The notes under the pieces were generated by a model that did not search any database, was not told the DNA's origin, and worked only from the letters and a program-made list of their open reading frames with translations. Source: a virus. Taken from it: a stretch of DNA of 38,777 nucleotides. The position numbers were made by a program, and so were the translations under genes. Positions 1 to 38,777 of the stretch are shown piece by piece; within the stretch, counting starts at the first letter, position 1, and each line of letters opens with the position of its first letter. The DNA is taken from positions 1 to 38,777 of the IMG/VR virus record IMGVR_UViG_3300023272_000007. One strand, 5' to 3'.

Positions 1-126
1 GATAATATTATTCTGAATCGGAGTAAGCCATTCAATAATAACCGCTTTTTTAGTGGAGTCGGGAATATAATTAATATCAATTGTTTGCCCGTAAGCCGAG
101 ATACTGAATGATAATAGGAGTAGGAG
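1..126. repeat. Direct terminal repeat, left copy (circular join)
   Basis: Bases 1-126 are identical to 38646-38771. After that the right copy has one more TAGGAG unit, while the left copy continues into unique sequence. Joining the ends restores an open reading frame across the junction. The simplest reading is an assembly overlap of a circular or circularly permuted genome of about 38,645 bp. A true short terminal repeat of linear virion DNA is the alternative. Confidence 0.9.
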
Positions 127-141
127 GGTTAGTGGTTTCAT
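1..141 (-). CDS. Secreted small protein, N-terminal part (gene spans the window ends)
   Basis: The ATG is at 141-139. The frame runs off position 1 and continues at 38645 down to the stop at 38538, giving 82 codons when the ends are joined. The N-terminus is a signal peptide: MKPLT, a run of leucines, then SFSISAYGQ, with likely cleavage before Q19 or T20. The mature part (about 63 residues) is charged and helical towards the C-terminus. No cysteine lies at the cleavage site, so it is not an obvious lipoprotein. It is the first gene of the lysis and membrane group, which makes an outer spanin-like or other envelope role possible, but I do not recognise the family. The leucine run is encoded by the TAGGAG repeat, so its length may vary. 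Confidence 0.75.
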   Translation of the reverse strand, partial: MKPLTLLLLLSFSISAYGQTIDINYIPDSTKKAVIIEWLTPIQNNII

Positions 142-145
142 AAGG

Positions 146-346
146 TTAAAATATTGTTGTCCATTCTAAAGTGGGAACTTGCCTTAAATCTTCATTAAGA
201 TTTTTTATTATTTTATTATAGTCATCTTCCGCAATTTCACGGAACTTTACGAAGTCAGAACTTCCGTACATAGTTCTTAGCTCCGCTTCGTTTTCGGCTT
301 TCATTACAAATAAGCCATTTTCTGTTTCACCTGTGAAGTATTCCAT
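146..346 (-). CDS. Small hypothetical protein (66 aa)
   Basis: This acidic 66-residue protein has no membrane segment or signal peptide. It includes the stretches FTGETENGLFVMKAENE and EDDYNKIIKNLNEDL, and the middle (residues 20-45) looks helical. I do not recognise the family. It is the first gene after the 0.75 kb non-coding stretch, and its stop lies 5 bases before the start of the junction-spanning secreted protein, so the two are probably co-transcribed. The ATG follows AGGGGA, which is too close to act as a normal ribosome binding site. Confidence 0.6.
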   Translation of the reverse strand: MEYFTGETENGLFVMKAENEAELRTMYGSSDFVKFREIAEDDYNKIIKNLNEDLRQVPTLEWTTIF

Positions 347-837
347 TCCCCTAATTTACTGAATTTCAAATAGAAAAAACAATGAAAAAGAAGTGCAATT
401 TTTTAACTCAAATTATTAAAAGGACATAGAGGTTTTTAAGCCTGCACTTCAAAGTTTTACCCTCTTTACCAATATGGAATCAAAGAGAAATAGAAGTTAG
501 CTTAGAAAGAAAACAGTCCTAAAATATGTCAAACTTTTTTTTTATTTTTCTTTCCCCGTTTTTTATACCTTTCACGCCTGCAATTTGTTTTGTTGTGAAA
601 AGAATCTCAACAACTTTAAGGGACAGTTTTTTTAATTGTGTGCAGTTCCGAGCGTGTCAAACCTCATAAGACGTAACCCGTTAAGCCCTTCTTAAAATTG
701 TGGTATAAAAACCCTCTTACATTTTCAGTAAGGTATCGCCATAAAAAATACAGTATACCCACTTATTGCAAAAGTGAAATCTCGGTAACGCAGGGCGTTG
801 TTCTGATGTCTTAACTAAGATTGTTTTTGTTTGGTTT
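347..837. other. Gene-free stretch, about 490 bases
   Basis: No convincing reading frame exists on either strand. It contains two copies of GTTTGACA on the minus strand (527-534 and 656-663) with no good -10 element behind them, a 7-bp inverted repeat AAGTGCA/TGCACTT (391-397 and 443-449), and an imperfect hairpin near 589-615. As the only long intergenic region of the genome, it is the most likely place for a replication origin or packaging site, but no diagnostic motif was seen. Confidence 0.5.
367..398 (-). promoter_or_regulatory. Possible promoter for the 66-aa gene and lysis module
   Basis: On the minus strand TTG (398-396) is followed after 21 bases by TCTATTTG (374-367), one mismatch from the Bacteroidota TAnnTTTG element. 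It sits about 20 bases upstream of the ATG at 346. The AT-rich setting makes chance matches likely. Confidence 0.3.
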
Positions 838-967
838 GTGTTCAATGTATTTTAAATAGTTTTTTATGTCTTACAAAGATAATAATTCTTATTGGTAAAA
901 TCAAATAAAAAACCCTGTCAAGTAACCAACTGAACAGGGCGAAAACTATATTTTCTACATTGAACAC
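838..967 (-). repeat. Long-range inverted repeat enclosing the terminator
   Basis: GTGTTCAATGTA (838-849) is the exact reverse complement of TACATTGAACAC (956-967). Inside it, ATAGTTTT (856-863) pairs exactly with AAAACTAT (942-949). The two stems (12 and 8 bp) are separated by a symmetric 6/6 internal loop and enclose the terminator hairpin. The outer stem shares GGUGU with hairpin 1 of the candidate small RNA, so the two folds exclude each other. Confidence 0.6.
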
Positions 968-978
968 CTTTCGGCGTG
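906..978 (-). ncRNA. Candidate small RNA with three hairpins
   Basis: A promoter at 985-1013 predicts a start near 978. The RNA would fold as hairpin 1 (977-964: ACGCC, GAAA tetraloop, GGUGU with one G-U pair), hairpin 2 (955-941: GAAAA, UAUAG loop, UUUUC) and hairpin 3 (939-913: CCCUGU paired with ACAGGG) followed by six U, a classic intrinsic terminator. No open frame of useful length lies inside. Promoter, compact structured body and terminator are what a phage-encoded small RNA gene would show. The separate terminator-like hairpin upstream at 1027-1077 isolates it from the virion operon. Target and function are unknown. Confidence 0.55.
907..939 (-). terminator. Intrinsic terminator of the candidate small RNA
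   Basis: On the minus strand CCCTGTTCA (939-931) pairs with TGACAGGG (920-913) with one bulged base, around a 10-base loop, followed by six T (912-907). It has the form of a factor-independent terminator. It could also stop read-through from the virion operon. Confidence 0.8.
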
Positions 979-984
979 TATGTA

Positions 985-1013
985 AACTTACTCACTTCAA
1001 ACGTAAATGTCAA
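985..1013 (-). promoter_or_regulatory. Promoter of the candidate small RNA
   Basis: On the minus strand TTGACA (1013-1008), a 17-base spacer and TAAGTT (990-985). It also reads as TTG-N20-TAAGTTTA, close to the Bacteroidota consensus. The spacing matches the promoters at 32284 and 34312. Nothing on this side codes for protein for more than 600 bases, so its product is probably RNA. Confidence 0.55.
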
Positions 1014-1026
1014 TTACGAAAACTAA

Positions 1027-1077
1027 ACCCCGCCTTAGAAAACTTTTTCCCTATGAAATTATAAACTAAGGCAGGGG
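1027..1077 (-). terminator. Terminator-like hairpin after the virion operon
   Basis: On the minus strand CCCCTGCCTTAG (1077-1066) pairs with CTAAGGCGGGG (1037-1027) with one bulged base and a 28-base A/T-rich loop, followed by TTTAGTTTT. It lies just after the last virion gene (stop at 1098). The long loop is unusual for a terminator, so an mRNA 3' stabiliser is an alternative. Confidence 0.55.
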
Positions 1078-1097
1078 AGTAATGGAATAATTAAAGT

Positions 1098-1466
1098 TTA
1101 AGGTATCGCCACGTAATCAGGATTGTAGATAACCAATAATGAACAGCCATTTAATCCGCCGTCTGTTGCCTCGCCCTCTTGATTGTACGCCTCTAACAGA
1201 ATAGCGTTAGCATCATCAAAAAAGGCTAAAAATTCAGTTCCGTAACCCATGTCGCCTTTATTGGCAAACGGAGTTAAGTTACTCATAACGGCATAATTGA
1301 AATTAAATTTAAAGTGACCTGTACTTGAATATTGTGCAGGGGTCACTGGGTTCAGTCCAATTTCGTCCCAAATCACATTGTAAGTAGGGGCGTTAGTACT
1401 CGATTGATTAATACCTGTAATTAAAGTTGATTTAATGTTGCTTGGTAATTTACAGCATTGTTGCAT
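1098..1466 (-). CDS. Small tail-tip or fibre-associated protein (122 aa)
   Basis: This is the last gene of the virion operon, downstream of the fibre genes. The 122-residue protein is polar and probably beta-rich, with several aromatic and glycine turns (GDMGYGTEF, DDANAILLEAYNQ) and three cysteines (CC at 4-5, one near 107). There is no membrane segment. Position suggests an appendage, fibre tip or fibre chaperone. I do not recognise the family. A hairpin terminator follows directly. Confidence 0.6.
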   Translation of the reverse strand: MQQCCKLPSNIKSTLITGINQSSTNAPTYNVIWDEIGLNPVTPAQYSSTGHFKFNFNYAVMSNLTPFANKGDMGYGTEFLAFFDDANAILLEAYNQEGEATDGGLNGCSLLVIYNPDYVAIP

Positions 1467-1519
1467 TGTGTTTTCCCTTTCAGTTTTATTTTTAAGTTTA
1501 GGAAATAAAAAATTTATTG

Positions 1520-2569
1520 TTATGGTACGGGGACATATACTAATTGAGTTGTTCCGTCGGACAATGTTAATAATACGGTAGACATATTTGCAGGAGTGAC
1601 CGATGAACCGCTTGGAGTTCCAAAGGCTCTTATAAAGAATAAATCACCTGTTGCATCGGAGACTGTGAACGTTGACTGACTTATTATATTTGTTAATTCT
1701 AATGCTTGGCTTAAAACAACGCTACTTCCAGTGACATTTAGGACTCCATTTTTAATATTAACTGTATTACTTGCATCAATGTACAGGTCGCCATCACTGG
1801 TTATATTAATGTCTCCCCCTGTACTCGTTATACTCTGACTAACAGCGGAGGTCTGTATAAGACCGTCTGAATTAATGTCTATGTTATTACTATTCGTTGT
1901 CCCGATTGCAATATCGCCGTTGTTCCCTACTATGGTATAGATACCAATAGGATTTATTCCAGTTTGAAGATATTCCGTTTCCTGTATGCTTATCATTTGA
2001 AAATAAGTCGCAAGGTCGGTAAAATGCTTTTCGCCTGAAATGTTGCTGTAACCTGCTTTCTTTACGAAAAGGGAGGAATCGAAAGAGGAGGAGCTTGAAG
2101 TAGGATTCTCTACCAATATCATTCTTACTAATCCGCTATCTTTGCCGTAATATGGGACTATGTTTTCAATTGAGGTGAACTTACCATTTGTTTGATTAGC
2201 TACTCTTCTAAAGACTGTAGAATCAAATGAAGTCGCCTGCAAAGAAAGTTGTTCATAATTAAAAACATATTGACCCCCTGCAAGTCCCCTCACTGTATTC
2301 TTACTTTGAATTGAGCTGTACTTTCCGTTATTCCAAAACAGTTCATAATTTACCGTATCTATTTGACAATATGCGGAGGAAAACAAGAATAAGAATAGAA
2401 CTAAAAACATATTTCTCGATTTGTTAAATTCATATCGTTTCAAGCTATCCACCATTTTTATATCTTTGTCCTCAAATGTAATTACTGTTTGATTTCGGGA
2501 AGTGATTTTATTGATTAAGTCACTTAGGGCAACGAAGAATTTTAGAAAGTTCTTTATTATTTTTTTCAT
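1520..2569 (-). CDS. Fibre-like tail protein with internal signal-type segment
   Basis: Residues about 180-330 are rich in short beta repeats with N, D, S, T and G (DGDLYIDASNTVNIKNG), typical of phage fibres and tail-spike adaptors. The odd part is the N-terminus. From the start at 2569 there are 53 basic residues, then a strong hydrophobic stretch MFLVLFLFLFSSAYCQ. An alternative ATG at 2410 would make this a clean signal peptide with cleavage after AYC or AYCQ, which recalls Bacteroidota exported proteins. The start at 2569 overlaps the upstream stop as ATGA, favouring coupling. Which start is used is open. A virion protein with a signal peptide is unusual. Confidence 0.65.
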   Translation of the reverse strand: MKKIIKNFLKFFVALSDLINKITSRNQTVITFEDKDIKMVDSLKRYEFNKSRNMFLVLFLFLFSSAYCQIDTVNYELFWNNGKYSSIQSKNTVRGLAGGQYVFNYEQLSLQATSFDSTVFRRVANQTNGKFTSIENIVPYYGKDSGLVRMILVENPTSSSSSFDSSLFVKKAGYSNISGEKHFTDLATYFQMISIQETEYLQTGINPIGIYTIVGNNGDIAIGTTNSNNIDINSDGLIQTSAVSQSITSTGGDINITSDGDLYIDASNTVNIKNGVLNVTGSSVVLSQALELTNIISQSTFTVSDATGDLFFIRAFGTPSGSSVTPANMSTVLLTLSDGTTQLVYVPVP

Positions 2570-2739
2570 ACTTTTAATTTTGTCTTAGGTAATCCATTAA
2601 AAGATTTAATGATTAACCTTAATTTTTTGGGGTCTGTGATTCTATTTGTTTGGTTGTAGTTTTTATCTATTCCGTAAAAATACATTTCGCCTTTTGACGG
2701 CATTATCTGCCCCTTAAAATATTTGATTAGTTTTCCCAT
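2566..2739 (-). CDS. Small basic protein between fibre genes (57 aa)
   Basis: An intact frame of 57 codons starts MGKLIKYFKGQIMPSKGEM and ends LPKTKLKV. It is lysine-rich with no membrane segment. Its stop overlaps the ATG of the next gene as ATGA (2569-2566), and it fills almost all of the gap after the 508-aa fibre, both typical of a real coupled gene. Function unknown. The region FYGIDKNYNQTNRITDPKKL looks like a folded small domain. Confidence 0.65.
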   Translation of the reverse strand: MGKLIKYFKGQIMPSKGEMYFYGIDKNYNQTNRITDPKKLRLIIKSFNGLPKTKLKV

Positions 2740-2761
2740 TCTGCAATTTAACCATTTTATT

Positions 2762-4288
2762 TTACATTTGAAACCAAGTTGTGCCGACTAACATATAATG
2801 CAGTAAAGTTCCCGTTGAAACCGTTATGTTAGCTCCGCTTTTGTTTAAGAACACTCCGCTTGTTAAGGAGGCTAAATTAACCACATCTAATGCACCCGCA
2901 AAAGAAAGCGATACAATACTGCCCTCCGTCCAATTACTGACCGATAATGTTTCTATGTTAGTTGTACCTGTGACTGTAAATAGGTTTCCTATCGTTCCCG
3001 CCGTTATGTTTGTTGCGGAGGCAATGTTACTGCCTTTAATTCCTAAGTTACGTTGATTATAAGCACCCACAATATATATCTTTGGAGAGAAGCCTGTGAT
3101 AGTCGCGGGTATTTCATCCGCTAATAACGGAGTTCCGTTACAATTAGTTATGGTATAAGTCCCCGTTGTCCCCTTGACATAACAATTCCCTAAAAACAAA
3201 CATTCATTAAAACTTATAGCGTTATCGTTAATATCAAAAACAACATCTTGAAAAATCTTTCTTACAAAAGCAGGTGTTGCCGTTGCTCCATTTCCCCACT
3301 CCATTGTAAAATCTTTTATGATAGAGTTTCCTAAAGTGGTTGACGTAAATGTATCGTCAGCCGGAAATATTCTGCATTGGTTGTTCTGCCCTGAAAAATT
3401 AATGAAGTCAGGAAAGGAGCTTACGACCGCACTTGCCCCATAGCCGTCTTCAAGCCCATTTTTCTCTACGAAAATATAATATCGTTTATTGCTTGCGGGA
3501 GTTAATGCGACTGCATTTGCAATTGCGTTATTTATGGTTAAGTCTACTCGCGGATTATCTCCACCCTCAAAAGTTCCTCCGTAAATCACTCTTATTGTCC
3601 TATCGGATTGTTGAGCCATTGGAACTGTAACTCCTAACAGGTAATCATTTACGTAATCAACTACAAACTTTTTAGGTGTATAATCCAAGTTAGTCGGCGG
3701 AACTTCATAAAATGCCTGCCTTAATTTTCCATTATTTGTAGGGTCAACTAAGAAAGTAGAACGGATTAGCTTTGTACCTGTAAATGTTTCTGACCCCGCT
3801 AAGTGAGCCGTTCCCGCATTCAATGCCGTTAACCCATTTAATTGAGCCTGTACGTCACTTGTAAGGTTTGCAAGGTAATCAAAAATAACTGTGCCGACTA
3901 ATCCGCTTCCTATCTTTAACGGGTCTATCCCCGCCCCTATCTTTGAATTTGGCAGTACTGGTATTCTTGCTACGTCAAAAGTGCCTGATGTTATTATCGA
4001 AGCATCAAAAGCATTATCGCCTATCCAACGACCCGAAGCATCTGAAAAGCCCGCATTATCTACCCACCCGCTTCCTGTGTTAGTTTGAAGTTTGTAAACG
4101 TCATCGGGTATATTTGCTGAACCCCACACACCTTTTCCTGTGTGCGTTAAGGTATAAGTTGTATTGGGGGAGGCAATTTGATATAGCCTTGCTCCGCCTG
4201 TAAGTATGGCACTTGTAATGGGAATTTTAACTGTATCGCTTCCTATGACAACTGTGTCCTCTATTGAAACACTATAATATTTTGGCAT
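2762..4288 (-). CDS. Tail fibre or spike protein (508 aa)
   Basis: This long polar protein is rich in G, N, T, S and V. It begins with a head region (residues 1-60) and contains fibre-like segments such as WIGDNAFDASIITSGTFDVARIP and LTSDVQAQLNGL. The C-terminal half has regular beta-repeat character (NITAGTIGNLFTVTG, SVSNWTEGSIVSLSF), as in beta-helix receptor-binding proteins. It lies downstream of the baseplate genes, where receptor-binding proteins sit in siphoviruses. It probably makes host contact. No catalytic motif was recognised. Confidence 0.75.
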   Translation of the reverse strand: MPKYYSVSIEDTVVIGSDTVKIPITSAILTGGARLYQIASPNTTYTLTHTGKGVWGSANIPDDVYKLQTNTGSGWVDNAGFSDASGRWIGDNAFDASIITSGTFDVARIPVLPNSKIGAGIDPLKIGSGLVGTVIFDYLANLTSDVQAQLNGLTALNAGTAHLAGSETFTGTKLIRSTFLVDPTNNGKLRQAFYEVPPTNLDYTPKKFVVDYVNDYLLGVTVPMAQQSDRTIRVIYGGTFEGGDNPRVDLTINNAIANAVALTPASNKRYYIFVEKNGLEDGYGASAVVSSFPDFINFSGQNNQCRIFPADDTFTSTTLGNSIIKDFTMEWGNGATATPAFVRKIFQDVVFDINDNAISFNECLFLGNCYVKGTTGTYTITNCNGTPLLADEIPATITGFSPKIYIVGAYNQRNLGIKGSNIASATNITAGTIGNLFTVTGTTNIETLSVSNWTEGSIVSLSFAGALDVVNLASLTSGVFLNKSGANITVSTGTLLHYMLVGTTWFQM

Positions 4289-4313
4289 AATTATTTAATT
4301 TAAACTTTAAACT

Positions 4314-4805
4314 CTAATTTAAAACTGTTGAACAATCTACGGGATAAGCACTAACTTCGTCAGGTCTTATAAACTGCACTTGATTAATCGGATTAACCGT
4401 ATCAAACTGACAAATGATTCCCTGAAAGCCCTGCCCTATTTCATTATCGGGGTAATCATACAAAAACCCTATTCCAGTTGAAATATTTACCTCGTATCTT
4501 AAACTTCCCTCGTCTATATGAGGGATTAAAAATAAATCATAACCCGCCTGTTTGTAATTCAATATCTTTCTGTAATTATCTAAATCCTCACTGAACATTA
4601 ATCCAACGTAATTCAAAACGAACAAATAATGAAACCACAATATTTCCTGCAATCTTTTGCCGTTCAATAGATTGTGTCTTATTTCATCAAAGGATAAATC
4701 ATTACGAAGCCCCTCAATATTGCATCTCGGCATTTCAATTGAATCAATGCGAATATCACCGCTGAAAATATCCATTCTCGGTATGCCTATGCCGTTCAAT
4801 ACCAT
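4314..4805 (-). CDS. Baseplate-region protein (163 aa)
   Basis: This 163-residue protein starts one base after the stop of the 576-aa tail protein, so the two are translated in tandem. It has no membrane segment. It contains HYLFVLNYVGLMFSEDLDNY and a C-terminal part with several prolines. Position between the putative hub and the fibre suggests a distal tail or fibre-attachment role. I do not recognise the family. Confidence 0.6.
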   Translation of the reverse strand: MVLNGIGIPRMDIFSGDIRIDSIEMPRCNIEGLRNDLSFDEIRHNLLNGKRLQEILWFHYLFVLNYVGLMFSEDLDNYRKILNYKQAGYDLFLIPHIDEGSLRYEVNISTGIGFLYDYPDNEIGQGFQGIICQFDTVNPINQVQFIRPDEVSAYPVDCSTVLN

Positions 4806-6536
4806 TTATACATTCCTTTTTCTAAGTTCATAAGTGGTAACTTTATTTTTTCTATCTGCCTTTACGTCTGCAATGTCATATTCATAGCCGAACGGAAATA
4901 TATCGGCAGGATTATTGAATGATAACACTTCATCAATATCGTGATAAAAGCCTTTTACTTTCACCAGTACATTCAAATTGCTATTAGTTGTAAGCAATGC
5001 TTGTATGTTACTTTGAAACTGAGGCGACCTCGTATAGCTTCTATTCCCGCTTAATCCGTTGTTTAATGCAAGGTATTGAGTATAAGAATTAGCCCCTGAT
5101 TCCAGTCTGCACATTGCAGTACCGATGTTGCCGTCATATATTAAGTCTCCGCCACTGATATTGTCTCCGCTGTTATAATCGCTTGCAACTGCAGTCTGCA
5201 AATTCTTTCTCTTTTTCTTTTCAGCACTAAAATTATTATGGCCTGCATCTATTTCTAATAAAAATCTGCCGTCATAACTGAATGCAAATACCTCTGTTAA
5301 CTCACCGCTGTTATAAAATATATTCTCATACTTAGTATTAACATTATCGCCATTAAAGTATTTGCTGAATCCGTAATCCTCAATTGCTTTAGGTTTTATT
5401 TTCCAACCCGCACTTAAATCTAATTTCGCCTCTGTAAAATAGATTAAGTCTGTTTTTGGCGGAGTAGAATCAACGCTAAATACTAAATCGTGCTTTCCCT
5501 GATAAACAAGGTTAGCTATTATCAATATCCCAGTGCTATCGTAAAATATACTATCGCCTCCAAATGCTTCCAATGCGGGTATCTTTATTACTTTTACCCT
5601 TTGTCGGTACTCTGCAAACACAACTGAATACTCAATTACATCTGCGTTATCAATCTGCCTTTGTGTAAAGAAGTTTTTTGTAGTAACCCTATTCCTTACT
5701 ACAAACTTCATTTCATTGTCGACTATCTTAAAATAGAATACCCACCCCATTGCATTGCACATTTTACGGAAGAAATCAATCGGGCTTAGTTTTTGATTAG
5801 AGCTTATGTAATCATATCCGTTCTGAAACCAATATGTCGGGTCATTCCCGCTGTTACTGGTAGTAGTAGGATTTACTAAATCCGGAAATCTTTTTATCCT
5901 CCAAGCATTTAAAGTAGTGTCATCATTTATTCCGTTATCCGTAATAATGTTGCTATATGGTATCGCAAATAAAGCATTGATTAAAAGCAGTAATGAAGTT
6001 ACCTCTAACGGATTGCCGTTAAATTCCTCCTCAAACCAATAGTTAGGAAAACTTAAATCGGGCATTAAGCCACTGCTGAAATAATCCTTGAATCCTTTTC
6101 CCCACCCGTATATGGTTAAATCAATTGTTTCACGTTCGTTAAATTCCTGCGGGTTACTATATCCTAAATCGCTTGGGCTTAGCGTTCCTTGAAATATCAA
6201 AGTCCCGTCATCAATCATTTTTATTTTGTACAGATAAAACGGATTCTCATTGTTATCAATTATAAAGAAGTCGAATAGTCTCGGTCTTACTAAGTTACTT
6301 AAACTTAAATCCAGTGAGCCGAAAGAAGTAAATAATCTTAAACTATCTTCTATCGTGTCAATTTCCTCACGTCTGGAACTGATTATTAAATCGCTTTCAT
6401 TCTTAACGTAGTCAATCAAATCAATGCTGTTAATTAACGAGGGTTCAAGCCCGCTAAAGAATGATACTTCGTTAACGTCAGTGGTAACACTGCCAAAATA
6501 ATATTGTTCGCATAATATTTGTAAGTTACCATACAT
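4806..6536 (-). CDS. Tail hub or tail-associated baseplate protein (576 aa)
   Basis: It lies directly after the tape measure gene (overlap of one base, TAATG type), the usual place for distal-tail and hub proteins. The central part (about 250-300) reads SPIDFFRKMCNAMGWVFYF followed by MKFVVRNR, which resembles the hub fold of gp27/Tal-type proteins, where a short helix precedes a strand pair. The first 150 residues look like a beta domain with DGTLIFQGTLSPSD, as in distal-tail adaptors. No peptidase or lysozyme motif is visible. Confidence 0.65.
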   Translation of the reverse strand: MYGNLQILCEQYYFGSVTTDVNEVSFFSGLEPSLINSIDLIDYVKNESDLIISSRREEIDTIEDSLRLFTSFGSLDLSLSNLVRPRLFDFFIIDNNENPFYLYKIKMIDDGTLIFQGTLSPSDLGYSNPQEFNERETIDLTIYGWGKGFKDYFSSGLMPDLSFPNYWFEEEFNGNPLEVTSLLLLINALFAIPYSNIITDNGINDDTTLNAWRIKRFPDLVNPTTTSNSGNDPTYWFQNGYDYISSNQKLSPIDFFRKMCNAMGWVFYFKIVDNEMKFVVRNRVTTKNFFTQRQIDNADVIEYSVVFAEYRQRVKVIKIPALEAFGGDSIFYDSTGILIIANLVYQGKHDLVFSVDSTPPKTDLIYFTEAKLDLSAGWKIKPKAIEDYGFSKYFNGDNVNTKYENIFYNSGELTEVFAFSYDGRFLLEIDAGHNNFSAEKKKRKNLQTAVASDYNSGDNISGGDLIYDGNIGTAMCRLESGANSYTQYLALNNGLSGNRSYTRSPQFQSNIQALLTTNSNLNVLVKVKGFYHDIDEVLSFNNPADIFPFGYEYDIADVKADRKNKVTTYELRKRNV

Positions 6537-8677
6537 TAAAATCTGCCGTTACTCCTTTTGCTTTCACTTGCCCTTATTACACTGATTAATTTATCGCCTC
6601 GTTGCTCTACTCTTATTGTTTCAAAAGATACCCTCATACTATTTCCCTGCCCTGCACGACCGCCGTTAAATTGCGAATAATCGGGCTTACCTCCAATTGC
6701 CTGACCTGCCAATGCACCGATAGCACCCGCACCTGGTATAAAACTTGTCGCTATTCCGAAAATACTTCCTAAGAATCCCAATCCTCCCCCACTGCTTATA
6801 CTGCCGATTGTTCTTATGATTCCTACAATGTTATCAATTAAAGTTAATGTTGATGAAAAGCCGTTCAGTAATTGCGTAACAAATGAATCCGCACCGATTC
6901 CTAATATGCTCATTGAGTTACTAAGATTAGAAGCAAGGTCTTTTGAATCGGCTAGTAAGCCCTCTAATGGGTTTGTTGCTTGCTCGCTTTGTACTGATTC
7001 AGAGTTTGGTAAAATTCTGTTAACTTGGTCTGCATTTGACTTATTAAAATTCACTGGCAATGCTCTGTTTTCGGGCTTGCCATAAATGTTTTTTATGAAG
7101 TCATCAATTAACCCGTTAACTCCTACCTCGCCCCGTGGAGTCCTTGAATTGCTTACTCTACCAACTCCTACTGAATTAATCCTTTGAACTAAATCTAATT
7201 GCTCTCTTAAAAACTTTGTTTGGTTTTCAAGAATAGTCGCCTTTATTTCCTCTGCTGTTTTACCTTTTGTTTCAACAACTTGTATTAACTTTTCCTGTGC
7301 ATTTAATTGGTCTAATAAGGATTGATTTTCTTTATTGTAAACCTCCGCAGTAATTAAGTGCTGTTTATAGTTTTCCTCATTTAAACCTATTTGAGCTTTT
7401 AAAAGTCTTAGGAATTTGTCAAGTGTGTAAAGCTGGTCTTCGACTTCTTTCTTTCCCGCAGACGGCGTATTTTTTGGAGGAAGCCTCCTATTATCTTTTT
7501 GAGTGACTTTGTCTAACGGGTCTTTCGCAGGAATATTAATAGTCGGTTCATTACCTCCGAAAGCTAAATTATTTAATGTTCTTACTGCATCAATTATTTT
7601 TATTAACGGAGATAGAAAACTTCTCACCGCACCTACTGAATTTTCAATTGAACTAACCAGTAAATTAAAATGAGTAACCATAAAGGTTAACGGAGAAACA
7701 AAAGCCTCGACTATGCCAACTAAGTCTTTAAAATCCCGGTAAAGATTCCCGCTTTCTATTCCAACGTTTTTCATTATATCGTAAACGCTGTTAAACAATC
7801 CTAATAAATCCTTGCCCGCACCTGTTGAGAAGTTCGACCATATTGTAGAAAGAGACTGGATTTTATCTCCCGTATCTTTTGTTTTTTTGCCTATATTTTC
7901 AATGGAATCACCCTGCGTATCTAATATCGCATTAATTCTAATTTGTTCTTGCTCAAATTCATCTAACTTGTTAATTTGGTCTTCAGTTAAACCAGTCGCT
8001 TTACGCATTTCCTGATTAACTCCATTAAGATTTATACCAAGCTCTATTAATCCTCTACCTCTTCCCGCCACAACAAATTTTTCAACTGCTGACAATCCTT
8101 GTTCAAAAGTAATTCCAACGTCATCGGCTTTGCGTTCAACTATATCTAAAAACTTAGCTGTATTATCGGAGGTCTGACCCAAAAGCCTCATTTTATTGGA
8201 ATACAGTATTAATTCTTTGTCATCAAAATTACCCGCACTTGCTTTCCTTAATAATTCTAACTGCTTCTCTGCATTTTCTGTACCGCCTGCCAATTCATCG
8301 AATTTCTTTCTGTATATTTCAAGCTCTGCCGCTGACTTAACGGCCTCTGTGGTAAATGCAACTATGCGACTTAAAAGAAATGCAAGCCCTGCCGAAACAA
8401 TAGTGATATTCTCTCCCCATTCCAACATTTGAGAGGAACTCATTTTAGTCTGTGCGGATAAGCCCCTGCTTTCCCTTGAAACTTCTTTTATCTGTTGTCC
8501 TAACTGCTTTTGAGTTGCAGATAGTTTTTGAAATACCTCTGTATTTTGTTTCCCTGCAACAGATAGATTAGAAAGCTCCTTAGCATTATTGTTAAACTCT
8601 TTGCGTAATTGCTGTAACGCACTTAATTCAACTTTAGAGGTAACTTTTACGCTTAAATTTTTTTCGCTCGTAGGCAT
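6536..8677 (-). CDS. Tape measure protein
   Basis: At 713 residues this is the longest gene in the genome. The N-terminal 80 residues are coiled-coil rich (NNNAKELSNLSVAGKQNTE). A hydrophobic stretch lies near 88-110, long helical segments follow, and there is a glycine/alanine-rich hydrophobic region near 625-665 (GIATSFIPGAGAIGALAG). This is the usual tape measure architecture. It sets tail length and probably helps DNA cross the envelope. By the usual rule of about 1.5 angstrom per residue it fits a tail near 100 nm. Upstream are the chaperone and tail-completion genes, downstream the hub. Confidence 0.9.
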   Translation of the reverse strand: MPTSEKNLSVKVTSKVELSALQQLRKEFNNNAKELSNLSVAGKQNTEVFQKLSATQKQLGQQIKEVSRESRGLSAQTKMSSSQMLEWGENITIVSAGLAFLLSRIVAFTTEAVKSAAELEIYRKKFDELAGGTENAEKQLELLRKASAGNFDDKELILYSNKMRLLGQTSDNTAKFLDIVERKADDVGITFEQGLSAVEKFVVAGRGRGLIELGINLNGVNQEMRKATGLTEDQINKLDEFEQEQIRINAILDTQGDSIENIGKKTKDTGDKIQSLSTIWSNFSTGAGKDLLGLFNSVYDIMKNVGIESGNLYRDFKDLVGIVEAFVSPLTFMVTHFNLLVSSIENSVGAVRSFLSPLIKIIDAVRTLNNLAFGGNEPTINIPAKDPLDKVTQKDNRRLPPKNTPSAGKKEVEDQLYTLDKFLRLLKAQIGLNEENYKQHLITAEVYNKENQSLLDQLNAQEKLIQVVETKGKTAEEIKATILENQTKFLREQLDLVQRINSVGVGRVSNSRTPRGEVGVNGLIDDFIKNIYGKPENRALPVNFNKSNADQVNRILPNSESVQSEQATNPLEGLLADSKDLASNLSNSMSILGIGADSFVTQLLNGFSSTLTLIDNIVGIIRTIGSISSGGGLGFLGSIFGIATSFIPGAGAIGALAGQAIGGKPDYSQFNGGRAGQGNSMRVSFETIRVEQRGDKLISVIRASESKRSNGRF

Positions 8678-8682
8678 ATTTT

Positions 8683-9108
8683 TTACAATGAATTTCCTAA
8701 AATTACATCAATATCGTTATCGGTAGAGGCACTAATTCCGAAGAAAGGTCTCGGAGTACTGCGATTAGTTCCGTAATGAACAAAGCCCGCATAATCATTC
8801 GCTCTGCCATTCATATATATTTCGTAACCGCCCGTTATACTTCTTGTTGCAACTGAACGGCTCATTAAACCAGTGTCAAACAATGGTCTGTTAAATCCCT
8901 TATGTCTTATAGTGCTTGGCAGGTTTCTTGCAACTGCTCCGCCGTTAATACTGCGACCTCCCAATATGTTCCCGCCAATGTCATCTTTAATCTTAGTAGC
9001 TATTTCACGCAATGCTTTCTTACTTCTCTCGCCGATATAATTAATTTGGCTATCAATCCAGTTTACTCCCTCACCTACGAAATCGGAATCTATGCTAATT
9101 GAAATCAT
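8683..9108 (-). CDS. Tail-completion protein, HK97 gp10 / virion morphogenesis type
   Basis: The 141-residue protein has the signature LFDTGLMSRSVATRS, then YAGFVHYGTNRSTPRPFFG, which is characteristic of the tail-completion or virion-morphogenesis family that joins head and tail. The ATG overlaps the stop of the frameshifted chaperone extension (TAATG). It lies between chaperone and tape measure, whereas family members usually sit upstream of the tail tube gene, so the order is a little unusual. Confidence 0.8.
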   Translation of the reverse strand: MISISIDSDFVGEGVNWIDSQINYIGERSKKALREIATKIKDDIGGNILGGRSINGGAVARNLPSTIRHKGFNRPLFDTGLMSRSVATRSITGGYEIYMNGRANDYAGFVHYGTNRSTPRPFFGISASTDNDIDVILGNSL

Positions 9109-9796
9109 TATTGTTTCTTTTTCGTTTGGTTAATTTGTTGGGCTGATTCAACTGCGGATAAGCACATTTCTAAAACATAATCGGAGGGCTTTAATCTCCC
9201 CGCCTCTATTTGAGAAAAGTTATTTACTTTGGCAAGCGTTCTAATCATATTCTCATAGGTAAAAGATTCGGGAAGTTTCAAGTTTGGGTCAGTGGGATAT
9301 TCTTTATTAACAACATCTAACCACTTCCTAAAGAATTTACTGTAATCATTTATTAATTCGTAATCAACTTTTTTTTTGAGTAAAATTCCTGATATGCCTC
9401 CATAATAGCTCTCTGAAATTCAAGGGAGTTTATTTCATCGGGAGTTAAATTTAAATCCTCCCAATTGGATAATATCTTTTCCCCAAGCTCACGGAATAAA
9501 CCCCCGTCAATCATTTTCTTTTTATAGTCCTGTTCATAAACGAATTTCTCTGTTTTGTATATTTCCCCTGCCGTGACAACAAATTCCTTTTCCATATCTT
9601 CTGATAGGTTCAGAGATTTATATTCTTTCACCGATTTAAGGTATTCCGTTTCAAGTTCTTTCAAACCTTTTTTATAAGCAGGGTCGATTAACGGATTAGC
9701 AAGCACCTGTAACTTTTCCTCTATGAGAAATAAGTCTTTAAGAGAGTTAATACTGTAATCAACGGGCTTTAATTCTATTCCTTTGTATTGAACCAT
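9108..9796 (-). CDS. Tail assembly chaperone, long form made by -1 frameshift
   Basis: The short frame (start 9796) runs to SKKK encoded by nine A followed by G. A -1 slip at A AAA AAG (positions 9374-9368) continues in the next frame with VDYELINDYSKFF and reads open for 86 codons to the TAA at 9110-9108, giving about 229 residues. The second frame has no start codon at its head and is fully open to the next gene. This is the two-form G/GT arrangement found before tape measure genes in lambda-like tails. The long form is thought to bind the tape measure and recruit tail tube subunits. Confidence 0.85.
9353..9796 (-). CDS. Tail assembly chaperone, short form (147 aa)
   Basis: This is the zero-frame product, 147 residues, helical and charged (LKELETEYLKSVKEYKSLN), ending SKKKLITN four codons after the slippery site. 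Position between the tail tube gene and the tape measure, and the overlapping -1 frame, identify it as the G-type chaperone. It is not expected in the virion. Confidence 0.85.
   Translation of the reverse strand: MVQYKGIELKPVDYSINSLKDLFLIEEKLQVLANPLIDPAYKKGLKELETEYLKSVKEYKSLNLSEDMEKEFVVTAGEIYKTEKFVYEQDYKKKMIDGGLFRELGEKILSNWEDLNLTPDEINSLEFQRAIMEAYQEFYSKKKLITN
9368..9377 (-). promoter_or_regulatory. Programmed -1 frameshift site
   Basis: Nine A then G on the minus strand contain the heptamer A AAA AAG in the correct phase (zero-frame codons AAA AAG), the same slippery sequence as dnaX. No strong stem was seen within the next 20 bases, so any stimulator is weak or further away. Confidence 0.85.
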
Positions 9797-9803
9797 ATTA
9801 ATA

Positions 9804-10010
9804 TTATTGTTTTACGGGTTTTTCTTTGACTTCTTTCTCTACCAATTGCAGTTGAAGATTTTTATCTTCCTTTAACATTCTTTCGGCAAGTGAGGGCTTT
9901 AACATAATTTCTTCACCTTGCTTATATTTTACCATATTACCACTCTTATCGCTTCTTTGACTACCGCCCTTAGAAAGAATTTTGTACGCAACTTCTTTTT
10001 CGTTTTCCAT
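9804..10010 (-). CDS. Small virion-module protein (68 aa)
   Basis: This short basic protein has the pattern YKQGEEIMLKPSLAERMLKED, followed by a C-terminus rich in K, E and V. It lies between the tail tube and tail chaperone genes. The pattern (K-G-E-x-I-x-L, then a helix starting with A) is shared with the 88-residue gene after the capsid gene at 13205-13471. Small proteins of this kind are common in phage head-tail clusters. Function unknown. Confidence 0.65.
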   Translation of the reverse strand: MENEKEVAYKILSKGGSQRSDKSGNMVKYKQGEEIMLKPSLAERMLKEDKNLQLQLVEKEVKEKPVKQ

Positions 10011-10034
10011 AATTTATTTTGAGTTTAAAGATTA

Positions 10035-10652
10035 TTAAGATGCTAATACGCAAATCTGTGTATCTTGATATTTCTGCGGAGCTACGGAGAAGTCTAAAGC
10101 GTCCCAAGCAGTAGAGTCAAGATTGTTATCGGCATCGGCAGTTGTAAGCCCTGTAATCGTTCCTACGTTAGTTAAAGTTAATGCTGATGCAGTCGGGTTC
10201 TTTATCGGTCTGAAAGTAAATTTCGGCTTTCTTCCGTCTGGAGTATTTCTCTCATATACTGCGTCTAATTTGCAGATAGGGAAATATTCAATTTTCATTG
10301 TATTTAACGAGGCTGTGTTATCATAGTTATTAACACCAACAAAGTTTAATACAGCGTAATATTTACCTAATGCATTTTGCAACATTGATTGTGTAGTAAC
10401 GTCGTCTTGTCCTACTTCAAGCATTAATGAAATAGTTCTTTGTCCCGGTATAGAAGTAAATTCCTGCTTGTCGTCTGCGTAAACGGGGTTGTTAGGCTGA
10501 CTATCACTAAATGCAGACGTGAGCTTAATTTGCATATGCCCCCACGCATCGGGAGTTGCTAATGCACTGCCGTCTTTATCGACCTGTAAAAGATAAAAGT
10601 GATTCGCACCCGCTTCTTGATAAGCGCTTGGGTCGTAATTACTTGTTGGCAT
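10035..10652 (-). CDS. Major tail tube protein
   Basis: The 205-residue protein is beta-rich, with SIPGQRTISLMLEVGQDDV and KPKFTFRPIKNPTAS, as expected of a tail tube fold. It lies immediately upstream of the tail chaperone and downstream of the connector and terminator genes, the standard place in siphovirus maps. The leader reads AATAAAAATATT directly before ATG, with no Shine-Dalgarno sequence, as for the gene at 33695-34210. Confidence 0.8.
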   Translation of the reverse strand: MPTSNYDPSAYQEAGANHFYLLQVDKDGSALATPDAWGHMQIKLTSAFSDSQPNNPVYADDKQEFTSIPGQRTISLMLEVGQDDVTTQSMLQNALGKYYAVLNFVGVNNYDNTASLNTMKIEYFPICKLDAVYERNTPDGRKPKFTFRPIKNPTASALTLTNVGTITGLTTADADNNLDSTAWDALDFSVAPQKYQDTQICVLAS

Positions 10653-10686
10653 AATATTTTTATTTAATTGTTATGAAAAATTGTGT

Positions 10687-11307
10687 TTATTCTACTACTG
10701 GATTTATTCTTACAAGCATACTGAATGCATTTTCAGGTGTTCCGTCTGTAAAATCTCCGTCAGCCAATGCGTCTCTTTGATTAACGGCGATTTTATTGTC
10801 GCTTATCATACGGCAATCATAATTAAGGCATACGACTTCTCCAGTCGATAATATCTTTTTTGTAAAGTAGCAATTCGTATATACCACGTCAAATATCGGC
10901 GGGTCAACTGATAACAAGTATTCACCAGTTCCGTCTTTTGAAATCTCTATTTCAGAACCAGTATCGTTAGCCGTAACAATAGAACCAAAACTTGAAATAC
11001 CGATATGGTTCGTTATGATATGAGCTTCGATAGTTAAATACTCCTTTAGACGCTTTCCGTCAGTTCCGCCCCACGTAATTTCTTCTTCATAAACACCATT
11101 TTCACTTGTGCATACATATAACGCTAATAGCTTTATTAAATCCAATCCTGTTACTTCAAATTCGTACCAACCGACTTTTGCACCTAACGGCGAGCCAGTC
11201 GCGACTACTGTGGTTTCATCTGACTTCAATCTTAACTGACAATAAATAACTCTCGGCTGAACGTTGTCGGCTGAACTAACTTGTCTTAAGGGTATTGTAA
11301 ATTTCAT
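10687..11307 (-). CDS. Virion structural protein, neck or tail (206 aa)
   Basis: This is a beta-rich protein: MKFTIPLRQVSSADNVQPRV, GWYEFEVTGLDLIKLLALYV, and a C-terminal stretch ENAFSMLVRINPVVE. No membrane segment. It lies between the tail-terminator candidate and the tail tube gene. It could be a second tail tube or tail-terminator-like subunit or an adaptor. I do not recognise the family beyond this context. Confidence 0.6.
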   Translation of the reverse strand: MKFTIPLRQVSSADNVQPRVIYCQLRLKSDETTVVATGSPLGAKVGWYEFEVTGLDLIKLLALYVCTSENGVYEEEITWGGTDGKRLKEYLTIEAHIITNHIGISSFGSIVTANDTGSEIEISKDGTGEYLLSVDPPIFDVVYTNCYFTKKILSTGEVVCLNYDCRMISDNKIAVNQRDALADGDFTDGTPENAFSMLVRINPVVE

Positions 11308-11323
11308 TTTTAATTATTTTTTG

Positions 11324-11845
11324 TTATAAACCTGTTTCTAAATTTTCTGTTAATTGTGAATTTTGATTCTCTGTAAAACTAACCTGTATTACTACGCTTG
11401 CAATTGCGTTACCTTGAACATTGTCGGCAACTGGGATTTCACTTTGAATGTACCAATTGATATTATTAACAGTCTTATTTGGAGATAAGTATAATACCTT
11501 ATCCTCATTAATACTCTTACTGCCGTGTACGAACTTCCTAAAGTCGTTTAAAGCACGTTCGGACTGGTCTACGAGGCTTCCCTGCACGTCTTCAGTGGAA
11601 CTGACTACATAATGCAAGGCTAATAAGATAGTGCCGTTATACATATCCATTTGCTTGCTATCGGTCAACGGGCTGTATCTTCCCTCTCCTATTTCATAGC
11701 AAATAAACGGAAACTGCGTTCTTGAATTTGGATTAAATCCTTTTATGAAATCAAGTGAATTAAGTTCATAGCCATTCTCTGCCTTTAAATTCTCTACCTG
11801 TACCTGTAATAGCTGTAAGAAATGAAGTCTTGCTGTTTTTACCAT
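11324..11845 (-). CDS. Tail terminator-like neck protein
   Basis: The 173-residue protein starts with a long helix (MVKTARLHFLQLLQVQVENL) and has the pattern TQFPFICYEIGEGRYSPL near residues 38-58, then NINWYIQSEIPVAD. A helix followed by a strand with P-F-I-C-Y is common in tail-terminator or minor tail U-like proteins. Position, after the connector gene and before tail genes, agrees. The start follows AATATT directly. Confidence 0.6.
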   Translation of the reverse strand: MVKTARLHFLQLLQVQVENLKAENGYELNSLDFIKGFNPNSRTQFPFICYEIGEGRYSPLTDSKQMDMYNGTILLALHYVVSSTEDVQGSLVDQSERALNDFRKFVHGSKSINEDKVLYLSPNKTVNNINWYIQSEIPVADNVQGNAIASVVIQVSFTENQNSQLTENLETGL

Positions 11846-11849
11846 AATA

Positions 11850-12686
11850 TTATACGTTCCAAATCCTGTAAAAATTAATAATGTCAGTCCAGTTCGGTTC
11901 GGCGAATGATTTACCAGTCGAAGCCTGCCCGCCCTGATTGATAGCAGTTGTTCCCAATATCTTCAAATCACTTTGAGGCGACTGATAATAAATCCACGTT
12001 GCAAGCTCTTTGCAGAACTTCCTTAGGTCGTCGGGATAATTATTAATGTAATAAACTGAATTGCTGTGAGCCTCAATAAAATTAAATCCGACTGTTAAAT
12101 GAGTGTCATCTGCTATTGCCGTGATTGCCTTTCTTTCGTTTCCGATAAGAATATAATCACCGACTGCAAAATCCATTTTAAATGAAGTTCCAACTCCTAC
12201 AATCGCCCTGCTATTAGCATCATTTGACACAGTTCCGCTTAACTGACTGAATTTATATCCCGCCTTATATGTTATTCTCGTGCTATTGCTACCATAGGGG
12301 AAGCTATACCCGTTAATTAGGCTTACTTCCCCTGTACTTGCATTTAAAATGGTAGAATCTGATATAGTGTCCGAACCATTGAATATAGTCACATACTCAT
12401 TATTATCTAATTTCTCAATCGCAGTTATGGACTGCACGGGCAAGTTTCCTAAGAATACGGCTTGCTTACTGTTTCCATATCTGAACGGGTAATAGTCCTC
12501 ACAGCAATAACTGTAATATCCTCTGTTATCAAAGTTAAAGTATTCAACGTGATTATCGTTTCCGAAACTTCGTGAGCATTTACTGCCAATGTTTGAAGTT
12601 GCTTCATCAATACAGGACTGGAAGATTAAATCCTTTTCAGTCGTTGTTATCTTGTTATAATATTTTAATTCCGATAGGGTAATCAT
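11850..12686 (-). CDS. Head-tail connector (adaptor) protein
   Basis: The N-terminus MITLSELKYYNKITTTEKDLIFQ with a following SCIDEATSNIGSKC matches the helical start of gp6/gp15-like head-tail adaptors. At 278 residues it is longer than the usual 100-200, because of an inserted beta-rich region (about 90-215) with repeats such as TISDSTILNASTGEVSLING. The C-terminal part (CKELATWIYYQSPQS) returns to the helical family pattern. The insert may be a decoration or extra neck domain. Confidence 0.7.
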   Translation of the reverse strand: MITLSELKYYNKITTTEKDLIFQSCIDEATSNIGSKCSRSFGNDNHVEYFNFDNRGYYSYCCEDYYPFRYGNSKQAVFLGNLPVQSITAIEKLDNNEYVTIFNGSDTISDSTILNASTGEVSLINGYSFPYGSNSTRITYKAGYKFSQLSGTVSNDANSRAIVGVGTSFKMDFAVGDYILIGNERKAITAIADDTHLTVGFNFIEAHSNSVYYINNYPDDLRKFCKELATWIYYQSPQSDLKILGTTAINQGGQASTGKSFAEPNWTDIINFYRIWNV

Positions 12687-12689
12687 AGT

Positions 12690-13187
12690 TTAGTCAAATA
12701 TTACACCGATTGAAGTTTTGTAAGGATAACCTGCCAAAGCAACGTTTGTACCTGCATTTAGTCTCACAACGTACACTCCGTATATTTCAGTGTCTCCCTC
12801 ATATTTATAGGAAGTTGTCACTCCGTCGCCGGGGATAAGTAATGTAATGTATGTTGTTCTTGTGGTCTGCGATAATTCAAACATTGCAAGCAATGAGTAC
12901 CTTACACCGATAGCACTTCGCGGACTGGTTACAAGATAACATTTAAGACTATCCACTTTTGAATTAGAACTATCCTGTGCCGTCAGTATAAAGGACTTAG
13001 CACCGTTCAAATCAAAGAACGCAGTGGTATCTCCGAAAACCAAACTATCATTTGTAACCTTAGAGACGTTAAGAGGCACTCTCAACTCCCCATAGAAATT
13101 ATAGTCGGTGAAATTAAAATCCTTTGTATCTGCTTTCGTAAAACTGCAAACAAGCAAAAGGATTATTGTTAATAGTATTTTTTTCAT
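12690..13187 (-). CDS. Protein with signal peptide in the head gene cluster (165 aa)
   Basis: The N-terminus MKKILLTIILLLVCSFTKAD is a clear signal peptide with likely cleavage after A19. The rest is beta-rich (GVRYSLLAMFELSQTTRTTY), without further membrane segments. It lies between a small capsid-linked gene and the connector gene, three bases from the latter. A secretion signal on a gene in the head cluster is unexpected. It may be displayed at the host surface, or the N-terminus may be removed in assembly. Family not recognised. Confidence 0.65.
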   Translation of the reverse strand: MKKILLTIILLLVCSFTKADTKDFNFTDYNFYGELRVPLNVSKVTNDSLVFGDTTAFFDLNGAKSFILTAQDSSNSKVDSLKCYLVTSPRSAIGVRYSLLAMFELSQTTRTTYITLLIPGDGVTTSYKYEGDTEIYGVYVVRLNAGTNVALAGYPYKTSIGVIFD

Positions 13188-13204
13188 TTGAAAATGTTTA
13201 AAGT

Positions 13205-13471
13205 TTATTTTGCTTTTATTGGTTCAACAATTTTTAATTCAGTTTCTTCGCCTGTTTTCGGGTCTCTGCCTGTGTTAATCTGCTTTGCTCTCCTTGGAGT
13301 AAGCCATATTGTTTCACCTTTCTTGAAGTTGTAATTATCTTCATGCAAAGCGAATTTAAGCTCTTTACCGTCTACATCTTTACCAGTTGCAGTGTTCTCG
13401 CCTATAATTTTATATTCGATTTGGTCTAAGCTCTTTTGCTTTTCTTTTTGCTCTTTTTCTGAAAGTGCCAT
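13205..13471 (-). CDS. Small protein after the capsid gene (88 aa)
   Basis: Charged protein with NYNFKKGETIWLTPRRAKQI, followed by a lysine/glutamate-rich tail ending KIVEPIKAK. The same K-G-E-x-I-x-L pattern occurs in the gene at 9804-10010. Placed right after the capsid gene, it could be a head decoration or head-completion protein. The hairpin at 13502-13531 lies between it and the capsid gene and may lower its expression relative to capsid. Confidence 0.65.
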   Translation of the reverse strand: MALSEKEQKEKQKSLDQIEYKIIGENTATGKDVDGKELKFALHEDNYNFKKGETIWLTPRRAKQINTGRDPKTGEETELKIVEPIKAK

Positions 13472-13501
13472 ATAATTATTTGTCTATTTTTGGTTTTTAA
13501 A

Positions 13502-13531
13502 ATAAGCCCCTTAAACCAATAAGAGGCTTAT
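13502..13531 (-). terminator. Hairpin after the capsid gene (partial terminator)
   Basis: A 12-bp stem: ATAAGCCTCTTA (13531-13520) and TAAGGGGCTTAT (13513-13502) with loop TTGGTT and a short T run. One pair is U-G on the minus-strand RNA but would be an A-C mismatch on the plus-strand RNA, so the structure is tuned to the minus strand. It begins 18 bases after the capsid stop, typical for leaky terminators or 3' stabilisers that raise capsid mRNA. Confidence 0.65.
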
Positions 13532-13548
13532 GCGAATTAACTTATTTC

Positions 13549-14823
13549 TTACATCGTGGCTGTTTTAATCTGTACTATATCCAACGGGAACGGAATGTCC
13601 GCATCAACTCTTTTTTCAATTCTCATTACAGTCAAGTTTTCTTGGAATGGGTATCTTACGGTCGTATTATCCGCATCAACGAAAGCACCCGAATTAGTCG
13701 TGTCCATTTTAATTCCCATGCCTTTTTTCATTCCGGTATAAACATTCTGCAAATTACCGAAAGTAATAAGAGTTTTGTTTGCACCCGATTCATTGATTGA
13801 ATAAGCTGAATCAGTTAATACAACAGGATAGCCTTTCAATCTCAAATTACTGTAATCCCATTCAGGTATTAAGTAATGGTCGTTTGTAGAGCCTTTCAAA
13901 GTGCCTAAATAAGCCCACATCGACGGGGACATATAATACTTAGCACCCTTTAACGAGCCTGTAAGTAATTTACCCTGTGCGTTTATAATGTCATCAAGTG
14001 TAACCGAGGTAAATCCAGTTCCCGCAGTTGTCTGATAAGTAGTTGTAAAGTCTTCAATACCGTTAATCTGTGAATCACCTCTGAAAAGAATATCATCAAA
14101 TATGATTCCGAAATAATCTTTAGCATTTTTTCTTATTAATGCCTCAAAATCAATTACAGGATTATCTTCGTTAAATTCATCTTCCCATGGAATTAAGCAA
14201 GCATATTTTTGCAGTGCCATTGAAACCTGCGCAAATGTAAAATTCTTAACAGGCTTACGACCGCCGGGGGCAACGTATACAGGTGTTGGGTGTCCGCTTC
14301 TACCAAGTGTAGGAAATTTGATTGTGTTGTTCACCATTTCGATATTAGTAGTCTCAGAGAAAAACAATCCGCTTGTTCTTAGTTCCTGCTCAATGAGTTT
14401 CCCCGTAGGAGTAGGTAATAGATAACCACCTGTTGACGGTGTACCCTCTGATTGCACGGAGTTCTTTTTATAGTCATCAAGTGCCGTTAGCATCGCAGGG
14501 GTAGCACTTTTATTGTGTTCCCTTGCCATGTATAAAATCATTCTGTTAGTAGCCATGTTCTCTTTTTCCTTTTCATCGGAATTGGTTCTCTCCTTATCGG
14601 ATAAGAATGAGTTTGTCCAGTTGGGTTTCAAAGAGTTTTCCTCTTTTTGAGCCGTAAGCTTATCATTGGCTGATTTTAATTCAGTTATGATAGCCTGCAA
14701 ACCCTCGTCAAGTTTCCCGTTGCTGTTTTTTATTTCAGTTTGAAGATTGTTGAAAGCCTCAACCGTCATTGCTCCGTTAGTCTTGGACTGCTCCAGTAAA
14801 TCTTTAATTTCTTGTTCGCTCAC
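13549..14823 (-). CDS. Major capsid protein, HK97 fold
   Basis: The 424-residue protein has an N-terminal coiled-coil of about 85 residues (delta or scaffolding domain), then GTPSTGGYLLPTPTGKLIEQ, an HK97-type start of the mature capsid, and later YYMSPSMWAYLGTLKG and GYPVVLTDSAYS, matching the family. The protease encoded just upstream would remove the N-terminal region, with cleavage likely around residues 85-125. The start codon is GTG (14823-14821) behind an A-rich leader with no Shine-Dalgarno sequence, which is notable for a highly expressed protein. Confidence 0.92.
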   Translation of the reverse strand: MSEQEIKDLLEQSKTNGAMTVEAFNNLQTEIKNSNGKLDEGLQAIITELKSANDKLTAQKEENSLKPNWTNSFLSDKERTNSDEKEKENMATNRMILYMAREHNKSATPAMLTALDDYKKNSVQSEGTPSTGGYLLPTPTGKLIEQELRTSGLFFSETTNIEMVNNTIKFPTLGRSGHPTPVYVAPGGRKPVKNFTFAQVSMALQKYACLIPWEDEFNEDNPVIDFEALIRKNAKDYFGIIFDDILFRGDSQINGIEDFTTTYQTTAGTGFTSVTLDDIINAQGKLLTGSLKGAKYYMSPSMWAYLGTLKGSTNDHYLIPEWDYSNLRLKGYPVVLTDSAYSINESGANKTLITFGNLQNVYTGMKKGMGIKMDTTNSGAFVDADNTTVRYPFQENLTVMRIEKRVDADIPFPLDIVQIKTATM

Positions 14824-14870
14824 TTTGTTTTTATTTAAAATTTAGGTATAAGATTCTAAGAACGTCTCAT

Positions 14871-15674
14871 TTATCTTAAATCACCCATTAAAGTTTTTAC
14901 AGATTTTATAACGGTTTGGTTAATCATTTCAGGAACGTCCTTAAAATGCTTCCCAAGTGTGTCGTTAAATTCTGTGTTAATTTTCTCGGATATTACTTTA
15001 TAAAAATTCTTTAAAGTTTCTTTTTGCTGTGCCTCAAAATCATTTCTGTATTTATCGAAATCTGCCTTATGGTTATTCTTAATCGTTTCAAGTTCCGTTT
15101 TTAATTTGCCGACTTCTTCCTTTTGCTCTACCTCTAAATGTTTGTGCGTAATGTAATTCTTTAAATACCCGTTCTTAACAATCTCCAGTGAGTTAGTCAT
15201 TATTTCAAGGTTTGTACAATTCGCATTGGCAGGTATATAAACAGAGCTATATTCAAGCATATCCCATTTATCAATGTACAATGCATTGTTCATAAACTTA
15301 GGCTCTCCAACTGGATTGAAACCAATAGACCAGCTATTAAGAACCTTTTCTACATTGAGATTAAATATATCATTTGCTAAATCAGTACTTGCAAAATTAG
15401 TCTTAGCTTCAATATGATTCGTTTTTACTTCCTGCCATTCACTTGTCCCTATTGAAAATATATGAGAGGAAGCATCACCGAAAAAACCGCCTCCGTGATT
15501 AAATAAAACAATCGGATTAGCCTTGAAATCTGCTTGATTGTTCCAACCCTGCGGATTAACGACTTGGTCTAACCTATTCTTATCCCCCGTAGTGATAACG
15601 TGTATTATGCTTCGTTTCCCTGTATCAATTTTATTTACTATCTCTGACTTGTAATCCGAATAAAATGTTTTCAT
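14871..15674 (-). CDS. Prohead protease with C-terminal scaffold-like coiled coil
   Basis: Residues 20-155 match the HK97-type S78 protease. IVLFNHGG holds the likely catalytic His60, NSWSIGF holds Ser116, and DMLEYSSVYIPANANC holds the acidic residue Glu141 and the conserved proline/asparagine stretch. Residues about 170-267 are lysine/glutamate-rich coiled coil (KLKTELETIKNNHKAD), which looks like a scaffolding segment fused to the protease. It lies between portal and capsid genes, as expected. Confidence 0.9.
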   Translation of the reverse strand: MKTFYSDYKSEIVNKIDTGKRSIIHVITTGDKNRLDQVVNPQGWNNQADFKANPIVLFNHGGGFFGDASSHIFSIGTSEWQEVKTNHIEAKTNFASTDLANDIFNLNVEKVLNSWSIGFNPVGEPKFMNNALYIDKWDMLEYSSVYIPANANCTNLEIMTNSLEIVKNGYLKNYITHKHLEVEQKEEVGKLKTELETIKNNHKADFDKYRNDFEAQQKETLKNFYKVISEKINTEFNDTLGKHFKDVPEMINQTVIKSVKTLMGDLR

Positions 15675-15685
15675 TAACTTTCTTT

Positions 15686-16957
15686 TTATTTTTGTTTAGC
15701 AGGCTCTTTCGTATCTTCGGTTGTTGTTTCGGGTGTCGGTGTTAAATCGACTACCTCTTTTACGTCTTCCACTCCAAACCCCTCCATTTCTGCAATCACT
15801 TCGGGCTTTATGAATTTTAAATAGAACTCTAATTTTCTTAGCTGTAATGCAGGGTCTGTTTCAAAATCATACTCTAATACAAACTTAAACTTATCGCCGT
15901 ACATTTTGCGGAAATACATATTAATCTTGCTTTCAATCATTATCTTAGCATAAGGCTCAATCATATTTTCTATGAATGATTTCTGTGCATTGTCGCCATT
16001 ACTGTAATTAACATTCTCAACAACTCCCATAACAGGCGGAGGAACTTCAAAGAATATGAATATCTTATCGCGTACATTCTTTTCTGACTGTGCGAAGTCA
16101 AGCTCTCTCGGAGTGGTACTCATTTGCTCATAAGTCAGTCCCTTATCCATTACTGCCGTCTTATGCCTATTGCCCGCACCAGTATATTTAGCCCTCCAAG
16201 ATTCAGCTAATTGTTTTCTCTGTTCGTCATTCAATGCTTGGTCTGTGCTTAAAAAGCCGTCTATATTCCCGCCGTTCTTAAACAACTCATTGGCATATTG
16301 TTGCATTTCTTTCTCAACATTAAGCGTCGCAATGAATCTATCTATCGGAGCTAAACCCTCTGTATTGCTGTTAGGATTGTGATTACAGAACTCCAATATT
16401 TCCTCTTTATCAAATCTTACTCTTTTGTTCTGATTGTATTCATAATATTCGATTAATGTATTTTCCTTGTTATAAACGGGCTGAACAAATCGGGAGGGCA
16501 GTACTCTTATTTCGTTTAGAATGTCGCCAAAAGCTGTTTTAGTTTTAACTATATGCCAATATGCTTTTTTATTCAGATACAGGTTATAAACAGTCATTAC
16601 GATTATGTCTTGAAATGATTGCCCGTATATATTCCCGTTCCTTAAAACTCTTAAAAATGGGTGGTCGTGAATCTCGTTTGTTTTCTTCTTAAACTCTTTA
16701 TACAAAAACGGCTGACCTTTTGCAACATTCATTGCAATTTTCTTTATACACGCATAGGCATTTTCACGGAAAAGCACAAGACCATTAACATCGTTGGCAA
16801 AGGCTAGAAAGTTATCGTTGTCAGTCCACTCAATCCATTCTTGATAGTAATTCTTTTGGGAGGGAGTTATAGAATTATTTGAAATAGCATTAGTGTCGGC
16901 ATCTTCTCTCGATAGATACTGCAAACCTGTTTTCGCTAATTCTTTAAATATTCCCAT
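15686..16957 (-). CDS. Portal protein, HK97 family
   Basis: The 423-residue protein has ENAYACIKKIAMNVAKGQPF, HDHPFLRVLRNGN, NLYLNKKAYWHIV and IFFEVPPPVMGVVENVNYSNG, all characteristic of HK97-type portals. It forms the dodecameric ring for DNA entry and exit. The ATG lies 9 bases after the U-run of a strong hairpin (16966-17006), so its mRNA either reads through that terminator or starts inside it. Confidence 0.92.
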   Translation of the reverse strand: MGIFKELAKTGLQYLSREDADTNAISNNSITPSQKNYYQEWIEWTDNDNFLAFANDVNGLVLFRENAYACIKKIAMNVAKGQPFLYKEFKKKTNEIHDHPFLRVLRNGNIYGQSFQDIIVMTVYNLYLNKKAYWHIVKTKTAFGDILNEIRVLPSRFVQPVYNKENTLIEYYEYNQNKRVRFDKEEILEFCNHNPNSNTEGLAPIDRFIATLNVEKEMQQYANELFKNGGNIDGFLSTDQALNDEQRKQLAESWRAKYTGAGNRHKTAVMDKGLTYEQMSTTPRELDFAQSEKNVRDKIFIFFEVPPPVMGVVENVNYSNGDNAQKSFIENMIEPYAKIMIESKINMYFRKMYGDKFKFVLEYDFETDPALQLRKLEFYLKFIKPEVIAEMEGFGVEDVKEVVDLTPTPETTTEDTKEPAKQK

Positions 16958-16965
16958 ATAAAATG

Positions 16966-17006
16966 CAAAAAGGCGATAGCTAAGAACTTAATCTTAATTA
17001 TCGCCT
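16966..17006 (-). terminator. Terminator-like hairpin directly before the portal gene
   Basis: AGGCGATA (17006-16999) pairs exactly with TATCGCCT (16978-16971). Inside it TTAAGA pairs with TCTTAG (one U-G). A five-base T run follows. It separates the terminase group from the portal-capsid group. The portal ATG begins only 9 bases further on, leaving no room for a promoter between. Confidence 0.7.
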
Positions 17007-17057
17007 ATAAAATTCCGTAAATCTAATTTTATCTACGTGGAGATGCTGAATGTGGTG

Positions 17058-17306
17058 TTACTTAGTATCTATTTTAATCTCTTTAAAATATTGCCCTACA
17101 AATCTTAACTGTATTCTTAGCCTTTGCCAAAATCCCTTTGCGAAAGGTTTCAACCAGCTTATATCTTTAATCTTAAACTTTGACTTAGTTGTTAATTCTT
17201 TGGTATTGTGGTTATAATAAAATTTATTATCTTTTGTATTAATCTGCATTATTTTTTTAATGCCTATGTCTTTCAGTCTATCTACACTGTAAATCCGCTC
17301 TTTCAT
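17058..17306 (-). CDS. Small basic protein (82 aa)
   Basis: Lysine-rich protein with DRLKDIGIKKIMQI near the N-terminus and an amphipathic C-terminal half KGFWQRLRIQLRFVGQYF. Its ATG overlaps the stop of the 52-codon gene upstream (ATGA), so translation is probably coupled. Between terminase and portal genes. Family not recognised. Confidence 0.6.
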   Translation of the reverse strand: MKERIYSVDRLKDIGIKKIMQINTKDNKFYYNHNTKELTTKSKFKIKDISWLKPFAKGFWQRLRIQLRFVGQYFKEIKIDTK

Positions 17307-17461
17307 TTCACCAACACTTTCATATCTTTAAAGCCAAAATTGTTTTTACTGCTAAGAGTTATTATTGCCTGAACGAGTTTAACATTTCCTTTTGTGCGTA
17401 TTGCTGTAAGCGTATTTGTCTGCGGGTCTAAGTGTAATCGAATTGGTTTGATATCCTGCAC
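17303..17461 (-). CDS. Small protein with GTG start (52 aa)
   Basis: An intact frame of 52 codons begins GTG CAG GAT and encodes QDIKPIRLHLDPQTNTLTA and later SSKNNFGFKDMKVLVK. No ATG is available, because an in-frame stop lies 8 codons upstream of the GTG. It ends in an ATGA overlap with the 82-residue gene and fills what would otherwise be a 190-base gap. The alternation of charged and hydrophobic residues looks like a folded small beta protein. Function unknown. Confidence 0.6.
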   Translation of the reverse strand: MQDIKPIRLHLDPQTNTLTAIRTKGNVKLVQAIITLSSKNNFGFKDMKVLVK

Positions 17462-17496
17462 ATTACAAAAATAATCATTTTAAATTGAAAGTCAAA

Positions 17497-17760
17497 CTAT
17501 ATTTGTTTAAAAGGGTTAACTTCACCAAATAAAAACTTCGTAAATTCTTTTTCGATTTCAACGAAATGTTCTTCCCAACTTTTAAGCATAAGCATATCGA
17601 AAAAAGTATTTCCTCTGTAATTACTCCAAAATAAACCAACGTCTTTAGGGATAATAGCATCTCTTTTATCGTATATAAAATAATTCATAAAGTGTATGCT
17701 TTCCTCTTTTGTACTGTCGACCTCATTATCATATAAACCCAGTTCTAATTCTTTCTCCAT
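17497..17760 (-). CDS. Hypothetical protein (87 aa)
   Basis: Acidic and aromatic protein with HFMNYFIYDKRDAIIPKDVG and SWEEHFVEIEKEFTKFLFG, probably alpha/beta, with no membrane segment or known motif. Its ATG shares a base with the upstream stop (TAATG), indicating coupling to the 63-residue gene. Sits just downstream of the large terminase. Confidence 0.6.
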   Translation of the reverse strand: MEKELELGLYDNEVDSTKEESIHFMNYFIYDKRDAIIPKDVGLFWSNYRGNTFFDMLMLKSWEEHFVEIEKEFTKFLFGEVNPFKQI

Positions 17761-17951
17761 TACGATTTATTATAGTTTTTGATTACGGATTTAGAGTAAG
17801 CGGGGAAAGGATTTCTTGGTAACAATTTAGTTTCCTCAATGTCAAAATAAATACAAAGCTCCGCATTATAAAATTTGTTATCAACAATTTGCCCTGCTTC
17901 AATCCCTTGCTTGATTTGCTCTTTTGAAAGATATAGTTTGAATTTTTCCAT
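17760..17951 (-). CDS. Hypothetical protein (63 aa)
   Basis: Short protein with KFKLYLSKEQIKQGIEAGQI at the N-terminus, resembling a short helix-turn segment, then CIYFDIEETKLLP. It follows the large terminase stop with one base between. No recognised family. Possibly a packaging accessory by position only. Confidence 0.55.
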   Translation of the reverse strand: MEKFKLYLSKEQIKQGIEAGQIVDNKFYNAELCIYFDIEETKLLPRNPFPAYSKSVIKNYNKS

Positions 17952-17952
17952 A

Positions 17953-19110
17953 TTACATATAGGTTATTGTGGGGGCAATGTTCTTGCTGTGAGTATACCC
18001 GGCATAACGTACGGCATCGGGCAAGTGGTCGTTAAACTTAATCGGTTCATCTAAAATTACTCCGTCTTTATTTTTCTTCCAACTGTAAGACTGAAACTCT
18101 TTCTTAAGTTGTACGCTACTCGGATTTAGAAACAGTCTTTGAGTTTTTATAAAGTCTATGCCGTCTTTAACTGACTTATCGGCAGGATAAACATTAAAAC
18201 CCATTCTTTGTATTTCTTCTATCCTCGCAGGTTCAGCACAGTCTGCGTAAATATAGTTATTCTTATTCGGAATTAGTATCTCTAATTTTCTGATTAAATC
18301 ATTGTTGGTTAACCCGCTTTCATACAGCAACTCTGTGATATATACGCATTGGTCTTTAATCGAATACTCCACTAAGGCAGAGGGATTATTGAAACCAAAA
18401 TCCAAACCGTATATTGTTTCATCGAATGTACCGGGGAAAGGCTTGTTATTAATCCAGTGGGTATAAATCTTTTCAAGTGATTTTCCTCTCTGACCTAAAC
18501 CATAAATATTCCAGTAGTTTTCATCTGTGAGCTTTAATCTTTCTATTTCCTCTACCAGTTCTTTTTCAAGAAAGGGGTTATCTAAGTAAGTTGAAATAAA
18601 TAATTCGCAGTCATCACGGGTTAATATGTCATCGTAAATAAAACTGATTTCGTCACTAGGGTTATAATCCAGTATAATCTTTTCTTTCGTTCTGAACGCT
18701 AATTGTAGCCACGCTTCTTTGTTTATCTCATTCGCTTCATTGATAAAAAGTATATGCCTTTTACGACCTCTTATCTTTTGAGATTCATCTATCGAAATAA
18801 ATTCAACTAAGTTCCCATTGAGCGTATACTCGTTGTTAGTCTTGTTATGGCTCTTAACATTGTACAGCTTTACTGATTCCAATATCTCAAAGAAATCCCT
18901 CATTGCAGTTCCGCGTAAGCTCGGCAATGTCTCCCGGCATATAGTCACTATCTTACCTCTGTTTTGGCAAAGATAAATTATAATCCAAATTAAAATATTG
19001 TAGGTTTTCGCTGAACGAGTCCCGCCCTGAAAGACGGATATTCTTTTTGTGGAGTTTTGAAGTTGCTCGAAATGTATTGTAGTTCTAAGCGGGATTCTCG
19101 TTTGTTCCAT
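17953..19110 (-). CDS. Terminase large subunit
   Basis: ATPase and nuclease that packages DNA through the portal. Walker A is GGTRSAKT (29-36), Walker B is ILFINEANE (120-128) with catalytic Glu125. The nuclease domain shows YGLDFGFNNPSAL (Asp237), YADCAEPARIEEI (Asp290) and DHLPDAVRYA (361-370). The pattern fits the terminase_3 group (PBSX/SPP1-like), which often package by headful. That agrees with a circularly permuted genome. The start overlaps the small terminase gene by 26 bases. Confidence 0.93.
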   Translation of the reverse strand: MEQTRIPLRTTIHFEQLQNSTKRISVFQGGTRSAKTYNILIWIIIYLCQNRGKIVTICRETLPSLRGTAMRDFFEILESVKLYNVKSHNKTNNEYTLNGNLVEFISIDESQKIRGRKRHILFINEANEINKEAWLQLAFRTKEKIILDYNPSDEISFIYDDILTRDDCELFISTYLDNPFLEKELVEEIERLKLTDENYWNIYGLGQRGKSLEKIYTHWINNKPFPGTFDETIYGLDFGFNNPSALVEYSIKDQCVYITELLYESGLTNNDLIRKLEILIPNKNNYIYADCAEPARIEEIQRMGFNVYPADKSVKDGIDFIKTQRLFLNPSSVQLKKEFQSYSWKKNKDGVILDEPIKFNDHLPDAVRYAGYTHSKNIAPTITYM

Positions 19111-19360
19111 TTGCGGGTTTCAAGATTTCAACTTGAATTATCGGGAGTTTTAATTCTTCACCGTCCTTACCTGTTAATTCTTTACGTGCAAGTTTGGGTT
19201 TAAAAAACTCTATGAGTTGCATAAAGTATTTTATGAAGTCCTCTCCCTCTGCTCTATCCATCAATTCTTTATATCTTTGGATTCCCGCATCGGTAAGGTA
19301 CTCGCCCATTAATTCCCACTGCATTGTTTTAGCGTTCTTATCTCCCGGATTTCTACCCAT
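19085..19360 (-). CDS. Terminase small subunit (putative)
   Basis: The 91-residue protein begins MGRNPGDKNAKTMQWELM and continues with YKELMDRAEGEDFIKYFMQL and FFKPKLARKE, a pattern found in short DNA-recognising terminase subunits of this group. Immediate overlap with the large subunit gene supports the call. It is shorter than typical small terminases and may lack part of the oligomerisation domain. Confidence 0.7.
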   Translation of the reverse strand: MGRNPGDKNAKTMQWELMGEYLTDAGIQRYKELMDRAEGEDFIKYFMQLIEFFKPKLARKELTGKDGEELKLPIIQVEILKPANGTNENPA

Positions 19361-19412
19361 TTTTGTTATTACCTGTATTTAGTCTTAATATAATTGCCAT
19401 TCTATTTCAAAA

Positions 19413-19838
19413 TTACGTAAAATGATTGGACAATTTCAAGTCCTTAAATTTGTCTGGGCTAAACAGCCCTATCTTTTTATTGAATAACAGATGACCTTCA
19501 TTGAAATATTTGATAGTCCAATGTTGTTCTCTTTCGTTGCATAAATTTGAATTAGTTATTTCTAAAATTGTAAAATATGGCTTTAAATTCTTTTCCATTA
19601 ATCCGGCAATCCATTTTTGCTTCTTTACATTTTGATAGTTGTATCCCGCCTTCTCTGCTAAATGGTCATTGTAACGTCCGCGTATATTTTTTGTTTGTCC
19701 TACATATTTTGGTAAGAATGTAAGAGGACAACAAAGGGCATAGATATAAACTGTGCACTGTCTTCCTTTAATTTTGTACGGCTCTCTTAACTTAACCTTA
19801 GGTTTTCTAACTTTTGGCATTGTGTATATTTTCCTCAT
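19413..19838 (-). CDS. GIY-YIG endonuclease, free-standing
   Basis: The domain is clear: VYIYAL (30-35), KYVGQTKNIRGRYNDHL (44-60) with Arg55 and His59, a Glu at 93 in ILEITN, and an LFNKK end of domain (about 118-122). The N-terminus is basic. Homing-type nucleases like this commonly sit beside terminase genes, cutting related phages at intergenic sites. I use ATG 19838, which overlaps the upstream stop (TGATG). A GTG three bases earlier is also possible. Confidence 0.88.
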   Translation of the reverse strand: MRKIYTMPKVRKPKVKLREPYKIKGRQCTVYIYALCCPLTFLPKYVGQTKNIRGRYNDHLAEKAGYNYQNVKKQKWIAGLMEKNLKPYFTILEITNSNLCNEREQHWTIKYFNEGHLLFNKKIGLFSPDKFKDLKLSNHFT

Positions 19839-20590
19839 CACTTCTCCCTCCCCAACACTTCTACCAACATACGAAGCTCTGAATCGGAACGGAGAAATAG
19901 TTTACCGTGATAATCACCCCCGATTAAGAATTGATTACTGCAATCGTAACATATAAACAACTGATTGTTGAATTTAAATTCCCATACTTTTATTGATGGA
20001 TTTGTTAATAATGCGGATTCACACTTGAACCCCAATTCCTGCAATAAAGATTCACTGGGAATGTAAGTCGCCTTTTCATAATCATTCACACCCTCATTAG
20101 CTTTGTAATATTCAACTCCTCCATTGCGACTCTTATCAAAAGGTTTTTCTTTTTCCTCTACACCTATCGCTTTCAAAAAATCTGCTTTGGTGTGGAAAGG
20201 GATTTCAATATTGTTAGCCACTGCATATTGAAAAAGTTTATTTTCTGTTTGCGAATATAGAATGGTTTTATCCCCGTTAGCGAAATAAGTTTTCCACGTT
20301 GTTTCCACAAACCCCCACTTTAACAATTCATCGCGATTAGGAACGAATTTAGTTTCTAAGACTTTATTCTTTTCTACTCCGCCGTCCATAATAAATCTAT
20401 GAATTTTATCTAATTCCGTTTTATTGAAACCCATATACAAAGGTTTATCTTCCCTTTCTTCTTCAATCGGAATATCCAACTCACAGTCATCTGCTTTGAA
20501 GACCATTCTGTTTTTCTTATCTGTCGAAAAAATATGCCAAGTACCATTTATCTCGATATTTCCCGCTTTATTTCTTTTGGCTGTAATCAT
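19838..20590 (-). CDS. Unknown protein with two copies of a repeated phage domain (250 aa)
   Basis: Residues 82-144 (VPNRDELLKWGF to KADFLKAIGVE) and 176-247 (YIPSESLLQELGF to SDSELRMLVEVLG) look like two copies of one domain. Each starts with a proline-led helix ending L-G-F, followed by strands, and ends with a helix containing L-x-x-x-L-G. Single copies seem present in 25753-25974 and at the C-terminus of 20705-21193. No catalytic motif is visible. Such domains are common in Bacteroidota phages, but I cannot name the family. Confidence 0.65.
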   Translation of the reverse strand: MITAKRNKAGNIEINGTWHIFSTDKKNRMVFKADDCELDIPIEEEREDKPLYMGFNKTELDKIHRFIMDGGVEKNKVLETKFVPNRDELLKWGFVETTWKTYFANGDKTILYSQTENKLFQYAVANNIEIPFHTKADFLKAIGVEEKEKPFDKSRNGGVEYYKANEGVNDYEKATYIPSESLLQELGFKCESALLTNPSIKVWEFKFNNQLFICYDCSNQFLIGGDYHGKLFLRSDSELRMLVEVLGREK

Positions 20591-20704
20591 ATTGTACCCC
20601 TTTATTTTAGTTTAAAAATGGACTATTTCCGTATTACGTGTTGACTTACTGCTTTACGCAAAACAAATGTCACTGTGAAGCTCCTAAGCCCGATTAAAGG
20701 CAAA

Positions 20705-21193
20705 TTACAGCTCCACTCCTAACGTTTTCAATAACTGCTCCCAAGAGTAGAGGGAAGTAGGGATAATCCCCTCGAATTTTACCGATCTGAAATTTAAGAT
20801 TGCAAGCACCCCTGTTTTGAAATCAGCCGTATGATTGTAAAAATGGAATACATAAGAGAAACTTTTATGCTCGTATAGTGAAGGATTATTGCGAATTGGT
20901 TCAAATCCTTTCCCCTCCAACCACTCCCTTACATCAAACGGCTTAACGTCGGTATTGAGAATGGAGAGGATTTCTCTGCACATAATTTTAACATCGTAAC
21001 TACCTTGGTCTTTGAAAGTATTGGAATACTCCCTTACCCTCTCCAATTTCTCGGCATTAAATTCGGGAAGGGAAATCACAGCATTTACGAGTTTATCGTA
21101 AAACCAAGGTTGCATAGTTAAATTGATAGCTTTAAACTCTGCAATTATTATCTCTCTTACTCTTTCCTCTAAAATTCTATTTTTATTTTCCAT
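20705..21193 (-). CDS. Unknown protein with C-terminal repeated domain (162 aa)
   Basis: N-terminal 70 residues are helical (RILEERVREIIIAEFKAINL). The C-terminal part (about 95-162) runs from VREWLEGKGFEPIRNN to TSLYSWEQLLKTLGVEL and resembles the repeated domain in 19838-20590 and 25753-25974. It overlaps the upstream gene by 11 bases. About 115 bases without a gene follow (20591-20704), in which I see no clear promoter or terminator. Function unknown. Confidence 0.6.
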   Translation of the reverse strand: MENKNRILEERVREIIIAEFKAINLTMQPWFYDKLVNAVISLPEFNAEKLERVREYSNTFKDQGSYDVKIMCREILSILNTDVKPFDVREWLEGKGFEPIRNNPSLYEHKSFSYVFHFYNHTADFKTGVLAILNFRSVKFEGIIPTSLYSWEQLLKTLGVEL

Positions 21194-21410
21194 TGTGGGT
21201 TTGGTTAAGGGTTAATAAAACTTCAAGTATTTTATCGAAAAAGGTTAAATGCCATTGTGAGTAACTTCCTTTTTGTTTTTCTGTTCTGCCACAATACTTA
21301 CATTTTGTTTTCAAAATCTTAATAAAAGAATGTCCGCTATTTTGCTTTGTGAGTATATCAGCCTTTTTTAATACTTCGCCCCATTGATTTAAGTCAAATT
21401 TAATTTCCAT
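21183..21410 (-). CDS. Small protein with CxxC motif (75 aa)
   Basis: Contains CKYCGRTEKQKG near residues 37-48, half of a zinc-binding knuckle. Histidines at WHLTFF and THNGK near the C-terminus could complete the site. Basic overall. Follows the 100-residue gene by one base and overlaps the next by 11 bases. Could bind nucleic acid, but this is only suggested by charge and the CxxC. Confidence 0.55.
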   Translation of the reverse strand: MEIKFDLNQWGEVLKKADILTKQNSGHSFIKILKTKCKYCGRTEKQKGSYSQWHLTFFDKILEVLLTLNQTHNGK

Positions 21411-21411
21411 T

Positions 21412-21714
21412 TTATACTCCCTCCGCCGTAATGCCGATAAAGTTAAAGAGGTTTATAACTCCGTCACTATTTCCGAAAGAATCAGCAAAATCATCCTTTC
21501 CGTATTCTTGTAAAATGTCGGTTAAGAGACTATCTTGCTCTACGCTCATTGTGTTGCGGGCAACAAACTGAATAAAGCTATAATCACTATCCAGTCTAAT
21601 TTTTACATCCTTACTATTCTTCTTACAAAACTGCAACCGTTCCTCGTCAGTTGTCAGATTGTTGATTTTCTTCGCTAACTTCATTAGCCGATTGAACTCC
21701 GTTGTTCCAAGCAT
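21412..21714 (-). CDS. Hypothetical protein (100 aa)
   Basis: Helical N-terminus (EFNRLMKLAKKINNLTTDEE) and an acidic, aromatic C-terminal half (YGKDDFADSFGNSDGVINLF). No recognised motif. In a tight series of small genes of the replication region. Confidence 0.55.
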   Translation of the reverse strand: MLGTTEFNRLMKLAKKINNLTTDEERLQFCKKNSKDVKIRLDSDYSFIQFVARNTMSVEQDSLLTDILQEYGKDDFADSFGNSDGVINLFNFIGITAEGV

Positions 21715-21725
21715 AAGGTTTGGGT

Positions 21726-21935
21726 TTATTTGTTTTTTATGTTTACTTTGTCTTTTGTTATTTCGATTGTTTTGTCAAAATGAGTTGACGAAATTTCCAT
21801 ACTTGTAAATCCCGCGTCTTTCTTGCCCATTAGTTTCTGCATACTACCTACAAACTTACTTTGAGATTTGATTAATCTCTTTTGTGCTTCGGGCGATAAG
21901 CTGTTAAAAATTTCTTGCCCTGTTTTTTCTTCCAT
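21726..21935 (-). CDS. Hypothetical protein (69 aa)
   Basis: Charged protein. The first half is helical (EIFNSLSPEAQKRLIKSQSK), the second beta-like with many I, T and K. No known motif. Located between the SSB-tail-like protein and the 100-residue gene in the replication operon. Confidence 0.5.
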   Translation of the reverse strand: MEEKTGQEIFNSLSPEAQKRLIKSQSKFVGSMQKLMGKKDAGFTSMEISSTHFDKTIEITKDKVNIKNK

Positions 21936-21966
21936 AATCGTTTTTTCTTATTTAATTTGGTTAGGG

Positions 21967-22191
21967 TTAAAAAGGTAAATTTCCGTCAGGTTCGTCGCTA
22001 CCCGATTTAAGCATACTGCTTATGTCAGGGGCTTTCTCGCAACTTTGCCCCTCTGAATTTACAAATATTTTTATTGCATCAATATTTGCCAATATCATTT
22101 TTGCTTTTCCTAAGCCTAAACTGAACGGATATTTCTCTCCCGGATTAAGTGTAATTAATTTGTTGTCTTTGTACTCTGTGATTTCTGGCAT
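21967..22191 (-). CDS. Small replication-region protein with SSB-like acidic tail (74 aa)
   Basis: The C-terminus SGSDEPDGNLPF resembles the acidic tip of single-stranded-DNA-binding proteins (D-rich stretch ending P-F), which binds many replication enzymes. The body (KYPFSLGLGKAKMILANIDA) is too short for an OB fold. It may mimic or extend the SSB tail to recruit host replication proteins, next to the helicase gene. One of few genes with a good Shine-Dalgarno sequence (AAAGGAG, about 8-10 bases before ATG), so it may be strongly translated. Confidence 0.6.
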   Translation of the reverse strand: MPEITEYKDNKLITLNPGEKYPFSLGLGKAKMILANIDAIKIFVNSEGQSCEKAPDISSMLKSGSDEPDGNLPF

Positions 22192-22222
22192 TTTTCCCTC
22201 TCCTTTGTTTTGGGTTAAAGTG

Positions 22223-23212
22223 TTAGTTGGTATAAAAGTTAAGTGGATTTGGTTCTATTTTTTCTTTCGGGTTCTTATACTCTACCATTCTTAATGTTTT
22301 CTTTTCAAATAAAATTATTGTAGGATCAGGCATATAGCCTCTTTTCTTTTTGTGAGTAGTAAGCAACAATAAATTATACGCTTGGTCTTTCTCTTTTCCT
22401 ATATGCCTTATAATATCGCTATCAAGTTTAGAATAAATTTCAGGCGGAATTTCTTTAGGCTTCTCCAGTGTGAATAATATCTGCGAACTGTTTTCAACTT
22501 CACCGCTTCCTTTCCCTGAATATAAATCTAAATTACCCTCTTTTGAATTAACTCTATCGGTTTGCGATAAAAGTAATATTGGAACTTTTAATATTAAAGC
22601 TATTTCTTTCAGCTTTCTCATTACCCCGGTTAAACCTTGATATTCATTTTTATCTCCGTGCTGAATTAATCCAACATAGTCAATGATTATCAAAGCTGTT
22701 TTATTTTCCAGTAATTCCTCCAATGCTTTCACGTAAGGTATTACTTCATTTATATGAACACGCTTAACAATGCTTACAATATTTTTAAGTTTGTGAATTT
22801 CTTCCTCGATACATTTATCAAATTCCTTATCCATTTTTTTAACAAGCATTTCAATTTTATAAGTTGCCGTACCTAAAAGCATCTGCACGTATCTTTCAAA
22901 TAAATCTATTTCGCTTGTTTCGAGGGAAAACATAAGAACCAAGTAATTTGTATTTCTACAAACATTTAAACCGACATTCATTGCGAATGCAGTCTTACCA
23001 ATATTCGTAGGAGATACAACTGTGATTACTTCACTCGGTCTAAATCCCCCTAAGTTTTCATCTATATTTGCAAATCCTAAATTGACCTTTCTATCTTCCA
23101 GTGTATCAACGTAATCTTTGTACGCCTGATACTTACCGCTCATAGTATACACAGTCTGATAATCGAACGAGGCGTATTTTTTTATGAGTTGGTTTAATTT
23201 TTCTTCTATCAT
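22223..23212 (-). CDS. Replicative DNA helicase, DnaB-type core without N-domain
   Basis: RecA-type motor. P-loop SPTNIGKTAFAMN (67-79) with Lys73 and Thr74, FSLETS with Glu98, Walker B IIIDY with Asp178, and LLLSQTDRV with Gln217 and Arg220. These are the H1, H1a, H2 and H3 motifs of DnaB. The DnaB N-terminal domain is missing (329 residues, motor begins near residue 40), as in many phage helicases that load with their own initiator. The initiator candidate lies two genes upstream. Confidence 0.9.
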   Translation of the reverse strand: MIEEKLNQLIKKYASFDYQTVYTMSGKYQAYKDYVDTLEDRKVNLGFANIDENLGGFRPSEVITVVSPTNIGKTAFAMNVGLNVCRNTNYLVLMFSLETSEIDLFERYVQMLLGTATYKIEMLVKKMDKEFDKCIEEEIHKLKNIVSIVKRVHINEVIPYVKALEELLENKTALIIIDYVGLIQHGDKNEYQGLTGVMRKLKEIALILKVPILLLSQTDRVNSKEGNLDLYSGKGSGEVENSSQILFTLEKPKEIPPEIYSKLDSDIIRHIGKEKDQAYNLLLLTTHKKKRGYMPDPTIILFEKKTLRMVEYKNPKEKIEPNPLNFYTN

Positions 23213-23219
23213 TATTTTT

Positions 23220-23441
23220 TTATCTTAGAGAGTTTGCAAACTTTTTTAGTTTAATTTCTTTATCAAGTTCTTTGCTTATTTCTTTCATTTCTTCCGTGCT
23301 TAAATCAAATATATCCGGGTCAAGGATAGACATTATCTCATTACAGCGTTTTTTAATTTCTTCTACTCTTTCGGTCACTTTCAAATATTCATTCCAAAGT
23401 GTATCAAATTCATTTTGTAGTATTGTTTCTTGTTCGGTCAT
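23220..23441 (-). CDS. Small coiled-coil protein (73 aa)
   Basis: Almost entirely helical and charged: ILQNEFDTLWNEYLKVTERV and MKEISKELDKEIKLKKF. A possible coiled coil of about 50 residues. Between initiator and helicase genes with 5 and 7 base spacing, so it could act as a helicase-loading partner, but that rests on position only. Confidence 0.6.
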   Translation of the reverse strand: MTEQETILQNEFDTLWNEYLKVTERVEEIKKRCNEIMSILDPDIFDLSTEEMKEISKELDKEIKLKKFANSLR

Positions 23442-23446
23442 AATTT

Positions 23447-24163
23447 TTATTGATTTAATTTTATATATCCGCTTTTTGAGTTATCGGATTCGGGAATCTT
23501 TTCCCGCCACTTATAAAAAAACTTATCGGTCATTGGATAGTATTTATCCTCACTTGCATTGTCTTTTACACTTTGAAAAGCTAATTGAAAATTCTTTAAA
23601 TCTACACTTCCCCCAATGTTTCCTGCACAGTCTCCGATTACTTGCTCTCGCCCTCTTTGCCTACTTAGAGGGAACTGATTAAAAATTTTTTCAAGTTCGC
23701 TATATATGACTTTATAATCTACAAGTTCATTTACAGTTTCACTTTCAGCATTTGGTAAACCATTTGCTAAAGGTTTGGTTGGGTTTTGGTTAAGCAAATT
23801 TGGATTGCCTCCCTGCTTTCCTGCATTTTTACGCTTGTTTGATAGTTCTACGAGTTTTACCATTCTACGAGAATATATCGCTTTATCTTCAATTCTTCGT
23901 GAAAAAATCCCTAAGTTTTCTAAAATTTTAAGTACATTTTTGGTTTGGTTTAATTCCATACTTAGTGCCGTAGCTATCATTTGTACTGACATAGGCTTTT
24001 TATTCACTGTTAAATATCCTCTCTCCTCACTTTCCCACATTAAGAAAATCATTTCAAGCCATATCATTTTTTGTTCCCTTGTTAATGAAGATACTGCAGG
24101 GTCTTTTTTCCAATCTCCAATGTAAAACGGCATTGCAGGTAAATCATATTTTTTATGTGCCAA
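23447..24163 (-). CDS. Replication initiator-like protein (DUF1376 / DnaD-like)
   Basis: Residues 10-75 (MPFYIGDWKKDPAVSSLTRE, then WLEMIFLMWESEERG) match the winged-helix start of DUF1376-type phage replication proteins. The linker KRKNAGKQGGNPNLLNQNP is typical of that group, followed by a C-terminal domain (about 145-230) that may contact the helicase. The gene lies just upstream of the helicase, the usual initiator-loader-helicase order. Confidence 0.8.
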   Translation of the reverse strand: MAHKKYDLPAMPFYIGDWKKDPAVSSLTREQKMIWLEMIFLMWESEERGYLTVNKKPMSVQMIATALSMELNQTKNVLKILENLGIFSRRIEDKAIYSRRMVKLVELSNKRKNAGKQGGNPNLLNQNPTKPLANGLPNAESETVNELVDYKVIYSELEKIFNQFPLSRQRGREQVIGDCAGNIGGSVDLKNFQLAFQSVKDNASEDKYYPMTDKFFYKWREKIPESDNSKSGYIKLNQ

Positions 24164-24371
24164 TGGGGGTTATAAAGTTCTTTTTAATTTCTTCTACCAC
24201 TTTTAAAAAATCTTCTTTATTTACAACTATATTACCGCTAATATTATATTTAGCTTCGTCATCTTCAAATCTTAATATTTCAATATAAACTACGCTACCT
24301 TTATCTATAAACCTAATTTCTTCTTCCATACTTTCATTATCATTTGAAAGCCCATAAGTAATTTTACTCAT
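24153..24371 (-). CDS. Hypothetical protein (72 aa)
   Basis: Acidic small protein with SVVYIEILRFEDDEAKYNIS and KEDFLKVVEEIKKNF at the C-terminal helix. Its stop overlaps the initiator start by 11 bases. The start lies 14 bases after the U-run of a large hairpin, so it is the first gene of the replication unit and could be subject to attenuation. The leader reads AATATT before ATG. Confidence 0.6.
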   Translation of the reverse strand: MSKITYGLSNDNESMEEEIRFIDKGSVVYIEILRFEDDEAKYNISGNIVVNKEDFLKVVEEIKKNFITPIGT

Positions 24372-24385
24372 AATATTTATTTAAT

Positions 24386-24463
24386 AAAAAAATCCCGTAA
24401 CTCTCTATTCGACTTCAAGGCGTGTGCTCCTATGGTCGAAAACTTTTTAAGAATTACGGGATT
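24386..24463 (-). promoter_or_regulatory. Leader hairpin with terminator-like end (possible attenuator)
   Basis: AATCCCGTAA (24463-24454) pairs perfectly with TTACGGGATT (24400-24391), followed by seven T. The 53-base loop holds a second perfect stem, TTCGAC paired with GTCGAA. It lies 14 bases before the ATG at 24371. The form suggests a terminator or attenuator in the mRNA leader of the replication genes. Confidence 0.6.
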
Positions 24464-24508
24464 AAAATTTTGTTCTTTCCCTGCACACGATATTTTAATG
24501 AACTGCTT

Positions 24509-24537
24509 TCAATATACACAATTTTTCCTAAAATCAA
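24509..24537 (-). promoter_or_regulatory. Possible promoter of the replication unit
   Basis: TTG (24537-24535), 18 bases, TATATTGA (24516-24509) on the minus strand. It precedes the leader hairpin at 24386-24463, which supports promoter, leader structure, gene order. No gene covers 24372-24583. The match is moderate. Confidence 0.3.
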
Positions 24538-24583
24538 TACTCAATTTCCTTTCCCCTTAAACATTCAATACTAAAATGGGGGG

Positions 24584-24868
24584 TTAAGAATAGTTCGGCT
24601 CTGTTTGGTATGGGTTATGAATTTTAACAAAGTGGCTAGTAAAAGGTTTTGTAAGCTCCTCAAATTCTGCCATTGTTATTTCATGAATATTCTTCACGAT
24701 TATTCCGTCTGAATATTTATGCCCCAAAGTCATATCGACCATATTAATTCTTTTATCGTACAGCCCCTTTTCCTTGTCATAATCTATAAGCAATAAATAT
24801 TCGCCTGTATCTTTGTCAAGGAATAAATCCCCTGTTGAATAACTTATTTCCATTTTCTCTTTTTCCAT
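24584..24868 (-). CDS. Hypothetical protein (94 aa)
   Basis: Acidic protein with YSTGDLFLDKDTGEYLLLID near the start, looking like an SH3-type beta barrel (turns with D and G), then HEITMAEFEELTKPFTSHF. No known motif. It is the last gene before the leader region of the replication unit. Confidence 0.55.
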   Translation of the reverse strand: MEKEKMEISYSTGDLFLDKDTGEYLLLIDYDKEKGLYDKRINMVDMTLGHKYSDGIIVKNIHEITMAEFEELTKPFTSHFVKIHNPYQTEPNYS

Positions 24869-24899
24869 TTTTAAGATTGATAATGTTGATAAGGTTGAG

Positions 24900-25088
24900 T
24901 TAGAATAATTTCATTAAAAATTTAATAAGTCTTCTTACAATTTTATTTTTTGGCAGAATATAATCTTCAACTCTGTAAATTACATCGTCAAGTTCGGATT
25001 CTACCAATGTCAGATTGTGTTCCTCTGTGAAGTACGCCCAAAGTAAATATCTATCTTCACTTGTTAATAAACTAATTTCTTCTTCCAT
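24900..25088 (-). CDS. Hypothetical protein (62 aa)
   Basis: Acidic first half (MEEEISLLTSEDRYLLWAYF) and a basic amphipathic C-terminus (KIVRRLIKFLMKLF) which could touch membrane or nucleic acid. Follows the nuclease gene by four bases. Family unknown. Confidence 0.5.
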   Translation of the reverse strand: MEEEISLLTSEDRYLLWAYFTEEHNLTLVESELDDVIYRVEDYILPKNKIVRRLIKFLMKLF

Positions 25089-25092
25089 TGCT

Positions 25093-25500
25093 TTATTTTT
25101 TAGTTAAGTTCCTTTTCGCCTCTAAGTCCTGTAAGCGTTTTTGCTCTTTAAGTAAATATAATTTGCACTCGCCTTTGTATCTGTTTAATGCCATTCTATC
25201 ACCTCTCAAAATAAGCTCTTTGAATAGTTGATAGGTATTTTCATCTGCAATGACGTACGGAACGGTAGGTACATCGCACACAGCAAGCCCGTAATTGATT
25301 TGTTTCTCGGTCAGCTTGTCAGTGCCTACCTTAATTTCAATCATACACAGCAAGCCCTTATAAACGATTTCAAGGTCTGACTTGCCGACTGTTGCAGTTC
25401 TGCCTCTTCGCTTATCTCCGAAGTTAAAGCAAATTCCGCCAAACTTTGTTTCTATTTCCCTAAAGCTACTGGCAATGTCTTTTTTGGTAATGGGTGTCAT
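25093..25500 (-). CDS. VRR-NUC-like nuclease (PD-(D/E)XK type)
   Basis: The core is GKSDLEIVYKG (39-49, Asp42) followed by MIEIKVG (53-59, Glu55 and Lys57) and TEKQINYG (Gln67), the D-ExK-Q arrangement of VRR-NUC and related phage nucleases. The basic stretch before it (DKRRGRTATVG) fits DNA binding. Probable role in recombination or branched DNA processing. Overlaps the upstream gene by four bases. Confidence 0.8.
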   Translation of the reverse strand: MTPITKKDIASSFREIETKFGGICFNFGDKRRGRTATVGKSDLEIVYKGLLCMIEIKVGTDKLTEKQINYGLAVCDVPTVPYVIADENTYQLFKELILRGDRMALNRYKGECKLYLLKEQKRLQDLEAKRNLTKK

Positions 25501-25745
25501 AGTGAGTTGATAAAAGTTTTATAAGTGGGATTTAATATCCAGCTATCTTGGTTAATTTGCGGGTAATCTTTTTTGAAGATGAAAATACCTTTTTTAATCA
25601 AACTATCAATCGTTCTTTTTGGTAAAACTTCGTTGTGCCTCGTTTCATAAGTGTCTCCGCACTCCCAAAAGAATTTACAATGACTATCTCTTATATCTAC
25701 AATAACTGTTTTTTGCTTATGACTCAATATTAATGGGTTACTCAT
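25497..25745 (-). CDS. Winged-helix-like small protein (82 aa)
   Basis: The C-terminal part (TIDSLIKKGIFIFKKDYPQ, then WILNPTYKTFINSL) resembles the C-terminal part of 25993-26283 (DLIKSLVEIGLLIKKKEAD, then YFLNPMHKDFIKEL). The shape, helix then beta wing then helix, suggests a small winged-helix fold. The two look like paralogues. Could bind DNA or another protein. Confidence 0.55.
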   Translation of the reverse strand: MSNPLILSHKQKTVIVDIRDSHCKFFWECGDTYETRHNEVLPKRTIDSLIKKGIFIFKKDYPQINQDSWILNPTYKTFINSL

Positions 25746-25752
25746 TTTCCGC

Positions 25753-25974
25753 TTATCCTTTCTGATTAGAGATAATTTTGATAAAAGTTGTCAGATCTGA
25801 GTCGGAGGTGATGTTGAGAGGTAAGCCAATAAAGTCTAATCTGTAAAATCTGAATACTCGGTCAAAAAATATCACTTGAAACTTAGACGTGCCATAAATC
25901 CACTTGTTGTAGTTAAATAAGAATCCAATACTTGCCAAAAACTCCTCACTTGGTACATATTTATTTGCTTCCAT
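25753..25974 (-). CDS. Single copy of the repeated unknown domain (73 aa)
   Basis: The whole protein is one copy of the domain in 19838-20590: KYVPSEEFLASIGF at the start, strands in the middle, and SDSDLTTFIKIIS at the end, to compare with YIPSESLLQELGF and SDSELRMLVEVLG. Lies between the two winged-helix-like genes. Function unknown. Confidence 0.6.
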   Translation of the reverse strand: MEANKYVPSEEFLASIGFLFNYNKWIYGTSKFQVIFFDRVFRFYRLDFIGLPLNITSDSDLTTFIKIISNQKG

Positions 25975-25992
25975 TTAAACTTTTTAATTTGC

Positions 25993-26283
25993 TTAATAAA
26001 TAATGTTTGTTGGTTTTGTTAGCCTTAATTCTTTTATGAAATCTTTGTGCATGGGATTAAGGAAGTAGCTATAATGGTAAAAAGTGTCAGCCTCTTTTTT
26101 CTTAATAAGCAAGCCTATTTCTACCAATGATTTAATTAAATCATTATGTTTCTTATCCACTTTCTCAAATACTTTTGTGCCGTATATAAATAGTTTTTCC
26201 TCTGCTACTACATTCTCAATAATCCCTAATTTAAGTTTTCTCATTTCTACTAAAAATCTTTTTTGTTCATCTGTTATTTTCAT
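25993..26283 (-). CDS. Winged-helix-like small protein (96 aa)
   Basis: Basic helical start (KITDEQKRFLVEMRKLKLG), then the segment shared with 25497-25745 ending in L-N-P and a terminal helix. Probably a winged-helix fold. The start overlaps the 46-codon gene upstream by 17 bases. Confidence 0.55.
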   Translation of the reverse strand: MKITDEQKRFLVEMRKLKLGIIENVVAEEKLFIYGTKVFEKVDKKHNDLIKSLVEIGLLIKKKEADTFYHYSYFLNPMHKDFIKELRLTKPTNIIY

Positions 26284-26407
26284 TTTTCTTCCTTTCTTCT
26301 TTTAGACTTTTTAAAATATATCTATGCCTATATTCCTTTGCTGTCATCGGCTTTTTATATCTTGCCGTAAGACTGCGAACTAAAATATAGTAAGTGTGCT
26401 TGGGCAT
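26267..26407 (-). CDS. Small basic protein (46 aa)
   Basis: An intact frame begins MPKHTYYILVRSLTARYKK and ends with a lysine/arginine/glutamate helix (KSLKEERKKNENNR). It starts one base after the stop of the upstream gene at 26409 and overlaps the next by 17 bases, filling a 125-base gap. The tyrosine-rich start and strongly basic body suggest nucleic-acid contact. Too short for usual gene callers. Confidence 0.55.
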   Translation of the reverse strand: MPKHTYYILVRSLTARYKKPMTAKEYRHRYILKSLKEERKKNENNR

Positions 26408-26408
26408 A

Positions 26409-26600
26409 TCATTTTATTTTATACCCCAATACAAAAAATGGTGTTTCAACTTTTTTAATGGTTCGCTCTTTTAACATCTGAAAATAATTATTACTACAAT
26501 TAGTTTTCAGTGCCTCCATTTTCTTTTCAGAAAGTTGTTTCGGCTTCTTATCCGTTATGATTCGGAATGAAGTGGATTTGATTTTAGTAACTTTTATCAT
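26409..26600 (-). CDS. Small basic protein (63 aa)
   Basis: Lysine-rich: KVTKIKSTSFRIITDKKPKQ and a C-terminal RTIKKVETPFFVLGYKIK. The ATG overlaps the upstream stop by four bases (26600-26597) and follows AATATT. No known motif. Confidence 0.5.
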   Translation of the reverse strand: MIKVTKIKSTSFRIITDKKPKQLSEKKMEALKTNCSNNYFQMLKERTIKKVETPFFVLGYKIK

Positions 26601-26986
26601 AATATTTTCTCTGATTTAAGTTTAAGGTAGAGTTCGGCAAGGGCTTGGACTGAAGCGTTAGCCTCACAGTCGTAAAAATGCTTTGCTACTGGCAGAGAAT
26701 AATATCCCGCAAAATAATCATTATTGCTTAGTCTGAAAAAATTAAAATGAGGGCTTAAATCTTCTTCGCTGAAAGCTAAAACCATTGGTAACTCTGCCAA
26801 TAGTTCATCCGTAGTCGGTGCGGGAGCAAGAATAACTTCATCGTACATTGGCTTATCCCTTAATCTTCGTATTATTGCCTTTTCTGTTAAACCATTGCTG
26901 TACCATATAAAATTGCTATCCTTAAAATCCTCTTTATCGAACTTCTTGCACGTTTCTAAATCCGGAAATAAATCTTCAAATTTCAT
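26597..26986 (-). CDS. Hypothetical phage protein (129 aa)
   Basis: Acidic protein with MKFEDLFPDLETCKKFDKED, PAPTTDELLAELPMVLAF (about 54-71) and a C-terminal ANASVQALAELYLKLKSE. The end A-L-A-E-L-Y-x-x-L-K recalls a family of small proteins in Bacteroidota phages that I know by pattern but cannot name. No enzyme motif. Confidence 0.55.
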   Translation of the reverse strand: MKFEDLFPDLETCKKFDKEDFKDSNFIWYSNGLTEKAIIRRLRDKPMYDEVILAPAPTTDELLAELPMVLAFSEEDLSPHFNFFRLSNNDYFAGYYSLPVAKHFYDCEANASVQALAELYLKLKSEKIL

Positions 26987-27022
26987 TTCTTCTTACTTTA
27001 AATTATTTGGTGAAAGGGTTAG

Positions 27023-27289
27023 TTAGTTATACTTACTATCTTTTACGATTTGAAATTTGTTCAACATCTTATAACTATTTACCGTAACCTTTTCCTTGAA
27101 TCTGTTTTTAACAGCCACTCTTACGGAATTAATTATGTAGCCGTCTTTTTCCAATTCGCAAATTCTTTTAGGGAACGAGATTATGGATAAATCTTTTAGA
27201 GCATCTAAAGACGTTAGTGAGCTACCTGTTCGCAAAACGTTTAGCACTCTTTGTGCCTGCGACATCTTCTTATTTTTATTTGGGGTCAT
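27023..27289 (-). CDS. Winged helix-turn-helix protein (HTH_39-like)
   Basis: QAQRVLNVLRTGSSLTSLDA, ending FPKRICELEKDGYIINSV, fits a winged helix: first helix, turn with LTSLDAL, recognition helix with RICELEKDGY, then a wing. Families like HTH_39 are common in phages and act as transcriptional regulators or DNA-binding adaptors. The start may be the ATG at codon 9 (MSQAQRV), since the first eight residues are lysine-rich and weakly conserved in such proteins. Confidence 0.7.
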   Translation of the reverse strand: MTPNKNKKMSQAQRVLNVLRTGSSLTSLDALKDLSIISFPKRICELEKDGYIINSVRVAVKNRFKEKVTVNSYKMLNKFQIVKDSKYN

Positions 27290-27299
27290 GGGTTAGGAG

Positions 27300-27839
27300 T
27301 TAAGGTTTGAAAGTTCCTTTATTCTTGATAATGTTTTTCATAATGGAAATTAAAGCACTTTCATCATCATCAACTCTTTTATCTTCTCGGTATTGTTCTA
27401 CCCTATCTGCCATTTTAGCACTGTAGCCCACTTCAATAGCGTATTGCCCGTTTTCTTCAAACGCACTTTCTATCAAACCTAACTGCTTTATTGTCCAGTC
27501 TTTTGTCAGTCTTTCCGCTATGAAGTTTTGCTCTTCTTTATCGCCTAATTCAAATTCTGACATCTTGCATTCATTTTTCTTTAGAATGTCGGCGAATAGT
27601 AAAGCACCTTTTGCACAGACGGTGCAACTAGTGGCTTTTTGCAATATCTTTTGAAGCTCTACGGGTTTATCGCTATCATAACCACTAAGGGAATCAAATT
27701 CGTTACTCAATTCAATTGCTCTGTAATACACTCCGCCCCGTGCCTCAAATTTCCCTTTCCCTACGTACTTTAAAACATCTTTTGCTATTGCAACTCTTTT
27801 TTCTGCCTTAGTTAAGGTATTCCATTTTTTCTTTTCCAT
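27300..27839 (-). CDS. Hypothetical early protein with CxxC (179 aa)
   Basis: Helical, charged protein. The centre holds KATSCTVCAKGALLFADILK (about 68-87), with a CxxC that could bind metal or be redox active. Another helical region, WTIKQLGLIESAFEENGQYA, follows. I recall similar C-x-V-C-A-x-G proteins in other phages, always uncharacterised. No catalytic motif. Confidence 0.55.
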   Translation of the reverse strand: MEKKKWNTLTKAEKRVAIAKDVLKYVGKGKFEARGGVYYRAIELSNEFDSLSGYDSDKPVELQKILQKATSCTVCAKGALLFADILKKNECKMSEFELGDKEEQNFIAERLTKDWTIKQLGLIESAFEENGQYAIEVGYSAKMADRVEQYREDKRVDDDESALISIMKNIIKNKGTFKP

Positions 27840-27860
27840 TTTTCTTTTTAAGTTAATAGG

Positions 27861-28205
27861 TTAGGAGTTAAGAAGTTTTTTAATTTCAGAAAGTTTTTGC
27901 TCTGCAAGTTCGCGAGTAGGGAAACAGTTATTAGCCTCTAAATATCTATTATCAGCATATGCGTTATCCCAGTTACTCGCCGTTGTTACAAAATCTCCAC
28001 AAACAACCACTATGCAAAAATAACTTCCCCCCTCTTTCGGTTTCCAGTCTTCAAGGGTTTCTGTACGGGTAACAATTTCATAATCCTCAGGAGCATCTTT
28101 AACGTCATTAATACAGTATTCACCATAGGCATCAAAATACCAATCCATAGGTTTAATGCCTGTTGTAATTCCAGTATGCGTAAATGTAACTTTCTTAATC
28201 TTCAT
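27861..28205 (-). CDS. Hypothetical protein with W-K-P domain (114 aa)
   Basis: The second half (about 53-114) runs WKPKEGGSYFCIVVVCG, then ANNCFPTRELAEQKLSEIKK. This matches 29993-30190 in order and residues (WKPKENEKFYY, SGNCFRTKSEAQKKLSALKS), so both carry one domain. The first half (KIKKVTFTHTGITTGIK) is beta-like. Function unknown. Confidence 0.6.
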   Translation of the reverse strand: MKIKKVTFTHTGITTGIKPMDWYFDAYGEYCINDVKDAPEDYEIVTRTETLEDWKPKEGGSYFCIVVVCGDFVTTASNWDNAYADNRYLEANNCFPTRELAEQKLSEIKKLLNS

Positions 28206-28250
28206 TTTATTTTCTCTTTTTAGTTGAGTTAAAAATTATTGTGGGTTAAT

Positions 28251-28676
28251 TTAGTAGTCAATGCTGTTAATGTCGGGGATAACTATGTTTAGTTCTTTCT
28301 CTGCGTACATTTTCACCTCATTAACATAATTGCTAAATTCCAAAGAATTAAGTTTACGGGTTGAACCTGCGACCTCTATTTCCTCTCCTTTGAATAAATC
28401 CGTTTTCATTTCTTTTGGTAAAAACATTTTCTTAAAGGTAAAATGCAGGTCTTCTACTTCAAATTTATTGTAGCCTAATTCTTGGGCAATAATGTTATAA
28501 ATTGCCCATAGGTAACGGTTAGATTTATTGCTTCTTTTGTCTCTCCATTTTTTAACTACAATTGAATAATCACCGCAATTTAAAGCATTGGCATAATTAT
28601 AAAAATCCGTTTCATTTTCAAAGATTAATTCGTTTTTGTTTATAATTTTAGCTTTAAATTGCGGGTTAATATCCAT
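28251..28676 (-). CDS. NinB-like recombination protein
   Basis: Residues 40-140 follow the NinB/Orf pattern: VVKKWRDKRSNKSNRYLWAI (basic, single-stranded DNA contact), IIAQELGYNKFEVEDLHFTF, a MFLPKEM turn, then STRKLNSLEFSNYVNEVKMY and a C-terminal LNIVIPDINSI. Lambda NinB binds single-stranded DNA and helps RecA-type recombination. Sits with an early gene possibly acting on DNA at 29150-29743. Confidence 0.72.
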   Translation of the reverse strand: MDINPQFKAKIINKNELIFENETDFYNYANALNCGDYSIVVKKWRDKRSNKSNRYLWAIYNIIAQELGYNKFEVEDLHFTFKKMFLPKEMKTDLFKGEEIEVAGSTRKLNSLEFSNYVNEVKMYAEKELNIVIPDINSIDY

Positions 28677-28691
28677 TGAAGTTATTATTGT

Positions 28692-29150
28692 TTATATTTT
28701 TGGGAAGCTCAATTTAATAATAGATTTATTTGGAGATTTAATGCTGACAATCGGAATAATTTCCCCACTGGATTTATCTGTAATTTCATTATTCTGATTC
28801 TTATGAGCATTTTTAAGAGTTTCACCGCGTTTCTTTAACTCCTCTTTTATCTCAAGATAAACGGCATCTTCATCGTAATTCAGTTTTTCACCTGTATTAC
28901 TTCGTGAGATTGAAACCCCTTTAAAGCTATCATAAGCATAACTGGTATCGACTTTCTTTCTTAGGCGGGCATCTACGCCCTCACAGAGTAGCTTTAAGGC
29001 ATTCATAAGAACTAATTCATTAACTCCCTGCCCATTTTCTAAAATATCTGCTGTAATCTTATCAGCAAGGGTATTTATATTAGCCTCGGTTATTCGTTCG
29101 GAGGCTAATAGTTCGGATAATGGGTTAATATTGCTTAGTGGGTTTTGCAT
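28692..29150 (-). CDS. Hypothetical early protein (152 aa)
   Basis: Helical N-terminal half (INPLSELLASERITEANINT, then LVLMNALKLLCEGVDARLRK) and a polar C-terminal half ending IIKLSFPKI. The start ATG overlaps the stop of 29150-29743, so the two are coupled. Lies between a possible DNA-binding protein and the NinB-like gene, so a recombination or replication role is plausible. Family not recognised. Confidence 0.55.
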   Translation of the reverse strand: MQNPLSNINPLSELLASERITEANINTLADKITADILENGQGVNELVLMNALKLLCEGVDARLRKKVDTSYAYDSFKGVSISRSNTGEKLNYDEDAVYLEIKEELKKRGETLKNAHKNQNNEITDKSSGEIIPIVSIKSPNKSIIKLSFPKI

Positions 29151-29743
29151 TAGTCTTTTTCCCTTATTTGGTCTTCATCAAGAATATCCTCTCTTTCGTG
29201 CCTGTTGTTACCCTGCGTTAATTCATCAAGGTAAGAATAAACCATTACAAGCGGATTCTTTTTAACAAATTCAGCTATCAATGAAGTTCTTTCATCTGCT
29301 GTTTTTTCCCATGAAAATTCAACAACTGAATAAGACTGGTTATTTGAATTTGTACGGCTTGCAAATTTTGCTGTTATGGTAGCCTCTGCAATAGCTAAAT
29401 CACCTAAGTAAATATTGCGTAGGCAGTTTTGGAAGTGAGTTAAACTCTCTCCTTTAATCAAAGTCACGCATACAGTATCTCTTTCATCTACAAATATAAT
29501 TTCCTGCCATATTGTAGGATCATATTTGAATAAAGAAGCGTGCATTTTTTTATTATTCAATACAATCATTTTCATTGTATTGCCAATATGATTGTCCTGT
29601 GAATCGGTCATTTGACCTTTCCCGGCACAATTGAATTTGATTTTTACAGGTTCATCGAAATACTTTATCCCTGTTTTTGGAGGTCTCTGAAACATTGAGA
29701 ACCCTTGTAGTGTTGCCAACTGATTACTGTTGTTTTCTTCCAT
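29150..29743 (-). CDS. Early protein, possible DNA-metabolism role (197 aa)
   Basis: Contains KFNCAGKGQMTDSQDNHIG (about 35-53), beta-rich KMIVLNNKKMHASLFKYDP, and FVDERDTVCVTLIKGES. The middle resembles an OB-like beta barrel, and the C-terminus is acidic (REDILDEDQIREKD), as in some phage single-stranded DNA binders. It heads a coupled pair followed by the NinB-like gene. I cannot assign a family, so single-strand binding is a suggestion only. Confidence 0.5.
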   Translation of the reverse strand: MEENNSNQLATLQGFSMFQRPPKTGIKYFDEPVKIKFNCAGKGQMTDSQDNHIGNTMKMIVLNNKKMHASLFKYDPTIWQEIIFVDERDTVCVTLIKGESLTHFQNCLRNIYLGDLAIAEATITAKFASRTNSNNQSYSVVEFSWEKTADERTSLIAEFVKKNPLVMVYSYLDELTQGNNRHEREDILDEDQIREKD

Positions 29744-29775
29744 TTCTATTATTTTAGGTTAATTGTGATTGTGGG

Positions 29776-29982
29776 CTAAAGATTGTAAATATTATAAAGT
29801 TCTTGCTCTCTATCGAAAGCTAAGTCGTAAGTTTCAAATATTTCTTTTCCGAGATAATCCTTACCTGCGTTTATATTCTTATTATCGACTAAGTTTACAG
29901 CCCATTTATTCCCGAAAATTTCCAATTCAAACCTTGCATTTTCTGTAACTTCGTGAGTTTCTCCGTTGAATACGATTTCCAC
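29776..29982 (-). CDS. Hypothetical protein with GTG start (68 aa)
   Basis: Beta-rich N-terminus (EIVFNGETHEVTENARFELE) and helical end (DLAFDREQELYNIYNL). The start codon is GTG, compensated by one of the few strong Shine-Dalgarno sequences here (AAGGAGAG, about five bases upstream). No known motif. Confidence 0.55.
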   Translation of the reverse strand: MEIVFNGETHEVTENARFELEIFGNKWAVNLVDNKNINAGKDYLGKEIFETYDLAFDREQELYNIYNL

Positions 29983-29992
29983 TTTTCTCTCC

Positions 29993-30190
29993 TTAATTTT
30001 TTAAAATTGATTTTAGGGCTGATAGCTTCTTTTGTGCCTCTGATTTGGTACGGAAGCAATTACCAGACCTTACAAAATATTCTCCCTTGCTCCAATCCTT
30101 AACATTATGCCCTTTCCAAACTCCGTAGTTTACAATATCCGCATAATAAAACTTTTCATTTTCTTTCGGCTTCCATTTCTTTTCTTTCAT
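29993..30190 (-). CDS. Hypothetical protein with W-K-P domain (65 aa)
   Basis: Entire protein is the domain found at the C-terminal half of 27861-28205: WKPKENEKFYYADIVNYG, then VRSGNCFRTKSEAQKKL and a last helix. The pattern (W-x-P, aromatic strand, G-N-x-F-x-T-x-x-E-A helix) is widespread in phages, uncharacterised as far as I know. Its start overlaps the upstream stop by four bases. Confidence 0.6.
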   Translation of the reverse strand: MKEKKWKPKENEKFYYADIVNYGVWKGHNVKDWSKGEYFVRSGNCFRTKSEAQKKLSALKSILKN

Positions 30191-30543
30191 TTGTCATTAA
30201 TTAAATTTATTCCATTGAAATTATTTGTATTGTTGCCACTCCCCGCGTTTAATTTTGCGAGAATGGAAATGGCGGACTGAAGTTGAATTATTCTGTTTGT
30301 ATTATTGCTGTAAACACTCTCAAGCATTTCACCCTCTGTTTCCTCGATTTGTTTTTCCAGTTTAACTATTTTGGCAGTTAGTATGTTTATACTTTCTCCC
30401 ATATCCGTTGGCTCGATTTCAAGGAGGATAACGGGGCGTTTTTCATCAAAGTCTTTAATTGAACAAACTCCCTGCGTTACAGCACTGATAAATCTCTCCC
30501 CGTCTTTCGGTAATCTTACTTCCACTATATATTTCTTGCTCAT
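30187..30543 (-). CDS. Hypothetical protein, coiled-coil centre (118 aa)
   Basis: Beta-like start (KKYIVEVRLPKDGERFISAV), a helical coil INILTAKIVKLEKQIEETEG, and an asparagine-rich tail (NAGSGNNTNNFNGIN). The start overlaps the upstream stop (ATGA). No known motif. Confidence 0.55.
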   Translation of the reverse strand: MSKKYIVEVRLPKDGERFISAVTQGVCSIKDFDEKRPVILLEIEPTDMGESINILTAKIVKLEKQIEETEGEMLESVYSNNTNRIIQLQSAISILAKLNAGSGNNTNNFNGINLINDK

Positions 30544-30902
30544 ATTGGTTTGGTTAAAGGTTGATAATTTCTCATATTCTTTTCTAAAGCGATAACGCTT
30601 TTTTGTAAAATCTCCAAATGAGTCATCAAAAAATATATATCCTCTTTTCTATTTCCGCACAACATCGCCTCTAATTCTGCGAAACGTTGGTCGGCTTCGG
30701 ATTTAGTATCAAAAGGCTCATAGCATATACCCACTATTTGCGGGTGAGTGTTTGACTGCAAAATTATTCTGTATTTGATTTGCGGTTCAATCGACTCATA
30801 ATCACTGCTCATATTATAAGGATTAGTAGCATCAAACTCTGTTGGCTCACAAAAATAACAACCGCCTACATCTAACAATTTACCATTAAATTTTATAAAC
30901 AT
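30540..30902 (-). CDS. Hypothetical protein (120 aa)
   Basis: Beta-rich first two thirds (YRIILQSNTHPQIVGICYEP), then FDTKSEADQRFAELEAML, like the last helix of the W-K-P domain proteins, and a final helix (LMTHLEILQKSVIALEKN). It may be a divergent member of that group. Coupled with the following gene by a four-base overlap. Confidence 0.55.
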   Translation of the reverse strand: MFIKFNGKLLDVGGCYFCEPTEFDATNPYNMSSDYESIEPQIKYRIILQSNTHPQIVGICYEPFDTKSEADQRFAELEAMLCGNRKEDIYFLMTHLEILQKSVIALEKNMRNYQPLTKPI

Positions 30903-30953
30903 TTCTCTTAGTTAAATTATTAAAATGTGTGGGTTAGGGGTAATTAAGATTAT

Positions 30954-31213
<260 letters not shown>

Positions 31214-31226
<13 letters not shown>

Positions 31227-31591
31227 ATTTTTACGCCCTCCAAATTTGTTTTTGCTGTCTCTGTCATTGAGATTATTTCAATCGCCTCTGTTAAAAAAAT
31301 TGACGGAACGATAACAGAAATTTTACAGTCATTAGGCTTCTTTGTTCCCTCTAATGCAAGTTGAGAAAGAGAGCAAGCACCTGACCAATAAAAAACTCTG
31401 CGGGAATTGAGTAATTCAACTTCTTTACCATTTTGACTTTTTAAATATCCGAAATGCACTCCAGCTGAATAAGTTCTTACCATAACGAATTTCAATCCGT
31501 TAACCTCTACTAATTTATTGTTACCTGCAAGACTTTTTAAAACGTAAGTGTTGCCATTTACTTCTAACTCATTGATTACTGTCTTTTCCAT
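31214..31591 (-). CDS. Uncharacterised conserved phage protein (possibly DUF6948)
   Basis: VMVRTYSAGVHFGYLKSQNG and SRRVFYWSGACSLSQLALEG, then FLTEAIEIISMTE and a C-terminal EGVKIWKS, form a pattern I remember from many phage proteins of unknown function, possibly DUF6948. The gene is followed, overlapping by 13 bases, by the Gly-rich repeat gene, and I recall glycine-rich repeat proteins beside this family elsewhere, which would need checking. Probably a folded beta protein. Role unknown. Confidence 0.65.
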
Positions 31592-31619
31592 TTGGATTAT
31601 GATTTAAGTTTTACTGCAA

Positions 31620-32054
31620 TTATTTAATTAAATTCCGCATTAAGTCCTGATTCTCGCTTGCTTCCCATTCGCTGTGGAGTGGGTTTGTCTCATCTTCGGA
31701 ATCGGGTTCGGAGTCAGGATAAGTACTGTATTTTACCACCTCATAACAGTTCAAATCTCTGCAATATTCCTTAGCCTCTGCTAAACCGAAAGCTCTTGCA
31801 TTCTCAATGTTATAAGTGATTACATCGTTAACAGTAATGTAGGCTTCCAGTGGAATATGTTTCACTACATAACATTCGTTTCTCCAACTCTTTTCAGCTA
31901 GGCACTGCTTAACTGTTTTAGCTTTCTTATCCTGCGGTAATTCCTTTATTTCGATTTTGTTGTCGGTAAGGCTCATTTCTCTTATCTCCTTTGCTACATT
32001 CTTAATGTAGTTTGTTTGTTTGTTAAGTGATTGAATTTCGGTTTTGAGGCTCAT
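31620..32054 (-). CDS. Hypothetical early protein (144 aa)
   Basis: Helical N-terminus (TEIQSLNKQTNYIKNVAKEI), a middle with RNECYVVKHIPLEAYI and NARAFGLAEAKEYCRDLNCY, and an acidic tail (YPDSEPDSEDETNP). Several cysteines, none in a clear metal site. Coupled to the upstream gene (ATGA, 32054-32051). Confidence 0.55.
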   Translation of the reverse strand: MSLKTEIQSLNKQTNYIKNVAKEIREMSLTDNKIEIKELPQDKKAKTVKQCLAEKSWRNECYVVKHIPLEAYITVNDVITYNIENARAFGLAEAKEYCRDLNCYEVVKYSTYPDSEPDSEDETNPLHSEWEASENQDLMRNLIK

Positions 32055-32257
32055 AAAGTTTCTGATTTAGCTTGTGCCGACTCATTGAATTTTCTTTGCT
32101 CTTCGTCTAACCATAATTCAGCATAATACAATGCCCACGACAAAGAGCTTGAAACAGTTTTCAATGCCGTCACCGACTTTTTGATTTTAGATAGCCTTTT
32201 AAGGTCGGTACTATTTGGATTGTTTAGAACGAGTGTTTTTGGTTTATCTTTTTTCAT
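32051..32257 (-). CDS. Small protein at the head of the early operon (68 aa)
   Basis: Basic first half (KKDKPKTLVLNNPNSTDLKR), a helix (IKKSVTALKTVSSSLSWALY) and an acidic/aromatic end. First gene after the promoter at 32284-32312. The ATG starts two bases after a 5'-end hairpin (32260-32279), an unusual mRNA start. Function unknown; early basic proteins of this size often target host functions. Confidence 0.6.
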   Translation of the reverse strand: MKKDKPKTLVLNNPNSTDLKRLSKIKKSVTALKTVSSSLSWALYYAELWLDEEQRKFNESAQAKSETL

Positions 32258-32259
32258 TG

Positions 32260-32279
32260 GTAAGATTTAATTTTCTTAC
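32260..32279 (-). promoter_or_regulatory. 5'-end hairpin of the early operon mRNA
   Basis: GTAAGA (32279-32274) pairs exactly with TCTTAC (32265-32260) around AAATTAAA. The predicted transcription start is at about 32277, so the RNA begins with this stem, and the ATG at 32257 follows after two bases. Confidence 0.45.
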
Positions 32280-32283
32280 ATAC

Positions 32284-32312
32284 AATTTAATATGATTTAA
32301 TCGTATTGTCAA
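32284..32312 (-). promoter_or_regulatory. Promoter of the early operon
   Basis: TTGACA (32312-32307), 17 bases, TAAATT (32289-32284), directly after the terminator at 32343-32366. Predicted start near 32277. It also fits TTG-N20-TAnnTT of Bacteroidota. It would drive genes 32257 to about 24584. Confidence 0.65.
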
Positions 32313-32342
32313 GTACAAAATAAATTATTTTTTAGCTATAAC

Positions 32343-32366
32343 AAAAAGCACTCATTGCAAGTGCTT
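32343..32366 (-). terminator. Intrinsic terminator before the early operon
   Basis: AAGCACT (32366-32360) pairs exactly with AGTGCTT (32352-32346), loop TGCAATG, followed by TTTTTGTT. It ends the unit of genes 34210-32386, 20 bases after the last stop, and the next promoter starts 30 bases further on. Confidence 0.75.
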
Positions 32367-32385
32367 AGGTTTGGAGAAGCGGGGA

Positions 32386-32748
32386 TTAATATTCTTTTAG
32401 GAATGGGTTGGGGTGTTCGTGGACTATCCTGAATTGTGCATCTAAAACAAGTTTGATTTTACTTTCTTGAAAGGCAATGAGATTTTTATTGTTCTTTACT
32501 ATCTCTTTAACCATTGATTCTCGATATTCTTCCAAGCCCTCCCTTTCTAAGCTCACTACAGATGCACTTTGGTCACTGGAGTAAATTTCGCCAATGCCAC
32601 TAATGGGGATATGCTTTGTTTTATTTATTCCCATATCCTGTTTTACTACATATTTTTCTTTGCCTTTAGAGAGGATTTCCCAAGAAATAATCATTTCTGA
32701 ATACACTTTATCCCTGCAACTAATAACATATTTATAAATCTTTTCCAT
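32386..32748 (-). CDS. Hypothetical early protein (120 aa)
   Basis: Alpha/beta-looking protein: KYVISCRDKVYSEMIISWEI, then GEIYSSDQSASVVSLEREGL and KNLIAFQESKIKLVLDAQFR. No membrane segment. Last gene of its transcription unit, followed by the terminator. Family not recognised. Confidence 0.55.
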   Translation of the reverse strand: MEKIYKYVISCRDKVYSEMIISWEILSKGKEKYVVKQDMGINKTKHIPISGIGEIYSSDQSASVVSLEREGLEEYRESMVKEIVKNNKNLIAFQESKIKLVLDAQFRIVHEHPNPFLKEY

Positions 32749-32751
32749 AAT

Positions 32752-33000
32752 TTAAGGGTTAAGGGTTATGTTGCATTTCTTTAAAAATCTCTCTTTATCT
32801 TCCAATGTCGGAAAGACCGCAAAATAAGTGTAGCTGATTTCAAAAAATACGAATACGAAATTAATCTTATTGCCGTAAGTTAACTTTGTTGTAAGATTTT
32901 CAACCCACAACCCTAAAGCAACGCCGGAGAACCATTTAAGTCTCCAACCGCCTGTATACTCAAAGTTATCTGTTTTGTAATGGTCTGTTGTTATGTCCAT
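32752..33000 (-). CDS. Hypothetical protein (82 aa)
   Basis: I choose the ATG at 33000 (MDITTDHYKTDNFEYTGGWR), which overlaps the upstream stop by 10 bases. A start at 33054 would overlap by over 60 bases. The centre is beta-rich and aromatic (KINFVFVFFEISYTYFAVFP), as in a small beta-sandwich, ending TLEDKERFLKKCNI. Function unknown. Confidence 0.55.
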   Translation of the reverse strand: MDITTDHYKTDNFEYTGGWRLKWFSGVALGLWVENLTTKLTYGNKINFVFVFFEISYTYFAVFPTLEDKERFLKKCNITLNP

Positions 33001-33446
33001 TTTTCTAAGTTTAAAATTTTTATTGCGGAGGGCGAGAAAGATAATGGCAAACAATCTCTTTTGCAGTCATTGATGAAATCCTCTAAAGTTAAAATTATTC
33101 TTTTGCTGTAATCAATTTCAATATCCTCTAATTCTCCACTTCCTTCATCTTCTATGTAATGCCATTTGCCATTTTCAGTACTAAACTTTAAATCCGAAAA
33201 TCTTTCATCTATGCAACTAAAAAACATAAACTTTATTTCATCATGCCTTTTTAAATTGTTATCGTAGCTTACCCACCCCTTAAAATACTTCTCAATAAGT
33301 TCCGGGGTAAATGGCTGGGAAAAGAAAGTATTTGCACTAAAGATTTTACTTATAATAAGGCTATCGTCAACAAGTCCCATAAGAAAATCATCTGTACGAA
33401 CTCGCTCTACATACTCCATAAACCCTATTGCCTTTTGATTATCCAT
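32991..33446 (-). CDS. Hypothetical protein (151 aa)
   Basis: Acidic and aromatic protein with FFSQPFTPELIEKYFKGWVS, FMFFSCIDERFSDLKFS and RIILTLEDFINDCKRDCLP. No motif found. Overlaps both neighbours by 8-10 bases, so it belongs to a tight operon headed by 33695-34210. Confidence 0.55.
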   Translation of the reverse strand: MDNQKAIGFMEYVERVRTDDFLMGLVDDSLIISKIFSANTFFSQPFTPELIEKYFKGWVSYDNNLKRHDEIKFMFFSCIDERFSDLKFSTENGKWHYIEDEGSGELEDIEIDYSKRIILTLEDFINDCKRDCLPLSFSPSAIKILNLEKWT

Positions 33447-33687
33447 TGTTAAGCTCCTTGTCTGTGAGTTCTTGGGGAAGATAATCTCTGTATTCTAGTT
33501 GCTCACTAATACCGCGATAAACGTTAACCCTGTCCATAGTTACCGTGCACATTACTAACGCGTATTTCCTCTTTTCGGATTCAAAGAGGGAAAGGAGCTT
33601 GTCGGCTTCAACCTCAAAAAAGTTACTGCCTAACGAATATTTTTCTTTTGCAAATCTTTTAAATACTTCTATTATTTCTTCTTTCAT
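33439..33687 (-). CDS. Hypothetical protein (82 aa)
   Basis: Helical start (KEEIIEVFKRFAKEKYSLGS), then EVEADKLLSLFESEKRKYAL and a short C-terminal region with TMDRVNVYRGIS. No recognised family. Coupled to the next gene by eight bases of overlap. Confidence 0.5.
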   Translation of the reverse strand: MKEEIIEVFKRFAKEKYSLGSNFFEVEADKLLSLFESEKRKYALVMCTVTMDRVNVYRGISEQLEYRDYLPQELTDKELNNG

Positions 33688-33694
33688 TCATTGG

Positions 33695-34210
33695 TTAGGG
33701 GGTTTTCTTCGTTAGTAAGTAAAAATTGTTATCGCTGACTGCCTGTGTTGGAATTTTTGGCAACAAAGTATGAGGAACAATATGAGCATCATTCTCCAGT
33801 TCTACTTTGGAATTGAGAGGGTTTACTTTAATTTCAAGAACTATGTTTTTGGGATTGTCGGGAGACTTTAACGTGATAGTTGGTTTTATTTCTGCTTCCG
33901 GGAAAAAGTAAATTTGATTTTGAGAATCGACCAACCCGTTATTATAAAATAAAGGAAATTTTTTGCCCCTAAGTGAATCAACTAGTTCTAATTCTTCTTT
34001 TGTGGTTTGTGCGACTGTCAGATTTAGATTAACGGAACGCTTTCCATCAAGGTCAAGAGTGTTTCCATCTGCGAAAGTAATTTCCTGCGTAACTGTTTTG
34101 TCAGTTAGCGTGCCTGTTATCAAATGCCCTAATGAATGGATATTGCCGTTAAAATATACAAGCAAATCATCCCCTCCAAATAACCTATAACGCCTTATAT
34201 TATTTTTCAT
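33695..34210 (-). CDS. Beta-rich protein, structural-looking, outside the virion cluster (171 aa)
   Basis: Segments such as GHLITGTLTDKTVTQEITF, SVNLNLTVAQTTKEELELVD and KPTITLKSPDNPKN resemble tail tube or adhesin beta strands. However, it heads a small early-type operon between the HNH endonuclease and unknown genes. Its mRNA is predicted to start at 34305 with a pseudoknot leader. The leader before the ATG (AATAAAAATATT) is the same as that of the tail tube gene at 10652. Function unknown. Confidence 0.55.
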   Translation of the reverse strand: MKNNIRRYRLFGGDDLLVYFNGNIHSLGHLITGTLTDKTVTQEITFADGNTLDLDGKRSVNLNLTVAQTTKEELELVDSLRGKKFPLFYNNGLVDSQNQIYFFPEAEIKPTITLKSPDNPKNIVLEIKVNPLNSKVELENDAHIVPHTLLPKIPTQAVSDNNFYLLTKKTP

Positions 34211-34232
34211 AATATTTTTATTAAAATAAAAA

Positions 34233-34305
34233 GGGCTTCAAACCAACATCAGACACGGCAAGTGTTATCAGTCAGTAAGAAACCCCAAAATTGTTTTGCC
34301 GTGTC
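34233..34305 (-). promoter_or_regulatory. Predicted pseudoknot in the 5' leader
   Basis: Stem 1: GACACGGCAA (34305-34296) with TTGCCGTGTC (34261-34252), 10 perfect pairs. The stem 1 loop holds GGGTTTC (34285-34279), which pairs with GAAGCCC (34239-34233, one U-G), crossing stem 1 as an H-type pseudoknot. Five U follow, and the ATG comes at 34210. Transcription is predicted to start at 34305, the first base of stem 1. Confidence 0.5.
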
Positions 34306-34311
34306 GATTAC

Positions 34312-34340
34312 AAATTACAAACTTTATTTTTAAATGTCAA
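34312..34340 (-). promoter_or_regulatory. Promoter for the 34210-32386 operon
   Basis: TTGACA (34340-34335), 17 bases, TAATTT (34317-34312), close in sequence and equal in spacing to the promoters at 32284 and 985. Predicted start is 34305. Located in the gap after the HNH gene. Confidence 0.6.
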
Positions 34341-34402
34341 ATGGAAAAGAAAAAAGCGGAGTGTGTTTTTCAGTGAAGGCAATAAACCACTTATTATGTT
34401 TT

Positions 34403-34753
34403 TTACTTTCTAAGCCCTATTTTAAACGCATGAGCTACATTTTCTTTGCAAGTAACCCATTCAAGGTTATCCCACCTAAAATTATCTTTGTTTCCGTCAA
34501 TATGGTTTACCTGTGGTTTGTTGTCGGGGTTATCCACAAATAAAATGGCAACCCACCTATGAATGGCAATTATTTTTTTGACACTATCTTTACATATAAT
34601 AACGTATGGATAGCCTTTGTGATTCTTGCTTGGTCTTAAGAATTTTTCTTCCCTATGAGAAGGATTCCTAAAACTTTTCATTCTGCCAAAATTAGATAAC
34701 TCGTAAGATTCTCTATATTCCTTCAGCGGAATTGGTTTAAATACTTCTTCCAT
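34403..34753 (-). CDS. NUMOD4-HNH homing-type endonuclease
   Basis: Residues 5-50 are NUMOD4-like (YRESYELSNFGRMKSFRNP). Residues 60-110 are the HNH domain: IHRWVAILFV, VNHIDGNKDNFRWDNLEWV (83-100) with His84, Asp86 and Asn91/Asn96, then KENVAHAFK. Complete at 116 residues. Free-standing mobile nuclease, placed at a boundary between transcription units. Its ATG is 5 bases after the U-run of a terminator-like hairpin. Confidence 0.9.
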   Translation of the reverse strand: MEEVFKPIPLKEYRESYELSNFGRMKSFRNPSHREEKFLRPSKNHKGYPYVIICKDSVKKIIAIHRWVAILFVDNPDNKPQVNHIDGNKDNFRWDNLEWVTCKENVAHAFKIGLRK

Positions 34754-34758
34754 AAAAT

Positions 34759-34808
34759 AAAAAAACTCTCAATGCGTCTCGGCTACCACACCTTAAACAT
34801 TGAGAGTT
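34759..34808 (-). promoter_or_regulatory. Terminator-like hairpin in the HNH gene leader
   Basis: AACTCTCAATG (34808-34798) pairs perfectly with CATTGAGAGTT (34774-34764), 23-base loop, seven U (34765-34759), then ATG at 34753. An intrinsic terminator placed here would block the HNH mRNA unless it is read through. Confidence 0.6.
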
Positions 34809-34820
34809 CTAAAATATAAA

Positions 34821-34849
34821 ATTGTATTGTGGTAGTTTGAGACTTACAA
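34821..34849 (-). promoter_or_regulatory. Possible promoter of the HNH gene
   Basis: TTGTAA (34849-34844), 17 bases, TACAAT (34826-34821). Predicted start near 34814, six bases before the hairpin at 34808. Sits just after the terminator at 34857-34895. Confidence 0.4.
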
Positions 34850-34856
34850 ATATAAT

Positions 34857-34895
34857 AAAAAACCGCACAACTAAAAACTAAAAAAGTTGCACGGC
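34857..34895 (-). terminator. Intrinsic terminator of the lysis and membrane operon
   Basis: GCCGTGCAACT (34895-34885) and AGTTGTGCGGT (34872-34862) form an 11-bp stem on the minus-strand RNA when three U-G pairs are allowed, followed by six U. On the plus strand some of these would be A-C mismatches, so the signal is for minus-strand transcription. Confidence 0.75.
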
Positions 34896-34936
34896 TTTCT
34901 TTTTTAACTAACCCAATCGAGTGAAAAACTTATACA

Positions 34937-34995
34937 AGCCCGATAACCGCTTTGAATTACCGGGGCTATGAATTTACTCTACCAAATGGATAGAG
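34937..34995 (-). other. Two adjacent hairpins before the terminator
   Basis: Hairpin A: CTCTA (34995-34991) with TAGAG (34981-34977) plus two inner C-G pairs. Hairpin B: AGCCCCGGTAA (34967-34957) with TTATCGGGCT (34946-34937), 10 pairs and one bulge. With the terminator they make a structured 3' end of about 140 bases after the last ORF. Confidence 0.45.
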
Positions 34996-35005
34996 AAACA
35001 AAATC

Positions 35006-35098
35006 TTACTTTCTGCCGAACCAACTCATAATAGAGTTAAGTATGTAACAGCAACAGGCTATTGTACCGCTAAGATAAAATGCAGTTTCTAATGACAT
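35006..35098 (-). CDS. Very small membrane protein (30 aa)
   Basis: MSLETAFYLSGTIACCCYIL followed by NSIMSWFGRK is one membrane segment with a basic end, three adjacent cysteines inside it. It starts five bases after the stop of the 18-codon frame. Position at the end of the lysis operon and composition suggest a small lysis or host-membrane peptide. No family known. Confidence 0.45.
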   Translation of the reverse strand: MSLETAFYLSGTIACCCYILNSIMSWFGRK

Positions 35099-35103
35099 AA
35101 TTA

Positions 35104-35160
35104 TTATTTTTTATTTAAGATTGAAATTAATTGCTCTAAGCTCAAATTGTGAAATGACAT
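35104..35160 (-). CDS. Possible 18-residue peptide gene
   Basis: MSFHNLSLEQLISILNKK, ATG at 35160, six bases after the stop of the 90-residue gene and five bases before the next start. It may be a real peptide or only a spacer frame that keeps ribosomes on the message. The regular spacing is the main support. Confidence 0.3.
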   Translation of the reverse strand: MSFHNLSLEQLISILNKK

Positions 35161-35166
35161 ATTATT

Positions 35167-35439
35167 TTAATTTGTTTGATTTTCATTTGGCTTTAATGCT
35201 TGTGGTTTGACTTCCTGCTTATCTACGGCACTCTGATTGCCCTTAAATCCCGATAATAGGTAGATGAATAGGCAAGTCGGTACTAACCAGTCTGTGAGCG
35301 TCGGAGACAGGAAATTCAGGTAGTCGGGCTTCATTATCAAGATAGCTCCTACCATACCCAGTTTCGATATTAAGCCGTAAAATGTTGTCTTGTAATTGCT
35401 TCCGAATAATCTCTCTAAGAAATCAGGTATAATTGGCAT
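35167..35439 (-). CDS. Two-segment membrane protein, holin candidate (90 aa)
   Basis: Two hydrophobic stretches, GLISKLGMVGAILIM and LVPTCLFIYLLSG, with a short linker (KPDYLNFLSPTLTDW), then a polar lysine/glutamine tail. Size and topology fit a class II holin. Located in the lysis operon with the endolysin. Confidence 0.6.
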   Translation of the reverse strand: MPIIPDFLERLFGSNYKTTFYGLISKLGMVGAILIMKPDYLNFLSPTLTDWLVPTCLFIYLLSGFKGNQSAVDKQEVKPQALKPNENQTN

Positions 35440-35473
35440 AAGGTTTATTTGTATTTAGGGGAATATTATTTCT

Positions 35474-35839
35474 TTATTTAACTTGTAAAAGCACTGAACG
35501 ATAATACTCATTCCTTGCCTCTAAATCTAATTTGCTTAGTAAGGGTATTTCCTTAATCAAAAAAACTTTTTCAGTTTCGCTTAGTTCGGGAGGGTCTAAT
35601 CTTCCTATGAAAATCATAATCTTTTCCCAAATACTTAAAGCATCATTAAGAATTTTAATTACCTCCCTGAATATTTGTAAGGCTTGGCTGACATCGAACT
35701 TACCAACTTTTTCCAATGAATACATACTCATTCCTAATTCACGGAATGGATTGTCAACTCTCCCTATCGGCAATTTATCTACGTCAGGTATTTTGTATTT
35801 TGGCTCTACTTCTTTACCGAGTTCGTTGGAAAAAGGCAT
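35474..35839 (-). CDS. Hypothetical soluble protein (121 aa)
   Basis: I start at ATG 35839 (MPFSNELGKEVEPKYKIP), four bases after the upstream stop. A longer frame from 35905 would overlap the neighbour by 62 bases and add an unlikely hydrophobic leader. Helical C-terminus (VFLIKEIPLLSKLDLEARNE). Within the lysis and membrane operon, function unknown. Confidence 0.55.
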   Translation of the reverse strand: MPFSNELGKEVEPKYKIPDVDKLPIGRVDNPFRELGMSMYSLEKVGKFDVSQALQIFREVIKILNDALSIWEKIMIFIGRLDPPELSETEKVFLIKEIPLLSKLDLEARNEYYRSVLLQVK

Positions 35840-35843
35840 AATG

Positions 35844-36035
35844 TTAAAAGTTATATTTGTTGAAAATATTATAAATAAAACCCGAAGCCATTTTAGGCAA
35901 TACAAAGATTCTTTGAAATAAATTCATATTAGATATTTTTAAAATCAATCCCTCTGCCTTTATATATCGTTCGCACATTTCTTCGTACTTTAATAACTTT
36001 GCTTCATTTGTCAGTAATTCGTTTTGTTCGTTCAT
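35844..36035 (-). CDS. Hypothetical protein (63 aa)
   Basis: Helical N-terminal half (ELLTNEAKLLKYEEMCERYI) and a moderately hydrophobic second half (MNLFQRIFVLPKMASGFIYN), perhaps membrane-associated. Preceded by AACAAAAAGAA, no clear Shine-Dalgarno. Not recognised. Confidence 0.5.
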   Translation of the reverse strand: MNEQNELLTNEAKLLKYEEMCERYIKAEGLILKISNMNLFQRIFVLPKMASGFIYNIFNKYNF

Positions 36036-36071
36036 TTCTTTTTGTTTGATTGCAGGATAATTGGTAAAAAC

Positions 36072-36404
36072 TTAATCATCATCTTTCCCTTTTTTCTTTT
36101 TCTTTGCTTTCAGTTTCAATCTTCTTTCTTCGAGTTTGTCGAGGAAGTCTTTTTTAAACCCCTCATATTTGCCCGTCTGCCCGTTAATATAAAGTTTCTT
36201 CATTGCTTCTTCCTGTGCCAATTGTTCATTGTAATTAATGTCACTTTTTTCATCTACTGTGTCAATCTTTTCTTCTACATCTTCGAGTTTTTTCATCAAA
36301 CCTTTGTAACCTATCCAGCCTAATCCCGCAAGAATGATAATACCCCATAAGGAGGGGTACTTATCTGCCATATTCTTTATTAAATCCCATACATAATCTG
36401 CCAT
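36072..36404 (-). CDS. Membrane-anchored coiled-coil protein (110 aa)
   Basis: One membrane segment (about 18-34, SLWGIIILAGLGWIGYKGL) followed by a coiled coil (KKLEDVEEKIDTVDEKSD) and a highly basic end (KLKAKKKKKGKDDD). This is the layout of inner-membrane spanins and of some pinholin-like proteins. One of the few starts with an AGGAG sequence close upstream. Confidence 0.6.
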   Translation of the reverse strand: MADYVWDLIKNMADKYPSLWGIIILAGLGWIGYKGLMKKLEDVEEKIDTVDEKSDINYNEQLAQEEAMKKLYINGQTGKYEGFKKDFLDKLEERRLKLKAKKKKKGKDDD

Positions 36405-36448
36405 AAGCTCCTAATCGTTGCCACCCCTATTCGTTTATGGAAAATTAA

Positions 36449-36721
36449 TTACTCTTCGCTTGCTACAATCGCCGCAATCCATACAGCCCCGTCATAAATG
36501 TAACCCTGAAAATGTCTCGCAATATATAATCCTTTATCCGTTTCCTCTGCCGGGATATAATATGAAGTCACTGCAAATTCCTGTGAGTTAATTACATCGC
36601 CGTTTGAATCAACTACGCGATAAGTACATTGATAATGATTGTTGCTTTCACCTAAGGGCTGTAAGAGGTTTTCAAGCTCAATTTTTGCCGTTGTATTTGG
36701 CAGTGTATATTGGGTAATCAT
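36449..36721 (-). CDS. Hypothetical beta-rich protein (90 aa)
   Basis: Polar beta-type protein, TLPNTTAKIELENLLQPLGE, then YQCTYRVVDSNGDVINSQEF and IARHFQGYIYDGAVWIAAI. No signal peptide or membrane segment. Between two membrane-coil proteins in the lysis operon. Unknown, possibly a small virion or cell-binding protein. Confidence 0.55.
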   Translation of the reverse strand: MITQYTLPNTTAKIELENLLQPLGESNNHYQCTYRVVDSNGDVINSQEFAVTSYYIPAEETDKGLYIARHFQGYIYDGAVWIAAIVASEE

Positions 36722-36725
36722 AATT

Positions 36726-37046
36726 CTATTTTTTAAATTTAAGTTCTATTAATTCCTTGAATTGGTTTATCGCACCTGCAAATTGTTTTAGCTCCTGTGC
36801 GATTAAGGTTCTATCTTCTTTTAATTCACTCATAGTTATCTTTAAAAAGTCATCTCGTTTTTCCAGTCTTTTATTATATTGTTCGTGAAGATACTCTAAT
36901 CTTTGGTTGTACTGATTATGAAGAAATAAAATATATTCATTGTGTTTTTGATAGAGGAACGGAACATACCATTTTAAGAATATTCCCACCCCTATTAATG
37001 CAACTACTGGAAAACCAAAATTCTTTAATATTTCTTCTATGCTCAT
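36726..37046 (-). CDS. Membrane-anchored coiled-coil protein, holin or spanin candidate (106 aa)
   Basis: Membrane segment near 10-31 (GFPVVALIGVGIFLKWYVPF), then a long coiled coil rich in Y, N and L (NQYNQRLEYLHEQYNKRLEK) ending basic. The topology resembles BhlA/UviB-type holins and inner spanins. Its start overlaps the stop of the 40-codon gene (ATGA). Confidence 0.6.
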   Translation of the reverse strand: MSIEEILKNFGFPVVALIGVGIFLKWYVPFLYQKHNEYILFLHNQYNQRLEYLHEQYNKRLEKRDDFLKITMSELKEDRTLIAQELKQFAGAINQFKELIELKFKK

Positions 37047-37165
37047 TCAACTTCTTTCATTGTTAAAACCTTATACAGAAGATAAGGAAATTTGATAACA
37101 TAGTAAAGTAACGATAATTCTGTTTTGAGGAAGACAATAATTTTATTTTGCAGTTTATTTTTCAT
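37043..37165 (-). CDS. Small membrane protein (40 aa)
   Basis: An intact frame starts MKNKLQNKIIVFLKTELSLL and ends LTMKEVE. The centre (FLKTELSLLYYVIKFPYLLY) is hydrophobic enough for a membrane segment, with a basic N-terminus. The stop overlaps the next start as ATGA, and the frame fills part of a 294-base gap. Likely lysis accessory or small holin partner. Confidence 0.55.
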   Translation of the reverse strand: MKNKLQNKIIVFLKTELSLLYYVIKFPYLLYKVLTMKEVE

Positions 37166-37173
37166 TGTTTGAA

Positions 37174-37202
37174 TTGATTAATTTATTTAATCCTGTTACA
37201 TT
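37174..37202 (+). promoter_or_regulatory. Possible plus-strand promoter
   Basis: TTGATT (37174-37179), 17 bases, TACATT (37197-37202). It also reads TTG-N20-TACATTTC. Same spacing as the minus-strand promoters. Predicted start is 37209, the first base of a small hairpin. Confidence 0.35.
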
Positions 37203-37208
37203 TCAAAC

Positions 37209-37340
37209 CCGCAATATCGCGGACAAAACTTAAGATTTAAAAATTATAAGAAAATAAAGAGTATCAAAAACACAAATTACAATGTACGGGTTAATTTCAA
37301 TTAGCAGGTCAGAGAAGTTTAGAGCCTGCTTTTTGCGTTT
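37209..37340 (+). ncRNA. Candidate plus-strand small RNA
   Basis: Between the plus-strand promoter and a plus-strand terminator there is no reading frame. The predicted RNA starts with CCGC-AATATC-GCGG (37209-37222). Separately, AACCCG (37206-37211) could pair with CGGGTT (37287-37292), though this includes bases just before the predicted start. The RNA ends at the endolysin gene 3' edge. It would be the only transcript against the gene direction. Confidence 0.35.
37303..37340 (+). terminator. Plus-strand intrinsic terminator
   Basis: AGCAGG (37303-37308) pairs with CCTGCT (37325-37330), extended by a U-G pair on the plus-strand RNA only, followed by TTTTGCGTTTTT. The T run is on the plus strand. 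The minus strand has A there, so this is not a terminator for the endolysin gene. Confidence 0.55.
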
Positions 37341-37931
37341 TTATTCAAACTCTATCATTTCAAAAAATGCCTCTTTATAATCTGCAATCATTCTGCCGTT
37401 CTTAGCCTTGTCTCCATTGATAATACTTCGGGCATTATAGAAATCCATTTTGCCGTTTCCGAAATAGTTATTCAAGGTCTTACCAGTGAAATTAACATCA
37501 CCGAAAGTGAGTAAGTCATCGGTCATACCCTCCTCTAAAATCCTCCACGCTGTTTCTTTTTCACAAGCAAGTTCGGGATTACCAAGTAAATCTATACCGA
37601 GTTTATTTCCAAACTTTCTATAGTTGGTTTTTCCCGTTATCATAATGTAGCCTCTGCCTTTGTACCTGTTTGCCTCCGCAAGGTTTTCTATTTCAAGTCT
37701 GCCTATGAGATATTTAAAATAAGTATACCCCCCGCGTTCAACTATCGGCTGAAAAGTGAAGTCTGTTTCGTGGGCAACTTCACCGAGTATGTCTGCCATT
37801 TCAGACTTAAGAGTAATTAATTTACTTTCAAACATTTTGATAAGCAGGAACTCTAAGCCCTCTACTTTTGATTGTGTGAGCTTGCCGTATTTATTTCTGT
37901 ATCGTTGGAAGAATAATCCTAAGTTAATCAT
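37341..37931 (-). CDS. Endolysin, glycoside hydrolase family 19 type
   Basis: GEVAHETDFTF (50-60) holds the likely catalytic Glu55. RYKGRGYIMITGKTNYRKFG followed by GIDLLGNPELA (about 88-120) and ARSIINGDKAKNGRM (about 166-180) are the GH19/chitinase-like lysozyme signature. It cleaves the glycan strands of peptidoglycan. 196 residues, single domain, no signal peptide, so a holin is needed for release. Start overlaps the upstream stop (ATGA). Confidence 0.88.
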   Translation of the reverse strand: MINLGLFFQRYRNKYGKLTQSKVEGLEFLLIKMFESKLITLKSEMADILGEVAHETDFTFQPIVERGGYTYFKYLIGRLEIENLAEANRYKGRGYIMITGKTNYRKFGNKLGIDLLGNPELACEKETAWRILEEGMTDDLLTFGDVNFTGKTLNNYFGNGKMDFYNARSIINGDKAKNGRMIADYKEAFFEMIEFE

Positions 37932-38167
37932 TCTCTATCTCTCAAAAAATTTGTTAATTCCAATTGTTCTCGCTCTGATAATTTCTTGAATCCAGTTCTT
38001 TTATTCTTTAAATATTCCGCATCATATTGGGGTTTGTAATAACTGCCCGTTTCTTTTCTCCAGTCGATAGTTGATTTATCTTCTTTTGTACGTTTCCTTT
38101 TCATGAAGTCAAACGAATAGAATATTGCTATTAGGACTATGAACGATATGAATATTGCGATAATCAT
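37928..38167 (-). CDS. Membrane-anchored basic protein, inner spanin candidate (79 aa)
   Basis: I choose ATG 38167 (MIIAIFISFIVLIAIFYSFD), which overlaps the upstream stop as ATGA. A longer frame from 38239 would overlap by over 70 bases. After the N-terminal membrane segment the protein is basic and charged (FMKRKRTKEDKSTIDWRKE, KNKRTGFKKLSEREQLE). Topology and place beside the endolysin fit an i-spanin. Confidence 0.6.
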   Translation of the reverse strand: MIIAIFISFIVLIAIFYSFDFMKRKRTKEDKSTIDWRKETGSYYKPQYDAEYLKNKRTGFKKLSEREQLELTNFLRDRE

Positions 38168-38541
38168 AAAAACATTAAATATACTATTAAAATTATTATA
38201 AGTTGGTGCATTAATTGGTCTAAGCCGAAAATATACCAATGAGATTTATTCATAGGATTTGATACGCTTGGAAACCAAACATTCAGCTTGCCCTTTAAAA
38301 CGTCTATCACAAAGTGAGAAATTAATTCGATCGATAAACATAGCTGAATAGTCCAATACTTTGAATCGGAATTATAAGCCCATAATATTAAAGCGAATAA
38401 AAAAGTGTGCATCATAGCGTGACACCAAATAGGGATTAAGGGACTACCCTTTCTTTTTGCCTCAAGCATTGACTTAGTACTTAAATGTGTATAATCTCCC
38501 AAGTAATGAGCAATATTCAATAAGATTAAAAGTAGCATCAT
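38164..38541 (-). CDS. DUF3307-like membrane protein (125 aa)
   Basis: Several hydrophobic helices with histidines: LNIAHYLGDYTHLSTKSMLE, CHAMMHTFLFALILWAY, LIPIWCHA and ISHFVIDVLKG. The pattern H-x-x-G-D near the start, K-x-x-S-x-x-x-x-W-C-H-x-x-x-H in the middle and H-F-x-x-D later match DUF3307 phage membrane proteins. Function unknown; metal-binding histidines are suggested by the family. First position may be Met1 or Met2. Confidence 0.7.
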   Translation of the reverse strand: MMLLLILLNIAHYLGDYTHLSTKSMLEAKRKGSPLIPIWCHAMMHTFLFALILWAYNSDSKYWTIQLCLSIELISHFVIDVLKGKLNVWFPSVSNPMNKSHWYIFGLDQLMHQLIIILIVYLMFL

Positions 38542-38777
38542 TTCCTCCCCCTCAATTGCTCCAACATCAATTTAATTAACTCTAACCATATATCATACTT
38601 TTGCCTCACCTCAAATTCCTTAAACTTAGTTTCATCTTTAGCACCGATAATATTATTCTGAATCGGAGTAAGCCATTCAATAATAACCGCTTTTTTAGTG
38701 GAGTCGGGAATATAATTAATATCAATTGTTTGCCCGTAAGCCGAGATACTGAATGATAATAGGAGTAGGAGTAGGAG
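38538..38777 (-). CDS. Secreted small protein, C-terminal part (continues at 141-1)
   Basis: This is the 3' part of the gene described at 1-141. Bases 38538-38645 are unique and encode GAKDETKFKEFEVRQKYDIW and the last residues ending QLRGRK. The remaining bases repeat the signal-peptide part. The TGA stop (38540-38538) overlaps the ATG of the DUF3307-like gene. As drawn, the frame runs off the right edge with no start, which is what a circular join predicts. Confidence 0.75.
   Translation of the reverse strand, partial: LLLLLLLSFSISAYGQTIDINYIPDSTKKAVIIEWLTPIQNNIIGAKDETKFKEFEVRQKYDIWLELIKLMLEQLRGRK
38646..38777. repeat. Direct terminal repeat, right copy
   Basis: Identical to 1-126 up to 38771, then one extra TAGGAG unit. 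The difference sits in a short tandem repeat within a leucine-coding run, so it may be assembly slippage or real length variation. Confidence 0.9.

Follow-up and report, generated by a model that had tools for sequence, protein, structure and literature searches.

A candidate small RNA between the virion and lysis genes of a phage, with complementarity to the 5' end of a predicted neighbouring transcript

The c4 RNA of phages P1 and P7 adjoins its target just upstream and on the same strand, and the sar RNA of P22 and the OOP RNA of lambda are encoded on the strand opposite their targets and overlap them. The c4 RNA, about 77 nt long, is released by RNase P from a longer transcript and pairs with ant mRNA by short blocks (PMC5320573), the pairing taking place around the ant ribosome-binding site (PMC12197685). 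The sar RNA (68/69 nt) and the OOP RNA (77 nt) serve in developmental control (PMC12197685). In Bacteroides fragilis, promoters follow the consensus TAnnTTTG, and invertible promoters between inverted repeats are common (PMC3090145). RNA control is little described in phages of the Bacteroidota, and neither Bacteroides nor Flavobacterium is mentioned in a review of small RNAs in phages from 2025 (PMC12197685).

The locus described here belongs to the 38.8-kb record of an uncultivated phage (IMGVR_UViG_3300023272_000007; the window is this whole stretch of 38,777 nt) and contains a candidate RNA of about 73 nt, here named RNA1, on the minus strand at 978-905, whose existence we consider plausible as a prediction from one sequence. 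Like c4, RNA1 would be a small hairpin-rich phage RNA with short blocks, in this case of 12 and 8 bp, complementary to a target just downstream on the same strand. Unlike c4, it has a terminator of its own as well as a candidate promoter, and it would pair with the very 5' end of a transcript that has a separate start. By analogy, RNA1 would act most like c4, yet it is not a member of the C4 family, because the Rfam C4 model (three stem-loops with a'/b' loops) found no match in 330-1110 up to an E-value of 10 and because of this terminator. With sar and OOP it shares the short length and an antisense-like character, but it lies on the strand of its target and has only two complementary blocks. 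In the window, no known RNA family reached the gathering threshold (Rfam), and the weak matches at E<=10 were either low-complexity or implausible.

The two ends of the record (1-130 and 38657-38777) repeat about 120 bases, the two copies differing only by a short repeat unit near GTAGGAG. The record is therefore a circle, and one gene spans the join. Nearly all genes are carried by the minus strand, and the GC content is 35%. Genes for portal, protease/capsid, neck, terminase, a DnaB-type helicase, a replisome organiser, HNH and GIY-YIG nucleases, endolysin and a DUF3307 protein were recognised, together with an array of about 41 hexamer copies (GGCTCT/GGCTAT/GGCGAT) at 30956-31204 that encodes a Gly-Ser/Tyr/Asp repeat protein (ORF 30954-31226). 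Pfam and PHROGs scans found no integrase, recombinase or invertase among the phage proteins, and no tRNA or tmRNA was found in the record. A retron or DGR was rejected, given that the same scans found no reverse transcriptase. The genes have A-rich leaders without Shine-Dalgarno sites (SD-like tetramers at 10 of 51 start codons, against 13% at control ATGs), and among named phages the best terminase matches, ranked by coverage and identity, are phages of Parabacteroides, Bacteroides and Phocaeicola. From these leaders and terminase matches, the host is most likely a member of the Bacteroidota.

In the collections searched, the phage is without close relatives. Among the proteins searched, clear relatives in IMG/VR were found for the terminase only (17953-19110), with 34 loci retrieved and relatives of 40-55% identity in many contigs; there no other gene of the phage is recognisable except for one marginal helicase match, and the terminase appears to be mosaic. 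The portal, tail and major capsid proteins had no matches in IMG/VR, the capsid and terminase had none in bacterial genomes, and a 122-aa neighbour protein gave a single short match in an unrelated contig. Through DUF3307 a 125-kb phage was found, which carries this gene along with one related to the 34.4-34.75 kb gene and has nothing matching the small-RNA region. No homologue of this region was found by megablast or blastn in phages or by blastn in plasmids, and neither the 5' hairpin with linker nor the inverted-repeat pair described below had an exact-pattern match in IMG/VR.

The first-pass annotation had placed a small RNA gene in what it called the only long gene-free region. By length this description holds for 347-1097, a stretch of 751 nt between the last tail gene (ending at 1098) and the lysis-side genes, but a gap of about 410 nt at 34754-35166 has a like anatomy. 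On the minus strand of 347-1097 the hexamer TTGACA occurs four times (1013, 921, 660, 532), against 14 on the whole minus strand of the phage, a density about 15 times the phage average. An exact 13-nt direct repeat, TAAGGTATCGCCA, is found at 729-741 and 1099-1111, so that the downstream leader repeats the final codons of the tail-side gene. Immediately 3' of the last tail gene, at 1076-1028 on the minus strand, there is a hairpin with an 11-bp stem and a 27-nt loop (-21.9 kcal/mol, z -3.6), which had been described as a separate terminator-like hairpin at 1027-1077; the hairpin is confirmed, but its U-tract is weak, with the tail TTTAGTTTT, and it is possibly a 3' end or a processing site of the virion operon.

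RNA1 opens with the hairpin ACGCC-GAAA-GGUGU (977-964; -6.2 kcal/mol, z -3.3), the GAAA-tetraloop hairpin of the first-pass annotation, and continues with the linker GUGUUCAAUGUA-GAAAAU-AUAGUUUU (967-942). An A/U hairpin is indeed present at 955-941, but it is weak and adds only about 2 kcal/mol. The intrinsic terminator that follows (940-907; stem 940-912, U-tract 912-907) has the six U that were claimed for it, folds at -14.5 kcal/mol (z -5.2, 0/200 shuffles) and is joint second among the intrinsic-terminator-like sites of the phage. As a whole, RNA1 (74 nt) folds at -22.7 kcal/mol (z -3.7), with none of 200 shuffles as stable. When RNA1 is folded alone, its seed (963-956) stays at least 93% unpaired, and the exposed linker sequence reads UUCAAUGUA. 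We found no credible ORF in RNA1, in line with its description as free of a reading frame; a small coding RNA was rejected, as ORFs of 31-42 codons start with TTG or GTG only and have no credible context. Owing to the terminator, a discrete RNA with its 3' end near 907 is well supported. An independent start near 978 depends on one promoter match, a reasonable candidate by Bacteroidota standards, and without such a start the small RNA would be a plain 3' UTR of the virion operon.

This promoter had been read as TTGACA (1013-1008) and TAAGTT (990-985) separated by 17 nt. Both boxes are where they were placed, but TAAGTT agrees with the sigma-70 consensus at only 3 of 6 positions; a sigma-70 promoter scan did not call the site, which is poor by E. 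coli rules. When read instead as TTG(ACA)-N20-TAAGTTTA (P1, 1013-983, predicted start at about 978-975), it has one mismatch to the Bacteroidota form TTG-N19-21-TAnnTTTG, and P1 is plausible under the Bacteroidota consensus only. A second and perfect -7 box, TACGTTTG (1005-998), lies within the P1 spacer, with no TTG at the right distance. Directly abutting the terminator tail we found another putative promoter, P2 (TTTG-N20-TATCTTTG, 905-874, start at about 869-866), which was absent from the first-pass annotation and matches the Bacteroidota form better than P1 does. Over the 77.5 kb of both strands there are only three TTTG-N19-21-TAnnTTTG sites, P2 among them, and six TTG-N20-TAnnTTT sites, which include P1 and P2, 109 bp apart. 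As the contig is circular, P2 points at the lysis genes. Its transcript would have a leader of about 520 nt (868-347) with no credible ORF; beyond it come the 66-aa gene (346-146), a signal-peptide gene that spans the join of the contig, and the DUF3307 and endolysin genes.

A 26-nt inverted repeat (838-863/942-967), also new with respect to the first-pass annotation, encloses the terminator. It consists of a perfect 12-bp block (967-956/849-838), a 6x6 interior loop and a perfect 8-bp block (949-942/863-856), and its arms are 81% complementary. Read as RNA, one arm is the RNA1 linker and the other corresponds to about nt 5-30 of the predicted P2 transcript (AAAACUAU...UACAUUGAACAC, 863-838), a mostly single-stranded site within the first 30 nt or so of the P2 leader, which folding leaves mostly unpaired. 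The first-pass annotation had suggested target prediction and named no target; when both strands of the phage were scanned with the linker, 863-838 ranked best, the linker's own complement aside. The predicted duplex has an energy of -23.8 kcal/mol, against a phage background with a mean of -8.6 (sd 2.4) and a best unrelated site at -17.2, and this value was reached by 0 of 3000 shuffles of the linker and 0 of 3000 of the target. Cofolding was more favourable than folding the two RNAs apart, by about 15.7 kcal/mol. Milder controls gave smaller margins: among 97 terminators (from the phage and 36 fetched loci) one other had equal flanking-arm energy, 3 of 100 shuffled versions of the AT-rich region reached the ungapped inverted-repeat score, and a scan of the phage for the same geometry returned three other places at -25 or below, one of them a tandem-repeat gene. 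There is no third copy of the repeat site in the phage. The sequence elements, the folding and the complementarity with its excess over controls are observed properties of the locus, and we regard the complementarity as real but not overwhelming. The inverted repeat folds equally strongly on the plus strand (z -6.2), and the repeat therefore does not in itself prove a function at the RNA level.

Our main reading, for which we estimate a probability of roughly 0.37, is that RNA1 is a same-strand antisense RNA directed at the 5' end of the P2 transcript, linking the virion genes to the lysis genes. RNA1 would be produced immediately downstream of the virion genes, and its ends would be shielded by the 5' GAAA hairpin and the terminator, leaving the linker exposed. 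Both promoters, RNA1 itself, its pairing in cells and the direction in which it would regulate are inferred. The linker would pair with the outermost 5' nucleotides of the next same-strand transcript, begun at P2. Pairing would begin at the single-stranded 12-nt block, after which the weak A/U hairpin of RNA1 would open and the 8-bp block would be added, giving an interrupted duplex of about 20 bp. The likely outcome would be an altered stability or elongation of the P2 transcript, through double-strand cleavage or remodelling of its 5' end; as there is no credible ORF near the target in the P2 leader, such an effect is likelier than a block of translation. The output of the lysis operon would thereby be tied to transcription of the virion genes.

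The main and simplest rival, which we hold to be about equally likely, has no separate RNA gene: 940-907 would be the terminator of the virion operon and would insulate P2, P1 would be a chance match, and any small RNA would come from processing at the operon's 3' end. This fits with 940-907 being the first strong intrinsic terminator past the last tail gene and lying directly on P2, with a terminator-then-promoter layout that is seen again at 34900-34847, and with the -10 box of P1 escaping the sigma-70 scan. It has more difficulty with P1, as TTG-N20-TAAGTTTA is rarely combined with a complete TTGACA, and it has to accept as coincidences both the GAAA hairpin right after the predicted start and the complementarity between linker and leader.

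The same complementarity could serve within a single molecule: in one read-through RNA the two arms would pair into a long stem with the terminator hairpin at its tip, and this stem would signal processing or 3' protection at the boundary of the virion and lysis messages. The arms do flank the terminator, and 838-978 folds as a single structure (-36.8 kcal/mol, z -5.1). With a strong terminator and a promoter in the loop, however, a continuous RNA would be a minor product, and the arm beyond the terminator would form in read-through RNA only, so that we regard this explanation as unlikely. Least probable of all is that the repeat is a DNA element, either a pair of protein-binding operators at P2 or the two boundaries of an invertible promoter segment, of the kind behind phase variation in Bacteroides. 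In its favour, the arms flank a TAnnTTTG-type Bacteroidota promoter, as inverted repeats do in the invertible promoters of B. fragilis, and they fold strongly on both strands. Against it, the repeat is imperfect (a 6-nt mismatched block), has an internal terminator and occurs without a third copy, and the Pfam and PHROGs scans found no recombinase or invertase in the phage, which would leave the task to a host enzyme.

A second region of the minus strand, 34900-34759, lies upstream of gene 34753-34403, probably an HNH/NUMOD4 gene. A terminator is directly followed there by a -7 box, TATATTTG, and then by a leader of about 80 nt, which ends in the strongest terminator of the phage, just 5' of the start codon. 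The 5' end of this leader (GUCUC..CUACCACA) is predicted to pair with the terminator loop by 5+8 bp (-19.4 kcal/mol), with 3 of 5000 shuffles as good. In prefix folding, this pairing forms first, as an antiterminator (-17.4), and the terminator last (-21.4), and in this model the region looks like a transcription attenuator.

In conclusion, RNA1 would be ordinary in kind, and the noteworthy part is the pairing proposed with its partner. If RNA1 is real, it would offer a concrete two-block pairing of a late-operon RNA with a lysis leader. More doubtful, and put forward only tentatively, is the broader proposal that late virion transcription sets the timing of lysis in this phage, by a c4-like arrangement that would have been reached independently, in which the small RNA and its target each have their own promoter and terminator.

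Follow-up and report, generated by a model that had tools for sequence, protein, structure and literature searches.

Candidate cis-acting leader RNAs with complementary loops before early and replication genes of Bacteroidota phages

Three leaders of a common plan lie on the minus strand of the window, that is, the whole 38,777-nucleotide stretch of viral DNA analysed here. In leaders 24, 342 and 348 alike, a Bacteroidota-type −7 box is followed by a 5' segment (A), a terminator-like hairpin (hairpin 2) whose loop carries the complement of that segment (A*), and the ATG of an open reading frame. The leaders and the genes and features around them are as follows.

34753..34854, minus strand: leader 348, whole leader
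34854-34847, minus strand: its −7 box, TATATTTG
34842/34841, minus strand: its predicted start
34835-34828, minus strand: its segment A, CTACCACA
34809-34763, minus strand: its hairpin 2, then U tract and ATG
34790-34783, minus strand: its A*, TGTGGTAG, in the loop of hairpin 2
34403..34753, minus strand: gene behind leader 348, HNH_3/NUMOD4 homing endonuclease
34210..34341, minus strand: leader 342, whole leader
34341-34338, minus strand: its −33 TTTG
34317-34311, minus strand: its −7 box, TAATTTG, one T short of consensus
34306/34305, minus strand: its predicted start
34305-34296, minus strand: its segment A, GACACGGCAA
34286-34232, minus strand: its hairpin 2, then U tract and ATG at 34210
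34261-34252, minus strand: its A*, TTGCCGTGTC, in the loop of hairpin 2
33695..34210, minus strand: gene behind leader 342, 171-aa protein of unassigned function
24371..24537, minus strand: leader 24, whole leader
24537-24535, minus strand: its −33 TTG
24516-24510, minus strand: its −7 box, TATATTG
24503-24500/24475-24472, minus strand: its weak hairpin 1, GTTC/GAAC (4 bp)
24489-24483, minus strand: its segment A, CGTGTGC
24463-24391, minus strand: its hairpin 2, then U tract and ATG
24427-24421, minus strand: its A*, GCACACG, in the loop of hairpin 2
24153..24371, minus strand: gene behind leader 24, 72-aa ORF without database match, first before the replication genes
23447-24163: replisome organiser, after the 72-aa ORF
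22223-23212: DnaB-like helicase, after the replisome organiser
16971..17006, minus strand: fourth terminator-like pre-gene hairpin, 6-nt loop, directly before the portal gene

A and A* are complementary over 10 bp in leader 342, 8 bp in leader 348 and 7 bp in leader 24, and in leader 342 the pairing strand itself starts at the predicted +1/+2. The second hairpins (−19 to −28 kcal/mol) end about 9–21 nt before ATG and carry T-rich tails, thus combining the stable hairpin and U tract of an intrinsic terminator. The loop of the fourth hairpin has no upstream partner, and this element is not a member of the group and serves as an internal comparison. Leader 348 contains an extra GTCTC/GAGAC match (34843-34839/34780-34776), located in part upstream of the predicted start. 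Type III toxin-antitoxin systems (ToxIN-like) consist of tandem RNA repeats followed by a toxin of the ToxN, CptN or TenpN type; such an identity was discarded, since each leader is a single unit with no tandem repeat in the sequence and the 171-aa protein has no match, toxin-type or other, in Pfam or PHROGs. A homology search with this protein retrieved no relative.

The first-pass annotation had proposed five promoters (at 985, 32284, 34312, 34821 and 37174) united by the motif TTG-N20-TA, whose RNAs would start at stems. All five stretches and stems are present in the sequence. The motif, however, occurs 91 times on the plus and 66 times on the minus strand, against about 76 per strand expected by chance in a hand estimate from base composition; it appears therefore at chance level and is unusable as a promoter rule here. 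An E. coli-type sigma-70 scan of the window gave no signal either (60 sites versus 51 ± 6.8 in shuffles). When stems near the expected start were scored as pairs plus GC pairs, 49% of 1500 random positions reached at least 8 and 1% reached at least 14. Sites 985 and 32284, as well as the CCGC/GCGG stem named at 37174 (motif match at 37165-37193), score 8 each, which is ordinary at random positions, and these three were rejected as class members, whereas 34312 (16) and 34821 (18) lie far beyond chance. The five sites are a mixture, and the last two belong to a larger arrangement. The 10-bp pseudoknot stem reported at 34312 is real. The 11-bp stem at 34821 is also there, as a terminator-like hairpin whose loop pairs upstream too, but with the −10 box originally assigned to it the RNA would begin past the 5' pairing strand, and the box listed above at 34854-34847 is better. 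Two features had been overlooked. One, the essential one, is that the 5' element pairs with the loop of another hairpin, which is terminator-like and lies close ahead of the start codon; the other is a third case at 24.5 kb (24489-24391, minus strand). The notion of a class of transcripts that begin with structure holds for the leader family described below, a family that TTG-N20-TA does not define and that leaves out three of the five sites. Protection of the 5' end or binding by a phage factor, as suggested there, is a possible role of the structured 5' ends.

On the window's minus strand, the top three hairpins with a tail-loop pseudoknot each end 8–21 nt upstream of the point where an ORF starts. 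Near-start hits at −33 or better numbered three in the window, while none of 13 shuffled windows gave any. Accidental complementarity between tails and loops of otherwise real pre-start terminator hairpins would account for the single p values of leaders 24 and 348, which are only 0.01–0.04, and many places were examined; when pairing was allowed anywhere inside the hairpin and with internal loops, p rose to 0.19 for leader 24, 0.027 for leader 342 and 0.043 for leader 348. Chance nevertheless seems very unlikely as an explanation, given that every large-loop pre-start hairpin of the window has an upstream partner (3/3), that the joint p of the window leaders is 3e-5 to 4e-4, and that leader 24 shares with a leader of the Polaribacter phage Danklef both the gene position and the frame ATAGGA[7]CCTTGAA. 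In a population screen, −14 kcal/mol was reached by 18.3% of matched tails (n = 60 leaders) versus 4.2% of mismatched ones (n = 706), in a sample partly selected, in that it included some already known members, and with a hairpin picker that fails to pick the actual leaders of Danklef and P12002L. Other low-p cases of this screen (L224, L237 at 33085, L221 twice, L225) were left outside the family.

The same plan was found before replication genes in elemoF, elemoA, elemoA_2-5C, Harreka, Danklef, P12002L, G001 and G405/L212/L213, that is, in phages of Flavobacterium, Olleya and Polaribacter and in uncultured phages, while G001 has it also before an HNH gene. Membership was defined by a TAnnTTTG-type box 0–30 nt before the 5' element, a hairpin 2 ending 9–27 nt before ATG, and an A* loop complementary to the 5' element over at least 6 bp, features that the window leaders all display. 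Bacteroidota promoters consist of a −33 TTTG and a −7 TAnnTTTG, with 4–5 nt from the −7 box to the start site, in the account of PMC6847099. All 13 leaders dissected (three from the window and 10 from elsewhere) possess TAnnTTTG, TAnnTTAG or TAnnTTG, the 7-base form occurring in window leaders 24 and 342. In the relatives, A usually lies in the loop of another hairpin (hairpin 1), which begins at about the predicted +1; with A* in the loop of hairpin 2, the two hairpins would thus kiss. Hairpin 1 starts exactly 4 nt past the box in five of the 13 leaders (elemoF, elemoA, elemoA_2-5C, Harreka, Danklef), which together with the published spacing predicts that it begins at +1, and 3–7 nt past the box in six further ones. 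Overall, a hairpin at about +1 is seen in the 10 non-window leaders and weakly in leader 24; in leaders 342 and 348 no clear hairpin 1 can be made out. The G001 leaders are singly weak (p 0.08–0.20).

Both-sided base changes accompany this conservation. The kisses of elemoF (GTGGAGG/CCTCCAC) and Harreka (GTGGTGG/CCACCAC) differ by one such change in seven pairs and those of elemoA and elemoA_2-5C by two in seven; kiss covariation was seen in these two comparisons only, with no relative near enough to the window phage among the genomes compared. Hairpin 2 of elemoF/Harreka contains three both-sided changes in 12 pairs, and hairpin 1 has a single one in elemoF/Harreka and another in L204/L212. 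The shuffle control for elemoF/Harreka is weak, since 33 of 500 shuffles reach the observed value. A covariance model built from elemoF and Harreka with the kiss left out recovered the Danklef, P12002L and G001 HNH leaders, all three with a complementary loop. On the window, model R2 matched leader 24 (24534-24369, E 1.4) and leader 348 (34868-34751, E 1.7) and did not match leader 342; R1 and R2 gave no match in 395 Bacteroidota genomes, in a search run without a positive control.

Neither of the two relatives of the replisome organiser (L169, L170) was seen to have such a leader, L214, whose primase is a 78% relative, has none, and scanning 34 DnaB-like helicase loci and three endolysin loci (L097 being omitted and its record G004 scanned separately) yielded no convincing member. 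HNH matches occur in 41 of the 395 Bacteroidota genomes; most HNH relatives are without such a leader, and among 30 HNH loci none of the leaders with a local match, inspected by eye, has the plan. Intergenic candidates among relatives were limited to L039/L041 (6 bp, weak). Rfam 15 at E up to 5 returned for the window two chance-level matches, both under the gathering score, and in L232, L229, L234, L233, L204, L201 and L039 the leaders were unmatched, with tRNA-related matches and one miRNA-type match elsewhere; known RNA families were therefore rejected as the identity of the leaders. One of the two window matches, psRNA6 (E 1.4), overlaps leader 348 at 34807-34859.

Taken together, the architecture of the putative kissing leaders is well supported, and sequence comparison documents both its recurrence before replication genes and the covariation of the predicted kiss in relatives; the starts, the termination and the kissing itself are predicted. 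We consider it probable that leaders 24, 342 and 348 represent an undescribed Bacteroidota phage family of cis-acting leader RNAs working as transcription attenuators, and attenuation in cis of early and replication genes appears the most likely function. Transcription would begin at a TAnnTTTG-type promoter, and the first RNA made would be a short 5' element exposing 6–10 bases, predicted as a hairpin at about +1 in most members and as single-stranded RNA in leaders 342 and 348. After a short linker, a second hairpin would offer a loop complementary to the exposed bases, with a U tract next in most members and the start codon within 9–27 nt in all, and the two elements may kiss or form an H-type pseudoknot. 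As hairpin 2 alone is already terminator-like, and the kiss looks compatible with it while adding about −10 to −20 kcal/mol, transcription would by default end early and leave a short RNA; the downstream gene would be expressed only if some factor or condition either undid the kiss or let polymerase continue past the hairpin.

The distance of 9–27 nt, found in all members between hairpin 2 and AUG, would also suit a kissed leader that blocks or gates ribosome entry, the U tract being incidental, perhaps with a phage protein, for instance a replication protein, bound to the leader as T4 gp32 is to its leader pseudoknot. Such translational or autogenous control has precedents in the gp32 pseudoknot and in the leader structures of homing endonuclease genes (PMC3014915, as far as that account goes) and in Bacteroidota initiation, described in PMC6847099 as tuned by structure close to AUG. 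A good U tract is missing from G405/L212/L213, and termination is thus perhaps not a function that all members share. We regard this explanation as possible though rather unlikely, because at least seven T within 12 bases past hairpin 2, as in an intrinsic terminator, are present in 10 of the 13 leaders, and the leader is kept between Danklef and Freya through the U tract, with divergence immediately behind. The latter border, together with that at the promoter in L201/L205, could instead delimit a small-RNA gene, whose 80–130-nt product ending in the U tract would act in trans as decoy or antisense, the downstream gene being expressed by read-through. The unit indeed has its own promoter and terminator-like end, and the loops of leaders 24 (CACGCCTTGAA) and 348 (TTTAAGGTGTG) match each other over 11 complementary bases, which ranks them with the window's best partners. 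This is an improbable reading, however, for a start codon, mostly of a replication operon, follows within 9–27 nt in every member.

Little is known about how Bacteroidota phages control their early genes, and a literature search found no report on leader RNAs in them. That several phages have the attenuator-like plan, with changes on one side of the pairing matched on the other, suggests an RNA switch of a new kind acting on early phage genes. A broader claim, which we hold as doubtful, is that of a new and widespread class of RNA switches gating replication genes of Bacteroidota phages, in which the kiss senses an infection signal and leaders cross-talk by loop-loop pairing in trans; if true, the signal would be a phage or host factor, a ligand or a competing RNA, and leaders 24 and 348 could form 11 bp within one phage. 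A leader class in which the transcript's first hairpin would kiss, and covary with, a terminator-like hairpin just before AUG lends itself to testing in phages that can be cultivated (elemo on Flavobacterium sp. BAL314, Harreka on Olleya sp. HaHaR_3_96, Danklef and Freya on Polaribacter); there, compensatory changes can serve as the check on swapped heptamers. In uncultured phages, such a leader may also help to recognise where a replication operon begins.

Some riboswitches and attenuators contain a pseudoknot or kissing loops, a tertiary pairing of the 5' leader beside an intrinsic terminator, as the leaders here would; unlike riboswitches, the latter have no conserved aptamer core and no Rfam match, and their pairing bases vary freely provided that they covary. 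In phage HK022, early transcripts begin with the put RNA hairpins, which act on transcription by suppressing distal terminators. They resemble our leaders, by description only, in being 5'-end hairpins of early phage transcripts, and differ in the terminator kiss, as we know of no loop-loop pairing between put RNA and a terminator. The leader pseudoknot of T4 gene 32, according to the account in PMC3014915, is an autogenous translational operator located 67 nt upstream of the start codon, with the protein covering the ribosome site. As far as that account allows the comparison, both are structured leaders of phage replication genes, that of gene 32 being a pseudoknot that precedes an A+U-rich stretch and the start codon, whereas the leaders here carry the pairing loop on a terminator-like hairpin ending 9–27 nt before AUG, have a promoter directly upstream, and have no known binding protein. 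The same source describes stand-alone homing endonuclease genes (Aeh1 mobE, T4 segB) whose leaders fold into structures that lower translation initiation (PMC3014915). Leader 348 and that of G001, each before an HNH-type homing endonuclease gene, are similar in this respect; in contrast to the cases presented there, the plan found here is common to replication genes and combines loop-tail or loop-loop pairing with a U tract.

Scanning the window for terminator-like hairpins with an interior complementary to the preceding 60 bases placed three minus-strand sites at the top, all three ending 8-21 nt upstream of an ORF start; lower-ranked matches were mostly without an ORF start behind them. The corresponding leaders, designated 24, 342 and 348, precede a 72-aa ORF, a 171-aa gene and the HNH gene, respectively, and follow one plan: a −7 box, a 5' element A and a terminator-like hairpin (hairpin 2) before the ATG, with a segment A* in the hairpin 2 loop complementary to A (the kiss).

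Hairpin 2 of the three window leaders, each among the top three ranks of the scan
24463-24391, minus strand: hairpin 2 of leader 24; kiss of 7 bp
34286-34232, minus strand: hairpin 2 of leader 342; kiss of 10 bp
34810-34762, minus strand: hairpin 2 of leader 348; kiss of 8 bp

Terminator-like hairpins stand directly before four minus-strand genes of the window, and all three with a large loop have an upstream partner; for the fourth, before the portal gene (17006-16971, minus strand, 6-nt loop), such a partner was sought and none was found. Near-start matches at −33 or better numbered three in the real window versus none in 13 shuffled windows. Tail shuffling gave p values of 0.0003, 0.03 and 0.02 for leaders 342, 348 and 24, and tails taken from elsewhere in the window gave 0.0025, 0.018 and 0.012, with a joint p for the three of 3e-5 to 4e-4; under a looser measure that admits internal loops and takes in the entire interior of the hairpin, the values were 0.027, 0.043 and 0.19. 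On dissection, leaders 342 and 348 displayed no clear hairpin 1, the 5' hairpin that in most members holds A in its loop, and are therefore regarded as tail-loop pseudoknots built on this plan. An 11-base complementarity also exists between the loops of leaders 24 and 348 (CACGCCTTGAA / TTTAAGGTGTG; regions 24421-24431 and 34786-34796), each loop being among the other's best partners within the window.

The virus record (38,777 bp, G+C 35%) has a terminal repeat of 132 bases, positions 1-132 recurring at 38646-38777, as would be expected of a circular map or direct terminal repeats. Every gene accepted as real, chosen from the predicted ORFs, lies on the minus strand, with recognised products including portal, capsid, terminase, DnaB-like helicase, endolysin and HNH/NUMOD4 endonuclease. 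Since the terminase has its relatives in Bacteroidota phages (best named ones from Parabacteroides, Bacteroides and Phocaeicola, with 75 Flavobacterium records matching too), the Bacteroidota promoter rules were applied by inference: −33 TTTG, −7 TAnnTTTG and a start site 4 or 5 nt on, according to PMC6847099. An exact promoter of this type, TTTG-N20-TATCTTTG (box at 881), lies in a gene-free stretch of 751 nt (347-1097), together with several minus-strand terminator-like hairpins and a 12-bp inverted repeat (GTGTTCAATGTA, 968-957 / TACATTGAACAC, 849-838) spanning a terminator; this stretch may encode a non-coding RNA.

The first-pass annotation had proposed a promoter class, TTG-N20-TA, with a hairpin at or within six bases of the expected RNA start of five sites (minus 985, 32284, 34312 and 34821; plus 37174). 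The motif fails as a class, matching 66 times on the minus and 91 times on the plus strand of the window, about the expectation from composition. Measured by a stem score (pairs plus GC pairs) that reaches at least 8 near about half of random positions and at least 14 at 1%, the stems at 985, 32284 and 37174 (CCGC/GCGG) are of chance size (score 8), and the hairpins at 34312 (16) and 34821 (18) stand. The stem at 34821 is far above chance, but the box assigned to it leaves the pairing strand CTACCACA upstream of the RNA start; the better box for leader 348 is TATATTTG, at 34854-34847. A strong terminator-like hairpin (CCGTGCAACTTTTTTAGTTTTTAGTTGTGCGG, 34898-34858) ends directly before this promoter, and the HNH gene therefore looks like an insulated unit.

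In 13 dissected leaders, the kiss comprises 6-10 bp (−9.7 to −20.6 kcal/mol) and hairpin 2 lies 9-27 nt from the ATG. Box and hairpin 1 are separated by exactly 4 nt in five of the 13 and by 3-7 nt in six more, so that hairpin 1 begins at about +1. The hairpin 2 loop has 22 nt in elemoF, Harreka, Danklef and P12002L and is longer in window leader 24 (CATAGGA[GCACACG]CCTTGAA; in Danklef, GATAGGA[TTCCACC]CCTTGAA).

As a population control, 60 pre-start hairpins with a promoter box were examined from 19 sources, not an unbiased sample because some members were known beforehand; p was at most 0.05 in 13 (3 expected) and at most 0.01 in six (0.6 expected), and −14 kcal/mol was reached by 18.3% of the 60 matched tails versus 4.2% of 706 mismatched ones. 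Eight of the 13 low-p cases are leaders treated here; five were not taken as members. Among 55 pre-start hairpins of nine named or annotated records (L220-L228), eight had p of at most 0.05 versus 2.75 expected. Long upstream matches also occur at pre-start hairpins of Bacteroides phage BT2 (L224, minus strand; CTGCATAGATG/CATCTATGCAG, p 0.006) and of L221 (32574, plus strand; GGTAGGGGA/TCCCCTACC, p 0.01). Flavobacterium phage 6H (L225, minus strand) has one leader twice, before two 70-aa ORFs, in which the upstream GCTAGTATAATTTCGGCTG is almost perfectly complementary to one strand of the hairpin behind it, an alternative fold of attenuator type.

The survey of L220-L228 brought out a leader in Flavobacterium phage elemoF that precedes a 61-aa ORF, a replication protein and a primase/helicase. 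BLASTN with it returned 70 records, 68 from Flavobacterium (elemo) and two from Olleya phage Harreka_1; elemoA, B and D are identical in this region, elemoA_2-5C and 15-3D constitute a third variant and Harreka a fourth. The kiss is GTGGAGG/CCTCCAC in elemoF versus GTGGTGG/CCACCAC in Harreka, the rest of the loops being alike. For kiss and hairpin 2 combined, pairing holds in 97.4% of cells and four changes are both-sided, versus at most 60.5% and one such change in slid controls; in a shuffle control, weak with two sequences only, 33 of 500 reached the observed value. A hand-made alignment of elemoA and elemoA_2-5C gave two both-sided changes in the kiss.

Relatives of the HNH gene occupy 27 loci in viral contigs, and among the 22 leaders inspected the plan appeared only at L039 and L041, which share one leader (6-bp match, own p 0.11-0.20) in record G001 (18.4 kb, terminase 41% identical). 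A second G001 leader of the plan, with a strong 5' hairpin whose loop holds the pairing bases, precedes a 58-aa ORF and a DUF3987/BT4734-like protein, termed primase here. G405 (L204) encodes a primase-type protein 79% identical to that of G001 behind a leader unrelated in sequence and identical in plan (GTGGAAG/CTTCCAC). The leader is retained in the relatives L212 and L213, hairpin 1 of L212 having a U-A pair in place of A-U, a compensatory change, and is absent from L214. A mosaic border lies at the leader between L201 and L205: G001 and G406 have the leader and downstream genes in common and differ in the upstream gene.

A first covariance model, trained on elemoF and Harreka alone and restricted to hairpin 2 with the kiss omitted, retrieved Danklef_1 (E 0.0094), P12002L (0.065) and the G001 HNH leader (0.075) from 19 sources (608 kb). 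Over 152 kb from four sources chosen after that run (L237, L228, L104 and the window), the values were 0.0024 (Danklef_1, 28538-28680), 0.016 (P12002L, 34495-34360) and 0.019, the next match being at 0.85. Possible kisses are GGTGGAA/TTCCACC in Danklef and GGTCGTAG/CTACGACC in P12002L. Both leaders stand before replication-type genes, and a segment of the elemoF replication protein has its match in Danklef gene 43. Danklef and Freya (L237, L238) have the leader in common, U tract included, and lose their similarity immediately behind it, another mosaic border. An enlarged model, R2, gave seven matches at E of at most 2 in 409 kb of non-training sources: window leaders 24 and 348 and the G405 leader, already found otherwise, the antisense of leader 348 and three others; leader 342 was absent from them.

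Architecture, position and covariation in relatives are demonstrated at the level of sequence comparison. As to function, we infer that hairpin 2 with its U tract would terminate transcription, that the kiss could form ahead of the emergence of the hairpin 2 3' strand and looks compatible with hairpin 2, and that a signal would permit read-through into the gene behind the leader. Possible alternatives are that the leader controls translation, that it constitutes a trans-acting RNA, or that its start protects the RNA 5' end. The leaders of the window and its relatives matched no Rfam family, and titles and abstract openings of the literature on pseudoknot or kissing leaders, terminators, attenuation in phages and Flavobacterium phage transcription revealed no such leader. 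The nearest phage precedents, described in PMC3014915, are the gene 32 pseudoknot and the leader structures of homing endonuclease genes, which lower translation.
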